A stretch of DNA of 64,000 nucleotides from NCBI RefSeq assembly GCF_031954525.1, contig NZ_CP134867.1, positions 3,782,001 to 3,846,000 on the forward strand. The letters run 5' to 3'. Made by a program: the position numbers and the translations under genes. The notes under the pieces are model-generated. The model did no database searches and was not told the DNA's origin. It saw nothing but the letters and a program-made list of their open reading frames with translations. The stretch is from Dyella sp. BiH032 (GTDB taxonomy: Bacteria > Pseudomonadota > Gammaproteobacteria > Xanthomonadales > Rhodanobacteraceae). Shown piece after piece: positions 1-64,000 of the stretch. Each line of letters opens with the position of its first letter. Positions within the stretch are counted from its first letter, which is position 1.

Positions 1-402
1 CATGACGAGGCGCGCACCGTGCGCCGCGTACTGGACCATGGCGCGGCCGGCTTCATCGCCAAGAGCGCGTCGCCCGCGGAGATCGGCGAAGCCGTGCGCA
101 CCGTGCTCGCTTGCGGCACCTGGCTGCCACCGGCATTGGCGCAGGCGGTCGCGGCGATGCCGGCCGATCCGGCCGACGCCGATCTCGCCGCGCGGCTGGC
201 GCGGCTGACCGACCAGCAATACCGCGTACTCACCCTGGTGGGCGAAGGGCTGCTGAACAAGCAGATCGCCGATCGCCTGTCGATCCAGGAACGCACGGTG
301 AAAGCACACGTCACCGCCATCTTCGAAAAGCTCGGCGTGCGCAATCGCACCCAGGCCAGCCTGCTGCTGCGCTCGCTCGCCTTGAGCGAACCCGCACTTT
401 GA
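1..402 (+). CDS. LuxR/NarL-family response regulator, C-terminal part (5' end outside window)
   Basis: The reading frame is open from base 1 and ends at TGA 400-402, so only the last 133 codons are present. The first residues (VLDHGAAGFIAKSASPAEI) are the end of a CheY-like receiver, including the conserved Lys of the switch region. After a linker comes a GerE/LuxR helix-turn-helix (LTDQQYRVLTLVGEGLLNKQ, then RTVKAHVTAIFEKLGV). It is a DNA-binding transcription factor activated by phosphorylation. Its stop codon directly abuts the stop of the convergent hybrid histidine kinase, which is a plausible cognate partner. Family is certain; the partner is inferred. Confidence 0.93.
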   Translation, partial: HDEARTVRRVLDHGAAGFIAKSASPAEIGEAVRTVLACGTWLPPALAQAVAAMPADPADADLAARLARLTDQQYRVLTLVGEGLLNKQIADRLSIQERTVKAHVTAIFEKLGVRNRTQASLLLRSLALSEPAL

Positions 403-3400
403 TCAGGCAGGCGCGCCGCCGCGCGCGGCGGCCATCAGGCGCTGCATCACCTGTTGCATCGCCAGCGGCTTGAGCGGCTTGTAGAGCAACATCGCGCCGG
501 CGTCGAGCACGCGCTGCCGCAATTCGCTGTCGCGATCCGCGGTGAGCACCAGCGCCGGCACGTCCGGATGCACGCGGCGCAGCTCGTGCAGCACGTCCAG
601 GCCGGTGACGCCGTGATCGAGGTGATAGTCGAGCACGCACAGATCCGGCCGCCATGGCGTTTCCAGCGCCTGGCGCGGCTGCGCGGCGACGTGGACTTCC
701 CAGCCCCAGCCCTGCAACAGCGCCGCGAGGGCGGTCCGCGCCGCCGGCTCGTTGTCGAGCACCAGCGCGCGGCCGATAGCCACGCCGTGAGTCGCCGCAG
801 GCGCGGCAACCGGTGATGGAGAAGACACGGCCCGCGCGCGCGGCACCTCGAGGTGGAACACGCTGCCCTGCCCAGGCCATGAGCGCAGCCCAAGCGGATG
901 TTCGAGCAACGCCGCCATGCGCTGCGCGATCGATAGCCCGAGGCCCAGCCCCTGGCCGCCGGCATGCTGCAACCGATGGAACTCCTGGAAGATGCGTTCG
1001 CGTTCCTCCGGCGCGATGCCCGGCCCGGTATCCCAGACCTCCAGCCGCACGAACTCGCCACGACGGCGCACGCCGAGCAGCACGCGACCGCGCTCGGAGT
1101 AGCGCAGCGCGTTCGACAGGAAATTCTGCAATACGCGCCGCAGCAGCAACGGATCGGAACGCACCCAGACAGCGCTGTCGACCACGCTCAGGCGCATGCC
1201 GCGGTCGCCGGCCATGGCCTGGAATTCCGCGGCCAGCGGACCGAGCACTTCGCTCAAGGCGAACTCGCGTGGCTGCGGATGCAGGCGCCCGCCTTCCAGG
1301 CGCGCGATATCGAGAAGTCCGGCGAGCAACCCTTCCGTCGCCGCCAGCGCGCCCTGCAGGTGACGCACGGTGACCGCCTCGCCGCCGCGTTCGGCCAGCG
1401 TGTGCGCGAACAGCTGCGCAGCATGCAGCGGCTGCATCAGGTCATGGCTCACTGCGGCGAGGAAACGGCTCTTGGCCGCGTTCGCGCGCTGTGCCTCGGC
1501 CGTGGCCTCGGCGAGTTCGCGCGTGCGTTCCTCCACGCGCAATTCCAGCGTTTCGTTGGCGCGCTTGAGCGCGTCCTCCGCCTGGCGAAAGGCGGTGACA
1601 TCGGTGAAGGTGGCGACGAAGCCCCCGCCGGGCATGGGGTTGCCGCGGATCTCCACCACGGTGCCGTCCGGAAAGCGCCGCTCGGACAGATGCCGCGTGC
1701 CCGCGCGCATGTGCGCCAGGCGACGCTGCACGCGCGCCTCGACGTCGCCCTGTCCGATCATGCCGCGCGCAACGTTGTGGCGCGTGAGGTCTGCCACCGG
1801 GCGCCCCACCTGCAGCAGGCCTTCCGGATAGTCGAACAGGCTGGCGTAGCGGCGGTTCCACGCGACCAGGTGCAGTTCCGCGTCGACCACGCAGATGCCC
1901 TGGCTCATGTTCTCCAGCGCTGCTTCCAGCACGCGCTGGTTGAAGCGCAGGTCCTGCGCGGCTTCGCCGACGATGGCGGCGACGGTGTCCAGTTCGTCGC
2001 GCCCCTGCCGCCGCACCACTTCCAACAACAGTCGCGCGGACGCTGCGCCGATCACCGCCGCCAGATCGTGTTCCACCTCGGCCATGCGCGCGCCGCTGGC
2101 GAAGCCCTGCGTCGGCGCGTCACGGAAAAGATGGGCCACGCGCTCGGCCGGCAGAAAACGCAGGGCCAGCGCGTGCAGTTCGGCGATCCCGATCCCGCCC
2201 ACCGCCGACCGCGGGCGCGCTCGCCCGAAACGCGACCCGGCCACCATGAACATCGAAAGGACATTCACCGCCAGCCCGGCCGCGACGGCACGACCCAGGC
2301 GACTCCAGTCGCCGAGCCCGAGAAAGCCGTCCGGTGTCAGCGCGTGCAGCCCGGTGGGCCACTCGTTCCACCACGCGGCTTCGGCGGGGAACATCGCCGG
2401 CATGAGCACGTACAGCCATGCCAACGTTCCTGCAGCGAGTCCCGACGCCACCGCTCGCGGCCCCAGCTGCGGACGGTACACCGCCGCCAGCAACGCGGGC
2501 GCCAGGCCGGCGAGCGCGGAGAAGGAAATCGCGCCGATGTCGGCCAGCACGTCGTTGCGGGCAAGCACGCGGCTGTATGCCCAGGCCAGCAGGATGACCG
2601 CGAGGATGGCCACGCGACGCTGATTGATCACCTCGCCGCGCAGGTCGCCGTGCTCGTCGCGACCCCAGCCCGCCTGCACGCGCAGCGGCGCGATGAGGTG
2701 GTTCACCACCATCAGGCTCAGTGCCAGCGTCGCCACCACCACCATGCTGGTCGCCGCGCTCAATCCGCCAAGAAAAGCCAGCAGCGCGAGCCCGTGCTGG
2801 TCGCGCGCCATCGGCAAGGCCAGCACGTAGAGATCCGAGGGCACGCCGCTAGGTGCCAGCCACGCATCGCCCAGCCGCGCGAGCGGCAGGATCGGCAGCG
2901 CGATCAGCAGCATGTACAGCGGAAAGAGCCAACGCGCCGTGTGCAGGTGCGCGCCGTCGCGGCACTCCACCACGCCGGCGTGGAACTGGTGCGGCAGCGT
3001 GAACATGGCCAGCGCGCCGAGCAGGATCATCGCCGGGAATCCGGCACTGTCGTGCGGCGGCGGTGCCGCATGCGCCACGCTCGCGGGCGGCACCGCGAAC
3101 AGCAGCGACCCCAGCGCCAGCATCGCCGCCAGCTTGAACAGCGATTCGAACGCCATCGCCAGCACCAACCCGCGGTTGTGCGCCATGGTCGACGCGCGAC
3201 GCGTGCCGAACAGCATCGCGAACAGCGCCATCAGCAATGCGACATACAAGGCACTGTCCTGCCACGGCGGCGACTCCGCTACCTGCCCGCGGCTGAGCAT
3301 GGCGAAGCTCATTGCCACCGCCTTCAGCTGCAGCGCGATGTACGGCACGATGCCGATCAGCACCACCACCGTCACCAGCGCGGCGAGCCCCGAGTGCCGC

Positions 3401-3726
3401 CCCAGGCGCACCGCGATCAGGTCAGCCAGCGAGCCGGCGTTGTAGTCGCGCGCCAACTGCACGAGGCGTTTCAACACCGCGATGCCGAACAGATACATCA
3501 GGATCGCCCCGACGAAGGTCGGCGGCAGCCACCAGCCGGAGCGGCTAGCCTGCGTCACCGTGCCGTAGAACGTCCACGACGTGCAGTGGATCGCCAGCGA
3601 CAGCGCGTAGACGATCGCCCAGCGTTTCTCGAACAGCGCGGGCCGGCGCTCGCCGAGCAGCGCGACGCCGAACAACAGGCCGAGCCAGATGAGCGCGGCG
3701 GTGGCGATGATGGCGGGGGTCAGCAT
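403..3726 (-). CDS. Hybrid histidine kinase with sodium:solute-symporter-like sensor, PAS and receiver domains
   Basis: 1107 residues. The N-terminal ~500 residues are a multi-pass membrane region of the sodium:solute symporter (PutP/CbrA-like) type, followed by a PAS domain near 600-710. The kinase has its phospho-acceptor at His761 (SHDLMQPLHAAQ), an N box (NFLSNALRYS), and G boxes (DTGPGI and GLGLGLSIA near 926). The C-terminal receiver keeps the acceptor Asp1033 (CVLDYHLD) and the Lys of YKPLKP. This is the NahK/CbrA-like architecture known from proteobacteria, where the transporter-like part may sense a solute. The gene converges on a LuxR-type response regulator with no base between the two stops. 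The ligand cannot be predicted. Confidence 0.93.
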   Translation of the reverse strand: MLTPAIIATAALIWLGLLFGVALLGERRPALFEKRWAIVYALSLAIHCTSWTFYGTVTQASRSGWWLPPTFVGAILMYLFGIAVLKRLVQLARDYNAGSLADLIAVRLGRHSGLAALVTVVVLIGIVPYIALQLKAVAMSFAMLSRGQVAESPPWQDSALYVALLMALFAMLFGTRRASTMAHNRGLVLAMAFESLFKLAAMLALGSLLFAVPPASVAHAAPPPHDSAGFPAMILLGALAMFTLPHQFHAGVVECRDGAHLHTARWLFPLYMLLIALPILPLARLGDAWLAPSGVPSDLYVLALPMARDQHGLALLAFLGGLSAATSMVVVATLALSLMVVNHLIAPLRVQAGWGRDEHGDLRGEVINQRRVAILAVILLAWAYSRVLARNDVLADIGAISFSALAGLAPALLAAVYRPQLGPRAVASGLAAGTLAWLYVLMPAMFPAEAAWWNEWPTGLHALTPDGFLGLGDWSRLGRAVAAGLAVNVLSMFMVAGSRFGRARPRSAVGGIGIAELHALALRFLPAERVAHLFRDAPTQGFASGARMAEVEHDLAAVIGAASARLLLEVVRRQGRDELDTVAAIVGEAAQDLRFNQRVLEAALENMSQGICVVDAELHLVAWNRRYASLFDYPEGLLQVGRPVADLTRHNVARGMIGQGDVEARVQRRLAHMRAGTRHLSERRFPDGTVVEIRGNPMPGGGFVATFTDVTAFRQAEDALKRANETLELRVEERTRELAEATAEAQRANAAKSRFLAAVSHDLMQPLHAAQLFAHTLAERGGEAVTVRHLQGALAATEGLLAGLLDIARLEGGRLHPQPREFALSEVLGPLAAEFQAMAGDRGMRLSVVDSAVWVRSDPLLLRRVLQNFLSNALRYSERGRVLLGVRRRGEFVRLEVWDTGPGIAPEERERIFQEFHRLQHAGGQGLGLGLSIAQRMAALLEHPLGLRSWPGQGSVFHLEVPRARAVSSPSPVAAPAATHGVAIGRALVLDNEPAARTALAALLQGWGWEVHVAAQPRQALETPWRPDLCVLDYHLDHGVTGLDVLHELRRVHPDVPALVLTADRDSELRQRVLDAGAMLLYKPLKPLAMQQVMQRLMAAARGGAPA

Positions 3727-3784
3727 GGCGGGCGGGCGGCGTCGGACCTTAGCGGGTTAGGGCTTGTGCGATAGAAGCGCATTC

Positions 3785-4186
3785 GCGAGCACCCGCCCCT
3801 CATCCCGCCTTCTCCCTGGAGGGGGGAAGGAGAAGTGCGGTACCGCGGCAAGAAAAAGACAAGAGCGAGCGAAGCGATGCTCCGTGTGGCTCTTGATCTC
3901 CCGGGTTCCCTTCGCGGCGGTGAGGGCTGGACGATCAGGCCGCCGCAGGCGGGCGGGGACAGGACGTCCCCGCCTTTTCGATTCGGGCAGGGATGCCCGA
4001 TCGAAAAGCCCGGCCAGCCCTCAACGCACCCGGAGCAGCGAAGGCTGCGGAGGGCGCCGCGCAGGGTGCCCTTCTTCTTGGTTACTTCTTCTTGGGCAAG
4101 CAAGAAGAAGTAACTCGCTCTCCGGCAGGAGAGCGAAACCCCTCGCCCCGCGAGGGGCGAGACCAGACTGGCGACCACCTCGCGAC
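3785..4186 (+). repeat. Dispersed structured element, copy A
   Basis: About 402 bp, filling most of the gap 3727-4306. It is built of hairpins: a CTTCTCCC/GGAG-type head, GGCGGGGAC/GTCCCCGCC followed by TTTT, a TTTTCGAT stem, GCAGC/GCTGC at 4035-4048, a 13-bp stem TTACTTCTTCTTG/CAAGAAGAAGTAA at 4082-4113, CGCTCTCC/GGAGAGCG, and a final CCTCGCCCC/GGGGCGAG stem. An outer GAGGGCTGG/CCAGCCCTC pair encloses the middle. Three relatives lie at 13.6, 19.8 and 26.9 kb in the same orientation. Open frames inside it are composition artefacts. The remaining bases 4187-4306 hold a partial second head (TTCACCCCGATGGGGAGAGG) and nothing else I can see. Confidence 0.85.
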
Positions 4187-4306
4187 AACTGAGCCGCATC
4201 GCCGCTAGATTCCGGCCTGCGCCGGAACAACGACCGAAGGCAGGAAAGTCCGGCGCCAGCCTCAGCCCTTCACCCCGATGGGGAGAGGGAGAAAAGCGGG
4301 ACATCG

Positions 4307-5332
4307 TCACCGCGCGGGCGGCAATCCCAGCGCCTCCACCGCGCGCACCAGCCACCGCAGCTGCACACCCTGCCGCGTGTCGTAGTCCGTCCCCGAATAA
4401 CCCCACCAATCCCAGCATGCCTGCGGATTCAAAGGCGCCATGCTGGCGCGCGTCTGAGGATACAGGACCGCCACCCCGTAAACGTCCGCCCAGCGATTGA
4501 ACCCCGCGTCCTTCACGAACGCCTCGCCCACCGCCGTGGCGTTCTGCTTGCAGCCGTGAAACGCTACCAGCAAGCCGCAGGGCTTCCCGGCGAGGCAGGC
4601 CGGCGGAAGGTACACGTAGCCTTCGTCCGCCAGGTAGGCGTCGGCACCATCGGGCTTGTAGGCGTTCTGGTCGAAGCGGCGCAGTTCGCCCTTCGCCTCG
4701 CCCGCTGCGTGCGCCGGCTTGCCGAACAGCTGCGCGAAGACTTCGCCGGCCGCATCGAAACCGCAGTGTCCGAGATAGGGCGATACGGACTTGTCGCAGT
4801 CGTCGCCCTTGGCGGCGATCGGCAGGTTGTGCGCGAAGGCTCGATCGCCATCGTCGCGAACCTGCATGCTCTTCAGCGCGGGATCGCCGTCGCGCAACCG
4901 GCCGTAGAAGCCCACGGCGGCTTCAGCGACGGTGGGAGCGACCACGGCATCGTCCTTGCCGTGGAGCACGTAGACATGGGCCTTGGCCAGCGCATGCAGG
5001 TCGCCGATCTCGCCGGACTTGGCCCGCTCGCGCGCGCGCTCCGCCAAGGCGGCGACGTCCGGTGCCGGCGTGCCTTTCATGCACGAACTCAGCGCCGCAT
5101 CCAGCTTGCCGCCGGCGCAGCCGTACGGCCCGCCGGCGATCAATGCCGCATGGGGAAAACGCTCCGGATAAGCCACCTGCACCTGGGTGGCCATGTAGGC
5201 GCCGGAAGACAAACCGGCGACGGCCACCCGCGACGCGTCCAGCTTCAGCCTGGGCAGCGGCTCCGCGTCCGCCGCCCAGGCCTGCGCGACGAGGGCCCAT
5301 AGCGCAACGCCGACCCAACCGATCCAACGCAT
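4307..5332 (-). CDS. Secreted PHB-depolymerase-type esterase
   Basis: 341 residues with a signal peptide at 1-20 (cleavage near AWA-AD). The lipase box GLSSG at 40-44 gives Ser42 as nucleophile, and the second half has the family-typical HGCKQN, YGVAVLYPQTR and CWDWWGYSG segments. These match the poly(3-hydroxybutyrate) depolymerase/feruloyl-esterase-like alpha/beta hydrolases that cut polyester or ester bonds outside the cytoplasm. A strong ribosome site (AGGAGGGG) precedes the ATG. It begins 17 bp after the TonB-dependent receptor gene on the same strand, so the two are probably co-transcribed. The true substrate could be PHB, short hydroxyalkanoate oligomers or another ester. Confidence 0.85.
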   Translation of the reverse strand: MRWIGWVGVALWALVAQAWAADAEPLPRLKLDASRVAVAGLSSGAYMATQVQVAYPERFPHAALIAGGPYGCAGGKLDAALSSCMKGTPAPDVAALAERARERAKSGEIGDLHALAKAHVYVLHGKDDAVVAPTVAEAAVGFYGRLRDGDPALKSMQVRDDGDRAFAHNLPIAAKGDDCDKSVSPYLGHCGFDAAGEVFAQLFGKPAHAAGEAKGELRRFDQNAYKPDGADAYLADEGYVYLPPACLAGKPCGLLVAFHGCKQNATAVGEAFVKDAGFNRWADVYGVAVLYPQTRASMAPLNPQACWDWWGYSGTDYDTRQGVQLRWLVRAVEALGLPPAR

Positions 5333-5349
5333 GTTCCCCTCCTGTCCGC

Positions 5350-7560
<2,211 letters not shown>

Positions 7561-7720
7561 ATCGCCCCTCACGGTATGCGCACCCTCCCCACGGATGCCG
7601 ATGCCGCGAAGCGTAGGGAGCGGGGCACGGGGCCACACTTGTACCTTCGTACAGTGCCGTGACGAATGGCCCATCCGGATACTGCCGGCCGTTCGTCTTG
7701 CATGCTGGGAGTGACGAGGA

Positions 7721-9121
7721 ATGGCGTTTGCGATCGTGCTGGCCGCGCTGTGTTTCCTGATGCTGGCGGCGTACCGCGGCTACAGCGTGATCCTGTTCGC
7801 GCCGATCGCCGCGCTGGGCGCGGTGCTGCTCACCGACCCGGCGCTGGTCGCGCCGATGTTCACCGGCTTGTTCATGGACAAGATGGTGGGCTTCCTGAAG
7901 CTCTATTTCCCGGTGTTCATGCTGGGCGCGGTATTCGGCAAGCTGATCGAGATGTCCGGCTTTTCCAAGGCGATCGTCGCGGCGACGATCGGACTGGTCG
8001 GGCGCGGGCGCGCGATGCTGTCGATCGTGCTGGTATGCGCGCTGCTCACCTACGGCGGCGTGTCGCTGTTCGTGGTGGTGTTCGCGGTGTACCCGTTCGC
8101 GGCGGAACTGTTCCGCCAGGCGGACATCCCCAAGCGCCTGATCCCCGGCACCATCGCGCTGGGCGCCTTCACATTCACTATGGATGCGCTGCCGGGCACG
8201 CCGCAGATCCAGAACATCATTCCCACCTCGTTCTTCGGGACCACCGCATGGGCCGCGCCGTGGCTGGGCACGCTCGGCGCGGTGTTCATCCTGGCCGTGG
8301 GGCTTACCTACCTGGAATCGCGACGCCGGCGTGCCGCGGCCGCCGGCGAGGGCTACGGGCAGGCCTGGCTCGCCAACGAGCCGGCGCCGTTCGAGGGCGG
8401 CCGGCTGGCGCATCCGCTGGTTGCCCTGCTACCGCTCGTCGTGGTGGGTGTCGCCAATAAGCTGCTGGCCGACGCCGTGCCCAGGCTGTACGGCGCCACG
8501 TCCTCGTTCGTGCCCGCCGTGATCGGCGAGGCGAAGCCCGTGGTGCAGGAAGTATCCAAGCTCGCCGCGATCTGGGCGGTGGAAGGCGCGCTGCTGCTGG
8601 GCATCCTGTGCGTGCTGCTGTTCGCGTGGCGCCCGGTGAAGCAGTCCTTCGCGGAAGGGAGCAAGGCTGCGGTCGCGGGCGCCCTGCTGGCATCCATGAA
8701 CACGGCGTCGGAATACGGCTTCGGCGCGGTGATCGCCGCCCTGCCGGGCTTCAAGCTGATCGCCGACGGGTTGCACGCCATTCCCAATCCGCTGGTCAAC
8801 CAGGCCGTCTCGATCACGGCGCTGGCCGGCATCACCGGCTCGGCCTCTGGCGGCATGGGCATCGCCCTGGCGGCGATGGCCGACACCTTCATCCGCAACG
8901 CGCAGGCAGCGGGCATTCCGATGGAAGTCCTGCACCGCATCGCCGCGATGGCCTCCGGCGGCATGGACACGCTGCCGCACAACGGCGCCGTGATCACCCT
9001 GCTGGCAGTGACCGGGCTCACCCATCGACAGTCCTACCGGGACATCTTCGCCATCACGCTGATCAAGACCGCCGCGGTGTTCGTGGCGATCGCGGGCTAC
9101 TACGTCCTCGGGCTGGTCTAG
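7721..9121 (+). CDS. GntP-family permease (gluconate/hydroxyacid symporter)
   Basis: 466 residues, very hydrophobic, with about 12 membrane segments. Family-typical stretches include YFPVFMLGAVFGKLIEMSGF, TYGGVSLFVVVFAVYPFA and the substrate-region segment MDALPGTPQIQNIIPTSFFG. GntP proteins import gluconate, and related members import D-3-hydroxybutyrate or other hydroxyacids. The gene is divergent from the TonB receptor across 160 bp (7561-7720), which must hold both promoters. With the PHB-depolymerase-type esterase next door, a 3-hydroxyacid is an attractive substrate, but that is inference from neighbours only. Confidence 0.88.
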   Translation: MAFAIVLAALCFLMLAAYRGYSVILFAPIAALGAVLLTDPALVAPMFTGLFMDKMVGFLKLYFPVFMLGAVFGKLIEMSGFSKAIVAATIGLVGRGRAMLSIVLVCALLTYGGVSLFVVVFAVYPFAAELFRQADIPKRLIPGTIALGAFTFTMDALPGTPQIQNIIPTSFFGTTAWAAPWLGTLGAVFILAVGLTYLESRRRRAAAAGEGYGQAWLANEPAPFEGGRLAHPLVALLPLVVVGVANKLLADAVPRLYGATSSFVPAVIGEAKPVVQEVSKLAAIWAVEGALLLGILCVLLFAWRPVKQSFAEGSKAAVAGALLASMNTASEYGFGAVIAALPGFKLIADGLHAIPNPLVNQAVSITALAGITGSASGGMGIALAAMADTFIRNAQAAGIPMEVLHRIAAMASGGMDTLPHNGAVITLLAVTGLTHRQSYRDIFAITLIKTAAVFVAIAGYYVLGLV

Positions 9122-9191
9122 CCGTCCCTCACGTCGATGCCTTCCCCCGGTTCGTTTCTCCAGGACGCGACCGTGGCATCGCTTTCGATCC

Positions 9192-9219
9192 GGCGCCGCG
9201 CGGGCGATCGCGCGGCGCC
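9192..9219. other. Strong GC hairpin between permease and lipase genes
   Basis: Perfect 11-bp arms GGCGCCGCGCG (9192-9202) and CGCGCGGCGCC (9209-9219) enclose a 6-base loop. No T-run follows, so it is not a standard intrinsic terminator. A smaller CCCGGCCTGCCGGG hairpin lies just downstream. It may insulate the permease transcript from the lipase gene. Confidence 0.5.
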
Positions 9220-9269
9220 TCACCGTCCCGGCCTGCCGGGACCCGTCAAAGCGAAGGGAGGAAGCAGCG

Positions 9270-9989
9270 ATGTCGATCAGATCATGGGGGACCGTCAAAT
9301 CCTGGGCCATGGGCCTGTTGGCCCTGGCCTTGCTGATCCCGGGCGCCGGGCTGCGTGCGGCCTGCGTGGACAGCGTGGTGCTGGTACACGGCAACACCGG
9401 CAGTCCGGGCGATTTCCAGAACACCTACAACCTGCTGCGCCAGAACGGCTACGCCGACGCGCAGATCTACGCGCCAAGCTGGGGCAATGCCCTGTGCGCC
9501 GCCTGCAACGACCATAGCGGCAGCGAGGAGACCCCGGTCGCCAACGCGATCAACGCCGCCATCGCCGGCTCCTGCACCGGCCGCATCGACGTCATAGGCC
9601 ATTCGATGGGCGCCACGCTCGCCGCGCGCGAGATCGACAAGCTCGGCGTGTCGGGCAAGGTCGACGTGTTCGTCGGCATCGCCGGCGCATTCCATGGGCT
9701 GTGGTCGTGCGGCACCTATCCGTTCAACGTGGCCACCAGCACCTGCGGCTACTGGGGCTTGTCGGTGGGCAGCCCGTTCCTCGGCAGCATCGCGGGGCAC
9801 CGCTTCGGGCAGCGCATGTATTCGATCAAGTCGTGGATCGACGAGATCAACTGCTACGGCGGGGTGTGCACGGTGGGCGGCGTGCATACGTCGAGCATCG
9901 ACGGCGAGACCGGCAGCCTCACGTATGCATACGGGCATTACGGCCTGCTCTGGTACACGGCGGCGGACCAGTTGTTGCTGCTGCAGTAA
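9270..9989 (+). CDS. Secreted triacylglycerol lipase-like alpha/beta hydrolase
   Basis: 239 residues with an N-terminal signal peptide (about 1-30, ending GLRA-A). The oxyanion motif VLVHGNTG starts near residue 37, and the nucleophile elbow GHSMG at 110-114 gives Ser112. Several cysteines (CAACN, SCGTYPFN, STCGYWG, CYGGVC) suggest disulfide bonds outside the cytoplasm. The pattern matches the bacterial class-2 lipase family. A good ribosome site (GGGAGGAAG) precedes the ATG. The gene stands alone, 110 bp before the amidohydrolase operon. Natural substrate is unknown. Confidence 0.85.
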   Translation: MSIRSWGTVKSWAMGLLALALLIPGAGLRAACVDSVVLVHGNTGSPGDFQNTYNLLRQNGYADAQIYAPSWGNALCAACNDHSGSEETPVANAINAAIAGSCTGRIDVIGHSMGATLAAREIDKLGVSGKVDVFVGIAGAFHGLWSCGTYPFNVATSTCGYWGLSVGSPFLGSIAGHRFGQRMYSIKSWIDEINCYGGVCTVGGVHTSSIDGETGSLTYAYGHYGLLWYTAADQLLLLQ

Positions 9990-10099
9990 AGCGCCCGCGC
10001 GCCGCCTCAGCGCGCCAGTTCGCGCGCGGGGCGGCGCTCGCGGCATCACACCGGCCGATCCCGCGGCTATCATCGGGGCTTCCATCGAGGAAGCCCCGC

Positions 10100-11413
10100 A
10101 TGCCCCAGCGCTGGATGACCCGCCTGTTCGCCGCCGTGCTCGCCGTGGCCGCCCTGCCCGCCCCGGCGGCGGCCCCGTCCAGGGGCGACGTCCTGCTCCT
10201 GCCCGACCGCGTATGGACGGCCGAAGGCGATGCGGCGCACACCGGCTGGGCCGTGCTGGTCCATGACGGCGCCATCGCGGCGGCCGGCCCTGCCGCCGGT
10301 ATCCAGGCGCCCGCCGACGCGCGACGGATCGAGCTGCCCGGCACCACGCTAGTACCGGGCTTGATCGACCTGCACTCGCACGTGTTCCTGCATCCCTACA
10401 ACGAAACATTGTGGAACGACCAGGTGCTGAAGGAGCCGCAGGACTACCGCACGCTGGAGGCCGCGGTGCATGCGCGCGACACGCTCATGGCCGGCTTCAC
10501 CGCACTGCGCGACCTGGGCACGGAAGGCGCGGGCTATGCCGACGTCTCGGTGAAACGCGCGATCGACGAAGGCATGATTCCCGGCCCGCGCCTGTTCATA
10601 GCCACGCGCGCGATCGTCGCCAGCGCCAGCTACGGACCGGCGCCGCGCGGCTTCCGTCCCGATCTCGACCTCCCCGGCGGCGCGCAGGAAGTGAGCGGCG
10701 CGGACGAGGCCATCCGCGCCGTGCGCGAGCAGGCCAACCGCGGCGCCGACTGGATCAAGCTCTACGCCGACTACCGCGTCGGACCGGGCGGATCCACCGT
10801 GCCGACGCTGAGTGCCGCGGAGATGAAGGCGATCGTCGATACGGCGCATCTCTCCGGCCGCCCGGTCGCCGCACATGCTGCCAGCGACGAAGGCGTGCGC
10901 ATGGCGGTCGAGGCCGGCGTCGACAGCATCGAGCACGGCTACGGCGCCAGCGAGGCGACGTTCCGGCTGATGAAACAGCATGGCGTCGCCTACCAACCCA
11001 CGCTGACCGCGGTGGCATCGACGGCCGAGTACTTCGAGCACTACGTGCCTGGCAAGAGCGAGCCGACCGAGCGCATGAAGGAAGCCGAGCGTGCGTTCCG
11101 CACCGCCATGAAGGTGGGCGTCACCATCGGCAACGGCAGCGACGTGGGCGTGTTTTCGCACGGCGCCAACTGGCGCGAGCCCGATGCCATGGTGCGCGCG
11201 GGCATGTCGCCTGCGCAGGCGCTGCATGCGGCCACCGACGTCGCCGCGCGCATTCTTCGCCAGCAGGACCGCTTCGGCCGCATCGCACCCGGCCTGCGCG
11301 CGGACCTGGCGGCATTCGCCGGCGATCCGAGCCGGCACATCGACGACCTGCAGCATCCCGTCTTCGTGATGAAGGACGGCGCCATCTACCGCAGCCCCGA
11401 AAGCAAACCATGA
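10100..11413 (+). CDS. Exported metal-dependent amidohydrolase (imidazolonepropionase/prolidase-like)
   Basis: 437 residues from the ATG at 10100, preceded by GAGGAAG; the frame stays open upstream, but this start opens a signal peptide (about 1-25). The metal site is HSH at 92-94 (GLIDLHSHVFLH), a Lys in DWIKLYADY, His in VAAHAASDEG and SIEHGYG, and Asp in NGSDVGVF. That is the full ligand set of binuclear amidohydrolases of the secreted imidazolonepropionase-like group, many of which are periplasmic peptidases or cyclic amide hydrolases. It leads a five-gene run whose members overlap or nearly touch. Substrate cannot be named. Confidence 0.88.
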   Translation: MPQRWMTRLFAAVLAVAALPAPAAAPSRGDVLLLPDRVWTAEGDAAHTGWAVLVHDGAIAAAGPAAGIQAPADARRIELPGTTLVPGLIDLHSHVFLHPYNETLWNDQVLKEPQDYRTLEAAVHARDTLMAGFTALRDLGTEGAGYADVSVKRAIDEGMIPGPRLFIATRAIVASASYGPAPRGFRPDLDLPGGAQEVSGADEAIRAVREQANRGADWIKLYADYRVGPGGSTVPTLSAAEMKAIVDTAHLSGRPVAAHAASDEGVRMAVEAGVDSIEHGYGASEATFRLMKQHGVAYQPTLTAVASTAEYFEHYVPGKSEPTERMKEAERAFRTAMKVGVTIGNGSDVGVFSHGANWREPDAMVRAGMSPAQALHAATDVAARILRQQDRFGRIAPGLRADLAAFAGDPSRHIDDLQHPVFVMKDGAIYRSPESKP

Positions 11414-11898
11414 ATCCACGCTTCCTGATCCGCCCCATCGAGCCCCGCGACGATGCCGCCATCGCCGCGATCATCCGCGCCGTGATGCCGGAGTTCGGCG
11501 CCGACGGCCCCGGTTTCGCCATCCACGATGCCGAGGTGGATGCCATGCATGCCTCGTATGCGCGTCCGCGCAGCGCCTATTTCGTGGTCGAGGTCGACGG
11601 GCAGGTGGCCGGCGGTGGCGGCATCGCGCCACTGGAAGGCGGCGAGCCGGACGTGTGCGAACTGCGCAAGATGTACTTCCTGCCCGCCGCGCGCGGCATC
11701 GGCGCCGGCGCCGCGATGATGGAACGCTGCCTGGATGCGGCGCGCGCGCACGGGTTCAAGCGCTGCTACCTGGAGACGCTCACCGGCATGGATGCGGCGC
11801 AGGCGCTGTACCGGCGCAGCGGCTTCCGCACGCTGTGCGGCCCGCTCGGCGGCACCGGGCATTTCAGCTGCGACCAGTTCTTCATCCGCGACCTGTGA
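11410..11898 (+). CDS. GNAT-family N-acetyltransferase
   Basis: 162 residues. The ATG overlaps the stop of the amidohydrolase gene (ATGA), which implies translational coupling. The acetyl-CoA binding motif A is seen in KMYFLPAARGIGAGAAMMER, with the preceding beta-strand GEPDVCELRKMY, and the C-terminal GFKRCYLETLTGMDAAQALY/RSGF motif B. It transfers an acetyl group to a small molecule or peptide amine. This is the first of three different GNAT genes in the run. Substrate unknown. Confidence 0.9.
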   Translation: MNPRFLIRPIEPRDDAAIAAIIRAVMPEFGADGPGFAIHDAEVDAMHASYARPRSAYFVVEVDGQVAGGGGIAPLEGGEPDVCELRKMYFLPAARGIGAGAAMMERCLDAARAHGFKRCYLETLTGMDAAQALYRRSGFRTLCGPLGGTGHFSCDQFFIRDL

Positions 11899-11906
11899 GA
11901 GCCGCC

Positions 11907-12545
11907 ATGGGCAGCCACGATCCGCGCGTCGACACCTATATCGCCAAGTCCGCCGAGTTCGCCCGGCCGATCCTGGAGCACATCCGCGCGACGGTGCATG
12001 CCGCCTGTCCGGAGGTGGAAGAGACGCTCAAGTGGAGCATGCCTTCCTTCGTCTACAAGGGCGCGATCCTTTGCGGCATGGCGGCGTTCAAGCAGCACGC
12101 GAGCTTGCATTTCTGGCACCACAAGGCCTTGTTCGGCGATGGGGCGCAGGACGAACCCGGGAAAGCGCCAGCGAAAGAAGGTCCAGAGAAAGAAGGAATG
12201 GGCCAGTTCGGCAAGCTCGCTTCCGTGCGGGATCTGCCGCCGAAGAAGACACTGGCCGCACTGCTGAAGAAAGCCGCGGCGCTGATCGACGACGGCGCCA
12301 CGCGCGCGCGGCCCAAGGCGGCGCCGAAGCCGCCGCCGTCCGTGCCGGAGGACCTCGCCGCCCTGCTCGCGCAGAAGAAACACGCCGCCGCGCGCAAGCA
12401 CTTCGAGGGCTTCAGCCCGAGTGCGCAGCGGGAGTACGTGGAGTGGATCATCGAGGCCAAGACCGACGCCACCCGCCAGAAACGCCTCGCCACCGCGCTG
12501 GAGTGGCTGGCCGAGGGCAAGCACCGCAACTGGAAATATCAGTGA
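11907..12545 (+). CDS. DUF1801 / YdeI (OmdA-associated) family protein
   Basis: 212 residues. The N-terminal half (ILEHIRATVHAACPEVEETL, then KWSMPSFVYKGAILCGMAAF) is the DUF1801 fold, and the C-terminal half (GFSPSAQREYVEWIIEAKTD, RQKRLATALEWLAEGKHRNW) is the bacteriocin-protection YdeI/OmpD-associated domain. A charged Lys/Glu/Pro linker joins them. Molecular function is not established for the family. It starts 8 bp after the first GNAT gene, and its stop overlaps the next gene. Confidence 0.85.
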   Translation: MGSHDPRVDTYIAKSAEFARPILEHIRATVHAACPEVEETLKWSMPSFVYKGAILCGMAAFKQHASLHFWHHKALFGDGAQDEPGKAPAKEGPEKEGMGQFGKLASVRDLPPKKTLAALLKKAAALIDDGATRARPKAAPKPPPSVPEDLAALLAQKKHAAARKHFEGFSPSAQREYVEWIIEAKTDATRQKRLATALEWLAEGKHRNWKYQ

Positions 12546-13009
12546 ACAAGCGCCCCGAACTCGTCTTCGCCGTCGAAGACCCCGGCACGCCCGACATCCT
12601 GCCACTGACGCAGGAATTGGACGGCTATCTGGCCGAACTGTATCCCTCGGCCAACATCCAGCCGGTCTCGCTGGACGAGTTGCGCCAACCCAACGTCACC
12701 TTCGTCACCGCCCGCGTGGACGGCACGCCGGTGGCTTGCGGTGCCTGCGTGGACGAAGGCGGCTACGTGGAGGTCAAGCGCATGTACGTGCTACCGGCCT
12801 GCCGCGGGCTGGGCCTGGGCAAGCAGCTGCTGGAAGCGCTGGAGCAATACGTGCGCGGCCGCGGCGGCCGCGTGATCCGCCTCGAGACCGGCACGGCCCA
12901 GGCCGAGGCGCTGGAGCTGTACGAGCGCTCCGGCTATGCGCGTTGCCCGCCGTTCGGCCGCCATCGCACCAACCCCCACAGCATCTGCATGGAAAAGGTT
13001 CTCGCATGA
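12542..13009 (+). CDS. GNAT-family N-acetyltransferase
   Basis: 155 residues, starting at a GTG that overlaps the TGA of the preceding gene. Motif A is KRMYVLPACRGLGLGKQLLE, followed by RVIRLETGTAQAEALELYER and SGY, a complete GNAT core. The C-terminus ends in NPHSICMEKVLA, a common tail in this group. Small-molecule N-acetylation in the cytoplasm is expected; the acceptor is not known. An internal ATG lies far downstream and would cut into the fold, so the GTG is preferred. Confidence 0.87.
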   Translation: MNKRPELVFAVEDPGTPDILPLTQELDGYLAELYPSANIQPVSLDELRQPNVTFVTARVDGTPVACGACVDEGGYVEVKRMYVLPACRGLGLGKQLLEALEQYVRGRGGRVIRLETGTAQAEALELYERSGYARCPPFGRHRTNPHSICMEKVLA

Positions 13010-13569
13010 TCCGCATCGCCCGCCCGGAGGACGCCGCCGCCATCCACGCCATCTACGCGCCCCACGTGCTCGAAGGCATGGCAACGTTCGAAACGGAACT
13101 GCCCGGCGAAGCAGCGATGCGCGACCGCATCGCCGGCAGATTGCCGCACTACCCCTGGCTGGTATGGGAGGACGACGGCCGCTTGCTGGCCTACGCCTAC
13201 GCCAGCCGCTTCCGCGAACGCGCCGCCTACGACTGGATCGCCGAGACGTCCATCTACGTTCACCCCGACGCGCAACGCCGCGGCATAGCGCGCCGCCTCT
13301 ACGGCATTCTGCTGGAGAGCATGCGCCTGCAGGGCATCAACCAGGCCGTCGGGGTAATCACCATGCCGGGCGAACCGAGCGTGGCCATGCACGAAGCCAT
13401 GGGCTTCGAGCCGGCCGGCATCTGGCGCAAGGCGGGCTACAAGCTCGGTCGATGGTGGGATGTAGGCGTGTGGCAGAAGGAACTACAGGCACCGGCGCTA
13501 CCGCCCTCCCCGGTCGTGCCCTTCGCGGAACTGCGGACGCAGGCGGCGTGGCGGGCGCTGCTGGATTGA
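13006..13569 (+). CDS. GNAT acetyltransferase, phosphinothricin-acetyltransferase-like
   Basis: 187 residues. The ATG overlaps the previous stop (ATGA). The sequence follows the PAT/MddA pattern: EDAAAIHAIYAPHVLEGMAT at the N-terminus, ETSIYVHPDAQRRGIARRLY as motif A, and MHEAMGFEPAGIWRKAGYKL, ending with WWDVGVWQKEL. Characterised relatives acetylate methionine sulfone, sulfoximine or phosphinothricin amines. It is the last gene of the five-gene run, and a dispersed hairpin element begins 40 bp downstream. Confidence 0.9.
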   Translation: MIRIARPEDAAAIHAIYAPHVLEGMATFETELPGEAAMRDRIAGRLPHYPWLVWEDDGRLLAYAYASRFRERAAYDWIAETSIYVHPDAQRRGIARRLYGILLESMRLQGINQAVGVITMPGEPSVAMHEAMGFEPAGIWRKAGYKLGRWWDVGVWQKELQAPALPPSPVVPFAELRTQAAWRALLD

Positions 13570-13608
13570 CGGCTGGCGGCAAGCGTTCGACGGCGTAGGT
13601 ACGTTGCC

Positions 13609-13987
13609 GCAAGCACCCGCCCTTCATCCCACCTTCTCCCCGGAGGGGAGAAGGAGAAGTGAATACCGAGGCAAGCACAGCTAGTGCGGGCTTTTGCTCT
13701 TCGCTTTTGCTCTCCCGGGTTCCCTTCGCGGCGGTGAGGGCTGGACGATCAGGCCGCCGAAGGCGGGCGGGGACAGGACGTCCCCGCCTTTTCGATCAGG
13801 GCAGGGATGCCCTGTCGAAAAGCCCGGCCAGCCCTCAACGCACCCGCAGCAGCGTAGGCTGCGGAGGGCGCCGCGCAGGGGGCCCTTCTTCTTGGTTACT
13901 TCTTCTTGGGCAAGCAAGAAGAAGTAACTCGCTCTCCGGCAGGAGAGCGAAACCCTCGCCCCGGAGGGGCGAGACAAGGCTGGCCAC
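13609..13987 (+). repeat. Dispersed structured element, copy B
   Basis: About 379 bp inside the gap 13570-14106, same orientation as copy A. It has the same order of hairpins, but the segment between the head and CCCGGGTTCCC is diverged and shorter. In the TTTTCGAT stem the left arm reads CAGGGCA where copy A has TCGGGCA, and the right arm reads TGCCCTG where copy A has TGCCCGA, so pairing is kept. The stretch from 13988 to 14106 is low-complexity CA-rich DNA leading to the SDR start; I see no gene in it. Confidence 0.85.
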
Positions 13988-14106
13988 AAGGCGCCCCCCA
14001 AAACCATCATCACCCCAAACCCCAACAACATCCCGCGCCGCCGCGAGCGCCTCCCCGACCTCCTCGGCTACCATTCCGCCTTTCGGCATTTCCCAGGACG
14101 TTCCCC

Positions 14107-14874
14107 ATGCAACTCCAGCAGGTCAAGGCGATCATCACCGGCGGCGCCTCCGGTCTCGGCCACGCGGTGGCGCAGCACATCGTCGCCAAGGGCGGCCAAG
14201 TGGCGCTGTTCGACGTGAACGAGGAGAAGGGCCAGGAGGCGGCGAAGGCGCTCGGCGCACAGGCACGCTTCTTCCGTACCGACGTGACCTCCGAGGACGG
14301 CGTGACCGCCAACGTGGCTGCCGCCCGCGACGCCATGGGCGGCCTGAACGTGGTGGTCAACTGCGCGGGCATCCTGGGCGCCGGCCGCGTGCTCGGCAAG
14401 GAAGGCCCGATGCCGCTCAGCACCTTCGCCACGACCGTGATGGTGAACCTGGTGGGCAGCTTCAACGTGGCCAAGGCGGCCGCGGCGCTCATGCAGGGCA
14501 ACGAGGCGGGCGAGGACGGCGAGCGCGGCGTGATCATCAACACCGCCAGCGTTGCCGCCTACGAAGGGCAGATCGGCCAGGCCGCCTATTCCGCCTCCAA
14601 GGGCGGCGTGGTGGGCATGACCCTGCCGATGGCGCGCGAGCTGTCGCGCTTCGGCATCCGCGTGGCGACGATCGCGCCGGGCATTTTCTGGACCCCGATG
14701 GTAGACGGCATGCCGCCGCAGGTGCAGGAATCGCTCTCCGCGTCGATCCCATTCCCGTCACGCCTGGGCAAGCCGGAAGAGTTCGCCGAGCTGGCCGCGT
14801 TCATCCTCGCCAACCGCTACATCAACGGCGAGACCATTCGCCTGGATGGCGCGGTGCGGCTGCAGCCGAAGTGA
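14107..14874 (+). CDS. SDR dehydrogenase, 3-hydroxyacyl-CoA dehydrogenase type II-like
   Basis: 255 residues. The Rossmann motif TGGASGLG sits near residues 12-19, NCAG near 90, and the catalytic set is Ser ([11 protein letters not shown]), Tyr and Lys (AAYSASKGG). The sequence resembles the HSD17B10 or FadB2-like short-chain dehydrogenases that oxidise 3-hydroxyacyl-CoA with NAD in beta-oxidation and branched-chain degradation, including the typical [13 protein letters not shown] and [18 protein letters not shown] segments. It stands alone after the repeat element and 100 bp before efpL. The exact substrate remains open. Confidence 0.9.
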
Positions 14875-14974
14875 GGCATCTGGCGGCCGGAAACGGGGCG
14901 TAGCGAAAGCCACCCGCGCCGGCCTCCCCGCCCCGCATATTTCCCTCTCTATTTCCCACTTTCTTCAAAAACCC

Positions 14975-15541
14975 ATGAAAGCTTCCGACGTCAAGAAAGG
15001 CAACGTGGTCGAACACGAAGGCACCGTCTACCAGGTGCGCGACATCGAGCGCAGCTCGCCCACCGCGCGCGGCGGCAACGTGACCTTCCGCTTCACGCTG
15101 TACTCCATCCCCGGCGGGCGCAAGTTCGACCTCAGCCTGCGCGCGGACGACGATCTGAAAGAGATGGACCTGGTGCGCCGCGCCGCCAATTACTCCTACA
15201 AGGACGGCGACGCATTCGTGTTCATGGATGCGGAGGACTACACGCAGTACCTGCTCGGCCCGGAGCTGGTCGGCGACAACGCCGGCTACATCGTGGAGGA
15301 CACCGAGGGCTTCTACGTGCAGTTGATCGACGACGCTCCGGTGGGCCTGCAGGTGCCGACCAGCGTCGCGCTCGAAGTGGTGGACACCGCGCCGGAGCTG
15401 AAGGGCGCCAGCGCCACCAAGCGCACCAAACCGGCCAAGCTCAGCACTGGGGTGGAAATCCAGGTGCCGGAATACATCACCAACGGCGAGAAGGTGTGGG
15501 TGAACACCGTGACCGGCGAGTTCGGCGGCCGCGTCTCCTGA
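14975..15541 (+). CDS. yeiP: Elongation factor P-like protein EfpL (YeiP)
   Basis: 188 residues with the three-barrel EF-P fold. The loop that reaches the peptidyl-transferase centre carries SSPTARGGN, with Arg32 where EF-P has a modifiable Lys; SPTARG is the hallmark of the YeiP/EfpL subgroup. The C-terminal signature [20 protein letters not shown] with PEYI is also of that subgroup. The protein helps ribosomes past stall-prone sequences without the lysine modification needed by EF-P. The canonical efp and its modifier epmB are near 53 kb, so this genome has both types. Confidence 0.95.
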
Positions 15542-15563
15542 TCCGCCGGCGGGCAGCACCGCC

Positions 15564-15591
15564 AAAAAAAGGCCCGTGGGGGTCACGGGCC
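15564..15591 (-). terminator. Intrinsic terminator on the minus strand
   Basis: Arms GGCCCGTG (15571-15578) and CACGGGCC (15584-15591) form an 8-bp stem. Read on the minus strand it is followed by seven Ts (the A-run 15564-15570). It would end transcripts coming from the heme-oxygenase-like gene, whose stop lies about 280 bp upstream on that strand. On the plus strand no T-run follows. Confidence 0.8.
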
Positions 15592-15699
15592 GAAATGGGC
15601 ATCACCCGATTCACCGTGCGGGCGTGCGCTGAACGATCGCGCCCCGCCCTGTCCTTCGCGTCGCGCGCTCCCGGTCGCGCGGATCGCCATGATGTCGAG

Positions 15700-15794
15700 G
15701 CCTCTCCCATGCCCCTGCAAAGGGAGGCTACGGGTCCGGCGCCTCGTGTGCCGGACCCGCCCCCCTGCTGATCCCGCCCGGCGCGCTGATCAGC
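15700..15794 (-). ncRNA. Possible structured RNA or 3' UTR upstream of the terminator
   Basis: Three consecutive stems occupy the 331-bp gap between efpL and the next gene. They are GCTGATC (15767-15773) with GATCAGC (15788-15794), a 10-bp perfect CGGGTCCGGC (15731-15740) with GCCGGACCCG (15750-15759), and a bulged GCCTCTCCC/GGGAGGC pair (15700-15728). On the minus strand they precede the terminator at 15564-15591. No coding frame with a ribosome site is convincing here. It does not match 6S, 4.5S, tmRNA or RNase P landmarks I know. It may be a 3'-derived small RNA or simply an untranslated tail. Confidence 0.3.
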
Positions 15795-15872
15795 GATGGC
15801 ACCTCCTGTGCCCGGCGCCTCCGTTCGCCGCGGGAAAACCCGAGTCCTGGGCTTTCCTCTTTCCAACCCCCT

Positions 15873-16754
15873 TCAGACCGCCTCGGCCAGCCCCTGGGCA
15901 TCCGCCAGGGATGCGGCCGGGCGAGTCATCGCCAGCTGGGCGGTCCAGAACTGGTCCCACAGATCGCAATAGCGCATGCACAGCTGCTGCACGCGCGGGT
16001 AATGCTCGGGCGTCAGCGCCTGGGTCAGCGCGAGCCACAGATCGTTCTCGTGATCGTCGTCCGCAGCTTCGGCCGTGGTGTCCTCGCTGACGCCGTGGAC
16101 GAAGTAGTAGCCGTCGTCCACGCCGATGCCCAGTGCGCGCGTGGCCTCACGCAGCGGCGGGCTGAACAGGATCACCTCTTCTTCCGCGGCGGCGAGCAGC
16201 ACGACCACGTCGAGGTAATCGCCGTAACTGTGTTCGAGGAACTGGCGCACCATGCGCGAGATGCGACTGGCCTGGTACGCCTGCCGCTGCTGCTGGCCGA
16301 TGCCGTAGTCGTCGAGCACCCGCTCGAATAGCGGGTAATGCGCATAAGCCGGATTGCCGCGGTAATAGCCGGCGGCATCTCGCCCGGGGCGGAAGCCGAA
16401 TTCGTCCAGGTCGTTGAGCGTGATCAGGAATCGCGGCGCCATCTTGGCGCCGGGACACAGGCGCGGTTCCAGCTGCCGCGTCTGCAACTGCGCGGCGAGC
16501 AGCGCGTCGGTGAAGATCTGCACGATCGCATGCCGGTATTCCAGATGGATCGTGCGCATCGACGCTAAGTCGAGCGTGCCGCTGTTGAGCACGCCGATGG
16601 CGCGATGCCTTGCCACCGGATGCGTGGCGATCAGCCGGCGGAGATTGTCGACAAAGGCGGCATTCCGTTGCCAGAGGTCCTGGGCAATGCTCGCCCGCAT
16701 GGCGGCGATCGCCTTCTTGCGGGGTTGGTCCAGATCAGCCATCAACGAAGGCAT
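15873..16754 (-). CDS. Heme-oxygenase-fold (iron-containing redox enzyme-like) protein
   Basis: 293 residues, helical, no signal peptide. Possible metal ligands are spread as in heme-oxygenase-like diiron proteins: E72 and H75 (HLEYRHAIVQIF), E191-E193 (LLAAAEEEVILF), H220 (YYFVHGVSED), and D232-H235 (ADDDHEND). The arrangement resembles the TenA/PqqC-like and iron-containing redox enzyme families, but I cannot align it rigorously. AGGGGGAG lies 5 bases before the ATG. A 20-bp palindrome at 16788-16807 and a TetR-family gene immediately upstream suggest repression lifted by a small molecule. Reaction unknown. Confidence 0.65.
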   Translation of the reverse strand: MPSLMADLDQPRKKAIAAMRASIAQDLWQRNAAFVDNLRRLIATHPVARHRAIGVLNSGTLDLASMRTIHLEYRHAIVQIFTDALLAAQLQTRQLEPRLCPGAKMAPRFLITLNDLDEFGFRPGRDAAGYYRGNPAYAHYPLFERVLDDYGIGQQQRQAYQASRISRMVRQFLEHSYGDYLDVVVLLAAAEEEVILFSPPLREATRALGIGVDDGYYFVHGVSEDTTAEAADDDHENDLWLALTQALTPEHYPRVQQLCMRYCDLWDQFWTAQLAMTRPAASLADAQGLAEAV

Positions 16755-16787
16755 GGTGCTCCCCCTGGGTTTGCCTGCAGAACAGCC

Positions 16788-16807
16788 AAAACCAAACGTT
16801 TGGTTTT
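16788..16807. promoter_or_regulatory. 20-bp perfect palindrome, probable TetR operator
   Basis: The sequence aaaaccaaacgtttggtttt is its own reverse complement. It lies 34 bp before the start of the heme-oxygenase-fold gene and 42 bp after the stop of the tetR-type gene, where a promoter is expected. It is AT-rich in a very GC-rich region. Both size and place fit a TetR-dimer operator. Confidence 0.75.
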
Positions 16808-16849
16808 CTACCAGACAGCATAGGGGCCTGTAAAGCGGTTTTTATGAAG

Positions 16850-17392
16850 CTACAACAGGTTACGTACCTGTTTACTGCATTCCCGCAGGGCCTCTTCTTC
16901 CCCCGCGATCTGCAGCCAGATCACGGCGCCCTCGATCCGGGCCAGGGCGTCCGTGGACAGCCGGTGCGCTTCGGCCTCGTCGTAGCGGGATCGCAGCAAG
17001 TCGGCCAGCAGGTCGCGCCAGTCGCGGAAGAACTGCTGGATCATCCCGCGCGCCTCGTCGCTCTCCTGCAGCGCGTCGGGCCACAGGTGAACCAGCGCGC
17101 AGACGCGGTGCTGGATGTAGTAGCTCTCCACCGCATCGATCATGCCGTCCAGCCGCGCCTTCTCGCTCAGGTCCGCGCGCCGGGCCTCCGCGAAGACACC
17201 GTCCTCGAACAGGCCGATGACGTGCTGGATCACCTCGATCAACAAACGCTCCTTGTTGGGGAAGTGGTGATAGATGCTGCCCTTCAGCAGGCCGCTTGCC
17301 CGGCCGATGTCGGCCATCGAGGTGCGCCGGTATCCCTTGCTTCGAAACAGCGAGAGCGACACCTCGATCAAGTTGGACGGATCTGTCTTCAT
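16850..17392 (-). CDS. TetR/AcrR-family transcriptional regulator
   Basis: 180 residues from the ATG at 17392 (MKTDPSNLIEV); an upstream in-frame start would add 35 residues without domain character. The helix-turn-helix is seen in YRRTSMADIGRASGLLKGSI followed by YHHFPNKERLL, the classic TetR recognition helix. The C-terminal ligand domain has the AcrR-like look (RMIQ-type helices, VIWLQIAGEEEAL). It lies upstream of the heme-oxygenase-fold gene on the same strand and probably binds the palindrome between them. The inducer is unknown. Confidence 0.92.
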   Translation of the reverse strand: MKTDPSNLIEVSLSLFRSKGYRRTSMADIGRASGLLKGSIYHHFPNKERLLIEVIQHVIGLFEDGVFAEARRADLSEKARLDGMIDAVESYYIQHRVCALVHLWPDALQESDEARGMIQQFFRDWRDLLADLLRSRYDEAEAHRLSTDALARIEGAVIWLQIAGEEEALRECSKQVRNLL

Positions 17393-17614
17393 GTTGATGT
17401 TGGCCTTCCAGGAATGCGATGCCGGCGTCCATCCCGGGACAGCGCGGCGGCCTACTGTACGAGATTTGACCACCTTGACGCCCCGGAACACGCTCACCGT
17501 TCGAGCTATGCATATCCGCCATGGCGCGCCAACGGGCGCGCGCAGCCGTCTTTCCGCCGTCTTCAGCCTGTGTCAGGCAGAATCCCGCGGATCGTTTAGG
17601 AGTGAACGAGAGCC

Positions 17615-19702
17615 ATGCCTGCCGGCGGTTATTCGCTACGCGCCACTGTCATCGAGAGCCTGCTGACCGCCAAGCGTCCCGACGTGCCTCCGCGCGTCGT
17701 GCTGCGCAATACGGCGGCGGTGATCCTGCCGCTGGCAGTCGGCCTGGCCACGGGTTATCCGGCGGTCGGCCTGGGTGTCGCCGCGGGCGCGCTCGACACG
17801 ATGTTCTCCGACCAACCCGGGCCTTATCGCCAGCGCATGTGGCAGCTGTTCCTCGCCTCGCTGGCCGCCGCCCTGGCCTCGGTGCTGGGCTTCCTGATCG
17901 GCGACCAGCTGCTGCCGATGCTCGTGGCAACCGCAGCGTTCGGTTTCTTCGGCGGCATGCTGGTGGTCTTCGGCACGGACATCGCGCGTGTCGGCATGAC
18001 GAGCATGATCCTGCTCGTGGTGACCGCGGCCTCGCCCACATCGCTGGCCGGCGCGCTGAGCGGCGCCGGGCTGATCTTCGCCGGCGGCCTGCTGCTGGCC
18101 CTGTTTTCCGTCGCGGCGTGGCCGCTGCAACGCTACCGCCCGGAGCGCCATGCGCTGTCCGAGGTCTACCGCGGGCTCGCCAGCCTGGCCCGGCAGCAGG
18201 CGCACGACGACGCCGACGTGCCCGCGCTCACCGTCGCCATGACCACGCTCCAGCACACGCTGCTCGGCCGCCACCATGCGCGCGGCCGCGCGATGGAGGC
18301 ATTCCGCGTGCTGCTGGAGATCGCCGAACGCATCCGCCTGGAGCTGATCGCCATGGCCGAACTGCGTGCCAGCCCCGGCGTACACGCAATGTTCCGCGGC
18401 GATGCGGCGCGCGTGCTCGCGGCGATCGCCGATGCGCTCGAAGCGGGCGAGTCGCCCCGGCAGGCCGAGCGCGCATTGCAGACGCTGCAGGCGAGCGAGA
18501 ACGCGCTGCTCGGCCGCGGCGGCTCGGGCGAGGGATTGGCGGCGCACATCCACGCACTCTCCGGCCAGCTCGCCGCCGCCGTGCGCAACGCCAACTGGGC
18601 GGGCAGCCGCGGCGAACTGCGCGCCTCGGCCGCGGAAACGCCGCTGCCCGCGGCGCTGCGCGCGGATTCGGCGCTGTCCACGCTGCGCGCCAATCTCACG
18701 CCGCGCTCGGTGGCGTTCCGCCACGCGGTGCGCAGTGCGCTGTGCCTCAGCGCGGCGCTGCTCGTCGCGCGCAAGCTGGCCCTGCCGCACGGCTACTGGC
18801 TGCCGATGACCGCCGCGATCGTGCTGCGTCCCGACTTCGGCGCCACCTTCAATTTCGGCTTCCTGCGCGTGGTCGGCACGGTGCTCGGCCTGGTGCTGAC
18901 CACGGCCCTGCTGCACGTCACGCCGCACGACCCTTGGGCGCACCTGGCGGTGATGGCCGTGCTGTGCATGGCGTTCCGCTATCTGGCCAACGCGCATTAC
19001 GGCGTGGCGGTGGCCGCGCTGACGGGCACGGTGGTCATCCTGCTCTCATTCGAAGGCGTCAATTCCAGCGCCGCGGTCGCCGACCGCGTACTCAACACGG
19101 CACTGGGCAGCGGCATGGCGCTGCTCGCCTACGTGCTGTGGCCGACCTGGGAACGCGGCCGCGCACGCGCCGCGCTGGCGGACATGCTCGACGCGTACGC
19201 CGGCTATCTGCAATCGCTGTCGCGCCCTGACCGCCGCGATGCACACCGCGAAGCGCGCACCGCCGCACGCACCGCGCGCACCAACGCCCAGGCTTCGCTC
19301 GACCGCATGCGCGCCGAGCCCGCCACTCCGTCGCACCTGATGGACCTGGCCAGCACCCTCTTCGCCAACGGCAACCGCCTCGCACGCACCGCAATGACGC
19401 TGGAGGCGGTGATCGACGACCACGACAACCTGCCCGAGACCACCGAGATCGCCGCCTTCGTCGAACACGTCGCCTCCGCCCTGCACCTCGTCGCCAACGC
19501 CCTGCGGGACCACCAAGCCCCCACCACCCTGCCCGACCTCCGCGCCCTCCAGCGCAGCCTCGCCTCCTTGCTGTCCATGGCCGAGGACCGCCGCGCCGCC
19601 GAACTGCTCGATCGCCTCAGCGACCGGCTGGTAGACAACGTGAACACCCTTGCGCACATCGTTGAAAGGGGGGCAAGGGAGAAGGCGGCGACGGTGGCCT
19701 GA
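17615..19702 (+). CDS. FUSC-family inner-membrane protein
   Basis: 695 residues with two blocks of membrane helices (about 30-180 and 375-520), each followed by a soluble helical region, as in YccS/YhfK and the aromatic-acid exporter AaeB group. Characteristic segments are LPHGYWLPMTAAIVLRPDFG, with ATFNFGFLRVVGTVLGLVLT, in the second block. Family members export aromatic acids or act in envelope homeostasis. The ATG at 17615 follows an AGGAG. It is divergent from the tetR gene across 222 bp. The transported substrate is not evident. Confidence 0.9.
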   Translation: MPAGGYSLRATVIESLLTAKRPDVPPRVVLRNTAAVILPLAVGLATGYPAVGLGVAAGALDTMFSDQPGPYRQRMWQLFLASLAAALASVLGFLIGDQLLPMLVATAAFGFFGGMLVVFGTDIARVGMTSMILLVVTAASPTSLAGALSGAGLIFAGGLLLALFSVAAWPLQRYRPERHALSEVYRGLASLARQQAHDDADVPALTVAMTTLQHTLLGRHHARGRAMEAFRVLLEIAERIRLELIAMAELRASPGVHAMFRGDAARVLAAIADALEAGESPRQAERALQTLQASENALLGRGGSGEGLAAHIHALSGQLAAAVRNANWAGSRGELRASAAETPLPAALRADSALSTLRANLTPRSVAFRHAVRSALCLSAALLVARKLALPHGYWLPMTAAIVLRPDFGATFNFGFLRVVGTVLGLVLTTALLHVTPHDPWAHLAVMAVLCMAFRYLANAHYGVAVAALTGTVVILLSFEGVNSSAAVADRVLNTALGSGMALLAYVLWPTWERGRARAALADMLDAYAGYLQSLSRPDRRDAHREARTAARTARTNAQASLDRMRAEPATPSHLMDLASTLFANGNRLARTAMTLEAVIDDHDNLPETTEIAAFVEHVASALHLVANALRDHQAPTTLPDLRALQRSLASLLSMAEDRRAAELLDRLSDRLVDNVNTLAHIVERGAREKAATVA

Positions 19703-19804
19703 GTGGTTGGGGTGCTAGCGAGCGTGTTGGTGTGCATTGCCGCGCTGGGACTCTCCGACGGTTAGCCACGATCAACGCGGCGGTTTGGCTCGAACTATGT
19801 TGGC

Positions 19805-20207
19805 GCGAGCCCCGCCCCTCATCCCGCCTTCTCCCCGGAGGGGAGAAGGAGAAGTGAATACCGAGGCAAGAACAAACAAGAGCGAGCGAAGCGACGCTCC
19901 GTAACGCTCTTGATCTGCCGGGTTCCCCTCGCGGCGGTGAGGGCTGGACGATCAGGCCGCCGAAGGCGGGCGGGGACAGGACGTCCCCGCCTTTTCGATT
20001 CGGGCATGGATGCCCGATCGAAAAGCCCGGCCAGCCCTCAACGCACCCGGAGGTGGCGAAGGCCACCGGAGGGCGCCGCGCAGGGTGCCGTTTCTTCTTG
20101 GTTACTTCTTCTTTGGGCAAGCAAAGAAGAAGTAACTTGCTCTCCGGCAGGAGAGCGAAACCCTCGCCCCGCGAGGGGCGAGACACGACTGGCGACCACC
20201 TCCCGAC
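19805..20207 (+). repeat. Dispersed structured element, copy C
   Basis: About 403 bp in the 715-bp gap between the FUSC gene and the ACMSD gene. It is the most informative copy. The pyrimidine stem has one extra T in the left arm and one extra A in the right arm (20102-20135), and the small stem GCAGC/GCTGC of copy A is GGTGGC/GCCACC here (20052-20067). Both changes keep pairing. Bases 19703-19804 and 20208-20417 show no gene; the latter is C/A-rich and runs into the ACMSD start. Confidence 0.85.
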
Positions 20208-20417
20208 TTGAGCGAACGACGCAGTCACAAGCGCTGACACGGCCATCAGCGCTCGTGCAGGCACACACCCCCAACCCACGCCAGCCCAAACACTCCCGCT
20301 CGCGACAAACAAACCGAAGCACACACCACGCGCGCCCCGCGCAAAAAACACCCCCGCCCCCCCCTTTGCCGCGCCGCGACAAGGCACCATCCCCCTCAAC
20401 CCCCTACACTCCTGCGC

Positions 20418-21431
20418 ATGCTCAAGATCGACACCCACGCGCACGTCCTCCCCCGCGACTGGCCGAATCTTGCGGCCAAGTACGGCGACAACCGCTTCCC
20501 CGTCATGACCCATCACGACGGCAAGCACCGGATCTACAAGGACGGGAAATTCTTCCGCGAAGTCTGGGAATCGGCCTTCGATCCCCAGCACCGCATCGAC
20601 GACTACGCGCGCTTCGGCGTCGACGTCCAGGTCGTCTCCACCGTGCCGGTGCTGTTCTCCTACTGGGCTCCCGGCTACCAGGCCCTCGACCTGCACCGGC
20701 ACCTCAACGATCACGTCGCGGGGCTTTGTCGCGACTACCCGCGCCATTACGCCGGCATCGCCACCGTGCCGTTGCAGTCGCCGGATTTGGCCATCCGCGA
20801 GCTGGAGCGCTGTATCGACGAGCTCGGCCTGCAGGGCGTGCAGGTGGGCTCGCACTGCAACGACTGGAATCTGGACGCGCCAGAGCTATTTCCGTTCTTC
20901 GAGGCTGCGGCGGACCTGGGCGCGGCGGTGATGGTCCATCCCTGGGACATGATGGGCACGGACAGCATGCCCAAGTACTGGCTGCCCTGGCTGGTCGGCA
21001 TGCCGGCGGAACAGTCGCGCGCCGCGTGCTGCCTGGTCTTCGGCGGCGTGCTGGAGCGGTTGCCGCGGCTGCGCGTGATGCTGGCGCACGGCGGCGGCAG
21101 CTTCCCCTGGAGCATCGGGCGCATCGAACACGGCTTCCGCATGCGCCCGGACCTGGTCGCCACGGACAATCCGCGCAATCCCCGGGAATATCTCAAGCGG
21201 CTATATTTCGACTCCTGCGTGCACGATCCGCAGGCCCTGCGGTATCTGCTGGATGTGACCGGCGTCGAGCGCGTGATGCTCGGCACCGACTATCCTTTCC
21301 CGCTGGGGGAGCAGCATCCGGGCAGCGGCATCGAGGCCCTGGGGCTGGACGAGGCCGCACGGGCGCGCCTGTTCCACGGCACGGCGCTGGAATGGCTGGG
21401 GCTGCCCCGTTACCGTTTCGCTTCTGACTGA
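20418..21431 (+). CDS. 2-amino-3-carboxymuconate-6-semialdehyde decarboxylase (ACMSD)
   Basis: 337 residues of the amidohydrolase-2 family. The N-terminal metal motif is KIDTHAHVLP (His7, His9), followed by the ACMSD-typical WPNLAAKYGD, VDVQVVSTVPVLFSYWAPG and QGVQVGSHCNDWNLD. Further ligands are His in MVHPWDMMG, and LAHGGGSFPW and GTDYPFPLGE carry the remaining His and Asp. ACMSD removes CO2 from the ring-opened product of 3-hydroxyanthranilate, steering tryptophan catabolism away from quinolinate. The kynureninase gene lies 650 bp downstream. 3-hydroxyanthranilate dioxygenase and kynurenine monooxygenase are not in the window. Confidence 0.92.
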   Translation: MLKIDTHAHVLPRDWPNLAAKYGDNRFPVMTHHDGKHRIYKDGKFFREVWESAFDPQHRIDDYARFGVDVQVVSTVPVLFSYWAPGYQALDLHRHLNDHVAGLCRDYPRHYAGIATVPLQSPDLAIRELERCIDELGLQGVQVGSHCNDWNLDAPELFPFFEAAADLGAAVMVHPWDMMGTDSMPKYWLPWLVGMPAEQSRAACCLVFGGVLERLPRLRVMLAHGGGSFPWSIGRIEHGFRMRPDLVATDNPRNPREYLKRLYFDSCVHDPQALRYLLDVTGVERVMLGTDYPFPLGEQHPGSGIEALGLDEAARARLFHGTALEWLGLPRYRFASD

Positions 21432-21449
21432 TCGAGAACAGGATCCGGC

Positions 21450-21956
21450 ATGAGTTTTTCCCGCACTATCCTCCTGGCCGGCGCCCTGCTGCTGGCCGGC
21501 ACGGTCCACGCCACCGAGGTGGCCATGGCCAACGGCACCGTTCATTTCGCCACGCCCGACGGCTGGTTGGGCATCATGGAAACCCAGGGCGACCCCGAGT
21601 CGCGCGTCTTCCAGGTGCCGGACAGCTCGCCCACCGGCAGCACCGCCCTGGCGCGGGTCACCGTGACCGTGAAGCAGGTGGCGGACGTCGCCGCATTCCA
21701 GGACTACGTGAACACCGCGACGACCAAGGCCAAGGGCCTGACCGGCTACCAGTCCGGCGGCAGCCCGGCGCCGAACGCCAGCACCTATACCGCGCAGGAG
21801 AACGGCTCGCAGTTCAGCTACGTGGAGCGCTACTGGTTCCGCGAAGGCCACGCCATCCAGCTCCGCTGCGCGCGCCCGGCCCAGAGCCAGGCGGGTCCGG
21901 GCTGGAAGGCGGCCTTCGACAAGGGCTGCGACGCTATCGCCGACCGCCTGAAGTAA
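21450..21956 (+). CDS. Small secreted protein of unknown function
   Basis: 168 residues with a clear signal peptide (MSFSRTILLAGALLLAG, cleavage near VHA-TE). The mature part is small, with a beta-rich middle (ALARVTVTVKQVADVAAFQD) and two cysteines (LRCARP and KGCDAIA) that could form a disulfide. I do not recognise a named family. It lies 18 bp after ACMSD and 130 bp before kynU, with a terminator directly behind it, so it is probably co-transcribed with ACMSD rather than kynU. Confidence 0.8.
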   Translation: MSFSRTILLAGALLLAGTVHATEVAMANGTVHFATPDGWLGIMETQGDPESRVFQVPDSSPTGSTALARVTVTVKQVADVAAFQDYVNTATTKAKGLTGYQSGGSPAPNASTYTAQENGSQFSYVERYWFREGHAIQLRCARPAQSQAGPGWKAAFDKGCDAIADRLK

Positions 21957-21971
21957 GCGCGCGGCGCGGCG

Positions 21972-21999
21972 AGGCCCGGGCTTGCGCCCGGGCCTTTTT
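21972..21999 (+). terminator. Intrinsic terminator after the ACMSD-secreted protein pair
   Basis: Arms AGGCCCGGGC (21972-21981) and GCCCGGGCCT (21986-21995) with loop TTGC, followed by a T-run to 21999. It sits 16 bp after the stop of the secreted protein and separates that transcript from kynU. Confidence 0.92.
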
Positions 22000-22086
22000 C
22001 GTTTCGGCGGCCCGGTCGCGCCCAGGCTACGCGGTCCGCCACGCAGGCTCTAAGCTTTAGCGCCGTTCCGCGCGAGACGAGAGCCG

Positions 22087-23367
22087 ATGTCGACTGCCTA
22101 CCAAGCCACCGCCGAATGGGCCCGTGCCCAGGATGTCGCCGACCCGCTGCGCGCGTTCCGCGACGAGTTCCTGATTCCTCCGCACGAGGGCCGCGACAGC
22201 CAGTACTTCTGCGGCAACTCGCTGGGTCTGCAGCCGCGTGCAGTGCGCGACGCGGTCGCCGCCGAACTCGAAGACTGGGGTGCGCTCGCGGTGGAAGGCC
22301 ACTTCAAGGGCCGCCTGCCATGGATGGACTATCACGAGTTCGTGCGCGACGGCCTCGCCGAGGTCGTGGGCGCGCTGCCTTCCGAAGTCGTCGCGATGAA
22401 CACCCTGGGCGTGAACCTGCACCTGATGATGGTGAGCTTCTACCGCCCTACCCCAGACCGCCACGCCGTCCTGATCGAAGCCGGCGCCTTTCCCACCGAT
22501 CGCTACGCGGTGGAATCGCAGATCCGCTACCACGGTTTCAGCCCCGCGCTTTCGCTGATCGAACTGCAGCCGGACGAACCGAATGGCACGCTCTCCCAGA
22601 CGGCCATCGAGCGCGCCCTGGCCGAGCATGGCGACCGGATCGCGCTCGTGCTGCTGCCGGGCGTGCAGTACCGCACCGGCCAGGTGTTCGACCTGAAGGC
22701 CATCGTCGGACTCGCCCATGCGCAGGGCTGCATGGTCGGCTTCGACCTCGCGCACGCCGTGGGCAACCTGCCGCTGAGCCTGCACGACAGCGGCGCGGAC
22801 TTCGCCGTGTGGTGCAGCTACAAGTACCTCAATGCCGGCCCGGGCGCCGTTGGCGGCGCCTTCGTGCACGAACGCCACGCGCATACTGAACACCTGCCCC
22901 GCTTCGCCGGCTGGTGGGGCCACGACAAGCATTCGCGTTTCCGCATGGGGCCGGAGTTCGTGCCCACGCCGGGCGCAGACGGCTGGCAGATTTCCAACCC
23001 GCCGATCCTGTCGCTGGCGCCGCTGCGCATTTCGCTGGACATCTTCCACCGCGCGGGCATGCCGCGGCTGCGCGAGAAGTCGCTGCACCTCACCGGCTAT
23101 CTGGAATGGCTGGTGCAGACGCAGCTGGGCGACCTGCTGGAATCGGTGACGCCGCGCGATCCGTCGCGGCGCGGCTCGCAGCTGTCCATCCGCGTGCTCG
23201 GCGGGCGCGAACGCGGGCGCGCGCTGTTCCAGTACCTGCTGGACCGCGGCATCGTCGGCGACTGGCGCGAGCCCGACGTGATCCGCATTTCGCCGACGCC
23301 GCTGTACAACCGCTTCGAGGATTGCGTGGCGTTCGCGGAGGCGGTACGGGCGTGGGGGCAGGGGTGA
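22087..23367 (+). CDS. kynU: Kynureninase
   Basis: 426 residues, a fold-type I PLP enzyme. The cofactor Lys is Lys246 in VWCSYKYLNAGPGAVGGAF, preceded by GFDLAHAVGNLPL with the phosphate-proximal Asp. QYFCGNSLGLQPRAVRDAV near the N-terminus and the C-terminal DWREPDVIRISPTPLYNRFE complete the kynureninase pattern. It hydrolyses kynurenine or 3-hydroxykynurenine to anthranilate or 3-hydroxyanthranilate plus alanine. With ACMSD nearby it points to an aerobic tryptophan degradation route. It has its own upstream region after the 21972-21999 terminator. Confidence 0.96.
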   Translation: MSTAYQATAEWARAQDVADPLRAFRDEFLIPPHEGRDSQYFCGNSLGLQPRAVRDAVAAELEDWGALAVEGHFKGRLPWMDYHEFVRDGLAEVVGALPSEVVAMNTLGVNLHLMMVSFYRPTPDRHAVLIEAGAFPTDRYAVESQIRYHGFSPALSLIELQPDEPNGTLSQTAIERALAEHGDRIALVLLPGVQYRTGQVFDLKAIVGLAHAQGCMVGFDLAHAVGNLPLSLHDSGADFAVWCSYKYLNAGPGAVGGAFVHERHAHTEHLPRFAGWWGHDKHSRFRMGPEFVPTPGADGWQISNPPILSLAPLRISLDIFHRAGMPRLREKSLHLTGYLEWLVQTQLGDLLESVTPRDPSRRGSQLSIRVLGGRERGRALFQYLLDRGIVGDWREPDVIRISPTPLYNRFEDCVAFAEAVRAWGQG

Positions 23368-23448
23368 TCTCGCTGCGCGGGTGCGGACGCCGCGAGGCAT
23401 CCGAAGCGGCGGGTTGAGACGATTCGCTCCGCAGGGCCCCTCACCCCG

Positions 23449-23473
23449 GCCCTCTCCCCGTAGAGGAGAGGGC
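23449..23473. repeat. Short REP-like hairpin between convergent genes
   Basis: Arms GCCCTCTCC (23449-23457) and GGAGAGGGC (23465-23473), preceded by CCCCTCACCCCG. It lies between the convergent kynU and phytase-like genes. The head of the 400-bp dispersed element has a related CCCCTCAT...CTTCTCCCC motif, so it may be a solitary relative. It could also serve as a bidirectional transcription end. Confidence 0.55.
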
Positions 23474-23486
23474 ATGAGGCATGCGC

Positions 23487-24890
23487 TTACTTGCCTTCGC
23501 AGCGCGGATGCTCGAAACGCTGCGGCTTCAGGCCGGGCAGATCGGCATCGTCGAAGGCGAACACGAAGAAGCGGTTCGGATTGTCGGCGCCCTGCGGGTG
23601 CAGGCTGTCGGTGATGTCCGGCAGGAAGTCGTTGTCGTTGGCGAGGAACAGCGTGTGACGGCGCCGGCCGTCCTGCACCACGTCCGGACCGAGGCTCAGG
23701 CCCTCGAGCTTGGCCGGCACTTCCGAAGGCGCCAGACCGTGGCGCCCCAGCTCAGCAAGCACGTCGAGGAACGGCGTCTTGTTGACGGCCGCCGCGGCGA
23801 GTGCGGTGGCGCCGCTGAGTTTGCTCACTTCCGTCGCGCCATCCAGGTCGATCAAAAAGACACGCTTGAACTTCGCTTCCGATCCGTCGACAAAACCCTT
23901 GCCGTCGCGTTCGTCGACCAGCAGCTGATGATCGTTCACCGCCAGGATCTCGCTGACGCCGTTGTACTTGGGTTTGCTCGCCGTGCCGGTGTTGCTCAGC
24001 GGATAGGCGTACTCGCGCACCTCGCGCGTGCGCAGGTCGATGCGCACGATGCGCAGCACCGGCGCGCCGTCGCCGCCGTCCTGGAGCAGCGGCGCCTGCA
24101 TCGCACCGAACAGCGTGCGGCCGTCCGGCGAGATCGCCAGGCCTTCCATGCCTTTGTTGGCGACGCGGCCGGCGCTGTTTCCGGCGATCTCGTCGGCGCC
24201 GTGCGGCGAGGTCTTCGCCACATAGAAGTGCGCCGGCAGCGCATAGCTGTCGAGGCGCCGGCCGGTGTGGCGATCGAACTTGTAGACGTAGGGACCGTAC
24301 TCGTCGGACACGTACACCGCATCGCCATCGGCCGAGGCGCGGATGCCTTCGGGGTCCAGGCGGGCATCCAGCATCCAGCCGGAACCGCGTGCAGGATCGG
24401 CATTGTCGGAACGGCCGGTGAAGTAATGGCGGAACCCGTGGTTCGCGCGCGGGGCGCCGTCCGGCAGGTTCGCCGCGCGGCCGTCACCGTAGTAGAGACC
24501 GTAGGCATCCCACAGCAGCGTGGTGCGCTCCAGCGTCGGCGTCAGGGCGAATGGCAGCGCGGCATCCGGGCCGGCGGGGCGCAGCGCCATGCGCAGCGTA
24601 TGGAAGCGCGGGATGTAGGAGGTCGTGTCGTCCACCGCGGCGTCATAAGAGACCGCGTTCGGGCCGCGATCCGGCAGGGCCAGGAAGGTGTTGCAGCCGG
24701 CGTAGGCGAGGCCGGAGCCCAGGCCGCCGAGCAGGTTGCCCGGCACGCCGTTCTCCAGCGGGCCGGCCGTGCGGACCGCGCGATCGCCCTGGTGGGCGTC
24801 CAGGCTGCCGATGGCGATCAGCTCGACGCCGGCATGGGCCTGCGAGGCGGCGAGCGCGGCGATCAGGGCGAGAGCGAACTTCGAACGCAT
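23487..24890 (-). CDS. Secreted phytase-like (esterase-like activity of phytase) protein
   Basis: 467 residues from the ATG at 24890, preceded by CAGGAGTG, which opens a signal peptide (about 1-20, SQAHA-G). The frame extends upstream but without sense. The body is a beta-propeller-like protein: GLGSGLAYAGCNTFLALPDR near the start, YVSDEYGPYVYKFDRHTGR, NKGMEGLAISPDGRTLFG, and RHTLFLANDNDF. This matches the phytase-like domain family (PF13449 type), whose members are periplasmic or outer-surface with ill-defined phosphatase or esterase activity. It is a single gene. Confidence 0.87.
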   Translation of the reverse strand: MRSKFALALIAALAASQAHAGVELIAIGSLDAHQGDRAVRTAGPLENGVPGNLLGGLGSGLAYAGCNTFLALPDRGPNAVSYDAAVDDTTSYIPRFHTLRMALRPAGPDAALPFALTPTLERTTLLWDAYGLYYGDGRAANLPDGAPRANHGFRHYFTGRSDNADPARGSGWMLDARLDPEGIRASADGDAVYVSDEYGPYVYKFDRHTGRRLDSYALPAHFYVAKTSPHGADEIAGNSAGRVANKGMEGLAISPDGRTLFGAMQAPLLQDGGDGAPVLRIVRIDLRTREVREYAYPLSNTGTASKPKYNGVSEILAVNDHQLLVDERDGKGFVDGSEAKFKRVFLIDLDGATEVSKLSGATALAAAAVNKTPFLDVLAELGRHGLAPSEVPAKLEGLSLGPDVVQDGRRRHTLFLANDNDFLPDITDSLHPQGADNPNRFFVFAFDDADLPGLKPQRFEHPRCEGK

Positions 24891-25010
24891 GCGGGGCACT
24901 CCTGGACGGGATCGGTCCGCCCAGCCTGCGGCCCATGCATTGCCGCGCTGTGACGCTTGCGTGACCCTGCCAGCCGGGCGTTGCGGCATGCGATCCGCTG
25001 CGCGCTTCGG

Positions 25011-25065
25011 CCTACCTGGGGAGCACCCCAGGTAGGGAACGCCCCAGCTAGGGTTCGCCCCAGGT
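25011..25065. promoter_or_regulatory. Inverted repeat plus three 16-bp-spaced direct repeats
   Basis: CCTACCTGGGG (25011-25021) and CCCCAGGTAGG (25026-25036) form a perfect 11-bp inverted repeat. The motif CCCCAGGTAGGG recurs at 25026, 25042 (CCCCAGCTAGGG) and 25058 (CCCCAGGTG), an exact 16-bp period. It lies 58-112 bp before the start of the 25123 gene, where operator or activator sites are expected. Confidence 0.6.
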
Positions 25066-25079
25066 GCATCTTTCATGAC

Positions 25080-25111
25080 AGCGGGATTACGGTCAGACCG
25101 AAATCCCCGCT
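25080..25111 (+). promoter_or_regulatory. Hairpin just before the start of the 25123 gene
   Basis: AGCGGGATTACGGT (25080-25093) pairs almost fully with ACCGAAATCCCCGCT (25097-25111) around a CAG loop. It ends 11 bp before the ATG and touches the ribosome site GGAG, so it could mask translation initiation. Confidence 0.5.
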
Positions 25112-25122
25112 GGAGCGCGCCC

Positions 25123-26844
25123 ATGAACATGAAACTCGACGGCGCGGTGGCGCCTCGCGTCCTGCCCGAACTCGACCCGCAGACGACCGTCAGGACCGAC
25201 GCGCGGGCCACGCCCGCCGACCACAGCTCGACACCGCAGCTGCCCTATAACCCGCACGTCTCCCAGGCCTATTACCGGACCCCGGACGGCGGCGGCGATG
25301 CCGGAAAGCATGCGTCCGACGACGAGATCAAGCAGACCGCGCACGAGATCCTGAAAACGGGCGACCGTTTCATGCTGGTCGATGACTACGACAGCCGCAT
25401 GGTCCGCTTCAGTCAGGAAATGGCCAAGCTGGATACCGAATCGCGCGCAAAACTGGTGCAGCAGCTGCTGAGCAAGGACCACGGTGCGCTGCAGTCGTGG
25501 ATGAAGCTGGACATTCTCGACCGCATGCACAACGAAGGCCGCACCGACGGCGCCGGTTATGCGGCGGTCGCCGACGGCTTCGCCCAGGCCTATACCAGTG
25601 GGCGCATCGATCAAGGCAAGGCCGAGACCTTCCTGCAGATGCAGACGCTCACCGAACGCGCACCGGCCCTGGTCGACAAGCAGTGGCGGCAGCTGCGCGA
25701 CTTCCTTGGCGCGGGCGACGCTTCGCCATCCATGCAGGCCTTCCGCGAGCAGTTCGCCGGCAAGCTGCTCGCCGACGGCCACGGCCCGCATGCGGCCGGC
25801 ATCGCCATGCAGATAGCCGCCGATTCCGGCGACCCTGGCATGCCCGCACGTGTGTTCGCAGGTATACCGGAGGACAAGCGCGATGCCGCGTTGCAGGCTA
25901 TCGGCCAGTCCAGCATCGGCTTCCAGAATTCGCTCGGCGCGGTGGATGGGCTGAAGAACCCGATGGCCGCCTTGATCGAATCCGTGGCGCAGCAGCCGGC
26001 GTCCAAGGACACCGACGCCCTGGCCGTGCAGATCGCCCGCTACGCCAGTTCCGCCGATCACCAGATCTTCTACGACATGTACACCGACAAGCCGATCGGC
26101 CCGGTGTCCACGGCGTTGACGCATCTGCTGGCGGGCGAACACGGCAAGGCGGTGCTGGATGAACTGTCCGTCTGGGATACGACCGGGGTACCCGGCAAGG
26201 ACGGCCATGCAATGCAGTTCGGCGAGAACGCCATCGAACTGGGCAATCTGCTGCGGCTGACGGTATTCAATCCGGACAACAAGGAATCGTCGGCAGCGAT
26301 GAAGACGATCACCGAGTGGACGCAGCTGCGCAAGGAGATCGCGACCTCGGGCCAGGAAAAGGACGGCATCAGCGTGACCGACGCACGCAGCCAGCTGGGC
26401 ATGCTCGGCGGCGCGGCCATGGATGCGATGCAGCAGGCCAAGATCGACAGCGACCAGCGCGCCGCGGCCAACGAGAAGCTGGTCGGATTCGTGGTCGATG
26501 TGGCGCTTTCCGCCGTACCCGGCGGCGGCACCGTCAGCGGCGTCGTGGGCCCGCAGCTCAAGAACGTGTTCGGCAACAACCCCAAACTGGACGGCGTGAT
26601 CGACGAAGCACTCAAAGGCGCCGACACCCTCAGCACGGCCCAGACCGACGCCCTGAAAAAGAAGCTCACCGACGCGCTCAACGGCGACCAGAAAGCGCTG
26701 GAAACCTTCCGCCTGGACGCGAGCAACTTCATCAACAAGTCGGTACTCAACGGGTTGCCGGAGAACGGGCCGATGGCATCGGTGGATATCGTGAAAGGGC
26801 ATATCCAGAACGTGCTGGACAATATCGACGACAACCGGAAGTGA
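25123..26844 (+). CDS. Unrecognised 573-residue protein, possibly secreted by a non-Sec route
   Basis: I do not recognise the family. There is no Sec signal peptide. The first 60 residues are polar and Pro/Thr/Ser-rich (PADHSSTPQLPYNPHVSQAY), the kind of disordered N-terminus seen in effectors. The rest is mostly helical (EIKQTAHEIL, SRAKLVQQLLSKDHGALQSW, HAAGIAMQIAADSGDPGMP). One Gly-rich segment near 460-490 (VVDVALSAVPGGGTVSGVVG) could insert in a membrane, and the C-terminus has amphipathic helices. The start follows GGAG by 8 bp. Elaborate repeats precede it, and it is a lone gene beside a dispersed element and an IS. Confidence 0.75.
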   Translation: MNMKLDGAVAPRVLPELDPQTTVRTDARATPADHSSTPQLPYNPHVSQAYYRTPDGGGDAGKHASDDEIKQTAHEILKTGDRFMLVDDYDSRMVRFSQEMAKLDTESRAKLVQQLLSKDHGALQSWMKLDILDRMHNEGRTDGAGYAAVADGFAQAYTSGRIDQGKAETFLQMQTLTERAPALVDKQWRQLRDFLGAGDASPSMQAFREQFAGKLLADGHGPHAAGIAMQIAADSGDPGMPARVFAGIPEDKRDAALQAIGQSSIGFQNSLGAVDGLKNPMAALIESVAQQPASKDTDALAVQIARYASSADHQIFYDMYTDKPIGPVSTALTHLLAGEHGKAVLDELSVWDTTGVPGKDGHAMQFGENAIELGNLLRLTVFNPDNKESSAAMKTITEWTQLRKEIATSGQEKDGISVTDARSQLGMLGGAAMDAMQQAKIDSDQRAAANEKLVGFVVDVALSAVPGGGTVSGVVGPQLKNVFGNNPKLDGVIDEALKGADTLSTAQTDALKKKLTDALNGDQKALETFRLDASNFINKSVLNGLPENGPMASVDIVKGHIQNVLDNIDDNRK

Positions 26845-27188
26845 GGTGATGGAGTTGTTCGGTGGTCGTAGGAGAGGTTCCGGCGAGCCCCCGCCCCTCA
26901 TCCCGCCTTCTCCCCGGAGGGGAGAAGGAGAAGTGCGGTACCGCGGCAAGCAGCAACAACAAACAAGAGCGAGCGAAGCGACGCTCCGAGTTGCTCTTGA
27001 TCTGCCGGGTTCCCTTCGCGGCGGTGAGGGCTGGACGATCAGGCCGCCGCAGGCGGGCGGGGACAGGACGTCCCCGCCTTTTCGATCAGGGCATGGATGT
27101 CCTGTCGAAAAGCCCGGCCAGCCCTCAACGCACCCGCAGCAGCGAAGGCTGCGGAGGGCGCCGCGCAGGGTGCCTTTCTTCTTGGTTA

Positions 27189-28306
27189 GGCGGTGTCAAT
27201 CTAGAAGTGCATCATCGATGGCCTGAGCGAGGTCATCGTGCCCCATGGCACGCATGAACATCTCCGCCGGACAGTGGTAGCCCAAGGTGGCTCGGGGCCG
27301 AAGGTTCATCTCCTGAGCGATGGCATCCAGCGCTCGCTGGCTATGCACGGACAGATCGGTGCCTTTAGGGAGGTACTGCCGCAGCAGGCCGTTGGTGTTT
27401 TCGCAGATGCCCCGCTGCCAGGGGCTGCGCGGATCGGCGAAATAAATGCTCAAGCCGGTACGTTCGGACAAGGTCTTGTACAGCGCCATTTCCTTGCCCT
27501 GGTCATAGGTCAGTGTCTGGCGAAGCTCCGGCGGCACGCCCTGGAAGGCGCGACTGAAGCCCTCCAGCGCCTCCTGGGCCGAACACCCCTTCATCTTGAC
27601 CAGCTTCAGGAACAAAGTGCGTCGATCCACCAGCACCCCCACCGACGATCGGTTACGCGCCCCCTTGAGGAAGTCGCCTTCCCAATGGTCTGGTAACAGG
27701 CGCTCGTTGGCCTCCGGCGGGCGGTCATGAATACTCGGCAGATCCTGCATGCGGCCGCGCCGGTTCGCCCCTTGGCCACGCGGACGGCGTGCGCACTTGT
27801 GTTGGCGCAGCAAGGCCACCAGCTCACGCCGCAGTTCGCCACGCGGCATGGCATAAATCGCGGTGTAGATCGTCTCATGGGACACGTGTTTGGCCGGCTC
27901 GTCAGGATGCTGCCGGCGCAGTGTGCGGCTCACTTCTTGCGGTGACCAGCGGCGCGCTAACAGCTGGCGCACCAGGGGCCACAAGGCCCCATCACGATGT
28001 AGCTTGCGCCGTCGGCGTGCCTTGCGCGCGAGCCGTCGAGCCCGCGCACCGGCACGGCGGGCGTCATAGCCAAGTGTCGGACGACCCATGCGCGGACGCT
28101 CCGCCGGTTCGCGGTGCCCATTACGCGCCAATTCCCGGGAAATCGTGCTAGCCGAACGGCCTAGCAGCCGTGCCAGCTGCCGAGCGCTCTCGCCGCGTGC
28201 CTTGCCCACCATGATCGCGCCCCGTTCTTCGGCGCTCAGATGGCTGTAATGCTGTCCCATGCATCACCGTGTCGTGGGGGTGGTGCACTTGATGTTAGAG
28301 ACCGCC
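27189..28306 (-). mobile_element. IS30-family insertion sequence, complete (1118 bp)
   Basis: The ends are imperfect inverted repeats: GGCGGTGTCAATCTAGAAGTGC on the left, split here as GGCGGTGTCAATC and TAGAAGTGC, against GGCGGTCTCTAACATCAAGTGC on the right (read inward as GGCGGTCTCTAAC and ATCAAGTGC), about 16 of 22 matching. A TTA occurs on both sides (27186-27188 and 28307-28309), a 3-bp target duplication as IS30 elements make. It encodes one intact transposase and interrupts a dispersed hairpin element, so the site of insertion is known to the base. Confidence 0.92.
27196..28260 (-). CDS. IS30-family transposase
   Basis: 354 residues, intact. The N-terminal helix-turn-helix region is YSHLSAEERGAIMVGKARGE, then RQLARLLGRSASTISRELAR. 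The catalytic DDE residues lie in DHWEGDFLKG, LTYDQGKEMALY, and PWQRGICENTNGLLRQYLP, the IS30 spacing. It cuts and joins the IS ends. The TGA lies inside the left inverted repeat (27196-27198), leaving no room for another gene. No frameshift or loss of motif is visible, so the element may still be active. Confidence 0.96.
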   Translation of the reverse strand: MGQHYSHLSAEERGAIMVGKARGESARQLARLLGRSASTISRELARNGHREPAERPRMGRPTLGYDARRAGARARRLARKARRRRKLHRDGALWPLVRQLLARRWSPQEVSRTLRRQHPDEPAKHVSHETIYTAIYAMPRGELRRELVALLRQHKCARRPRGQGANRRGRMQDLPSIHDRPPEANERLLPDHWEGDFLKGARNRSSVGVLVDRRTLFLKLVKMKGCSAQEALEGFSRAFQGVPPELRQTLTYDQGKEMALYKTLSERTGLSIYFADPRSPWQRGICENTNGLLRQYLPKGTDLSVHSQRALDAIAQEMNLRPRATLGYHCPAEMFMRAMGHDDLAQAIDDALLD

Positions 28307-28502
28307 TTACTTCTTCTTGGGCAAGCAAGAAGAAGTAACTCGCTCTCCGGCAGGAGAGCGAAACCCCTCGCCCCGCGAGGGGCGAGACCAGACTGGCGAC
28401 CACGTCGCACCGGATCCCAGCCACGCCGGAATGACGAGTAGGTGAGGCCGAGGCGACCCTGAGCGCCGCGTTGGGGTCCGCAGGCTCACTCCAACCTACG
28501 GC

Positions 28503-29765
28503 CTACGGCCTCGATGACGGGTGCCTCACCTGCCCCACCCCGCGCACCACAAAACGCTCCACCGTAAGCGCCTCCGCCCCCATCGGCCCATACGCATGCA
28601 AACGCGTCGTAGAAATACCGATCTCGGCGCCGAGCCCCAACTCCCCGCCATCGCTGAAACGCGACGAAGCATTCACCATCACCACCGCCGAACGGATACC
28701 GCGCACGAAGCGGCGCGCTGCATCCACGTCGCCCGTCGCAATCACTTCGGTATGGTCCGAACCGTAGCGGCGGATATGCGCCAGCGCGTCCTCCAGATCG
28801 TCCACGATGCGCACGGCGAGAATCAGATCGAGATACTCGGCCGCATAATCGGCCTCGTCCGCCGCCTTCATCGCCGGCACCAGCGCGCGGCTGCGCTCGC
28901 AGCCGCGCAATTCCACCTGCCGGCGGCCCAGGGCGTCGGCGGCGCGCGGCAGGAATTCGGTGGCGATGTCCTTGTGCACCAGCAACGTCTCTAGCGCATT
29001 GCACACGCCGGGGCGCGAGGTCTTGCCGTCCACCAGCAGGTCCAGCGCCAGGGACGGGTCGGCCGCGCGGTCCACGTAAAGGTGGCACACGCCCTTGTAG
29101 TGCTTGATCACCGGCACGCGCGCATGCTCGGCCACGAAACGGATCAGGCCTTCGCCACCGCGCGGGATGGCGAGGTCGACGATGTCGGTCAGCTGAAGCA
29201 GCTCCACCATGGCTTCGCGGCTCAGGTCCGTGATCAGCGTGAGCGCCGCGTCGGGCACGCCGTGCGCGGCCAGCGCGCTGCATAGCAGGCGCGCGATCGC
29301 GGTGTTGGAATGCACGGCCTCCGAGCCCCCACGCAGGATCACGCCGTTGCCGGCCATGAGGCACAGCGCGGCGGCGTCCGCGGTGACATTGGGGCGCGCT
29401 TCGTAAATCATCGCGATCACGCCGAGCGGCACGCGCACCCGCTCGATCTGCAGGCCGTTCGGGCGCGTCTCGCGACGGGTGACCACGCCGACGGGATCGG
29501 GCAACTGTGCCACCTCGCGCAGCGCGGCAACGATGCCGGCGACGCGCGCCTCGTCCAGGCGCAGGCGATCGAGCATGGCGCCCTGCACGCCTTTATCCCT
29601 GGCTGCAGCCATGTCCCGCGCATTCGCTTGCAATACCTCGGCGGTGCCGGCATGCAGGGCCTCCGCCATTGCGCGCAGCAGCGCACGCTTGGCTTCGGTA
29701 TCCAATTCGGCCATGACCAGGGCCGCGTCGCGGCAGGCCAGCGCCTGGGTTCGCATCTCGCTCAT
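28503..29765 (-). CDS. proA: Glutamate-5-semialdehyde dehydrogenase (gamma-glutamyl phosphate reductase)
   Basis: 420 residues from the ATG at 29765, which overlaps the proB stop (ATGA). The sequence has the aldehyde dehydrogenase-like fold with [32 protein letters not shown], the catalytic Cys region in [20 protein letters not shown], and [20 protein letters not shown] near the C-terminus. It reduces gamma-glutamyl phosphate with NADPH in proline synthesis. It is the last gene of the twelve-gene arg/pro array. Confidence 0.96.
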
Positions 29766-30898
29766 CGATTCGTCTCCGCCAGGACGACCAGGTCGTCCCG
29801 ATGCACCACTTCCGCGCCGTAGCTGTAACCCAGCACGGCGTCGATCTCGCTGCTGTGCCGGCCCGCCAGGCGGCGCACCTCGGCCACGCCGTACTGGCAC
29901 AGCCCGCGCGCCACCGGATGCCGCGCCGCATCCACGATCTCCACCATGTCGCCGCGATGGAATTCACCCTCGATGCCCACGATGCCGCCGGGCAGCAGCG
30001 AAGCGCGTCCGCCGGCGAGTGCGCGCGCGGCGCCGTCGTCCACCTGGATGCGCCCCGGCGCCGCCGGCGCGTGGCGAAGCCAGTACTTGCGCGCCTGCAT
30101 GCGGCTGCGGGGCGCCTCGAACAGCGTGCCGTGCAGGCAGTCTTCGGCAAGCGCGGCCACGGTCTGTGCGTTGCGGCCATCGAACAGCACCGTGGGAATG
30201 CCGGCCGCGCCGGCTTTCACCGCCGCCTCCAGCTTGGTGCGCATGCCGCCGGTGCCGACGCTGCTGCCGCTGCCGCCGGCCATCGCCATCACCTCCGGCG
30301 TCAGTTCGGGCACGCGATCGATCGGCACCGCGTTCGGATTACGCCGGGGATCGGCGTCGTAAAGCGCGTCGATGTCCGAAGCGATCAGCAGCAGATCCGC
30401 GTCGACCAAGGCGGCGACGATGGCAGCGAGGTTGTCGTTGTCGCCGAGCTTGAGCTCGTCCACCGCCACGGTGTCATTCTCGTTGATCACCGGCAGCACG
30501 CTCAGGCGCAGCAGTTCGCGCAGCGTGGCGCGCGCATTGAGATAGCGGCGGCGGTGGCGCAGGTCGTCGTGGGTCAGCAGAACCTGGGCGACCGGGCGTT
30601 CCGACAGCGACTGCCACAGCGCGATCATCGGCGCCTGCCCCAGCGCGGCGAGCGCCTGCCGCGCGGCGAGGTCGTCGCCGGCACGCTGGCGCAGCAGTGC
30701 GCGGCCGGCGGCGACGGCGCCGGAGGACACCAGCACCAGCTGGCGCCCGTGGGCATGAGCCTGAGCGATGAACGCCGCGAGCGCTTCGGCGTGGCGCGGC
30801 GTCAGGCCGCCGCCGTCGGCGGCCAGCAGGTTGCTGCCGACCTTGAGCACGGCGCGCCGCCACGACGGCAGGCTTTGCGCGGGCAGGCGCTCAGCCAT
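29762..30898 (-). CDS. proB: Glutamate 5-kinase
   Basis: 378 residues from the ATG at 30898. The amino-acid kinase domain shows [53 protein letters not shown] and [22 protein letters not shown]-terminal PUA domain begins around residue 280 ([13 protein letters not shown]). It phosphorylates glutamate as the first committed step to proline, forming a complex with ProA in many bacteria. The start lies inside the end of the cupin gene (8-bp overlap), and the stop overlaps proA. Confidence 0.96.
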
Positions 30899-31238
30899 CG
30901 ACCGCCTCCCGGTCGCCATGGCTCTTGGGCGAGGAGACGACCACGAAGCGGACGTCCGCGGCCGATTCGTTGCGCATCTGGTGCGCCGAACCCGGTGGCA
31001 CGTGCAGCCCCTGGCGCGGACCGAGCGCATGCGCCACGCCATCGAGTTCCAGCACCGCTTCACCCTCCAGCACATAGAAGAACTGGCGGGCACGTACGTG
31101 GCGATGGCGCACTTCGGCGGTGCCGGGCGGCATGCGCTCCTCGATCACGCTGAGGTCGTCCCCTTGCAGGAGGTGCCAGCCGTCGCACTGCCGGCCCCAG
31201 GTGTAATGCGGTGCGTTGGCGGTGCTGACGGCGCTCAT
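30891..31238 (-). CDS. Small cupin-domain protein
   Basis: 115 residues forming a single cupin barrel. The metal motif is RHRHVRARQFFYVLEGEAVL (two His and a Gln/Glu), and the second motif is PPGSAHQMRN with the third His. Single-domain cupins bind a metal and act as sugar isomerases, dioxygenases or sensors; nothing in the sequence decides which. It begins 10 bp after argH and its end overlaps proB, so it belongs to the same transcript and may touch arginine or proline metabolism. Confidence 0.85.
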   Translation of the reverse strand: MSAVSTANAPHYTWGRQCDGWHLLQGDDLSVIEERMPPGTAEVRHRHVRARQFFYVLEGEAVLELDGVAHALGPRQGLHVPPGSAHQMRNESAADVRFVVVSSPKSHGDREAVDG

Positions 31239-31248
31239 TGGCCTGGCC

Positions 31249-32544
31249 TCAGTGATCGAGCGCGGCGAGCCGCGCCGTCAGCTCGTCCAGCCGCAGGTCG
31301 TGGCCCGCGCCGGGCGACACACGCGCAGCGAGGCTGCCTTCGGGCGTGCGGCCTTCGCCGGCCGAAGCCGCAGTCTCCGCCGCCGCGCGGTAGGCATCGC
31401 GGAACGGCACGCCGGCGGCGGCCTGTTCGATCGCCACGTCGGTGGCGTACATCGCCGGCTCGATCGCCGCGCGCATGGCCGCCTCATTCCACTCCATCCG
31501 CGCCAGCAGGTCCGGCACCAGCTCCAGCGCGGCCAGACCGTGGCGGCAACCATGGAACAGCGAGCCCTTGGAGAACTGCAGGTCGCGCTGGTAGCCCGAG
31601 GGCAGCGACAGCAGCTGTTCGATCTCGGTGCGCGCGGCGGCGACGCTGGCGTAGCTCGCGCGCAGCAGCTCCACCACGTCGGGGTTGCGCTTGTTGGGCA
31701 TGATCGAACTGCCGGTGGTGTACTCCGACGGCAGCTTCACGAAACCGAATTCGGCGGTGGTGAACAGCGACAGGTCCCAGGCGAGCCGACGCACGTCCAG
31801 CAGCGCGGCGGCGATCGCTTCCAATACGGCCATTTCGAACTTGCCGCGCGACAGCTGCGCATAGATCGGCGACACCTGCATGCGCGCGAAGCCCAGTGCG
31901 CGCGTGGTGTGCTCGCGGTCCAGCTTCAGGTTGACGCCATAGCCCGCGGCGGTGCCGAGCGGGTTGCAGTCGATCAGCGCCATGGTCTGGCGCGCGCGCA
32001 GCGCATTGTCGATGGAGCCTTCGGCGAAGCCGGCGAACCACATGGCGGTGGACGACACCACCGCGCGCTGGATGTGGGTGTAGCCGGGCATCGGCACGGC
32101 CGGCTGCGCGGCGCGCGCGAGGCAGACTTCCGCGATGGCGCGACAGTGGCGTTCCAGCGCGGCCAGCTGGTCCTTCAGCCACAGGCGCGTGGCGACCAGG
32201 ATCTGGTCGTTGCGGCTGCGCCCCGTATGCACGCGGCGCCCGGCGTCGCCGAGGCGTTCGGTCAGGCGCGCCTCGATGGCGGAATGGCCGTCCTCGTAGC
32301 GTTCGTCCAGCACAAAACGGCCGGCCTGGAAATCCTCCGCCAGGACATCCAGTTCCCGCTTCAGCGCGGCGGCTTCGTCGGCGCTGACCACGCCGATGTT
32401 GGCAAGGCCTTCCACGTGCGCCTTGCTGGCGGTGATGTCGTGCAGGAAGAACTCGCGGTCCAGCACGACGTCGTCGCCGGCGAGGAAACGCATGATCTTG
32501 GCGTCGATCTGGATGCCGGACTTCTGCCAGAGAGGTTGGGTCAT
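31249..32544 (-). CDS. argH: Argininosuccinate lyase
   Basis: 431 residues from the ATG at 32544 (preceded by CAGGAC); an upstream start would add ten residues. Family signatures: [29 protein letters not shown], and the fumarase/ASL signature [19 protein letters not shown] with the catalytic loop Ser. It splits argininosuccinate into arginine and fumarate, the last step of arginine synthesis, in the cytoplasm as a tetramer. The C-terminal tail is somewhat short and rich in Ala, but active-site regions are complete. Confidence 0.97.
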
Positions 32545-32589
32545 GGGGGTGTCCTGAAAACGTGTAGCAGACAACGTGACGCGCGCGCG

Positions 32590-33549
32590 TCAGGCGTCCA
32601 GCGGGATGGCGGTGCACTCGTCCACGCCGATCGCGCGGTTGATGTTCTGCATGGCCTGGGTGGCGGCGCCCTTGAGCAGGTTGTCGAGGGTGGCGACCAC
32701 CACCACGCGCTTGCCGTCCACCGAGACGGCGAAGCCGCCTACCTCGGCGTGGTGCTTGTGCGCGATGTGGCTGACCCACGGCGCCTCGTCCACCACTTTC
32801 ACGAGCTTCTCGCCTTCGTAGGCATGGCGAAAGCGCTGCAGGATGTCTTCGCGCTTCATCGGACGCACGAGATAGAGATTCGTGGTGACGGTGAGCCCGC
32901 GGAAGTGCGGCGCGACGTGGGGCATGAATTCCACCGGCACGCCAAGATGGCGGCTAGCCTCCTTCTCATGTGTGTGACCGGTGAGCGAATACGGCATCAG
33001 GTTGTCGCGCAGCTTTTCCGGGTCGTTCTTGTCCGACGGCGTGGTGCCGGCGCCGGAGTAGCCGGACACGCCGAAGCTCACCGGCGGTGCCGCCAGCATG
33101 TCCTTCAGCGGCGCGATGGAGAGCTGGATCGCGGTCGCATAGCAACCGGGATTGCTGATGCGTTTCTCTCCCCGCCATTTGCCGCGGGTCAGCTCGGGCA
33201 ACCCGTAGTACCAGCGCTCGTCGAAACGGTAGTCGGCGGAAAGGTCCAGGAGCAGCGTGTCGGGCTTCGCCGCGTCGATCGCTTCGACGTACGGCGCCGC
33301 CTTGCCGTTCGGTAAGGCCAGCACCACCACGTCCGCGCCTTGCGCGGCGACCGCGGCAGGATCGAGGCTGGCGTAGCGCAGCTCGCCGGGGAAGCCGTCC
33401 ACGTGGTCGGCCACGCGCTGGCCGTCCAGTTCGCGGGACGAAACGAAGCTCAGCTCCAAGGCCGGGTGCGCGGCGATCAGGCGGATCAGCTCCGCGCCGG
33501 TATGGCCGCGTGCGCCGACGATGCCAATGGTCTTCTTGTCGTTACTCAT
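32590..33549 (-). CDS. argC: N-acetyl-gamma-glutamyl-phosphate reductase
   Basis: 319 residues. The NADP-binding start is [20 protein letters not shown], and the catalytic Cys sits in [38 protein letters not shown] and [18 protein letters not shown] complete the substrate domain. It reduces N-acetylglutamyl phosphate to the semialdehyde. The ATG is one base after the argB stop (TGA-C-ATG), a strong sign of coupling. The C-terminus ends with [20 protein letters not shown], which is normal for the family. Confidence 0.97.
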
Positions 33550-33550
33550 G

Positions 33551-34867
33551 TCAGTCCACCAGGGTCGCGGGCCGGGTCGCGCAGTGCGCGACGCAGCGCT
33601 CGATCTCGCCGAAGTTCTTCAACCCGTACCAGAACACCTTCCAGCGTTCCTGCTTGAAGCAGCCGTCCGATTCGGCGTAGTAGAAGATGTTGACCTGGTT
33701 GCCGTGGCGCGAACGCCAGAACAGCTGCGGGTTCTCGTCGCGCATCACCTGCCACACGGCACGGCCCAGGCCCTCGCCCTGCGCGTCGTCCAGCACGGCG
33801 AACTTGTCGAGATACGGCAGGCCGTCTTCCCAGGTCAGGATCATCGCGGCGCGATAGTTTTCGCTCACGTAGATGCGATAGGGCTTGGTGCGTGCGAAGT
33901 AGTCCGGCACCACCTTGCGGCCGAAGCTCGACTCGATCAGCCCGCGCATGCGTTCCTGGTCGATGCCGTCCCACGATTCGAAGCGCTGCACCTTCTCGCC
34001 TCGGCGCACCAGCGTGCCGGAGCCCTTGTGGGTAAACAGCTCCTTAGCCAGCTCGGACGGACGCGTGATCGACACCGACGAGGTCAGCGGCAGGCTCGAC
34101 AGCAGATCGGCGATCTGCTCGATCTTCACGCGCATGCCGCCGTTGATCCACGGCTGCTGCATGAGGTGGTCGTACTCGGTGCTGAGGTTGATCGAGTCGA
34201 TGATCCGCCCCTGGTCATCCAGCAGGCCGCCGGTGCCGGTGAGGAACACGATCTTGTACGGCTGCAGCACACGCACCAGCTCGTTGGCGGCGAAGTCCGC
34301 ATTGATGTTGAGGATCTGGCCTTCCTCGGTCTCGCCCAGGCTGGCGATCACCGGAATAGAGCCGGCGCGCAGGCTGGCCTCGATGGGCGCGAGGTTGATG
34401 CTGGTGACCTTGCCCACCAGACCGTAGGTGTCGCGGTCCAGGTATTCGGAGGTGAACACGCCGGAAGGCACCGACGTCGCGCGCGTATCCATCTCCTGCA
34501 GCGCCTCGACCAGGCGCAGGTTCTGCGCCTGGAAGACCTTGCGCACGATCGCCAGCGCCCTGGGCGAGGTCACGCGAAGGCCGTTGACGGTCTGCTTCTC
34601 GATGCCGGCGGCGGAGAGCTCCTCGTCCAGCTGCGGGCCGGCCCCGTGCAGGACGATCGGCGTCAAGCCGACCTGCTGCAGGAACGTCAGCGACGACGTA
34701 AGCGCCGGCAGGTCGTCGCGCAGCACCGCGCCACCGACCTTCACTACCGCGAAGCGCTTGGCATCGAGCTGCGAGAAGCGCTTGAGGTACTGCTGGATTT
34801 CCTTGGTGCTGCCCATGCTCGACAGCAGCCGAACGATGGTCTTGCGAGTGTGCTTATGCGCTTCCAC
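33551..34867 (-). CDS. argB: Bifunctional N-acetylglutamate kinase / N-acetylglutamate synthase
   Basis: 438 residues from GTG 34867, chosen because the first residues ([15 protein letters not shown]) match the start I recall for Xanthomonas homologues; ATG 34816 is the alternative. The first ~285 residues are an amino-acid kinase domain ([53 protein letters not shown]). The last ~150 are a GNAT-type acetyltransferase ([39 protein letters not shown]). This is the vertebrate-like NAGS-K fusion known from Xanthomonas: one protein makes and then phosphorylates N-acetylglutamate. The start lies within the end of argE'. Confidence 0.94.
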
Positions 34868-35969
34868 GGTTGACGATCCGGTAAATGGTTTGTGCGTAAT
34901 GGTCGAGCTGTTCGAGCGATACCCATTCGTCCGCGGCATGCGCCTGGGCGATGTCGCCGGGGCCGTAGACGAAGGAGATGTAGCCGGCGGCGGAGAACAG
35001 CGCCGCCTCGGTCCAGAAGTTCACGGCATTGCCGACGGGAATGCCAAGCTCGTCGGCCAGGTCGCGGGCGGCCAGGCGGCGGGTTTCCGCCGTGGCGGTG
35101 TCGCCGGCCGGCAGCGAATCGCCGCGGAAGGTTTCGCCGAACTCGACAGGGTGCGGTTCCACCAGCGTGCGGAACGTTTCCAGCATCTGGTCCGCATCCA
35201 TCGAAGGCAGCGGGCGGAAGCCGAAGCGCACGTCCGCGGTCGGCGCGATGACATTGGCCTTGATGCCGCCCTCGACCTTGCCGATGTTGAAGCGCAGGCC
35301 GGTCAGGCCGCCGAAGCGCTCGTGCGCCTGCTTCTCTACGTAGTCCAGCGCGGCCGTGCCCCAGCGCACCGCCTGGTGCAGCGCACTGTCGGACGGCTTC
35401 TGCTCGCCGGACGCGTGGCCGGCCTTGCCGCTGAAACGCATCTGCACCGAATGGATGCCGCGGTGCGCCAGCACGGCCTCACCCTTGGTGGGCTCGGCGA
35501 CGATCACGGCTTCGTAGTCGTGCACGCCCTGCTCCGCCTGTCCCTTCAAGAAGCCGGCGATGCAGCGCGCGTCGTTGGCTTCTTCGTCGGTGGAAAGCAG
35601 CAGCGCCATGTCGCCCTGGGTCGCATTGGCGACGGCGAGCAGCGCGGCGGCCGCGCCCTTGATGTCGCAGGCGCCCAGGCCGATGGCGCGGTCGCTTTCG
35701 ACGCGCAGCACGTGCGGGTCGGCGCTCCAATGCGGCGAATCGGGCACCGTGTCCAGGTGCACATTGAACAGGTACTTCGGCTTGCCGCGCACGGCGTAGA
35801 GATTGACCGCGCCGGCGCCGAAGTCGGTGACGGTGACGTCGAAACCGGCGAGATGCTCGCGCAGGTAGTCGAAGATACCGCCGGTGCCGATCTCGCGCGG
35901 GGGATTGCGCGTGTCGTGGCTGACCAGTGCCCGGAGATGCCTGAGGGTGTCGTCGAGTAGTTGGCTCAT
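34854..35969 (-). CDS. N-acetyl-L-citrulline deacetylase (ArgE')
   Basis: 371 residues from ATG 35969; an ATG at 36008 overlaps the previous stop and could add 13 polar residues, but relatives begin with the [16 protein letters not shown] helix. It is an M20 metallopeptidase: [20 protein letters not shown] (His, Asp), [13 protein letters not shown] (bridging Asp), [14 protein letters not shown] (catalytic Glu pair), [14 protein letters not shown], and [20 protein letters not shown] with the last His. In Xanthomonadales this paralogue removes acetate from N-acetylcitrulline, the step after N-acetylornithine carbamoylation. Placement beside argF' and argG agrees. Confidence 0.92.
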
Positions 35970-36004
35970 GAGGTCCGTCTTTGTCTTTGTGTTTTCCGGG
36001 GATG

Positions 36005-36442
36005 TCATCGTCGGGCGGACTGGTAGATGCCCGGCTTGTAGATTTCCATCAGAGTGTCCGGGTTATGCGGCGGAGTGAATCCATAACGCGCGTAAAGCGC
36101 ATGGGCGTCGAAGGTGGCGAGGGTGAAGCGGCGCAAGCCCTGCAACTGGGGATGCGCCATCACCGCCTCGACCACGGCCTTGCTGTAGCCCTGCCCGCGG
36201 TACGGGGGCAGGACGAACACGTCGACCAGGTTGGCGAACGTGGCGAAGTCGGAAATGACCCGCGCGAACGCCACCTGGGCCTGGCCGAGATAGCCGCCGA
36301 AGCACAGCGAATGCTCGATGGACTTGCGCACCGTATCGAACGAAATCCCCTTCGCCCAGCTGGAGCCGGTCGAGAGGAAGTCATGGATCAGGGCAAGGTC
36401 CAGCTCGCTCTTTTCCGTACTGATGCGCAAGGTCTCGCTCAT
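36005..36442 (-). CDS. GNAT-family acetyltransferase in the arginine array
   Basis: 145 residues with a full GNAT core: AFARVISDFATFANLVDVFV, the acetyl-CoA loop LPPYRGQGYSKAVVEAVMAH, and RRFTLATFDAHALYARYGFT. It starts 5 bp after argG and ends just before argE', so it is firmly inside the operon. Relatives in Xanthomonas arg clusters are also found at this position. It could acetylate an arginine intermediate or protect against its accumulation, but no substrate can be read from the sequence. Confidence 0.9.
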   Translation of the reverse strand: MSETLRISTEKSELDLALIHDFLSTGSSWAKGISFDTVRKSIEHSLCFGGYLGQAQVAFARVISDFATFANLVDVFVLPPYRGQGYSKAVVEAVMAHPQLQGLRRFTLATFDAHALYARYGFTPPHNPDTLMEIYKPGIYQSARR

Positions 36443-36447
36443 GCCGC

Positions 36448-37644
36448 TCAGCCCTTGCGGTTCACTTCGGCCCACAGGGTGCTGCTCATGCCGAACAGCT
36501 TGATGAAGCCCTCGGCCTCGGCCACGCCCCAGTCGGCGGACTGCGCATAGGTGGCGCCCTTGGCGTTGAGGATGTGCGGCGAGCGCACTTCCACTGCAGT
36601 CACCTGGGCGCCCGAGGTTTCCAGCACCACTTCGCCGTTGACCTGCTGCTGGCTGGAGGCGAGGAAGGCTTCGAGGTCGGTCTTGATCGGATCGTGGAAG
36701 AAACCTTCGTAGACCACCTCTACCCACTTGCGCGCGATCTCGGGCTTGAAACGGTTCTGCTGCTTGGTCAGCACGGCCTCTTCCAGCGCGCGGTGCGCGG
36801 CCAGCAGGGAGATCAGGCCGGGGGCTTCGTACACGATGCGACCCTTCAGGCCGATGGTGGTGTCGCCGGTGTACATGCCGCGGCCCACGCCGTAGGGCGC
36901 GAACAGTTCGTTGAGCTTGGCCAGGATCTTGGCGCCCGGCAGCTTCTGGCCGTTGAGCGACACGGCCTCGCCCTGCTCGAACGCGAGGGCCACGCTGAGC
37001 TTTTCGGACGGCCATTCGGCGCGCGGCTTGCACCAGCCGCGCGCGCCTTCGCCCGGCGCCTTCCACTGGTCGATCTCGCCGCCGGACAGCGTCACGCCCA
37101 GCAGGTTCTCGTTGATGGTGTAGCTCTTCTGCTTGGCGCGCACGGGGAAGCCACGCTCTTCCAGATAGGCCTGCTCGTAAGCGCGGGTCTGCGTGTGTTC
37201 CTTCTGGATCTCGCGGATCGGCGCCACGATCTCGTAGTCGCCCAGCGCCTTCACGGCCAGGTCGAAACGCACCTGGTCGTTGCCCATGCCGGTGCAGCCG
37301 TGCGCGATCGCGCGGGTGCCCACTTCGGCGCAGCGCTTGATAGCGGCGTCGACGATCAGATAGCGGTCGGACACCAGCAGCGGGTACTGGCCCTGGTAGC
37401 CCTCGCCGGCCCACACGAACGGCTTGACGAAGCCTTCCCAGATGGCCGGGCCGCCGTCGACGGTGACGTGGCTGGCTACGCCCAGCTCCTTGGCGCGCGC
37501 TTCGATGTAGGCGCGCTCCTCGGCGTCCACGCCGCCGGTGTCGGCGAATACGGTGTGCACGTTCCAGCCGCGCTCCTTCAGGTAGGGCACGCAGAAGCTG
37601 GTGTCGAGGCCGCCGGAGAAGGCGAGGACGATGTCTTTGCTCAT
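36448..37644 (-). CDS. argG: Argininosuccinate synthase
   Basis: 398 residues. The ATP pyrophosphatase motif is [20 protein letters not shown] at the N-terminus, then [37 protein letters not shown], and [20 protein letters not shown]. It joins citrulline and aspartate with ATP. In this pathway its citrulline comes from deacetylation of N-acetylcitrulline rather than from ornithine transcarbamylase. The segment [20 protein letters not shown] marks the shorter ArgG subtype. It starts 34 bp after osmC. Confidence 0.97.
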
Positions 37645-37678
37645 GGCTTTTCGGGGATCCTGGGTGGAAAGGAAACGG

Positions 37679-38146
37679 TCAGGCGGAAACGACGATGCGC
37701 GGTTCGCAGCGCACCGGGAAATTCATGGAATTGGCGATGAAACAGGCGTGGTGCGCGTCTGCGTGCAGCGATTCGGCTTTCGCCGCGTCACCGGCGGCGA
37801 TGGTGACTTCGGGGCGCAATACCACTTCCGTGAAGCGGCCGCCCTTGGCATCGACGACCAGCAGGCCTTCGGCACGATCCACGTACTGGGTGACCACCAC
37901 GCCCGCGTCTGCCGCCAGATGCAGGTACCACAGCATGTGGCAGGCCGAGAGCGAGGCGACCAGCATGTCTTCGGGATTGTGCTTGGCGGCATCGCCGCGG
38001 AACGCCGCGTCGGACGAGCCGGCGATCACCGGCCGGCCCGCCACGCGGATCTCGTGGTCGCGGCCGTAGCCTTGGTACGTACGCGTGCCGTCGCCGCGGT
38101 TGCCGGTCCACACGACGTCGACCGGATAACGATGTTCATGCGCCAT
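37679..38146 (-). CDS. OsmC-family protein
   Basis: 155 residues. OsmC-type landmarks are [20 protein letters not shown] (one redox Cys) and [20 protein letters not shown] (second Cys), giving a Cys pair able to reduce organic hydroperoxides. The start overlaps the end of the paiB-like gene by 11 bases. Its presence in an arginine operon is unusual; a role in thiol protection is likely from the family, whereas any link to arginine is not evident. Confidence 0.9.
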
Positions 38147-38765
38147 CGGTCAGCTCCTTGGTTGCGGTCATCAGGTCAGCCAGGTCGCGGTCATGGCGAT
38201 GCGCGCGCTCGCGCAGACCTTCGACCACGCCGGCGCGATTGCGGGCGGGATGGTTCTGGCTCAGCTTGAACTTGGCCTCGATGCGTTCGATGGCGATGTC
38301 CAGTCCGACGATCGCGCCGAGCATCTTGTCCACGTGGTCGGCCGGCGCGTCGTCGACGCGCCATGGCTGGGCCTGCGCGGCTTCGTGACGGTCGGTAAGC
38401 CGATCGAGCAGAGCGCGCAGCCAGGCCTTGTCCTCGACCACGCGCAGGGTGCCGCGCACGTGCACTACCGCGTAATTCCAGGTGGGGACTTCACGGCCGG
38501 TCTCGTGCTTGCTGGGATACCAATTGGGGCTGACGTAGGCGTCGGGCCCCTGGAAGATCGCCAGCACCTCGGTACCACCCGCTTCGGCCAGCTCGTTGAC
38601 GCGTGCGACGTGACCGTGGAGCCGCCCATCGACCAGTTCCAGCGGAAGGTGATTGGCAGTGACGCCCGTCTCGCCCGTCGTGACGACAGTGGCGAACGGA
38701 TAACTGCGTATCAGCGCCCGCAGGGCGTCTTCGCGCGTTTCCTGGAACGAACGAGGCAGGTACAC
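38136..38765 (-). CDS. PaiB-type FMN-binding protein
   Basis: 209 residues. Family segments: MYLPRSFQETREDALRALIR at the start, FATVVTTGETGVTANHLPLE, HGHVARVNELAEAGGTEVLA, then FQGPDAYVSPNWYPSK and VPTWNYAVVHVRGTLRV, all part of the FMN-binding split barrel. Bacillus PaiB was described as a negative regulator of sporulation genes; most relatives are probably flavin- or heme-binding proteins rather than DNA-binding. It starts 10 bp after argF' and overlaps osmC, so it is in the arginine transcript. Confidence 0.9.
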   Translation of the reverse strand: MYLPRSFQETREDALRALIRSYPFATVVTTGETGVTANHLPLELVDGRLHGHVARVNELAEAGGTEVLAIFQGPDAYVSPNWYPSKHETGREVPTWNYAVVHVRGTLRVVEDKAWLRALLDRLTDRHEAAQAQPWRVDDAPADHVDKMLGAIVGLDIAIERIEAKFKLSQNHPARNRAGVVEGLRERAHRHDRDLADLMTATKELTDGA

Positions 38766-38775
38766 GGGCGTGCGC

Positions 38776-39783
38776 TCAGCGCTGGCCGAGCAGCGAGGCC
38801 ATTACCGCCTTCTGCACGTGCAGGCGGTTTTCCGCCTCGTCGATGGCGATGCAGTACGGCGCATCCATGACGCCGTCGGTAGCCTTCACGTTGCGGCGCA
38901 GCGGCAGGCAATGGCTGAACAGGCCGTTGTGGGTGAGCGCCATCTTCTGCTCGTCGACAATGAAGTGCTTGTGCGCGTCGCGGATCGGCTTCTCCTGTTC
39001 CCAGCGGCCGAAAAACGGCAGCGCGCCCCAGCTCTTGGCGTACACCACTTCGGCGCCGGTGTAGGCTTCCTCGATGTCATGGCTGACCCGCAGCGAGCCG
39101 CCGTTGGCCTTCGCATTCTCGTAGCCGGCCTGCATGTAGCGCTCGTCCAGCACGTAGTCCGGCGTGGGGCACAGCAAGGTCACGTCCATGCCCATCTTGG
39201 TGGCGATCAGCAGCGCCGAGTTGGCCACCGCGGTGTTGAGCGGCTTGGGGTGATAGGTCCAGGTGAGTACGTACTTCTTGTTCTGCAGATCGCCCAGGTG
39301 TTCCTTCATCGCCATCGCATGCGCCAGCTCCTGGCAGGGATGGGTGATCGTTTCCATGTTGATCACCGGCACGGTCGCGTACTGGGCGAAAGCCTTGATG
39401 ACGCGGTCCTCGCGGTCCACCGACCAGTCCTGGAACTTGGGGAAGGCGCGCACGGCGATCAGGTCGACGTAGCGGCTGAGCACGCGCGCGACCTCGGCGA
39501 TGTGCTCCTCGGTATCGCCATCCATGACGGTGCCGACGTCGAATTCGATCGGCCATGCGTCCTTGCCGGGCGCCAGCACGATCGCGTGGCCGCCGAGATG
39601 GAAGGCGCCCAGCTCGAAGCTGGTGCGGGTGCGCATGGAGGGATTGAAGAACAGCAGCGCCACCGACTTGCCGGCCAGTTGCTGTCCACGGGGGGAGCGC
39701 TTGAACGCGGCCGCCTGGTCGAGCAGCGCGTCGATCTCGGCGCGGGTGTAATCCTGAGTGGTGAGAAAGTGGCGAAGCGTCAT
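38776..39783 (-). CDS. argF': N-acetylornithine carbamoyltransferase (AOTCase)
   Basis: 335 residues. The carbamoyl phosphate loop is FFNPSMRTRTSFELGAFHLG, followed by a catalytic HPCQELAHAMAMKEHLG. The feature that separates it from ornithine transcarbamylase is Glu92 in VMDGDTEEHIAE together with the PIEFDVGTVM insertion; Lys300 in LRRNVKATDGV corresponds to the modified active-site Lys in the Xanthomonas enzyme. It carbamoylates N-acetylornithine to N-acetylcitrulline. It is first in the twelve-gene array and is preceded by a leader ORF and terminator. Confidence 0.95.
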   Translation of the reverse strand: MTLRHFLTTQDYTRAEIDALLDQAAAFKRSPRGQQLAGKSVALLFFNPSMRTRTSFELGAFHLGGHAIVLAPGKDAWPIEFDVGTVMDGDTEEHIAEVARVLSRYVDLIAVRAFPKFQDWSVDREDRVIKAFAQYATVPVINMETITHPCQELAHAMAMKEHLGDLQNKKYVLTWTYHPKPLNTAVANSALLIATKMGMDVTLLCPTPDYVLDERYMQAGYENAKANGGSLRVSHDIEEAYTGAEVVYAKSWGALPFFGRWEQEKPIRDAHKHFIVDEQKMALTHNGLFSHCLPLRRNVKATDGVMDAPYCIAIDEAENRLHVQKAVMASLLGQR

Positions 39784-39903
39784 GTCATGTCTCTTCTATC
39801 GATCCGAAACGTTGGCCCTGCCCGACAACCGCCGACAGCCGAACCACTGCTTACAACTCCCGGCCGAGCCGGTTTCCCCTTGCGTACCCCAAAACCGAAA
39901 CAC

Positions 39904-39930
39904 AAAAAAACCCGGCGCGATGGCCGGGTT
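39904..39930 (-). terminator. Intrinsic terminator in the argF' leader (attenuator)
   Basis: On the minus strand AACCCGGC (39930-39923) and GCCGGGTT (39916-39909) form an 8-bp stem with a 6-base loop, followed by seven Ts (A-run 39904-39910). It lies 120 bp before the argF' ATG and behind a short ORF, so it acts inside the leader rather than at a gene end. Confidence 0.88.
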
Positions 39931-39966
39931 CTTTGTCGTCGATGCGCATGAAATGCGTGCGACAGC

Positions 39967-40071
39967 CTACCCGGCCGTATGTCGGACCAGCGGTCGGCGC
40001 GCACGCGACGTCATGCCAGCGGCCATGCGGGCGCTGGTGAGTACGGTGGCGGTATAGACGGCTGCGGACAT
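39967..40071 (-). CDS. Putative arginine-rich leader peptide of the arg operon
   Basis: A 34-residue ORF from ATG 40071 to TAG 39967-39969. It begins MSAAVYTATVLTSARMAAG and then has MTSRARRPLVRHTAG: four of ten residues at positions 21-30 are Arg (codons CGT, CGC, CGA, CGA), plus one at 15. The ribosome site is weak (GGAACC, 4-9 bases before). Stop codon and terminator are separated by 36 bases, as in classical amino-acid attenuators. Arg-rich shadow ORFs are common in GC-rich DNA, so translation must be shown. No relative comes to my mind. Confidence 0.5.
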   Translation of the reverse strand: MSAAVYTATVLTSARMAAGMTSRARRPLVRHTAG

Positions 40072-40264
40072 GCGGGTTCCGGGTAGGTGAACCGGCATGA
40101 TGACGGGATTTCCGCTGCTGTGCAACAGGCGCGGCGACCCGGCCCGGGTTGAGGAAGAGGAGCGGCAGGCGCATTGCCGGGCGGCTACCGGCCGTGGCGA
40201 ATGGCGGAGGCGGCCTCCCCGGCATACAAAGCCTCTCCGCGCTGCCAACTTCCTATGCCGCAAC

Positions 40265-40292
40265 AAAAAAAACCGCCGCCCGAAGGCGGCGG
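40265..40292 (-). terminator. Intrinsic terminator after the glycine-zipper gene
   Basis: CCGCCGCC (40273-40280) and GGCGGCGG (40285-40292) pair around CGAA. On the minus strand eight Ts follow (A-run 40265-40272). It closes the glycine-zipper protein transcript and isolates the arg leader from it. The DNA from 40088 to 40264 shows no gene and should hold the arg promoter. Confidence 0.93.
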
Positions 40293-40322
40293 CTGGTCTG
40301 GACTCCCCACGACAGGTCCGGC

Positions 40323-40868
40323 TTAATCCGCCGGGGCCACGCTGACCCGGACGCGCAGGCGCTCGCCCGGATCGTAATTCAGCCGCGACACATAGACCTC
40401 GCCGCGGTAGCGGTACTCGACATCGTAACCCATGATGCGGCGCTGCTCGCTCACCGCGGCGACCTGGCGGCAGCGGGTTTCGGTGGACTCGTACTCGCCC
40501 CCGCCGCTGCGGGACACGCCGTTGCCGACGGCGCCACCGACCACGGCACCGGCCACGGTCGCCGCGCGGCGGCCATCGCCCTTGCCCACGGTGTTGCCGA
40601 GCACGCCGCCGACCACGGCGCCCAGGATGGTGCCCGCGGCGCTGCCGCTGCCCGGCTCGCGGCGGACCACCTGCTGGTCGTAGCACTCCTGGCGGGGGAC
40701 CTCGGTGCGCGACACACCATAGACCGGATCGACGCGCAGCACGTCCGCCCAGCCGTAATGGGTGTTGTCGTCACTGGGGTAACGGTCGTTGGGATAACGC
40801 GCGTCCTGCGCGGCGACGCTGGCGGCGGCGAGGCACATCATCAGCGCGGGGAAAAACAGCTTGGTCAT
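40323..40868 (-). CDS. Secreted glycine-zipper 2TM-domain envelope protein
   Basis: 181 residues from ATG 40868 (GGAGGG 6 bases upstream), opening a signal peptide (cleavage near VAA-QD). The centre is a glycine zipper, [20 protein letters not shown] and [17 protein letters not shown], two hydrophobic helices with GxxxG repeats. Two cysteines lie at the edges (QECYDQQVV and TRCRQVA). Similar proteins (SlyB/17-kDa antigen-like) sit in the outer membrane or periplasm and stabilise the envelope. No lipobox is visible. A terminator follows. Confidence 0.88.
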
Positions 40869-41038
40869 CGCGGCCCTCCGGCGGGACTTCAGGCGCGCTT
40901 CGTTGCGCTTGTGTGAATTCCAGCAAAACATCTATGAATCGACGCTTAGAATGGCCGGCCACCACCCGGGCCGCTTACAGCTTGTTAAGATGCCCGGCTG
41001 GCCCGCGCGCCGCGCGGCCCTATCCGGAACCGACGTCG

Positions 41039-42421
41039 ATGCCGATCACGCTCTACAACAGCCTCACCCGCCGCGCCGAACCGTTCGCCCCGCGCGATCC
41101 GCAGCGAGTGACCATGTACGTGTGCGGCCCCACGGTCTACAACTACGTGCATATCGGCAACGCGCGCGGCCCGGTGGTGTTCGACGTGCTGGCCGGACTG
41201 CTGCGCCGGCACTATCCCAAGCTGGTCTACGCCCGCAACATCACCGATGTGGACGACAAGATCAATGCCGCGGCGAAAGAAGCCGGCTGCGCGATCGGCG
41301 TCGTGACGGAGCGCTACACGGAAGCCTACCGGGAGGACATGGCCGCCCTCGGCATCGCCCCGCCCGACCTGGAGCCGAAGGCCACCGCCCACATCGGCCA
41401 GATCATCGCGATGATCGAAAGCCTGATCGCCAGCGGCAACGCCTACGCGGCCGAGGGCCACGTGCTGTTCGAGGTGGGCACCTACCCGGCCTATGGCGCC
41501 TTGTCGGGCCGCGATACCGAGGAGCTGATCGCCGGCGCCCGCGTCGAGGTGGCTCCCTACAAAAAGAACCCCGGCGATTTCGTGCTATGGAAGCCCTCCA
41601 CGCCTGACCTGCCGGGTTGGGACAGCCCCTGGGGCGTGGGCCGCCCCGGCTGGCACATCGAGTGCTCCGCCATGTGCGAGGCGCACCTGGGCGAGACCAT
41701 CGACATCCATGCCGGTGGCGTGGATCTCCAGTTCCCGCATCACGAGAACGAGATCGCCCAGTCCACTTGCGCGCACGGCGGCAAGACCTTCGCGCGCTGG
41801 TGGCTGCACAACGGCATGCTCACCTTCGACGGTCGGAAGATGTCCAAGTCGCTGGGCAACGTGCTGAAGGTGCACGAATTGCTGAAACAGCACCCGCCCG
41901 AGGCGCTGCGCCTGGTGTTGCTGCGCGGCCATTACCGCCAGCCGCTGGACTGGTCCGACGAGGCCGTGACGCAGGCAGTGAGCACCCTGGACGGCTGGTA
42001 TCGCGTGCTGCGCGACCTGGCCGATGTCGCCCTGCCGGAAGGGCCGTTGCCGGTGCCGGAAAAGGTCGAGGCCGCGCTGTGCGACGACCTCAATACGCCG
42101 CAGGCGCTGGCCGAGCTGTCGCAGCTCGCCGATGCCGCGCGCCAGAGCGGCGAAGCGGACAGGCAGGCAGCGAAGGCGGCCCTGCTGGGCGGCGGCGCGC
42201 TGCTGGGCCTGCTGCAGCAGAACCCGGAAGCATGGTTCAAGCACGGCGGTGCGGCGGCGATCGACGCCGACCAGGTCGAGTCCCTGCTGGAAGAGCGCCG
42301 CGCTGCCCGTGCGGCCCGCGACTTCAAGCGCGCGGACGCGATCCGCGACGAGCTGAGCGCCATGGGCGTGGTTATCGAGGACGGCGCACAAGGTACGCGC
42401 TGGAGCGTTGCCAAGGGCTGA
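41039..42421 (+). CDS. cysS: Cysteinyl-tRNA synthetase
   Basis: 460 residues from ATG 41039; the longer upstream frame has no family similarity. Class I signatures: HIGN at 38-41 in [16 protein letters not shown] and KMSKS at 267-271. Zinc ligands are the Cys at 29 (MYVCGPT) and those in [10 protein letters not shown] and HHENE. It charges tRNA-Cys in the cytoplasm. The C-terminal region from about 350 is Ala-rich but of normal length for the family. sufE follows 71 bp later. Confidence 0.97.
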
Positions 42422-42492
42422 TGCAGGGTCGGCGCGGGCACGCGCGCCGGCCTTCGCCATCGGATCGGGCGAAACGCGCGATAATGCGCGGC

Positions 42493-42930
42493 ATGAACAC
42501 TATGGCCGCACCCGGCGCCGAGCAGGCGCAGCAGGACATCATCGACGAGTTCGCCTTCTTCGGGGACTGGACCGAGCGCTACCAGTACCTGATCGATCTC
42601 GGCAAGCAGCTTCCGCCGCTTTCCGAGGAACTGAAGACCGAGGCTTACCGCGTGCATGGCTGCCAGTCGATGGTATGGCTGGTGCCCGATGGCGACGCCT
42701 CGCGCATGCAATTCCGCGCGACCAGCGACTCGGCCATCGTCGCCGGCCTGATCGCACTCGTGCTGCGCGTGTATTCCGACCGCCCGGCGCAGGAGATCGT
42801 GACCACGGAGCCGCGCTTCATCGAAGCGATCGGCTTGGCCAAGCATCTTTCGCCCACCCGGTCGAACGGCCTCGCGGCCATGCTGGCGAAGCTCAAGGCC
42901 TACGCGGCCGCCGCACTCCAGCCGGCCTGA
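42493..42930 (+). CDS. sufE: SufE-family sulfur acceptor protein
   Basis: 145 residues from ATG 42493; ATG 42484 would add three. The pattern FGDWTERYQYLIDLGKQLPP, then RVHGCQSMVWLVPD with the active Cys, and FIEAIGLAKHLSPTRSNGLA is SufE. It takes persulfide sulfur from a cysteine desulfurase and stimulates Fe-S cluster assembly. No suf genes are adjacent here; it follows cysS and ends with a bidirectional terminator shared with dksA. Confidence 0.93.
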   Translation: MNTMAAPGAEQAQQDIIDEFAFFGDWTERYQYLIDLGKQLPPLSEELKTEAYRVHGCQSMVWLVPDGDASRMQFRATSDSAIVAGLIALVLRVYSDRPAQEIVTTEPRFIEAIGLAKHLSPTRSNGLAAMLAKLKAYAAAALQPA

Positions 42931-42946
42931 TACGGCAACGCGCCAC

Positions 42947-42973
42947 AAAAAAGCCCCGTGCTCGACGGGGCTT
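42947..42973. terminator. Terminator between convergent sufE and dksA
   Basis: GCCCCGT (42953-42959) and ACGGGGC (42965-42971) form a 7-bp stem. An A-run (42947-42952) gives the minus strand six Ts after the stem, serving dksA, while the plus side has only CTTCTTG. Confidence 0.85.
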
Positions 42974-42999
42974 CTTGAAGAACCGGATATCGGCTCCGA

Positions 43000-44097
43000 T
43001 CAGTCGCCCATCTGCTTCTGCAGATGTTCGCGGCGTTCCTGCGCATCCAGCGACAGGGTAGCGATGGGACGCGCTTCCAGGCGCTCCACGCCGATCTCCT
43101 CGTCGGTCTCTTCGCAGTAGCCGTAACGGCCTTCTTCGATCCGGCGAAGCGCCTTGTCGATCTTGGAGATGAGCTTGCGGTAGCGGTCGCGGGTGCGCAG
43201 CTCCAGCGAGTTCTCCGTCTCGCGCGTAGCGCGCTCAGCTTCGTCGCCGACGTCGCGGACCTCGTCACGGAGGTTCTCCATGGTCTGGCGCGACTCTTCG
43301 ACCAGCTGATCGCGCCAATCCCGCAACTTGTTGCGGAAGTAGGCGAGCTGACGGGGGTTCATGTACTCCTCGTCGTCCGTGGGCTTGTAGCCCTTCGGCA
43401 GATCGATGGAGGTGGTGGAAGGCAGGGCATAGCGCCCGTCTTCCTTGGTGATGCCATTGTCGAGTACGGCTGTCGAACTATTCATCGAGGACTGCGGGGT
43501 CTTCTGTTTTTTGGAAGAGGTATGGCGCGCGGTGGCGGTTGCCACCTTGGGGGGCGCCACGGCGACGGCGCTCGCGACCTTGCCCGGAGCGGGCGCAGGT
43601 GCAGGCTTCGGTGTTTCCTTGCCGGTGACCGGTGCCGGAGCGGCGGCCGGAGCGGCGGTTTTCTTTACGGCCGCCGGCGAGGCGGCGGGCTTCACGGCCG
43701 GCTTGGGCGCCGCCTTCTGCGGCGGCTTGGCAGGCGCCACGACGGCCTTCCTGGGTTCCGGCTTCGCCGGGGCGGCCTTGGCGGGAGCCTTCTTCGCGAC
43801 CGGCTTCGGCGGAGCGGCCTTCCTGGGTGCCGCCTTCACCGCAACGTTCTTCACCGCGGCCTTCTTGGCCACTGGCTTGGGAGCCGCCTTCTTGGCGACC
43901 ACCTGCTTCGCGGGAGCCTTCTTGGCCGCCGGCTTCTTGGCCGGCGCCGGTTTCTTGGCGGGCGCTACCTTGGGAGCGGCCTTCTTGGCCGCCTTGGCGG
44001 CGACTTTCGACTTGCTGGTCTTGACCTCTTTAGCCTTGGCCGCAGTCTTTCCCTTCTGCGACTTGGCAGCTGTCGAACTACGCGTCGTTTTCGCCAT
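43000..44097 (-). CDS. dksA: DksA-family transcription factor with long Lys/Ala/Pro-rich N-terminal tail
   Basis: 365 residues, against about 150 for E. coli DksA. Residues 1-205 are a low-complexity tail of AKKA/AAPKP repeats like a histone H1 tail. The DksA core follows: [20 protein letters not shown], the coiled-coil tip [14 protein letters not shown] with the DxxDxA motif needed at the RNA polymerase channel, and [14 protein letters not shown]. Of the four zinc cysteines only Cys328 remains; the others are Thr331, Ser349 and Ala352. It should act with ppGpp on RNA polymerase but without a normal zinc site. The tail may bind DNA or polyanions. Confidence 0.94.
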
Positions 44098-44161
44098 TTC
44101 CCTTCACCATTTTGGCCTTGGCGGCCGGGTGTTATAGCCCATGTGACCTACCCCGGCAACC

Positions 44162-44482
44162 ATGCATCTGGAATACTGCACGCTTATTTGCCGCAGGCTG
44201 TTTCGGCAGCGTCAAACCGTCGTGACACGACTCTTACTTCTACTGCTCGGTCTGTACAAGCGCCTGTTGAGCCCCCTGCTCGGCCCGCGTTGCCGGTTCC
44301 ATCCGACCTGCTCGGATTATGCACGGATTGCCATCGCGCGCTTCGGGCCTCTGCGCGGCAGCCTGCTGACCGGCTGGCGTCTGCTGCGCTGCCAACCCTT
44401 GTGCGATGGTGGCGAAGATCCGGTCCCCGAGCAGTTCACTTTTCGCCGATGCCGCACTCACGAGGAACCTCATGTCCACTGA
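44162..44482 (+). CDS. yidD: Membrane protein insertion efficiency factor YidD
   Basis: 106 residues from ATG 44162, or 86 from GTG 44222; the shorter form matches the usual YidD length, and its first residues ([20 protein letters not shown]) fit the family start. The core [20 protein letters not shown] with conserved cysteines is diagnostic. It is a small membrane-associated protein that aids YidC-dependent insertion. Its end overlaps the pyrC start by 11 bases. The genome's rnpA-yidC block, its usual neighbour, is not in the window. Confidence 0.9.
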
Positions 44483-45809
44483 CTGGCTGATCAAGAACGC
44501 CGAACTGGTCAACGAAGGCCGCCGCTTCCACGCCGATCTGCGCGTCAAAGGCGGACGTATCGAGACGATCGCCGGCGATCTCGACGCCCGCCCCGGCGAA
44601 CAGGTCGTCGATGCCGCCGGCCTCTGGCTGCTGCCGGGCATGATCGATGACCAGGTGCATTTCCGCGAACCAGGCCTGACCCACAAGGCGGACATCGCCC
44701 ACGAATCCCGCGCCTGCGCGGCCGGCGGCATCACCAGCTTCATGGAGATGCCCAACACCAAGCCGCCGGCACTGGACCGCGATTCCCTGGAAGCCAAGTA
44801 CGCCCGCGCCGCGGAGACCTCGGCGGTCAACTACGCATTCTACCTGGGCGCCAGCAACGACAACCTGGAAGCGATCCGCTCGCTGGACCCGAAGGCCGCC
44901 CCGGGCATCAAGGTGTTCATGGGCGCTTCCACCGGCAACATGCTGGTGGATAACCCCGACGTGCTCGACGGCATCTTCCGCTACGCGCCCACGCCGATCA
45001 TCACGCACTGCGAAGACACGCCGATGATCGACGCGCTGCACGCCAAGGCGCGCGAGAAGTACGGCGATGCCATTCCCGCCCGCGAGCACCCGCTGATCCG
45101 CTCGCGCGAGGCCTGCATCAAGTCCACCCGGCTGGCGATCTCCCTGGCGCAGAAGCACGGCAGCCGCCTGCACGTGCTGCATATCTCCACCGCGGACGAA
45201 CTGGCGCTGTTCCAGCCGGGCCCGCTGAAAGGCAAGAAGATCACCGCGGAAACCTGCGTGCACTTCCTGCATTTCGACGATCGCGACTATGAGCGGCTAG
45301 GCTTTCTCATCAAGTGCAACCCGGCGATCAAGACCGCCAACGACCGCGAAAAGATCACCCAGGCCCTGGCGGAGGGCCGCATCGATGTACTGGCTACCGA
45401 CCATGCCCCGCACCTGCTGGAAGAGAAGGCCCAGCTGTACGACAAGGCACCATCGGGCCTGCCGCTGGTGCAGTTCGCCCTGCAGGCGGCCTTGCAGCGG
45501 GTCTTCGAGGGCAAGCTCACGCTGGAGCGCGTGGTCGAAGCGGTCTGCCACGCGCCGGCGCAGCTGTTCGACGTGGCCGAACGCGGCTACCTGCGCGAAG
45601 GCTACGCGGCCGACCTCGTCCTGGTGGATCCGCATAAACCACACACGGTGCGGCGCGAGGAGGTGCTCTCCAAGTGCGGCTGGTCGCCGTTCGAGGGCGA
45701 GACGTTCCACAGCTCTATCGCCGCCACCTTCGTGAACGGCCAGCGGGTGTGGGACGGCCGCGAGGTCGACGCCGCGGTGCGTGGCCAGCGCCTGGCGTTC
45801 ACTCGATGA
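44472..45809 (+). CDS. pyrC: Dihydroorotase
   Basis: 445 residues. Metal ligands: [20 protein letters not shown] (the HxR variant of the family HxH, read here as D-Q-V-H-F-R), [21 protein letters not shown], and [14 protein letters not shown] with the catalytic Asp. The Lys region is [20 protein letters not shown]. It closes carbamoylaspartate to dihydroorotate in pyrimidine synthesis. The start overlaps yidD, and the stop overlaps the peptidase gene (ATGA), so the three are translated as a group. Confidence 0.93.
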
Positions 45810-46627
45810 TGTGTCGCCGGCTGTCCGGCGCGCTGCTGTTACTGGGCGCGCTGGTGGCGCATGCGGCGGAACCGGTACTCCCCCTGCCCGCCGCCTTGTC
45901 CCAGGGCGGGCTGGCGGTCGCCCGCCTCCCCGAGGTTTCTCGCGCCAGCGTCGGCGGCAAGCTGGTGCGCGTCGGGGCGGACGGCACGTTCGTCTTCGGC
46001 GCGGGCCGCGACGAAAAAGGCCCGCTGGCGGTGAACCTCACCTACCGCGATGGTCACCGCGAGACCCTGCGCATCCCAGTGACGCCGCGTGACTGGCCGG
46101 TCGAACGCGTCAACGGCGTTCCGCCGAAAACGGTCAATCCGCCTCCGGACATCGCCGCGCGCATCCGCCGCGAGCAAGCCGAAGTCGTCGCGGCGAGGGA
46201 TCGCGACGACGATCGTGAGGACTTCACGCAAGGCTTCATCTGGCCCGTGCAGGGCCGCATCAGCGGGCGCTTCGGCAACCAGCGTGTCTACAACGGCGAT
46301 CCCAAGTCGCCCCACTCGGGCATGGATATCGCCGTACCGCAAGGCACGCCGGTGAAAGCTCCGGCGGATGGCCTGGTGACCTTCGCGCGCCCGGACCTCT
46401 ACCTGACCGGCGGAACCGTGCTGCTCGACCACGGCTTCGGACTGAGCTCCAACTTCCTGCATCTCTCCCGCCTCGACGTGAAAGTCGGGCAGCGCGTGCG
46501 CCAGGGCGAGGTGATCGGTGCGGCAGGGATGACCGGGCGCGCCACCGGCCCGCACGTGCACTGGGGCTTCAACTGGTTCGGCGTGCGGCTCGACCCGCTG
46601 CTGTTGCCCGGTATCGCCGCCCCCTGA
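45806..46627 (+). CDS. Periplasmic M23 (LytM-type) peptidase
   Basis: 273 residues with a signal peptide (about 1-20). The LytM domain occupies the last 130 residues with zinc ligands in HSGMDIAVPQGTPVKAPADG and the HxH of GRATGPHVHWGFNWFG, both intact, so it should be a working peptidoglycan endopeptidase, not a degenerate activator. The N-terminal part is beta-rich (GGKLVRVGADGTFVFGAGRD). Its ATG overlaps the pyrC stop. It probably trims cross-links between peptides of the cell wall. Confidence 0.92.
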   Translation: MMCRRLSGALLLLGALVAHAAEPVLPLPAALSQGGLAVARLPEVSRASVGGKLVRVGADGTFVFGAGRDEKGPLAVNLTYRDGHRETLRIPVTPRDWPVERVNGVPPKTVNPPPDIAARIRREQAEVVAARDRDDDREDFTQGFIWPVQGRISGRFGNQRVYNGDPKSPHSGMDIAVPQGTPVKAPADGLVTFARPDLYLTGGTVLLDHGFGLSSNFLHLSRLDVKVGQRVRQGEVIGAAGMTGRATGPHVHWGFNWFGVRLDPLLLPGIAAP

Positions 46628-46676
46628 GTCCAGGGGTACCGATGTCGCGCCGCCCTCCGGCCGGTACGGCGGCAGC

Positions 46677-47630
46677 TCAGGCCTGCGGCACGCTGCCGAA
46701 TCCGCCAGCCACGCCCTTGCTGGCGTAGGCCACCGCGTCGTGGGGATGCAGGCTTTCCTGGTGCTCCACGCGAATGTGGAAATCGCCCAGGTTCGCATCG
46801 GCGTCCAGTGCCTTCTGAATACGGCGCGCGGCATCCTCGCAGAACATCAAGTTGCTGCCGTTGGCGAGCGCGAAGGCCTGTTCGTCTTCGCGCTTCACCG
46901 CGGTCTGCACCGGCGTGCCGAGGGCCTGCTCGACGCGGTCTACCAGGGCGATCAAGTTGAATTTCCCGCCTTCCGCGATCCGTACGCGCAGTCGCGCCAC
47001 GCTGCGCTGTGCGTGCGGCGTGGCGAGGATGCCGCGCTCGGACCCCAGCCAGGCCAACACGGTGGCGTGGTCCAGGGGGCGGGATGCGTCGAAGTCCTGC
47101 GCGAACTGCTCCTGGATGAGCTGACGGGAAAGGGCCGCCGATGCCGGGCAGGTGGAGGAATAGACGACTTCCGTGCCGTATTCGAGCAGGAACGCCTCGC
47201 CCACCAGGCTGGCCTCGATGCATACCGGGTACGCCCGCCAGCCGCTGTTGCCGCTGCGCAGCGCGGGGCGGCGCACCAGTTGTTCGAAGCGGATGCTGAG
47301 GCAGGCGCGGTCGGAAAGGTCCTTGTGCGACTCCAGGAAGCTGCCGAGCAGGTCGCGCAGCGCATCGGCCGTGAGGGGCCGCGCGCTGAGCGCGCGCTCC
47401 ACCAGCAGATAGAGACGCGACATGTGAATGCCGCGCTTGTCCGGCCTATGCAGATTGACGAACGCCCCAGCCCTGGCGCTGGCGCGATGGATGTCGCCAT
47501 CGCCGGCATCGAAACTCACTGGCACTTCGATGCCGTCCATGCCGACCCAGTCCAGCGCACCGGCTAGATGCGGCTGAGCGTGGTGGGCGACATCGGGCAA
47601 CAGGCGAACGGTGTTTTCCTGGGTATACAT
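46677..47630 (-). CDS. folE2: GTP cyclohydrolase FolE2 (type IB)
   Basis: 317 residues from ATG 47630 (MYTQENTVRLLPDVAHHAQP); the upstream extension has no meaning. Landmarks: VGMDGIEVPVSFDAGDG, KRGIHMSRLYLLVERALSAR, and STCPASAALSRQLIQEQF with the metal-binding Cys. It converts GTP to dihydroneopterin triphosphate for folate and other pterins, and the family works with metals other than zinc. It converges on the M23 gene and lies behind a terminator that isolates it from the ubiG operon. Confidence 0.95.
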   Translation of the reverse strand: MYTQENTVRLLPDVAHHAQPHLAGALDWVGMDGIEVPVSFDAGDGDIHRASARAGAFVNLHRPDKRGIHMSRLYLLVERALSARPLTADALRDLLGSFLESHKDLSDRACLSIRFEQLVRRPALRSGNSGWRAYPVCIEASLVGEAFLLEYGTEVVYSSTCPASAALSRQLIQEQFAQDFDASRPLDHATVLAWLGSERGILATPHAQRSVARLRVRIAEGGKFNLIALVDRVEQALGTPVQTAVKREDEQAFALANGSNLMFCEDAARRIQKALDADANLGDFHIRVEHQESLHPHDAVAYASKGVAGGFGSVPQA

Positions 47631-47727
47631 GGATGGACCCTTGAAGCCATGCGTGGAGCGCGCCTCGTCTTCCTCGATCCCGGAGCAGATACTCCTCTGA
47701 CCACCGTGATGGGCGCGACAGCGACGC

Positions 47728-47749
47728 AAAAAGGAAACCCCGCGTTTCC
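47728..47749 (-). terminator. Intrinsic terminator after the ubiG operon
   Basis: GGAAAC (47733-47738) and GTTTCC (47744-47749) pair; on the minus strand five Ts follow (A-run 47728-47732). It sits 7 bp after the stop of the phytoene-synthase-like gene. Confidence 0.8.
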
Positions 47750-47755
47750 GTGCCC

Positions 47756-48607
47756 TCAGCCGGTTACTTTCCGCCAACGCCGCGCGGCGCGCCATGCCTG
47801 CCATGCTGTGCTGGGGCCGCTGCGCCCCTGTCCAGCACGCAGCGTCGCCAGCGGATCCACGGCCTTGCCCGCCCGTCCGGCCAGGGACTGGCCGGCGTCC
47901 GATTCCAGGCTGCGGAATACGCTGAGCGGGCCGGGCAGGCGCTCGGCCTCGCGCCAGGCCGTCGCCAGGTCCTGCAGTTGCGCCCGGATCGCCTGCTCGC
48001 GCGCAGGATGGTCGCCACGCAGTTCAGCGCGACTGAGTCCGAAGCGCGCCAGCCGCGCCATCGGCAGCGGCAGGCGGTCGCGGTCGGCGTCCTCTTCGAC
48101 GCGCAGCAGGGCGAACAGCAGGTGGGACAGCGTGGCGACGCGAGCCGCACGCACGCTCGACGCACTGCTGCCGTACCACCACGCCGTCTCCAATGCGGCG
48201 AGCGCGCCATGCAGCTGGCCGCCCGCGTTGACCTGCGCATCGAAATCGGCGGCCGTGCCCTCTTCCAGCTGCGCCATGGCAGCCAGCACGGGAGCCAGCC
48301 AGTGCTCGGCCGATACGGCGTGCGCGCGCTCGTCGTCGAACAGCACCTGGGTCAAGGGATGGCGCCCGCCGGAGGCAGGAGCGCCGGAGAGTTCCTCGGC
48401 CCACCAGTTGAGCTTGACGGCCGCTACCTGGGGTTCGCGGATGCCGTAGGCGGCGGAGAGCAGCTCCTGTTCCAGCGCGGCCAAAGCAACGTGCCCCGGG
48501 TAGCGCGCAGGATCCACGAACGCCAAGGCGATGCGCTGGCGCGGCTGCACGGCCAACCACTTGTCGACGTAGCTCTGCAGCGGCCCGCCGAGTTCCTCGG
48601 GATTCAT
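47756..48607 (-). CDS. Squalene/phytoene synthase-fold protein, degenerate
   Basis: 283 residues from ATG 48607, overlapping the phosphatase stop. The helical pattern ALEQELLSAAYGIREPQVAA, then KLNWWAEELSGAPASGGRHP, and LTQVLF is that of squalene/phytoene synthases, but the two Asp-rich motifs (DxxxD) that hold magnesium diphosphate are absent where expected. It is therefore unlikely to join prenyl diphosphates. Similar degenerate members occur in other Xanthomonadales near ubiG and in mitochondria as NDUFAF6. Role unknown. Confidence 0.75.
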   Translation of the reverse strand: MNPEELGGPLQSYVDKWLAVQPRQRIALAFVDPARYPGHVALAALEQELLSAAYGIREPQVAAVKLNWWAEELSGAPASGGRHPLTQVLFDDERAHAVSAEHWLAPVLAAMAQLEEGTAADFDAQVNAGGQLHGALAALETAWWYGSSASSVRAARVATLSHLLFALLRVEEDADRDRLPLPMARLARFGLSRAELRGDHPAREQAIRAQLQDLATAWREAERLPGPLSVFRSLESDAGQSLAGRAGKAVDPLATLRAGQGRSGPSTAWQAWRAARRWRKVTG

Positions 48608-49284
48608 GCCGCCACCGTGCCCCGCTGCAGCAGCGCGGTCAGGTCCGAGGGCTTGTCCAGAACGATATCGGCGCCCCACTCGTGGGGATTGCCGCCATCC
48701 AGGTATCCCCAGCTCGCAGCGACCGTATAGAGCCCGGCGCCGGCGCCCGCCAGGACGTCGCGGCGATCGTCGCCCACGAACAGGCAGCGAGCGGGCTCCA
48801 GCCCCGCCCGCTCGCACGCCAGCAGCACCGGCGCGGGATCGGGTTTCTTCACCGGCAAGGTGTCGCCCGACACCACGGCGCCGGCACGCTCGGCCCAGCC
48901 GATCTGGCGAACCAGTTCGTCAGTGAGGAAACCGGGCTTGTTGGTGACGATGCCCCAGCGCAGGCCCTGCGCCTCGATTAGCGCGAGCAGTTCGTCCACG
49001 CCGTCGAAGGCGCGGGTCTGGCGGGCCATCACGTCCTGGTAGATCTCCAGGTAACGCGGCACCAACGCGAGCCGGGCGGCGTCGTCGAGGTCGGGGAAGC
49101 CGCAGGCCAGGATCGCGCGCGACCCGCGCGACACCACCTCGCGCACGGGCGGGAAGGCGGGCTTCGGGGCGCCCTCCTCCAGGCACAGGATGACCAGTGC
49201 GTCGTAGAGGTCGGCGGCGCTGTCGAGCAGCGTGCCGTCCAGATCGAACAGGACGCCTTGGACATCGGAGGGGTATCGCTTCAT
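48604..49284 (-). CDS. HAD phosphatase, MupP/Gph type
   Basis: 226 residues. HAD motifs: GVLFDLDGTLLDSAADLYDA (nucleophile and acid Asp), GIVTNKPGFLTDELV, VKKPDPAPVLLACERAGLEP and FVGDDRRDVLAGAGAGLYTV. General annotation is phosphoglycolate phosphatase. In Pseudomonas, however, the gene next to ubiG is mupP, the N-acetylmuramate 6-phosphate phosphatase of cell-wall recycling, and this gene has that exact position. MupP is therefore my preferred reading, with Gph as the alternative. Start and stop overlap both neighbours (ATGA). Confidence 0.8.
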   Translation of the reverse strand: MKRYPSDVQGVLFDLDGTLLDSAADLYDALVILCLEEGAPKPAFPPVREVVSRGSRAILACGFPDLDDAARLALVPRYLEIYQDVMARQTRAFDGVDELLALIEAQGLRWGIVTNKPGFLTDELVRQIGWAERAGAVVSGDTLPVKKPDPAPVLLACERAGLEPARCLFVGDDRRDVLAGAGAGLYTVAASWGYLDGGNPHEWGADIVLDKPSDLTALLQRGTVAA

Positions 49285-49988
49285 GCAGGCTTGCGTGCGC
49301 AGAGCACGTAGTTGATGGAAGTAATGCGGCTGAGCCACGCTTTGCGGTTCACCGGGTTGTAGCCGAGGCCGGTGACGTCCTCCAGTTCCAGCCCGGTATG
49401 GCGCAGCAGGCGCCCCAATTCGGATGGCTTGAGGAATTTGCCATAGTGGTGCGTTCCGCGCGGCAGCATGCGCATCAGGTATTCCGCGCCGAGAATGGCT
49501 GCGCCGAACGCCGCAGGCGTGCGGTTGATGGTGGACATGAACACCAGCCCGCCCGGCTTGACCAGCGCGGCCAGATCGGCGACCAGTGCGGCCGGGTCCG
49601 GCACGTGTTCGATCAGCTCCATGCAGCACACGGCGTCGAACGAAGCCGGCTCGGCGGCGGCCAGCGCAGCGGAGGACTGCACGCGGTAGTCGACCTGGAG
49701 TTGGGACTCATGCAGGTGCAGCCGAGCCACATCGATGACCTTTTCGCCCAGATCGATACCGGTGACCTGGGCGCCGGCGCGGGCCAGTGCCTCGCTCAGC
49801 AGGCCCCCGCCACAGCCCACGTCGACAACGCGCGCGCCGCGCAGGTCCAAGCGCGCGGCCACGTAGCCCAGCCGCACCGGATTGAGATCGTGCAGCGGGC
49901 GCGATTCGCCGTCGGGATCCCACCAGCGGGCGGCGAGCTTGCCGAAGCGGGCGATCTCGTCGGGGCTGACATTGGGCGAGGCTTGCAT
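49281..49988 (-). CDS. ubiG: Ubiquinone biosynthesis O-methyltransferase UbiG
   Basis: 235 residues from ATG 49988 after GAGGTACC. The start FGKLAARWWDPDGESRPLHD with LNPVRLGY is typical of UbiG, followed by the SAM-binding VVDVGCGGGLLSEALARAGA and GIDLGEKVIDVAR, the post-motif MELIEHVPDPAALVADLAAL, and NRTPAAFGAAILGAEYLM. It performs both O-methylations of ubiquinone synthesis, at the inner membrane. The stop overlaps the next phosphatase gene. Confidence 0.96.
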   Translation of the reverse strand: MQASPNVSPDEIARFGKLAARWWDPDGESRPLHDLNPVRLGYVAARLDLRGARVVDVGCGGGLLSEALARAGAQVTGIDLGEKVIDVARLHLHESQLQVDYRVQSSAALAAAEPASFDAVCCMELIEHVPDPAALVADLAALVKPGGLVFMSTINRTPAAFGAAILGAEYLMRMLPRGTHHYGKFLKPSELGRLLRHTGLELEDVTGLGYNPVNRKAWLSRITSINYVLCARKPA

Positions 49989-50028
49989 GGGGGGTACCTC
50001 TTGGGGGCTTGCGCGGGGAGCCCGTAGC

Positions 50029-50283
50029 TTAACGCGCGTTCCACTCGTGCACGGTGAAATCCCAACCGCCACTCAGGTAGGCCGGGTCCGCGTGCACGGT
50101 CTGCATGGCCTGCTCGATATCTTCGGCGAACAGCAGATAGGCGCCGCCGGAGCCATCGGAGAAGCCGCCGGACAACTCCAGCCTGCCGCCCGCGCGCAAT
50201 CCTTCGAGAAAATCGCGATGGGGCTGCACGGCGGCCGGGTCGAACCTGGCGTTGCGCATGACGAGCACGAGGTAACGGTTCAT
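50029..50283 (-). CDS. YCII-domain protein
   Basis: 84 residues from ATG 50283. YciI-type small alpha/beta barrel: YLVLVMRNARFDPAAVQPHR, LSGGFSDGSGGAYLLFAEDI, and DPAYLSGGWDFTVHEWNAR. The conserved His/Asp pair sits in HRDF and DPAY. Function in the family is mostly unknown, though some are dehydrochlorinase-like. It begins 8 bp after the deaminase gene and lies 40 bp before ubiG, in the same transcript. Confidence 0.87.
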   Translation of the reverse strand: MNRYLVLVMRNARFDPAAVQPHRDFLEGLRAGGRLELSGGFSDGSGGAYLLFAEDIEQAMQTVHADPAYLSGGWDFTVHEWNAR

Positions 50284-50291
50284 GGCGATCC

Positions 50292-51632
50292 TCAGGCCGA
50301 CGCGTCGATCGCGGCGATGCGCTCGCGCCACGCACGGGTGCGGGCATGGATGCCATCCACGTCCATGCCCACCAGCGTGCGGCCCGCCAGCTTGCGATGG
50401 CCCGCGATCCAGACGTCAGTGACCTGGTGGCGGCCGGTGGCGTACACCAGCTGCGACGCGACGTGGTACAGCGGCTGGGTTTCCAGGTCCGACAGCCGCA
50501 CTGCCGCCAGGTCGGCCTGTTTGCCTGGTTCGACCGAACCGATCTTCGCGTCCAGGCCCAGCGCCCTGGCGCCGTTCAGCGTAGCCGCGCGCAACGCGTA
50601 GGCCGCGTCGAAGGCAGCGGCATCGTTCGAGACCGCCTTGGCCAGCATGGCCGCCGTGCGCATCTCGCCGAACATGTCCAGGTCGTTGTTCGACGCGCAG
50701 CCATCCGTGCCGATCGCGACGTTGACGCCGGCGAGGCGCAGTTTTTCGGCCGGGCAGAAGCCCGAGGCCAGCTTGAGATTCGATTCGGGGCAATGCACCA
50801 CCGACACGCCCGCCTCGGCGCAGGCGGCGATTTCGCCGTCGGTCATCTGCGTCATATGGACCGCGATCAGCCGGTCGTTGACCAGCCCCAGCTTCTGCAG
50901 GCGCTGGAATGGGCGGAGCCCGGTCTTTTTCTTTTCCTCTTCCACCTCGTGTGCCGTCTCGTGCGTATGCAGGTGCACCGGAATGTCGAGCTGGTCGGCG
51001 AGCAGGCGGATGCGCTCGAAGCTCTGGTCGGACACCGTGTAGGGCGCATGCGGCGCGAAGGCGGTGCTGATCAGCGCGTCGCCGCGGAAGCTATCGTGCA
51101 CTTCGGTGGCGCGCTCGAAATATTCGTCCTGGGTTTTGGCCCACGCCGTGGGGAATTCGATCACCGGCAGACCGACCGCGGCGCGGAAGCCTAGGCGGCG
51201 ATAGGTGGCGCCGATCACGTCGGGAAAGAAGTAGTTCTCGTTGGCGCAAGTCGTGCCGCCGCGCAGCATTTCGGCCACGGCCAGTTCCACGCCGTCACGC
51301 ACGAATTCCGGACCGATCACCTGCCCTTCCACCGGCCAGATGTGCTTCTGCAGCCACACCATCAGGGGAAGATCGTCGGCCAGCCCGCGCAGCAGCGTCA
51401 TGGGGTTGTGCGTATGCGCATTGACCAGGCCAGGCATCAGCACGTGCTCGCCCAGCTCGACGCGTTCGCGCGGGGCATAGGCCGCGCGTGCATCAGCGAT
51501 CGGCAGCAGCGCGACGATGGCGCCCTTGTCGACGGCCACCGCATGATGATCGAGCACCACGCCATGCGGCTCGACGGGGATGACCCAGCGCGCCTCGATG
51601 AGAAGGTCAATGACGGTGCTGCCGGGGTTCAT
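50292..51632 (-). CDS. Amidohydrolase, 5-methylthioadenosine/S-adenosylhomocysteine deaminase type
   Basis: 446 residues. Metal site: MPGLVNAHTHNPMTLLRGLA (HxH), VHLHTHETAHEVEEE, HMTQMTDGE, and GTDGCASNNDLDMFGEMRTA with the catalytic Asp. SNLKLASGFCPAEKLRLAG is typical of TRZ/ATZ family MTA/SAH deaminases, which turn adenine into hypoxanthine groups. Its position just before ubiG is also conserved in Pseudomonas. It may clear SAH made by UbiG and other methyltransferases, which is inference. The gap to the upstream gene is 3 bp. Confidence 0.9.
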   Translation of the reverse strand: MNPGSTVIDLLIEARWVIPVEPHGVVLDHHAVAVDKGAIVALLPIADARAAYAPRERVELGEHVLMPGLVNAHTHNPMTLLRGLADDLPLMVWLQKHIWPVEGQVIGPEFVRDGVELAVAEMLRGGTTCANENYFFPDVIGATYRRLGFRAAVGLPVIEFPTAWAKTQDEYFERATEVHDSFRGDALISTAFAPHAPYTVSDQSFERIRLLADQLDIPVHLHTHETAHEVEEEKKKTGLRPFQRLQKLGLVNDRLIAVHMTQMTDGEIAACAEAGVSVVHCPESNLKLASGFCPAEKLRLAGVNVAIGTDGCASNNDLDMFGEMRTAAMLAKAVSNDAAAFDAAYALRAATLNGARALGLDAKIGSVEPGKQADLAAVRLSDLETQPLYHVASQLVYATGRHQVTDVWIAGHRKLAGRTLVGMDVDGIHARTRAWRERIAAIDASA

Positions 51633-51635
51633 GCA

Positions 51636-52439
51636 TTACCTCGCCGAAGTGGGGTACCAGAAGTTGCGGAACATATCGATGCCATAGGACTGGCCATCGT
51701 ACTTGAGCACAGTGCGGGCGACGCGCTTGCCCGTGTCCGTGTAGTCGCCATCCTTGCGCTGGCTCTGCGTGATATGCGCGGTGACCGACAGGTCGGCGAA
51801 GCCGTGGCTGGCGGTTTTTTCCACCGCGATGGTCATGTGCGCGGACTCGCTGCGCGCATCACCGGCGGCGGCGCCGCAAGCCGTACCCTCCACGCTGACC
51901 CAGCCATCGAGATTGGTGCCGAACACTGCCCGCAGACGCTTGCCGTCGCGAACCCACAGGGTCAGCTCGTCCGAGGCCTCGGCATCGGGACAGCTCGGGC
52001 CGCGCGCGGCGCTGATGAACACGACGCCGAAGGCACGCACGTCCGGCGAGAGCCGATACGGCGCGGCGTCGATGCGGTAGCTGCCGACGGCCGTGAGGGC
52101 ATCCTCCTCGATCTCCGACCGTTCCGCCGCGACCACCTTGCCCGCCTCGACCAGCGCGATGATCTGCAGCTTGCTGCCCGTGTCACCGCCGCGCCCTTCA
52201 TGCTTGGTGTCGAACGCGATGGCGGCGATCGTGGTGCCTGGCGCGTTGGGCATGGCCTTGCAGGCCGAAGCGGCGATCAGTCCGTCTTCCTGGTCCCAGG
52301 ACACCAGTTTGCCCTTGACCGCACCCCATCGGGCGACGGCTTCGACGATGCGGTCGTCGCAAGCCTGGGCATCATCGGCATGCACCCATGGCGCCAGCAA
52401 CAGCGCGAGCAGCGGTAAGACGCGGACGTTCCTGTGCAT
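51636..52439 (-). CDS. Secreted protein of unknown function
   Basis: 267 residues with a signal peptide (MHRNVRVLPLLALLLAPWV, cleavage near VHA-DD). The mature part is beta-rich with paired cysteines (QACDD and ASACKAMP; PSCPDAE and GTACGAAA). I do not recognise the family. It starts the ubiG transcript, ending 3 bp before the deaminase gene, so co-expression is likely, but a shared function is not evident. Probably periplasmic. Confidence 0.78.
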   Translation of the reverse strand: MHRNVRVLPLLALLLAPWVHADDAQACDDRIVEAVARWGAVKGKLVSWDQEDGLIAASACKAMPNAPGTTIAAIAFDTKHEGRGGDTGSKLQIIALVEAGKVVAAERSEIEEDALTAVGSYRIDAAPYRLSPDVRAFGVVFISAARGPSCPDAEASDELTLWVRDGKRLRAVFGTNLDGWVSVEGTACGAAAGDARSESAHMTIAVEKTASHGFADLSVTAHITQSQRKDGDYTDTGKRVARTVLKYDGQSYGIDMFRNFWYPTSAR

Positions 52440-52469
52440 GAGTGGCCTTTCCTTGCAGCCCATAAAGCA

Positions 52470-52502
52470 AACGGCACGGCGCCCGAGGACTGCCGTGCCG
52501 TT
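52470..52502 (-). terminator. Hairpin terminator after efp
   Basis: AACGGCACGGC (52470-52480) and GCCGTGCCGTT (52492-52502) form a perfect 11-bp stem with an 11-base loop. It starts 19 bp after the efp stop on the minus strand and is followed there by TGCTTTATGG, a poor T-run. Confidence 0.7.
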
Positions 52503-52520
52503 CCGATGCCGCGCGTCGCC

Positions 52521-53090
52521 TTACTTGCCGACGCGGCTGACGTATTCGCCCGTGCGGGTGTCGACCTTGATCACTTCGTCCGTGCTGACGAACAGCGGCA
52601 CGCGCACCACGGCACCGGTTTCCAGCGTGGCCGGCTTGCCGCCGCCGCCGGAGGTGTCGCCGCGCAGGCCCGGATCGGTCTCGGTGATCTTGAGCTCGAC
52701 GAAGTTCGGCGGCTGCACGGCGATGATCTCGCCATTGAACAGCGTCACCACGCACTCCTCCTCGCCCTTCAGCCATTTGGAGGCGTCGCCGACGCCGACC
52801 TTGGTGGCCTGGTGCTGCTCGAAGCTCTCCTGCTGCATGAAATGCCAGTATTCGCCGTCGGAATACAGGTACTGCATGTCGGTATCGACCACGTCGGCGA
52901 CTTCGAAGCTGTCGCTGGACTTCATGGTCTGCTCGGTGGTGCGGCCGGTCTTCAGGTTGCGGATGAAGATGCGGGTGAAGGCCTGGCCCTTGCCCGGCTT
53001 GATGAAATCCGCGTCGGTGATGACCCACGGGTCGTTGTTGTGAAGGATCTTCATACCCTTCTTGACGTCGTTGAGACCGACGGTGGCCAT
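52521..53090 (-). CDS. efp: Elongation factor P
   Basis: 189 residues from ATG 53090 ([18 protein letters not shown]). The modification loop is [20 protein letters not shown] with Lys34, the site that EpmA and EpmB modify with beta-lysine in gammaproteobacteria. The C-terminal [20 protein letters not shown] is normal for EF-P. It rescues ribosomes at polyproline. The gene is divergent from epmB across 84 bp, so modifier and substrate genes share a promoter region. epmA is not in the window. Confidence 0.97.
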
Positions 53091-53174
53091 GCGCTTCTGC
53101 TCCAGAGGTGACGCCGCTCCATGGCGGCTACAATAGGGGTTTCTCCGGGCCATGGGCCCGACGTAAGGCCCGCT

Positions 53175-54185
53175 ATGATAACCGCAAGCTCCTCCGCCCG
53201 CCTATCGCCGCCCCTGACCGACTGGCGCGAACTCTGGCGCACCGCCGTCACCGACGCGGGCGAATTGCTGCAGATGGTCGGCCTGGAACACCTGAGCGGG
53301 CGGCTGCCCGCCGACGACGCGGGCTTCGCCCTGCGCGTGCCCCGCGGCTTCGTGGACCGCATGCGTCCGGGGGATGCCAACGATCCGCTGCTTCTGCAGG
53401 TCCTGCCCCAGCTGGCCGAGCTTGACGCGGCGCCTGGCTTCGTCACTGACCCGGTGGGCGACCTGGCCGCGCGGGAAGCCCAGGGCCTGCTCCACAAGTA
53501 CGACGGCCGCGCCCTGCTGATCGCCAGCGGCAGCTGTGCGGTCAACTGCCGCTACTGCTTCCGCCGGCATTTTCCCTACGGCGAGGAGATGGCCGCGGCC
53601 GGCCAGTGGCGCAAGGCGCTGGAACACGTGCGGCAGGACAGCTCGATCTCGGAGCTGATCCTCTCCGGCGGCGATCCGCTGGCACTGTCCACCGCCAAGC
53701 TGGAGGAGCTGACCCGGGGCCTGGCAAGCATCCCGCACGTCACCCGCCTGCGCATCCATACCCGCCTTCCGGTGGTGCTGCCGGAGCGCATCGACGACGC
53801 TTTCCTGGCCTGGTTCCGGGACGTTCCACTGCAGAAGGTGGTCGTGCTGCATGCCAACCATGCCAACGAGTTCGACGCCTCCGTGGACACCGCCTGCAGG
53901 CGCCTGCGCGAAGCGGGAGCGACGCTGCTCAACCAGTCCGTGCTGTTGCGTGGAATCAATGACCGGGCCGATACGCTGGAATCGCTTTCCGAGCGGCTGT
54001 TTGCCGCAGGCGTTCTGCCCTACTACCTGCACCAGCTCGACCGGGTACAAGGCGCTGCCCATTTCGAGGTGGACGACGAGCGGGCCATCGCCCTGGTCGA
54101 AGCCATCCGCCGCCGCCTGCCCGGATACCTGGTGCCGAAGCTGGTCCGCGAGGTCGGTGGGGACGCTTCCAAGCGTCCTGTCTGA
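53175..54185 (+). CDS. epmB: EF-P beta-lysylation protein EpmB (lysine 2,3-aminomutase-like)
   Basis: 336 residues. The radical SAM motif is [18 protein letters not shown] (Cys121, 125, 128), preceded by [34 protein letters not shown] and [20 protein letters not shown] bind SAM and PLP, and the C-terminal [20 protein letters not shown] matches the family. It converts alpha-lysine to beta-lysine for attachment to EF-P Lys34. Its divergent placement from efp is a conserved arrangement. Confidence 0.96.
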
Positions 54186-54319
54186 GCGACTGCGCGCCAC
54201 GTCACCCTAAGGATATTTCCGCTGGCGGTTGACCGGGGAATCCGTTAAAACCGAACGTCGCCGGCTCGCGCCACGCCGGCCGGCCTGCCCAAGGCGCCCA
54301 TGGACAGTACGACGTGCCA

Positions 54320-56371
54320 ATGAAGACAGACCTGGTCATCAAGATTCTTTTCATCGAGAAATCGGTCGAAGACGCGGAACAGATCGTCAGCCTGCTGCGG
54401 AACAACGGCATTGCCGTACGCCCGGCGCGGGCCACCAGTACTGACCAGGTGCAGGCGGCGCTGGAAGAACTCGGCCCGGATATCGTGCTCTACGATCCTT
54501 CGGTCGGTTCCGTGGACCTTCCGGACCTGATCCGTCAGCTCGATGCGCATGGGCGGGATCTTTCGCTGATTGCGGTGGTGCCGCAGGTGGACAACACCAT
54601 CGTGTCGGACTTCTTCGTCAACGGCGTGCGTGCCATCGCCCTGCGTCCGCAGCCCAAGCAGCTGCTGGCCGTCGTGCAGCGAGAGTTCGAGTCGCTCAAC
54701 ACCCGCCGCCAGCTGCGCCGCCTGGAAACCGCACTGCGCGAATCGGAGCGTCGCTGCGACGCCCTGCTGGATTCGTCCAACGATCCCATCGCTTACGTGC
54801 ACGAAGGCATGCACGTGCGCGCGAATCAGGCTTACCTGGAAACCTTCGGCTACTCCGATTTCGACGAGCTGCTTGGTCTTCCCGTGCTGGACATGGTCGG
54901 CTCGACCGACGCCGACGAGTTCAAGACCACGCTCAAGAGCCTTTCGCGCGGCGAAAAGCCTACCAGCCCGGTGGAAGTGCAGGCGCGCCGCGCCGACGGC
55001 AGTACCTTCAAGGCAACGGTGGAGTTCGCCCACGCTACGTTCGAGGGCGAGCCCTGCCTGCAGATCGTGTTCCGCCGGCAGCTGGTGGACCCGTCGGTAC
55101 TCGAGCAGTTGCAGCGGGACCCGGTCACCGGCCTGTTCAACCGCGCCCGCATGCTGGAATGCGTGGACCAGGCCGTGGCCGCCGCGACCGAAGGCACTAA
55201 GGGCCAATCCCTGCTGCTGATCGAACCGGACAACTGGCAGGGCATCGTGTCAGGCATCGGCCTGGGCAAGGCGGACGAGCTGCTGGCGGCCTTCGCTGCG
55301 CGCATCAACAACCTGCTCGGACTGGAAGACACCGCCGGCCTGCTTGCCGAACACACCATCGGCGTCATCCTGCACTCGCGCAACGACGATGGCATCAAAG
55401 AATGGATCGCCAACCTGCAGCGCGCGGTGGCCAACGAGATCTTCGACGTCGGCACGCGTTCGCTGACCGTCACCACCAGCATCGGTGGCAGCCTGCTCGG
55501 CGAGAGGAACGCCAATACGGAACTGCTGCTGGAACAGGCTGGACAGGCCCTGCGCAACGCACAGAGCCTCGGCGGCAACCGTTTCGACCTGCACGACCCG
55601 GCCGCGCGCGAGAAGGCGGATGCCGAACGCGAACGCTATTGGCTCGGCCAGCTGAAGCAGGCCCTGAGCCAGGACGAGTTCGTGCTGTATCACCAGCACA
55701 TCATCAGTCTGCAGGATGCGGAGGGCGAGTTCTCGGAGATCCTGCTGCGCCTCAACGGTCCGCAGGGCGAGGTGTTGCCGGGCTTCTTCATGCCTATCGC
55801 CGAGAAGTACAACCTCACGCCGGCCGTCGATCGCTGGGTGCTCAACCAGGCCATCCAGGCACTGACGGCGCGCGAACGCTTCGCGTCGCCGACGACCTTC
55901 TTCGTCAAGCTCACCTCGGGCTCGCTGCAGGACGAACAGCTGCTTCCCTGGCTCAGCGCACGCCTCAAGCAGGCCAACCTCAAGCACGGCAAGATCGTGC
56001 TGGAGATGACCGAGAGCAAAGTGGTCACGTCACTGCGGCCCGCGCAGGAATTCGTACGGGCCTGGAAACAGCTTGGCGGCCAGTTCGCGCTGGAGCAGTT
56101 CGGCTCGGGCCTCAACTCGTTCCAGCTGTTGAATCACATCGACGCCGACTACCTGAAGATCGACCGCAGCTACATGTCCAACCTGCCTCAGCAGCCGGAC
56201 AGCCAGAAGAAGGTGGCCGAACTGTGCCGCCAGGCGCGCGAGATCAAGCGAATGACGATCGCCGAATGGGTCGAGGACGCGGCCAGCACTTCGCTGCTGT
56301 TCGCCTGCGGCGTGGATTTCGTGCAGGGCAACTTCCTGCAGGAGCCCCAGAGGCTGGCCATTACGCCATGA
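54320..56371 (+). CDS. fimX: FimX-like c-di-GMP receptor (REC-PAS-GGDEF-EAL, degenerate)
   Basis: 683 residues from ATG 54320; GTG 54314 would add two. Domains: receiver-like 1-120 (ILFIEKSVEDAEQIVSLLRN), PAS about 135-250 (DALLDSSNDPIAYVHEG), GGDEF about 255-420 and EAL about 430-683. The GGDEF signature is replaced in the AEHTIGVILH stretch, and the EAL motif reads SEILLRLNG, so catalysis is unlikely. FMPIAEKYNLTPAVDRWVLN and FALEQFGSGLNSFQLLNHID are typical of FimX. Such proteins bind c-di-GMP and control type IV pilus assembly and twitching at the cell pole. Confidence 0.85.
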   Translation: MKTDLVIKILFIEKSVEDAEQIVSLLRNNGIAVRPARATSTDQVQAALEELGPDIVLYDPSVGSVDLPDLIRQLDAHGRDLSLIAVVPQVDNTIVSDFFVNGVRAIALRPQPKQLLAVVQREFESLNTRRQLRRLETALRESERRCDALLDSSNDPIAYVHEGMHVRANQAYLETFGYSDFDELLGLPVLDMVGSTDADEFKTTLKSLSRGEKPTSPVEVQARRADGSTFKATVEFAHATFEGEPCLQIVFRRQLVDPSVLEQLQRDPVTGLFNRARMLECVDQAVAAATEGTKGQSLLLIEPDNWQGIVSGIGLGKADELLAAFAARINNLLGLEDTAGLLAEHTIGVILHSRNDDGIKEWIANLQRAVANEIFDVGTRSLTVTTSIGGSLLGERNANTELLLEQAGQALRNAQSLGGNRFDLHDPAAREKADAERERYWLGQLKQALSQDEFVLYHQHIISLQDAEGEFSEILLRLNGPQGEVLPGFFMPIAEKYNLTPAVDRWVLNQAIQALTARERFASPTTFFVKLTSGSLQDEQLLPWLSARLKQANLKHGKIVLEMTESKVVTSLRPAQEFVRAWKQLGGQFALEQFGSGLNSFQLLNHIDADYLKIDRSYMSNLPQQPDSQKKVAELCRQAREIKRMTIAEWVEDAASTSLLFACGVDFVQGNFLQEPQRLAITP

Positions 56372-56473
56372 CGGCGCCTGCTGGCCGGGCCCCGGCCAGC
56401 AGAGCGATCATCGCTCCCCCGCGGAGGGCAATGCAGGGCACCCTACTTGCACCGCCTTCCATCCGCGCAATAG

Positions 56474-56505
56474 AAAAACCCGCGAATGCCGAGCATTCGC
56501 GGGTT
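56474..56505 (-). terminator. Intrinsic terminator after rplS
   Basis: AACCCGCGAATGC (56477-56489) and GCATTCGCGGGTT (56493-56505) make a 13-bp perfect stem with loop CGA. On the minus strand the T-run derives from the A-run 56474-56478. It closes the ffh-rplS block and also lies downstream of fimX. Confidence 0.92.
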
Positions 56506-56529
56506 TCCGGGTAAATCGAAGAAGCTGGA

Positions 56530-56907
56530 TTACTCGCCCTTCGCCTTGGCTGCAGTAGCGGCGGCGATGTCTTCCTTGATGCGGGCAGCCTTGCCTTCCA
56601 GGCCACGCAGGTAGTACAGCTTCGCGCCACGGACCTTGCCCTTGCGCTTCACCTGCACCGATTCGATGGCGGCGCTGTGCGACTGGAACACGCGCTCCAC
56701 GCCGGTGCCGTGGGAGATCTTGCGCACCGTGAAGGCGGAGTTCAGGCCGCGGCTGCGCTTGGCGATCACGACGCCTTCGAAGGCCTGCACGCGCTCGCGG
56801 TTGCCTTCCTTCACCTTCACATTGACCACCACAGTGTCACCAGGGCCGAATTCCGGCAGCTGGCGGGTGATCTGCTCGGCTTCGAACTGTTCGATGATCT
56901 TGTTCAT
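56530..56907 (-). CDS. rplS: 50S ribosomal protein L19
   Basis: 125 residues. Family pattern: [79 protein letters not shown] and [21 protein letters not shown] ribosomal protein at the 30S-50S interface. It is last in the conserved rpsP-rimM-trmD-rplS order, 50 bp after trmD. The C-terminal Ala/Lys-rich tail is slightly long. Confidence 0.98.
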
Positions 56908-56957
56908 GGCAACACCTATCTGATTTCAATGGCTGCGGTTACTGCTAGGCCGCATCG

Positions 56958-57713
56958 TTAGTTTGCCGCGTCGCGCTGAGCGTGTTCGCGGCGGAATTCA
57001 TCCAACAACGCCCGGGATTCCGCATCCAGCGTGCGTTGCACCAAGAGATCCGGACGCCGCAGCCAGGTCCGCCCCAGGGCCTGCTTCAGGCGCCAGCGGC
57101 GGATCGCCGCATGGTCACCGGACAGCAGCACTTCCGGTACGTCACCCAGTGCATGACGCACCGGCTTCGCGTAGTGAGGGCAATCCAGCAATCCGTCCGA
57201 GAACGAATCCTGTTGCGCCGACTGCGCGTCGTTGAGCGCCCCTTCCTGCAAGCGGCCAACGGCATCGATGATCACCGCCGCACCCAGCTCGCCACCGGAC
57301 AGCACATAGTCGCCGATCGACAGCTCTTCGTCGACCTCATGCGCCAGTAGACGCTCGTCCACACCCTCGTAACGCCCACAGAGCAAAGCGATTCGCGGCA
57401 ACTTCGCCAGCGCCTCCACCCTGCCCTGCGTCAGCCTCGCACCTTGCGGGCTGAGGTAAATCACGTGCACCGGCTCCGGTGCCGCCTCGCGCACGGCCTG
57501 GAGCGCCGCGCGCAGAGGATCGATCAACATCACCATGCCGGGCCCGCCGCCGCAGGTGCGGCCATCCACGGTACGGTAATTGTCAGCGGCGTAGTCGCGC
57601 GGATTCCAGGTTTCCACCTGCAACAACTCGCGCTGCTGGGCGCGCCCGACGACACCGACGGCGGCGCACTGGCGCACGAAGTCGGGAAACAGCGTGACGA
57701 CGTCGAAGCGCAT
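56958..57713 (-). CDS. trmD: tRNA (guanine-37-N1)-methyltransferase
   Basis: 251 residues from ATG 57713; the frame extends three codons to a TTG. SPOUT-fold signatures: [67 protein letters not shown] and [20 protein letters not shown], the trefoil-knot SAM site. It makes m1G37 next to the anticodon and prevents frameshifting. It lies 33 bp after rimM in the ribosomal block. Confidence 0.98.
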
Positions 57714-57746
57714 GACCCTCAAACTCCAGCTGCGGCGGAACCGCCG

Positions 57747-58262
57747 TCAGAATTCAGGATCCCAGTCCACCACCATGCGTCCGCCGGACAGATCCACCGA
57801 ACGCACGTAAGAACCCTGGACGAAGGGAATCAGCCGCTCACGCTCGCCGTCCCTCACTACCACGACATCGTTGGCCCCGGTGGCGAACAGGTGACTGACC
57901 CGCCCCAGCACCACGTTTTCCGTGGTGACGACCTCGAGACCTTCGAGATCGACCCAGTAATACTCGTCCTTTCCGGGAGGAGGCAGCTGCTCGCGGGCGA
58001 CGTAGATGTCCTGCCCCACCAGCGCTGCCGCCGCATCACGACCGTCTATGCCGGGCAATTGGGCGATGAGCCCTTTGCCTTGCGGACGACCCTTGACCCC
58101 TTCCACTTCCGTTTCCTCGCCCGGCGCCGCACTGAGCAGCCAGGGCTGGTACCGGAAAATCTGGGTGCGGGGCTCGGTCCAGGATTCGACCTTGAGCCAG
58201 CCCTGCACTCCGAACAGCCCGACGATGCGTCCTACCAGGACGCGCCGACCGGCTGCACTCAT
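57747..58262 (-). CDS. rimM: Ribosome maturation factor RimM
   Basis: 171 residues from ATG 58262, two bases after the rpsP stop. N-terminal RimM barrel ([20 protein letters not shown] and WTEPRTQIF), then the PRC-like barrel ([58 protein letters not shown]). It helps 30S head assembly around S19. Length and order are standard. [20 protein letters not shown] is the central linker. Confidence 0.97.
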
Positions 58263-58264
58263 AC

Positions 58265-58522
58265 TCAGGCGGCAGCCTGCTGCTTGCCGGCTTCCTTCAC
58301 CAGGGCGGCGACCTTGTCGCTCAGCTGGGCGCCCTTGGACACCCATTCCTGGATGCGCGTGACGTTCAGCTCGAGACGCTTGTCCTTGCCCGAGGCGACC
58401 GGGTTGTAGAAGCCCACGTTCTCGATGTTGCGGCCTTCACGCGCGCTGCGCGAGTCGGTGACGATGACGTGGTAGAACGGACGGCCCTTGGCGCCGCCGC
58501 GCGAAAGACGAATCTTGACCAT
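58265..58522 (-). CDS. rpsP: 30S ribosomal protein S16
   Basis: 85 residues from ATG 58522. [20 protein letters not shown] with [20 protein letters not shown] is the S16 signature. It stabilises the 30S body. An upstream frame extends to 58690 but is not sensible. It follows ffh by 136 bp, which must contain a promoter or processing site for the ribosomal part of the block. Confidence 0.98.
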
Positions 58523-58658
58523 AAGTAAAAAGCTCCGGAATCGCCGGCTGCGCCGGCAGCACGCCCGGGCACGGGCGCGGTAAACGCGGCATTTTAGAGA
58601 GAAAACCGCAAAAAGGGAATAGGCGGCGCGCTCGTCGACGGCACGCCCGCCACCCCGC

Positions 58659-60038
58659 TCAGCGCATGGGCGGCAGGCCGCCCATGCCACCCATGCCCTT
58701 CATGGCGCCGCGCATCTGGCGCAGCAGCCCCTTGCTGCCGCCCTTGGACAGCTTGGACATCATCTTTTCCATCTGCATGTACTGCTTCAGCAGGCGATTC
58801 ACGTCGGCCGGCTGGGTGCCCGAGCCGCGGGCCACGCGGGCGCGGCGGGAGCCGTTCAGCAGGTCAGGGTGGCGACGCTCCTTCTTGGTCATCGAACTGA
58901 TGATGGCCACCATCCGCTTGATCTCGCCGTCGTTGACCTTGGACTTGACGCTCTCGGGGAGGCCCGAGACGCCAGGGAGCTTGTCCATCAGGCCGGCCAG
59001 GCCGCCCATGTTGGACATCTGCTCGAGCTGGTCGCGCATATCGTTGAGATCGAAGCGCTTGCCCTTGATGACCTTCTCGGCCAGCTTCTGCGCCTTTTCC
59101 TGGTCGACCTTGCGCTCGACCTCCTCCACCAGCGACAGCACGTCGCCCATGCCCAGGATGCGCTGCGCGACGCGATCCGGGTGGAACGGCTCCAGGGCGT
59201 CGGTCTTTTCGCCGGCGCCGAGGAATTTGATCGGCCGGCCGGTAACGTAGCGCACCGACAGCGCGGCGCCACCGCGAGCGTCGCCATCGGTCTTGGTCAG
59301 CACCACACCGGTGAGCGGCAGCGCCTCGGCGAAGGCCTTCGCGGTGTTGGCCGCGTCCTGGCCGGTCATCGAATCGACCACGAACAGGGTCTCGACCGGA
59401 GTGATCGCGGCGTGCAGCGCCTTGATCTCGGCCATCATGGCCTCGTCGACATGCAGGCGGCCAGCGGTGTCCACCAGCAGCACGTCGACCACTTCACGGC
59501 GGGCGGCAGCGATTGCGCCCTTCGCAATGTCGACGGGATTCTGGCCCGCCTCGGACGGGAAGAACTTCACGCCCACCTGCTCGGCCAGCGTGCGCAGCTG
59601 CTCGATGGCGGCCGGACGATAGACGTCGCAGCTCACCACCATCACCTTCTTTTTCTTGCGCTCGGTGAGGAAGCGGGCCAGTTTCGCGACGGTGGTGGTC
59701 TTGCCCGCGCCCTGCAAGCCCGCCATCAGCACCACGGCCGGCGGCTGCTGCGCGAGGTTCAGCTCGCTGTTGGCGGTGCCCATCACTGCGGTCAGCTCGT
59801 CGCTGACCACCTTCACCAGGGCCTGGCCCGGGCTCAGGCTCTTGAGCACTTCCTGGCCGACGGCGCGCACCTTCACGCGCTCGATCAGTGCCTGCACCAC
59901 CGGCAGGGCGACGTCGGCCTCCAGCAGGGCGATGCGCACCTCGCGCAACGACTCGCGGATGTTTTCCTCGGTCAGGCGGCCGCGGCCGCGCAGGCGGTTG
60001 ACGGTGGCGGAGAGGCGTTGGCTGAGCGACTCGAACAT
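58659..60038 (-). CDS. ffh: Signal recognition particle protein Ffh
   Basis: 459 residues from ATG 60038 ([20 protein letters not shown]). N domain, then the GTPase with P-loop [55 protein letters not shown] and [20 protein letters not shown]. The methionine-rich M domain ends with [20 protein letters not shown] and [16 protein letters not shown] and binds 4.5S RNA and signal sequences. The 4.5S RNA gene is not in the window. Confidence 0.98.
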
Positions 60039-60132
60039 GGCGGAGTACGGCGAGGGGAAAGTGGCCAAGTATAGCGGAGAGCGCTTTGACCGCATTCACC
60101 TGCCACGAGGGGCTGTGAGACACTCGCGCGCC

Positions 60133-60930
60133 ATGGCTATCCACCTCCTCTCCCTGCTCGCGATCGCGCTCTACCTTGCCGCAGCGGGGGGATTGGCTCG
60201 ACCGCTGCTGGGCGGCGGGCAGCCGCTGAACAAGTCCGCCCTGGGCCTGGCCGGCATGGCGGTGCTGATTCACGCAGGCATTCTGCTGGGCATCCATCGC
60301 GGCTCGGTGGATCTGCATTTCTTCGCCGCGCTATCGCTGGTTGCTTGCGTGGTCTCGGCGTTGACCTTGGTGGTCAACGTCACGCGCCCCGTCGCCGCCC
60401 TGGGCGTGATCGTGTTCCCCCTGACGGCACTGCTGCTGGGCGCGGATGCTTATCTGGCTCCCGCCACCGCTCCCTTGACCATGGGCTGGCAGATCAAGCT
60501 GCATGTGACGGTGGCCCTGCTCGCCTTCAGCGTGTTGTCGATCGCCGCGGTACTGGCGATCCTGCTTGCCATCCAGGACCGGACCCTCCGGCACAAGCAG
60601 TTCGGCACGTGGCTGCGCGCGCTGCCGCCGCTGACCCTGACCGAGACATTGATGTTCCGTCTCATCGGCACCGGCTTCGCCCTGCTCACACTCACCTTGC
60701 TGACCGGCGCACTGTTCGTGGGCGATCTGTTCGGCCAGCACCTGATCCACAAGACCGTGCTGTCGATCGTCGCCTGGCTGGTGTTCGGCGCGCTGCTGTT
60801 CGGGCGCTGGCGCTACGGCTGGCGCGGCCGCCGCGCGGTAAACCTCACCCTGACCGGCATGGCCGTGCTCCTGCTTGCCTTCTTCGGCACCAAGGCGGTG
60901 CTGGAGCTGATCCTGCACCGCACTGCCTGA
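60133..60930 (+). CDS. CcsA/YpjD-like cytochrome c assembly membrane protein
   Basis: 265 residues from ATG 60133 with about eight membrane helices. Family pattern: MGWQIKLHVTVALLAFSVLS, IAAVLAILLAIQDRTL with LPPLTLTETLMFRLIGTGFA, and the C-terminal HKTVLSIVAWLVFGALLFGR. Related CcsA proteins bind heme for cytochrome c maturation; members beside ffh (YpjD) are of uncertain role, though His residues that could ligate heme are present (WQIKLH and LIHKT). It is divergent from ffh across 94 bp and 16 bp before the GST gene. Confidence 0.88.
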   Translation: MAIHLLSLLAIALYLAAAGGLARPLLGGGQPLNKSALGLAGMAVLIHAGILLGIHRGSVDLHFFAALSLVACVVSALTLVVNVTRPVAALGVIVFPLTALLLGADAYLAPATAPLTMGWQIKLHVTVALLAFSVLSIAAVLAILLAIQDRTLRHKQFGTWLRALPPLTLTETLMFRLIGTGFALLTLTLLTGALFVGDLFGQHLIHKTVLSIVAWLVFGALLFGRWRYGWRGRRAVNLTLTGMAVLLLAFFGTKAVLELILHRTA

Positions 60931-60946
60931 GCCAAGGAGACCGCAC

Positions 60947-61555
60947 GTGAAGCTGATCGGCATGCTGGATTCCCCCTTCGTACGCCGCGCGGCGATCACG
61001 CTGAAGCTCAAAGGCCTGCCGTTCGAGCACCTATCGCTGTCGGTGTTCCGCAACTTCGACGAGTTCCAGTCCATCAACCCGCTGGTGAAAGCTCCCACGC
61101 TGGTCGGCGACGATGGCTGGCAGCTGGTCGATTCCACGCTGATCATCGATTGGGCCGAAACCGCCGGCTCCGGGCCCAGCCTGATGCCATCCGACCCGGC
61201 GGCTCGGCTGCGGGCGCTGCGCCTGACCGGACTGGCTTTGATCGCCGCCGAGAAAAGCGTGCAGATCGTATACGAGGGCAAGCGCGCCGAGGATCGCCGC
61301 GACGCCGGCTGGCTCGCCCGCGTCCAGGGACAGCTGAAGGCTGCCTGCTCGGAGCTCGAGCGCGAGGCGGCCGGAAGCGATGACTGGCTCGTCGGTGATG
61401 CGCTCACGCAGGCCGACATCACGACCGCCGTGACCTGGCGCTTCACCCAGCTGATGCAGCCCGAGCTGATCCGGCCGCACGACTACCCGGCCCTGGCCGC
61501 GCATTCGGCCCGCGCCGAACAGCTGCCCGCTTTCGTCGAGCTGCCGCCCATCTGA
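60947..61555 (+). CDS. Glutathione S-transferase family protein
   Basis: 202 residues. N-terminal thioredoxin fold: MKLIGMLDSPFVRRAAITLK (Ser9 at the usual catalytic position), NPLVKAPTLVGDDGWQLVDS with the cis-Pro and the Ser that binds glutathione. The C-terminal helical domain has WLVGDALTQADITTAVTWRF. It conjugates or reduces electrophiles with glutathione. Close to the CcsA-like gene and preceded by AAGGAG, so the pair may share a transcript. Confidence 0.92.
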   Translation: MKLIGMLDSPFVRRAAITLKLKGLPFEHLSLSVFRNFDEFQSINPLVKAPTLVGDDGWQLVDSTLIIDWAETAGSGPSLMPSDPAARLRALRLTGLALIAAEKSVQIVYEGKRAEDRRDAGWLARVQGQLKAACSELEREAAGSDDWLVGDALTQADITTAVTWRFTQLMQPELIRPHDYPALAAHSARAEQLPAFVELPPI

Positions 61556-61592
61556 GTGGCAGGCAGAGGCAGCGGCGCCATCCAAACGACAC

Positions 61593-63281
61593 TCAGGCGC
61601 GCTCCGCGGCCACGCCCTCCGGAACGATCTCCAGCTTGCGCACGAAAGCGCGGCGCGCCAGGTGATACGCCTGATCCGCACCGAAGAAGTTACGGCGCAT
61701 CTCGACGAGTTCCTCTTCCGCATACCGCTCGAGCGGTTTGCGGCGTTCGTCCTCCTCGCGCCGCGCCGCCTTGCGAGCCAGCTCTTCGCGCCAATGCCGC
61801 AGCTCGTTTCCGGGTGCAAGAATCGCCTCCATCGCCCCCGGCAGCTCGCTTCCCGCCATGACGCCGTCGACGAGGCCGATGCGCCTGGCTCGCGCCGTGC
61901 CAAGTGGCTGCAGGGACTCGGTCAACAACCGGGCCGCCGTTTCGCCTACGCGGCGCGGCAGCAGGTACGTCCAATACTCCGAGCCGTATAGGCCGCCCAT
62001 GCCTTTGTAATGCGGATTGAGCACGATGCCCTCGCGGGCGTACACCAGGTCCGCGGCAAGCGCGAGGATCACGCCGCCGGCACCCGCATTGCCGCGCATC
62101 AACGCAACCGTGCGCTTGTCATGCGTGAGCACGATTTCGCGCACTAGTGCATTCATCGCCAGGATGTTGCCCCAGGACGCCTCGGCTGGGTCGCGCGATG
62201 CCTCGATCGCATTGAGGTCGATGCCGTTCGACCAGAAATCCTCGCCGCCGCACAGCACGAGAGTGCGGGTCGGACGCGCACGCGCATGACGGTAGGCAGC
62301 CAGCAGCCGCTCGAGCGCCTCGGTGCCCATCGCGCCGTTGAGGAAGTCGAAATGCAGATAGCCATTATGACCGCGCTCGCGGTACCGGATCGGCTGCCAT
62401 GTAGACCCCGAGGGGCGAGCATCCGCGGCCAAGGGAAGCTCGGGCACACCCATCAGACGGTCGGCCAGCACCTGCGCGGCTGGCAGCTTGATGTCGTAAC
62501 GCGGGTCGTCGGCCGATAGCCCCTGGCGTCGGCGGAGATGGCTGATCCATATCGCGCCATCGGCACAGGCCACGCACACCGCGCCGTCGCGCTGCGCGAG
62601 CAGCCGGCCAGGCTTGCCGCGCAACTTCGCTTCGGCATGTACGCCGTACAACCTCGCCTTGACGCCACCGAGCGACGCCAGCAGCCCCGGCGCGCTGTCG
62701 GCGGAACGGATGTGGCGCAGCACCTGTTCGACAGGCCCGTCCCAATCGATCTGCCGATCGGACTGCCGGCACGGCGGCCGTTCGCGTCCGCGATGTGGGG
62801 ACGGCTCGTCGAAGGGTGGACGCTGTCCGCGTTGATATCGCTCCAGCGCCTCGCGGATCGCCACCATCGCTGCGTCGGTGGTTTCCCGCCGATAGATCGC
62901 GCTCTTGCTGGCCTCGCGCAGCGGGAATTCGCGATGCGCCAATACCGGCCCGCCGTCCAGCTCGTCGCGCGCTTCCAGCACGGTGACACCCCAGGCGGAT
63001 GCTCCCTCCAGGACCGCCCAGTCCAAGGCAGAAGGCCCGCGGTCTCCGGGAATGCCCGGGTGCACGATCAGGCACGTATAGCGTTGCCAGACGCTGGCGG
63101 GTATCGCCGATTTCAGCATCGGCGCGAGGATCAAGTCGGGTCGGAAGCGCTGCGCTGCGGCTTCCATCTGTGTACCGTCGGCGACTTCCGCGATGTCCAG
63201 GTGATGCCCCAGTTCCTCCAGCTCGACCTGTGCGCGCTGGGACAATCCATTGTGACGCGTAGACAGAAACAGGATCCGCAT
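61593..63281 (-). CDS. HypX/HoxX-like protein (formyltransferase + enoyl-CoA hydratase domains)
   Basis: 562 residues from ATG 63281 after AAGGAGAG. Domain 1 (about 1-270) is formyltransferase-like: RILFLSTRHNGLSQRAQVEL, CLIVHPGIPGDRGPSALDWA and DELDGGPVLAHREF. Domain 2 (about 330-530) is crotonase-like: TLVLCGGEDFWSNGIDLNAI, NAGAGGVILALAADLVYARE and NPHYKGMGGLYGSEYWTYLL. HypX makes CO from a formyl group for the active site of aerobic [NiFe] hydrogenases. No hydrogenase or other hyp gene is in the window, so its partner must lie elsewhere or it has another role. Confidence 0.9.
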   Translation of the reverse strand: MRILFLSTRHNGLSQRAQVELEELGHHLDIAEVADGTQMEAAAQRFRPDLILAPMLKSAIPASVWQRYTCLIVHPGIPGDRGPSALDWAVLEGASAWGVTVLEARDELDGGPVLAHREFPLREASKSAIYRRETTDAAMVAIREALERYQRGQRPPFDEPSPHRGRERPPCRQSDRQIDWDGPVEQVLRHIRSADSAPGLLASLGGVKARLYGVHAEAKLRGKPGRLLAQRDGAVCVACADGAIWISHLRRRQGLSADDPRYDIKLPAAQVLADRLMGVPELPLAADARPSGSTWQPIRYRERGHNGYLHFDFLNGAMGTEALERLLAAYRHARARPTRTLVLCGGEDFWSNGIDLNAIEASRDPAEASWGNILAMNALVREIVLTHDKRTVALMRGNAGAGGVILALAADLVYAREGIVLNPHYKGMGGLYGSEYWTYLLPRRVGETAARLLTESLQPLGTARARRIGLVDGVMAGSELPGAMEAILAPGNELRHWREELARKAARREEDERRKPLERYAEEELVEMRRNFFGADQAYHLARRAFVRKLEIVPEGVAAERA

Positions 63282-63466
63282 GGCCCTCTCTCCTTGAGTG
63301 CGCTGCCTCGCACATGAGCGGCGATGCTGCCAGCGGCCGATGGCCACTTTCATTGATGCACCGCACAGCTTCGAGAGAAGGGCTACGGCAAGAGAACACG
63401 CCGCTTCGCTCTTCACCATCCATCGACACGCGCAGTGATTCCGCGATGGTGTCGTAACCAGAGCCG

Positions 63467-64000
63467 CTACCGGCAGGCGTCGATCGCCTGCGCGAGCCGT
63501 TCCACGCCGATCACTTCCAGTTCCCCTACCTTGCCCTTCTTCGGCGCATTCGCTTTCGGAACGATCGCGCGCTGGAAGCCATGGTGCGCCGCCTCCTTCA
63601 GGCGTTCCTCGCCGTTGGGCACGGGACGAATCTCGCCGGACAGGCCCACCTCGCCAAAGGCGATGGTCTTTTCCGGCAGGGGACGATCGCGCAGGCTCGA
63701 CAGCACCGCCAGCAAGACCGGCAAGTCCGCGGCCGTCTCCTGGACGCGGATGCCGCCCACCACGTTGACGAAGACGTCCTGGTCGTAGGCCGCAACGCCG
63801 CCGTGCCGATGCAGCACGGCCAGCAGCATCGCCAGGCGGTTCTGCTCCAACCCCAGGGCCACGCGCCGGGGATTGCCAAGCGAGGATTGATCCACCAGTG
63901 CCTGCACTTCCACCAGCAAAGGCCGCGTGCCTTCGCGCGTGACCATCACCGCGCTGCCCGACGTGGGCTCGGCGTGCGCGGAGAGAAAGATGGCGGAGGG
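63467..64000 (-). CDS. radA: DNA repair protein RadA, C-terminal part (continues beyond window)
   Basis: The frame is open to base 64000, and the last 177 codons are present. The segment AIFLSAHAEPTSGSAVMVTR with GTRPLLVEVQALVD is the linker into the Lon-like domain, then RRVALGLEQNRLAMLLAVLH, RHGGVAAYDQDVFVNVVGGI and FGEVGLSGEIRPVP. The ATPase core and zinc finger lie outside the window. RadA promotes branch migration and processing of recombination intermediates. Bases 63282-63466 between it and the HypX-like gene show nothing notable. Confidence 0.96.
   Translation of the reverse strand, partial: PSAIFLSAHAEPTSGSAVMVTREGTRPLLVEVQALVDQSSLGNPRRVALGLEQNRLAMLLAVLHRHGGVAAYDQDVFVNVVGGIRVQETAADLPVLLAVLSSLRDRPLPEKTIAFGEVGLSGEIRPVPNGEERLKEAAHHGFQRAIVPKANAPKKGKVGELEVIGVERLAQAIDACR

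Follow-up and report, generated by a model that had tools for sequence, protein, structure and literature searches.

Does the arginine-rich reading frame in front of argF', together with the hairpin that follows it, control transcription of the arginine genes in this genome? Classical amino-acid attenuators precede the trp, his, leu, ilv, thr, and phe operons, and a preliminary description of the locus had proposed a device of this type for arginine. The window, i.e. the complete stretch of 64,000 nucleotides analyzed here, belongs to a genome of 5.25 Mb; among the best 80 of 389 loci of N-acetylornithine carbamoyltransferase (AOTCase, encoded by argF'), the closest named ones are from Dyella and share 95% protein identity. 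Our comparisons support the proposal in the main: Arg codons are kept, and the pairings B:C and C:D (Table 1) show paired changes. We regard the locus as a probable ribosome-mediated transcription attenuator of the arginine operon and assign a probability of about 0.85 to this reading of the sequences.

Layout of the locus and its operon

On the minus strand, a promoter-like pair of boxes is followed by the leader ORF, by segments B, C, and D, and by argF'. The ORF has 34 codons, as previously described; it begins with ATG and ends with the stop codon TAG (MSAAVYTATVLTSARMAAGMTSRARRPLVRHTAG). The gap of 36 bases assigned to the interval between ORF and terminator is right within the choice of the stem end. 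Arginines occupy positions 15, 23, 25, 26, and 30 of the leader peptide.

Table 1. Features of the argF' leader region and the genes behind it (window coordinates).
Feature	Position	Strand	Basis
Candidate promoter TTGCAC-17-CATCAT	40097..40125	minus	motif kept in relatives
Leader ORF, 34 codons, stop TAG	39967..40071	minus	ORF list, conservation, codon-position bias
Peptide core G19-R26 plus P27 (GMTSRARRP)	39991..40017	minus	amino-acid invariance; R26 = CGA at 39996-39994
Putative protector hairpin, Arg-codon block (codons 22-26) paired with B	39965..40006	minus	RNAalifold consensus and duplex energies
Segment B (GGCCGGGTAGG), 5' half of the predicted antiterminator, spans the stop codon	39966..39976	minus	B/C/D comparison
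Segment C (ACCCGGCC), common to predicted antiterminator and terminator	39922..39929	minus	B/C/D comparison
Predicted intrinsic terminator C:D with T run	39905..39934	minus	terminator scan; D = 39916-39910
argF', N-acetylornithine carbamoyltransferase (AOTCase), first gene of the operon	38776..39783	minus	NCBIfam NF003384
Remaining putative operon	28503..38765	minus	domain matches; 10 genes behind argF'

Several sets of loci were used for comparison. An AOTCase scan of named genomes gave 389 confirmed loci, of which the best 80 were taken (L003-L082: Dyella, Frateuria, Rhodanobacter, Luteibacter, Fulvimonas, and unnamed bins); L064, which has no upstream region, was left out, so that 79 loci and the window constitute a set of 80 Rhodanobacteraceae sequences. 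Families within the order are coded f1 to f12, f1 being that of the window. When 299 genomes of the order were searched with the leader peptide, 165 matched at E-values up to 0.1; an AOTCase was found in 268 at E-values up to 1e-60. From these peptide matches, 80 places were fetched, weak ones included. Due to near-identical loci across both sets, the 160 sequences represent 155 distinct leaders.

The promoter-like pattern TTGNRN-N17-CATNAT occurs in 77 of the 80 Rhodanobacteraceae sequences, with a spacer of 17 in all 77, and lies 24-25 nt 5' of the leader ATG in 71 of them. A stricter promoter scan of this region of the window found no promoter at the candidate position. Transcription would be expected to start near 40090. 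The promoter-like site kept upstream of the ORF in these 77 sequences speaks for the proposed attenuator.

The argF' product scored 606.6 bits with NF003384 (cut-off 288). Behind argF' follow, in this order, FMN_bind_2, OsmC, argG, a GNAT-like gene (a label that rests on our reading of the translation), argE, argB, argC, argH, a proB-like gene (AA_kinase plus PUA), and a proA-like gene (aldehyde dehydrogenase family). Between 39905 and 28362 of the minus strand there is one weak terminator-like match with a stem of 5 pairs, at 32468-32453 within argH; the next site is located after the operon at 28362-28339. Genes of this arrangement would probably be transcribed as one unit of 11 genes, rather than the twelve counted before; the proB-like and the proA-like gene are included. 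Directly behind the operon (27196-28260), the window contains a transposase-like gene with HTH_38 and integrase-core domains.

Conservation of the leader peptide

GMTSRARR was found in all 80 Rhodanobacteraceae sequences (79 from the best 80 of 389 AOTCase loci, plus the window), as were the leader and the intrinsic terminator C:D. Since the 79 named loci were picked by AOTCase alone, the presence of the leader in these cases is a true test; the core was located there by means of the pattern M-T-x-R-A-R-R-P, which all loci with the region matched. Of the four clustered arginines (positions 23, 25, 26, and 30) emphasized in the preliminary description, all are present in the window, and the first three are kept in 80 of 80 sequences; R30 is not. 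Each of the 80 fetched peptide matches sits upstream of an AOTCase gene and carries the core; note that this core is shared partly by selection, because the peptide search chose these loci. Across the 155 distinct leaders, no amino acid varies from G19 to R26, and positions 23, 25, and 26 are always arginine. Two AOTCase-containing genomes of f2, G073 and G261, escaped the peptide search; their leaders have a serine at position 19 (L203, L204). These belong to seven further f2/f4 loci picked by AOTCase; MTSRARR is present in all seven, and serine replaces G19 in L203, L204, and L206. Two peculiarities were noted: genome G253 has three leader-peptide matches, and the contig of L009 begins with a C run and adapter-like sequence joined to the leader.

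Database searches gave no name to the peptide. For 36 leaders, no Pfam family matched at E-values up to 1, PF10940 (SpeFL) being among those searched, and NCBIfam returned no match for the leader peptide. Rfam covariance models (T-box, riboswitch, and other leaders) had no match in the window at gathering thresholds, and the 59 homologues found in databases are either unnamed or annotated in terms no more specific than hypothetical protein. In 369 genomes of the class, five of which belong to f1 and f2 of this order, a leader profile matched strongly in these five alone; the other matches have E-values above 5e-4 and look like chance. A profile of this kind would miss Arg-run leaders of different sequence.

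In order to assess selection, raw pN and pS values were computed for 1500 random pairs, in each of which a member of the Rhodanobacteraceae set was compared with a fetched locus (the 80 fetched loci include some of f1). These values are partly saturated, and the fetched loci had been picked by peptide. For G19-R26, pN was 0 with a pS of 0.336, and for A14-A18 the values were 0.151 and 0.492. The N-terminal codons (0.642 and 0.582) and codons 28-32 (0.702 and 0.715) have pN/pS ratios of about 1, i.e. both ends of the leader evolve freely. About the first 190 codons of AOTCase gave 0.237 and 0.465; judged from these numbers, the leader core is under stricter selection than the enzyme. Among 71 distinct Rhodanobacteraceae leaders, the variable ORF columns at codon positions 1, 2, and 3 numbered 5, 6, and 20, and the minor-letter counts were 59, 46, and 271; codons 28-32, L009, L082, and sequences with another stop position were left out of this count. 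Both the third-position variation and pN/pS argue that selection maintains the ORF for its coding capacity.

Codon choice in the core

R26 is encoded by CGA in 154 of the 155 distinct leaders (L159 has CGC), a codon that accounts for 1.3-1.6% of Arg codons in the AOTCase genes of the same loci. At R23, CGT is used in 107 of 155 leaders versus an AOTCase background of 6-13%, and neither CGG nor AGA nor AGG occurs at R23, R25, or R26 of any of these leaders. Five of the seven further f2/f4 loci likewise have CGA at R26, whereas L206 and L208 have CGT. According to the accessible part of a study using a his-leader assay, CGA is read slower than CGU and CGC (PMC4046918). A pause on Arg-tRNA would need just such a codon constraint in addition to that on the peptide; an RNA-level need for the same letters could be another cause of the codon constraint. 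The MTSRARR motif, invariant in the f1-f4 loci examined, and the fixed rare CGA suggest a tuned pause, perhaps aided by the nascent chain.

A bias was also seen at Ser22 (window 40014-39991 and relatives), which is TCG in 151 of 155 leaders compared with 48% TCG among AOTCase Ser codons; in the Xanthomonas-like set described below, no pairing was found that would explain it.

Terminator and antiterminator

Scanning 801 bases for terminators yielded five terminator-like matches, with 0.4 expected; the leader terminator is among them, three others are one upstream hairpin, and one is the leader hairpin read on the other strand. By script, a terminator was detected in all 160 loci, each stem having at least 5 G-C pairs. 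The best B:C pairing comprises at least 7 pairs in 151 of the 160; it has only 5-6 pairs in L075, L142, L144, L148, L165, L177, L183, L188, and L194. Segments B/C/D are of the type GCCGGG/CCCGGC/GCCGGG in 93 loci and GCTGGG/CCCAGC/GCTGGG in 43; these two matched types make up 136 of 160. B has its standard form in 151 loci, the nine others being L075, L142, L165, L177, L183, L188, L191, L192, and L194. In these 151, the varying B:C pair is Watson-Crick in 145 cases, G-U in five, and a mismatch in one (C-A in L144). When B was permuted among sequences, 86 Watson-Crick pairs resulted on average and 103 at most, versus the 145 observed; relatedness remains in this permutation. On a quick tree of 108 of the 160 sequences (thinned), 4 changes were counted in B and 7 in C and D, not enough for an independent-pairs covariation test to reach 0.05, and the RNAalifold covariation term for 44 Rhodanobacteraceae sequences is only -0.38. 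What the comparison provides is a predicted antiterminator that shares the 5' arm of the terminator and varies in a compensatory manner, in few independent events.

The location of B is similarly preserved: 39 nt separate its start from the core ATG in 141 of 151 loci. The stop codon lies anywhere from 12 nt before the start of B to 6 nt after it, and in six loci (L143, L148, L157, L171, L179, L187) it precedes B by 2-12 nt. In these six, B is thus kept as RNA and not as Ala-Gly-stop codons. The expectation that the position of the stop codon is conserved therefore has to be restated: B stays, and the stop moves in some relatives. Between B and C (39963-39935), the RNAalifold consensus contains a small helix GTCG:CGAC, whose first three pairs are kept in 43-44 of 44 Rhodanobacteraceae sequences and which is compatible with both the antiterminator and the terminator.

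These data allow us to judge a rival explanation, namely that the hairpin is constitutive or terminates the upstream gene and that the ORF is a chance reading frame. Intergenic terminators are common, and in the window genome the leader frame is open for 95 codons before the core. However, the open frame upstream of the core ranges from 24 to 106 codons among the loci while the core is invariant, the upstream gene has a terminator-like site of its own at 40294-40271, and codon-position bias, pN/pS, and the conservation of B:C would be left unexplained. We consider this explanation very improbable.

The protector of segment B

In the preliminary description, B could alternatively pair with a segment A upstream of the ORF (40087-40079). 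All pairings proposed among A, B, C, and D are present in the window, where A:B has 9 bp and 1 of 30 shuffles was as good. B:C and C:D are kept in relatives; A is not conserved (in the 80 Rhodanobacteraceae sequences, the mean fraction of shuffles at least as good was 0.49), and we rejected it as a pairing partner for B. Among 73 further loci (L130-L202), 47 have a promoter-like pair TTGNNN-17/18-NANNNT whose -10-like box ends only 6-9 nt from the leader ATG. The transcript would then contain hardly any RNA 5' of the ORF, and the leader ORF may be leaderless in Xanthomonas-like bacteria and other families.

B is probably protected by the Arg-codon block itself, a pairing that stands out clearly only in Rhodanobacteraceae. 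For 44 sequences of this family, RNAalifold predicted the terminator and a hairpin of codons 22-26 with B (columns 9-20 with 38-50); 3 of 25 consensus pairs were changed on both sides. Compared with shuffled spacers, the duplex of the Arg block with B plus spacer had a mean z of -1.82 in the 80 Rhodanobacteraceae loci, -1.13 in a mixed set of 52 loci, and a weak -0.44 in the Xanthomonas-like set, which consists of 28 loci from f2 and similar ones. In the latter set, keeping B occupied may be left to the terminating ribosome alone. Family f2 includes genomes whose AOTCase is nearly identical to solved N-acetylornithine carbamoyltransferases (L174), which we take to be those of Xanthomonas campestris.

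Computed folds of the window RNA gave -22.2 kcal/mol for B to C, -17.8 kcal/mol for C to D, and -30.8 kcal/mol for core to C with the Arg block on B. For the RNA beyond a stalled ribosome, the terminator (-33.0 kcal/mol) is predicted with D, and the antiterminator (-27.0 kcal/mol) if the RNA ends before D. As the terminator is favored once D is present, the switch must depend on the order of synthesis, with the antiterminator forming first.

Outer families and ArgR

A set of 30 argF' loci from f2 and f4-f12 was inspected in addition. An Arg-rich leader ORF followed by a terminator was found in 24: f2 3/3, f4 4/5 (the remaining locus, L217, begins inside the gene), f5 2/2, f6 0/1, f7 2/2, f8 6/6, f9 3/3, f10 3/5, f11 1/1, and f12 0/2. 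MTSRARR is retained in f4; f5 and f7-f11 have unrelated peptides with Arg runs or clusters, among them NPRRRRV, ELRRRRT, ALRRRRR, and VVVRRRRP. In 10 of the 17 leaders of f5 and f7-f11 (L211, L212, L216, L218, L219, L222, L227, L228, L229, L230), at most 10 of 200 shuffles matched the B:C pairing, and none of 200 did in L216, L218, and L227, although L227 forms the pairing from quite different letters. The pairing did not exceed shuffles in the other seven, where 184 (L213), 199 (L215), 170 (L221), 48 (L223), 23 (L224), 19 (L214), and 12 (L220) of 200 were as good; the script took no useful B in L213, L215, and L221. Seven f2/f4 rows were likewise no better than shuffles (29-144 of 200 as good); the script used the wrong ORF in L205 and L207 and an over-long start in many rows. 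By the same script, the last Arg codon of the densest stretch lies 17-21 nt from B in 8 of 17 outer leaders and 7-16 nt in 9; the count is shorter in f9 and f11 because a further Arg follows the Arg run. Different letters forming the same pairing at about the same place, as in L227, L228, and L230, are the best evidence that sequence comparison offers for the mechanism.

L213 has an Arg-rich leader and a terminator, and no antiterminator segment was found in it. L221 contains the leader region twice in tandem with N between, probably an assembly artefact.

The outer families also bear on the idea that the leader encodes a conserved microprotein with a function in trans, the attenuator being incidental. 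The strong conservation of the core would fit; on the other hand, both ends of the leader evolve freely, unrelated peptides occupy the same place in the outer families, and neither Pfam nor NCBIfam has a match. Among the explanations considered here, this is the least probable.

Within the order, the arginine repressor ArgR (PF02863) turned up in f12 alone, in 8 of the 101 genomes searched; 8 of 14 control genomes, including E. coli, were positive. The two f12 argF loci inspected share 39-40% identity with the query and lack a leader. No family of this sample showed both ArgR and the attenuator. For f6 and part of f10, neither of the two was found: by script, the AOTCase loci L210 (f6), L225, and L226 (f10) are without terminator or Arg leader, and their arginine control may differ.

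Proposed mechanism

The leader, its codons, the pairings, their conservation, and their spacing can be read directly from the sequences. For translation, stalling, termination, and the arginine response, the trp- and his-type attenuators serve as models. RNA polymerase would start near 40090, with a ribosome following it on the leader ORF. A shortage of charged tRNA-Arg should stall this ribosome on CGU-GCG-CGC-CGA (R23-R26), where it would cover the Arg block that otherwise pairs with B without reaching B itself, whose first base lies 20-21 nt past the start of CGA. The freed B would pair with C before D is made; the terminator could then not form, and the polymerase would enter argF' and the later genes. 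If arginine is plentiful, the ribosome would reach the stop codon inside B and cover this segment, C:D would form, and transcription would stop. With no ribosome on the leader, the Arg block would pair with B, again permitting C:D. Three observations favor charged tRNA-Arg as the signal: the constraint on Arg codons, the direction in which the switch works, and the leaders of the outer families.

A textbook attenuator needs no invariant peptide, and the fixed peptide may shape the pause. One could even assume that the peptide is the sensor: MTSRARR would stall the ribosome in the exit tunnel and operate the same B/C/D switch in answer to a metabolite (arginine, ornithine, or N-acetylornithine), tRNA charging being secondary or irrelevant. 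The amino-acid invariance beyond the Arg codons (pN 0 with pS 0.34 over G19-R26) points in this direction, as do the Arg-containing leader SpeFL/orf34 of Salmonella, whose gene responds to ornithine and arginine according to the part of the report consulted (PMC6386406), and a faint resemblance of SRARRP to RAxP arrest motifs in the section available of PMC10987492. Yet the fixed codon choice (CGA, no CGG) would be left unexplained, and the outer families retain Arg runs, not the peptide. Moreover, as a stall frees B and switches the operon on, a stall caused by high arginine would have the wrong sign. A pure peptide sensor is therefore improbable in our view.

A combination is conceivable for f1-f4, though less likely than not: an Arg-codon attenuator that has acquired an invariant nascent chain (A-x-[GS]-M-T-S-R-A-R-R, in most cases with P as the next residue), whose passage through the exit tunnel would slow the ribosome exactly at CGA. 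The nascent chain and tRNA charging would then act on one stall, perhaps setting a threshold or adding a metabolite input. It is a similarly speculative part of this idea that the plain Arg runs of the outer families do the job without a fixed peptide. The reading we prefer remains the attenuator governed by charged tRNA-Arg.

Relation to known systems

Proteobacterial attenuators are reportedly treated by Vitreschak et al. 2004. With the classical attenuators the locus shares a leader ORF with codons for the pathway product, predicted alternative antiterminator and terminator structures with a putative protector, and a stop codon in or near the switching segment; it differs in that the amino acid is arginine, the core peptide is fixed in the f1-f4 loci examined, and the last regulatory codon is nearly always the rare CGA. 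In the part available of a 2005 paper, attenuators are named for histidine, threonine, and phenylalanine, and T-boxes for tyrosine and arginine (PMC1262725).

The comparison with other leader peptides relies on the accessible portions of the respective reports. Salmonella orf34/SpeFL, upstream of speF, is likewise a leader ORF with a conserved peptide and two Arg codons that sense arginine; in contrast, it controls ornithine decarboxylase via Rho, RNase G, and access to the ribosome-binding site instead of an intrinsic terminator (PMC6386406). The carA leader of Pseudomonas combines a gammaproteobacterial leader peptide with possible attenuation of a gene of arginine and pyrimidine synthesis, but the gene is another one, attenuation is ascribed there to pyrimidines, and arginine acts separately on transcription (PMC4997734). 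In Staphylococcus aureus, the leader peptide rbfL senses arginine through rare Arg codons, but blocks the translation start of a regulator instead of attenuating biosynthetic transcription (PMC13009471). Unlike the RAPP-like arrest peptides SecM, ApdA, and ApdP, the core SRARRP is without a C-terminal motif of the R-A-P/G-P type, as compared with the motif list seen in PMC10987492. In the open-access literature (subscription journals and preprints were outside the scope), we found no report of an arginine attenuator in this order, and no relevant open-access paper contains the leader peptide strings; there was one unrelated match.

If the proposed mechanism is true, arginine joins the amino acids under classical attenuation. 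With its fixed peptide and fixed rare codon, the leader would allow one to test how an attenuator is set jointly by codon choice and the nascent chain. In this genome, the pro genes behind the arg genes would be under the same signal. For Xanthomonas-like bacteria and most of the sampled families, in which ArgR was not found, the leader would constitute a regulator of the arginine operon.
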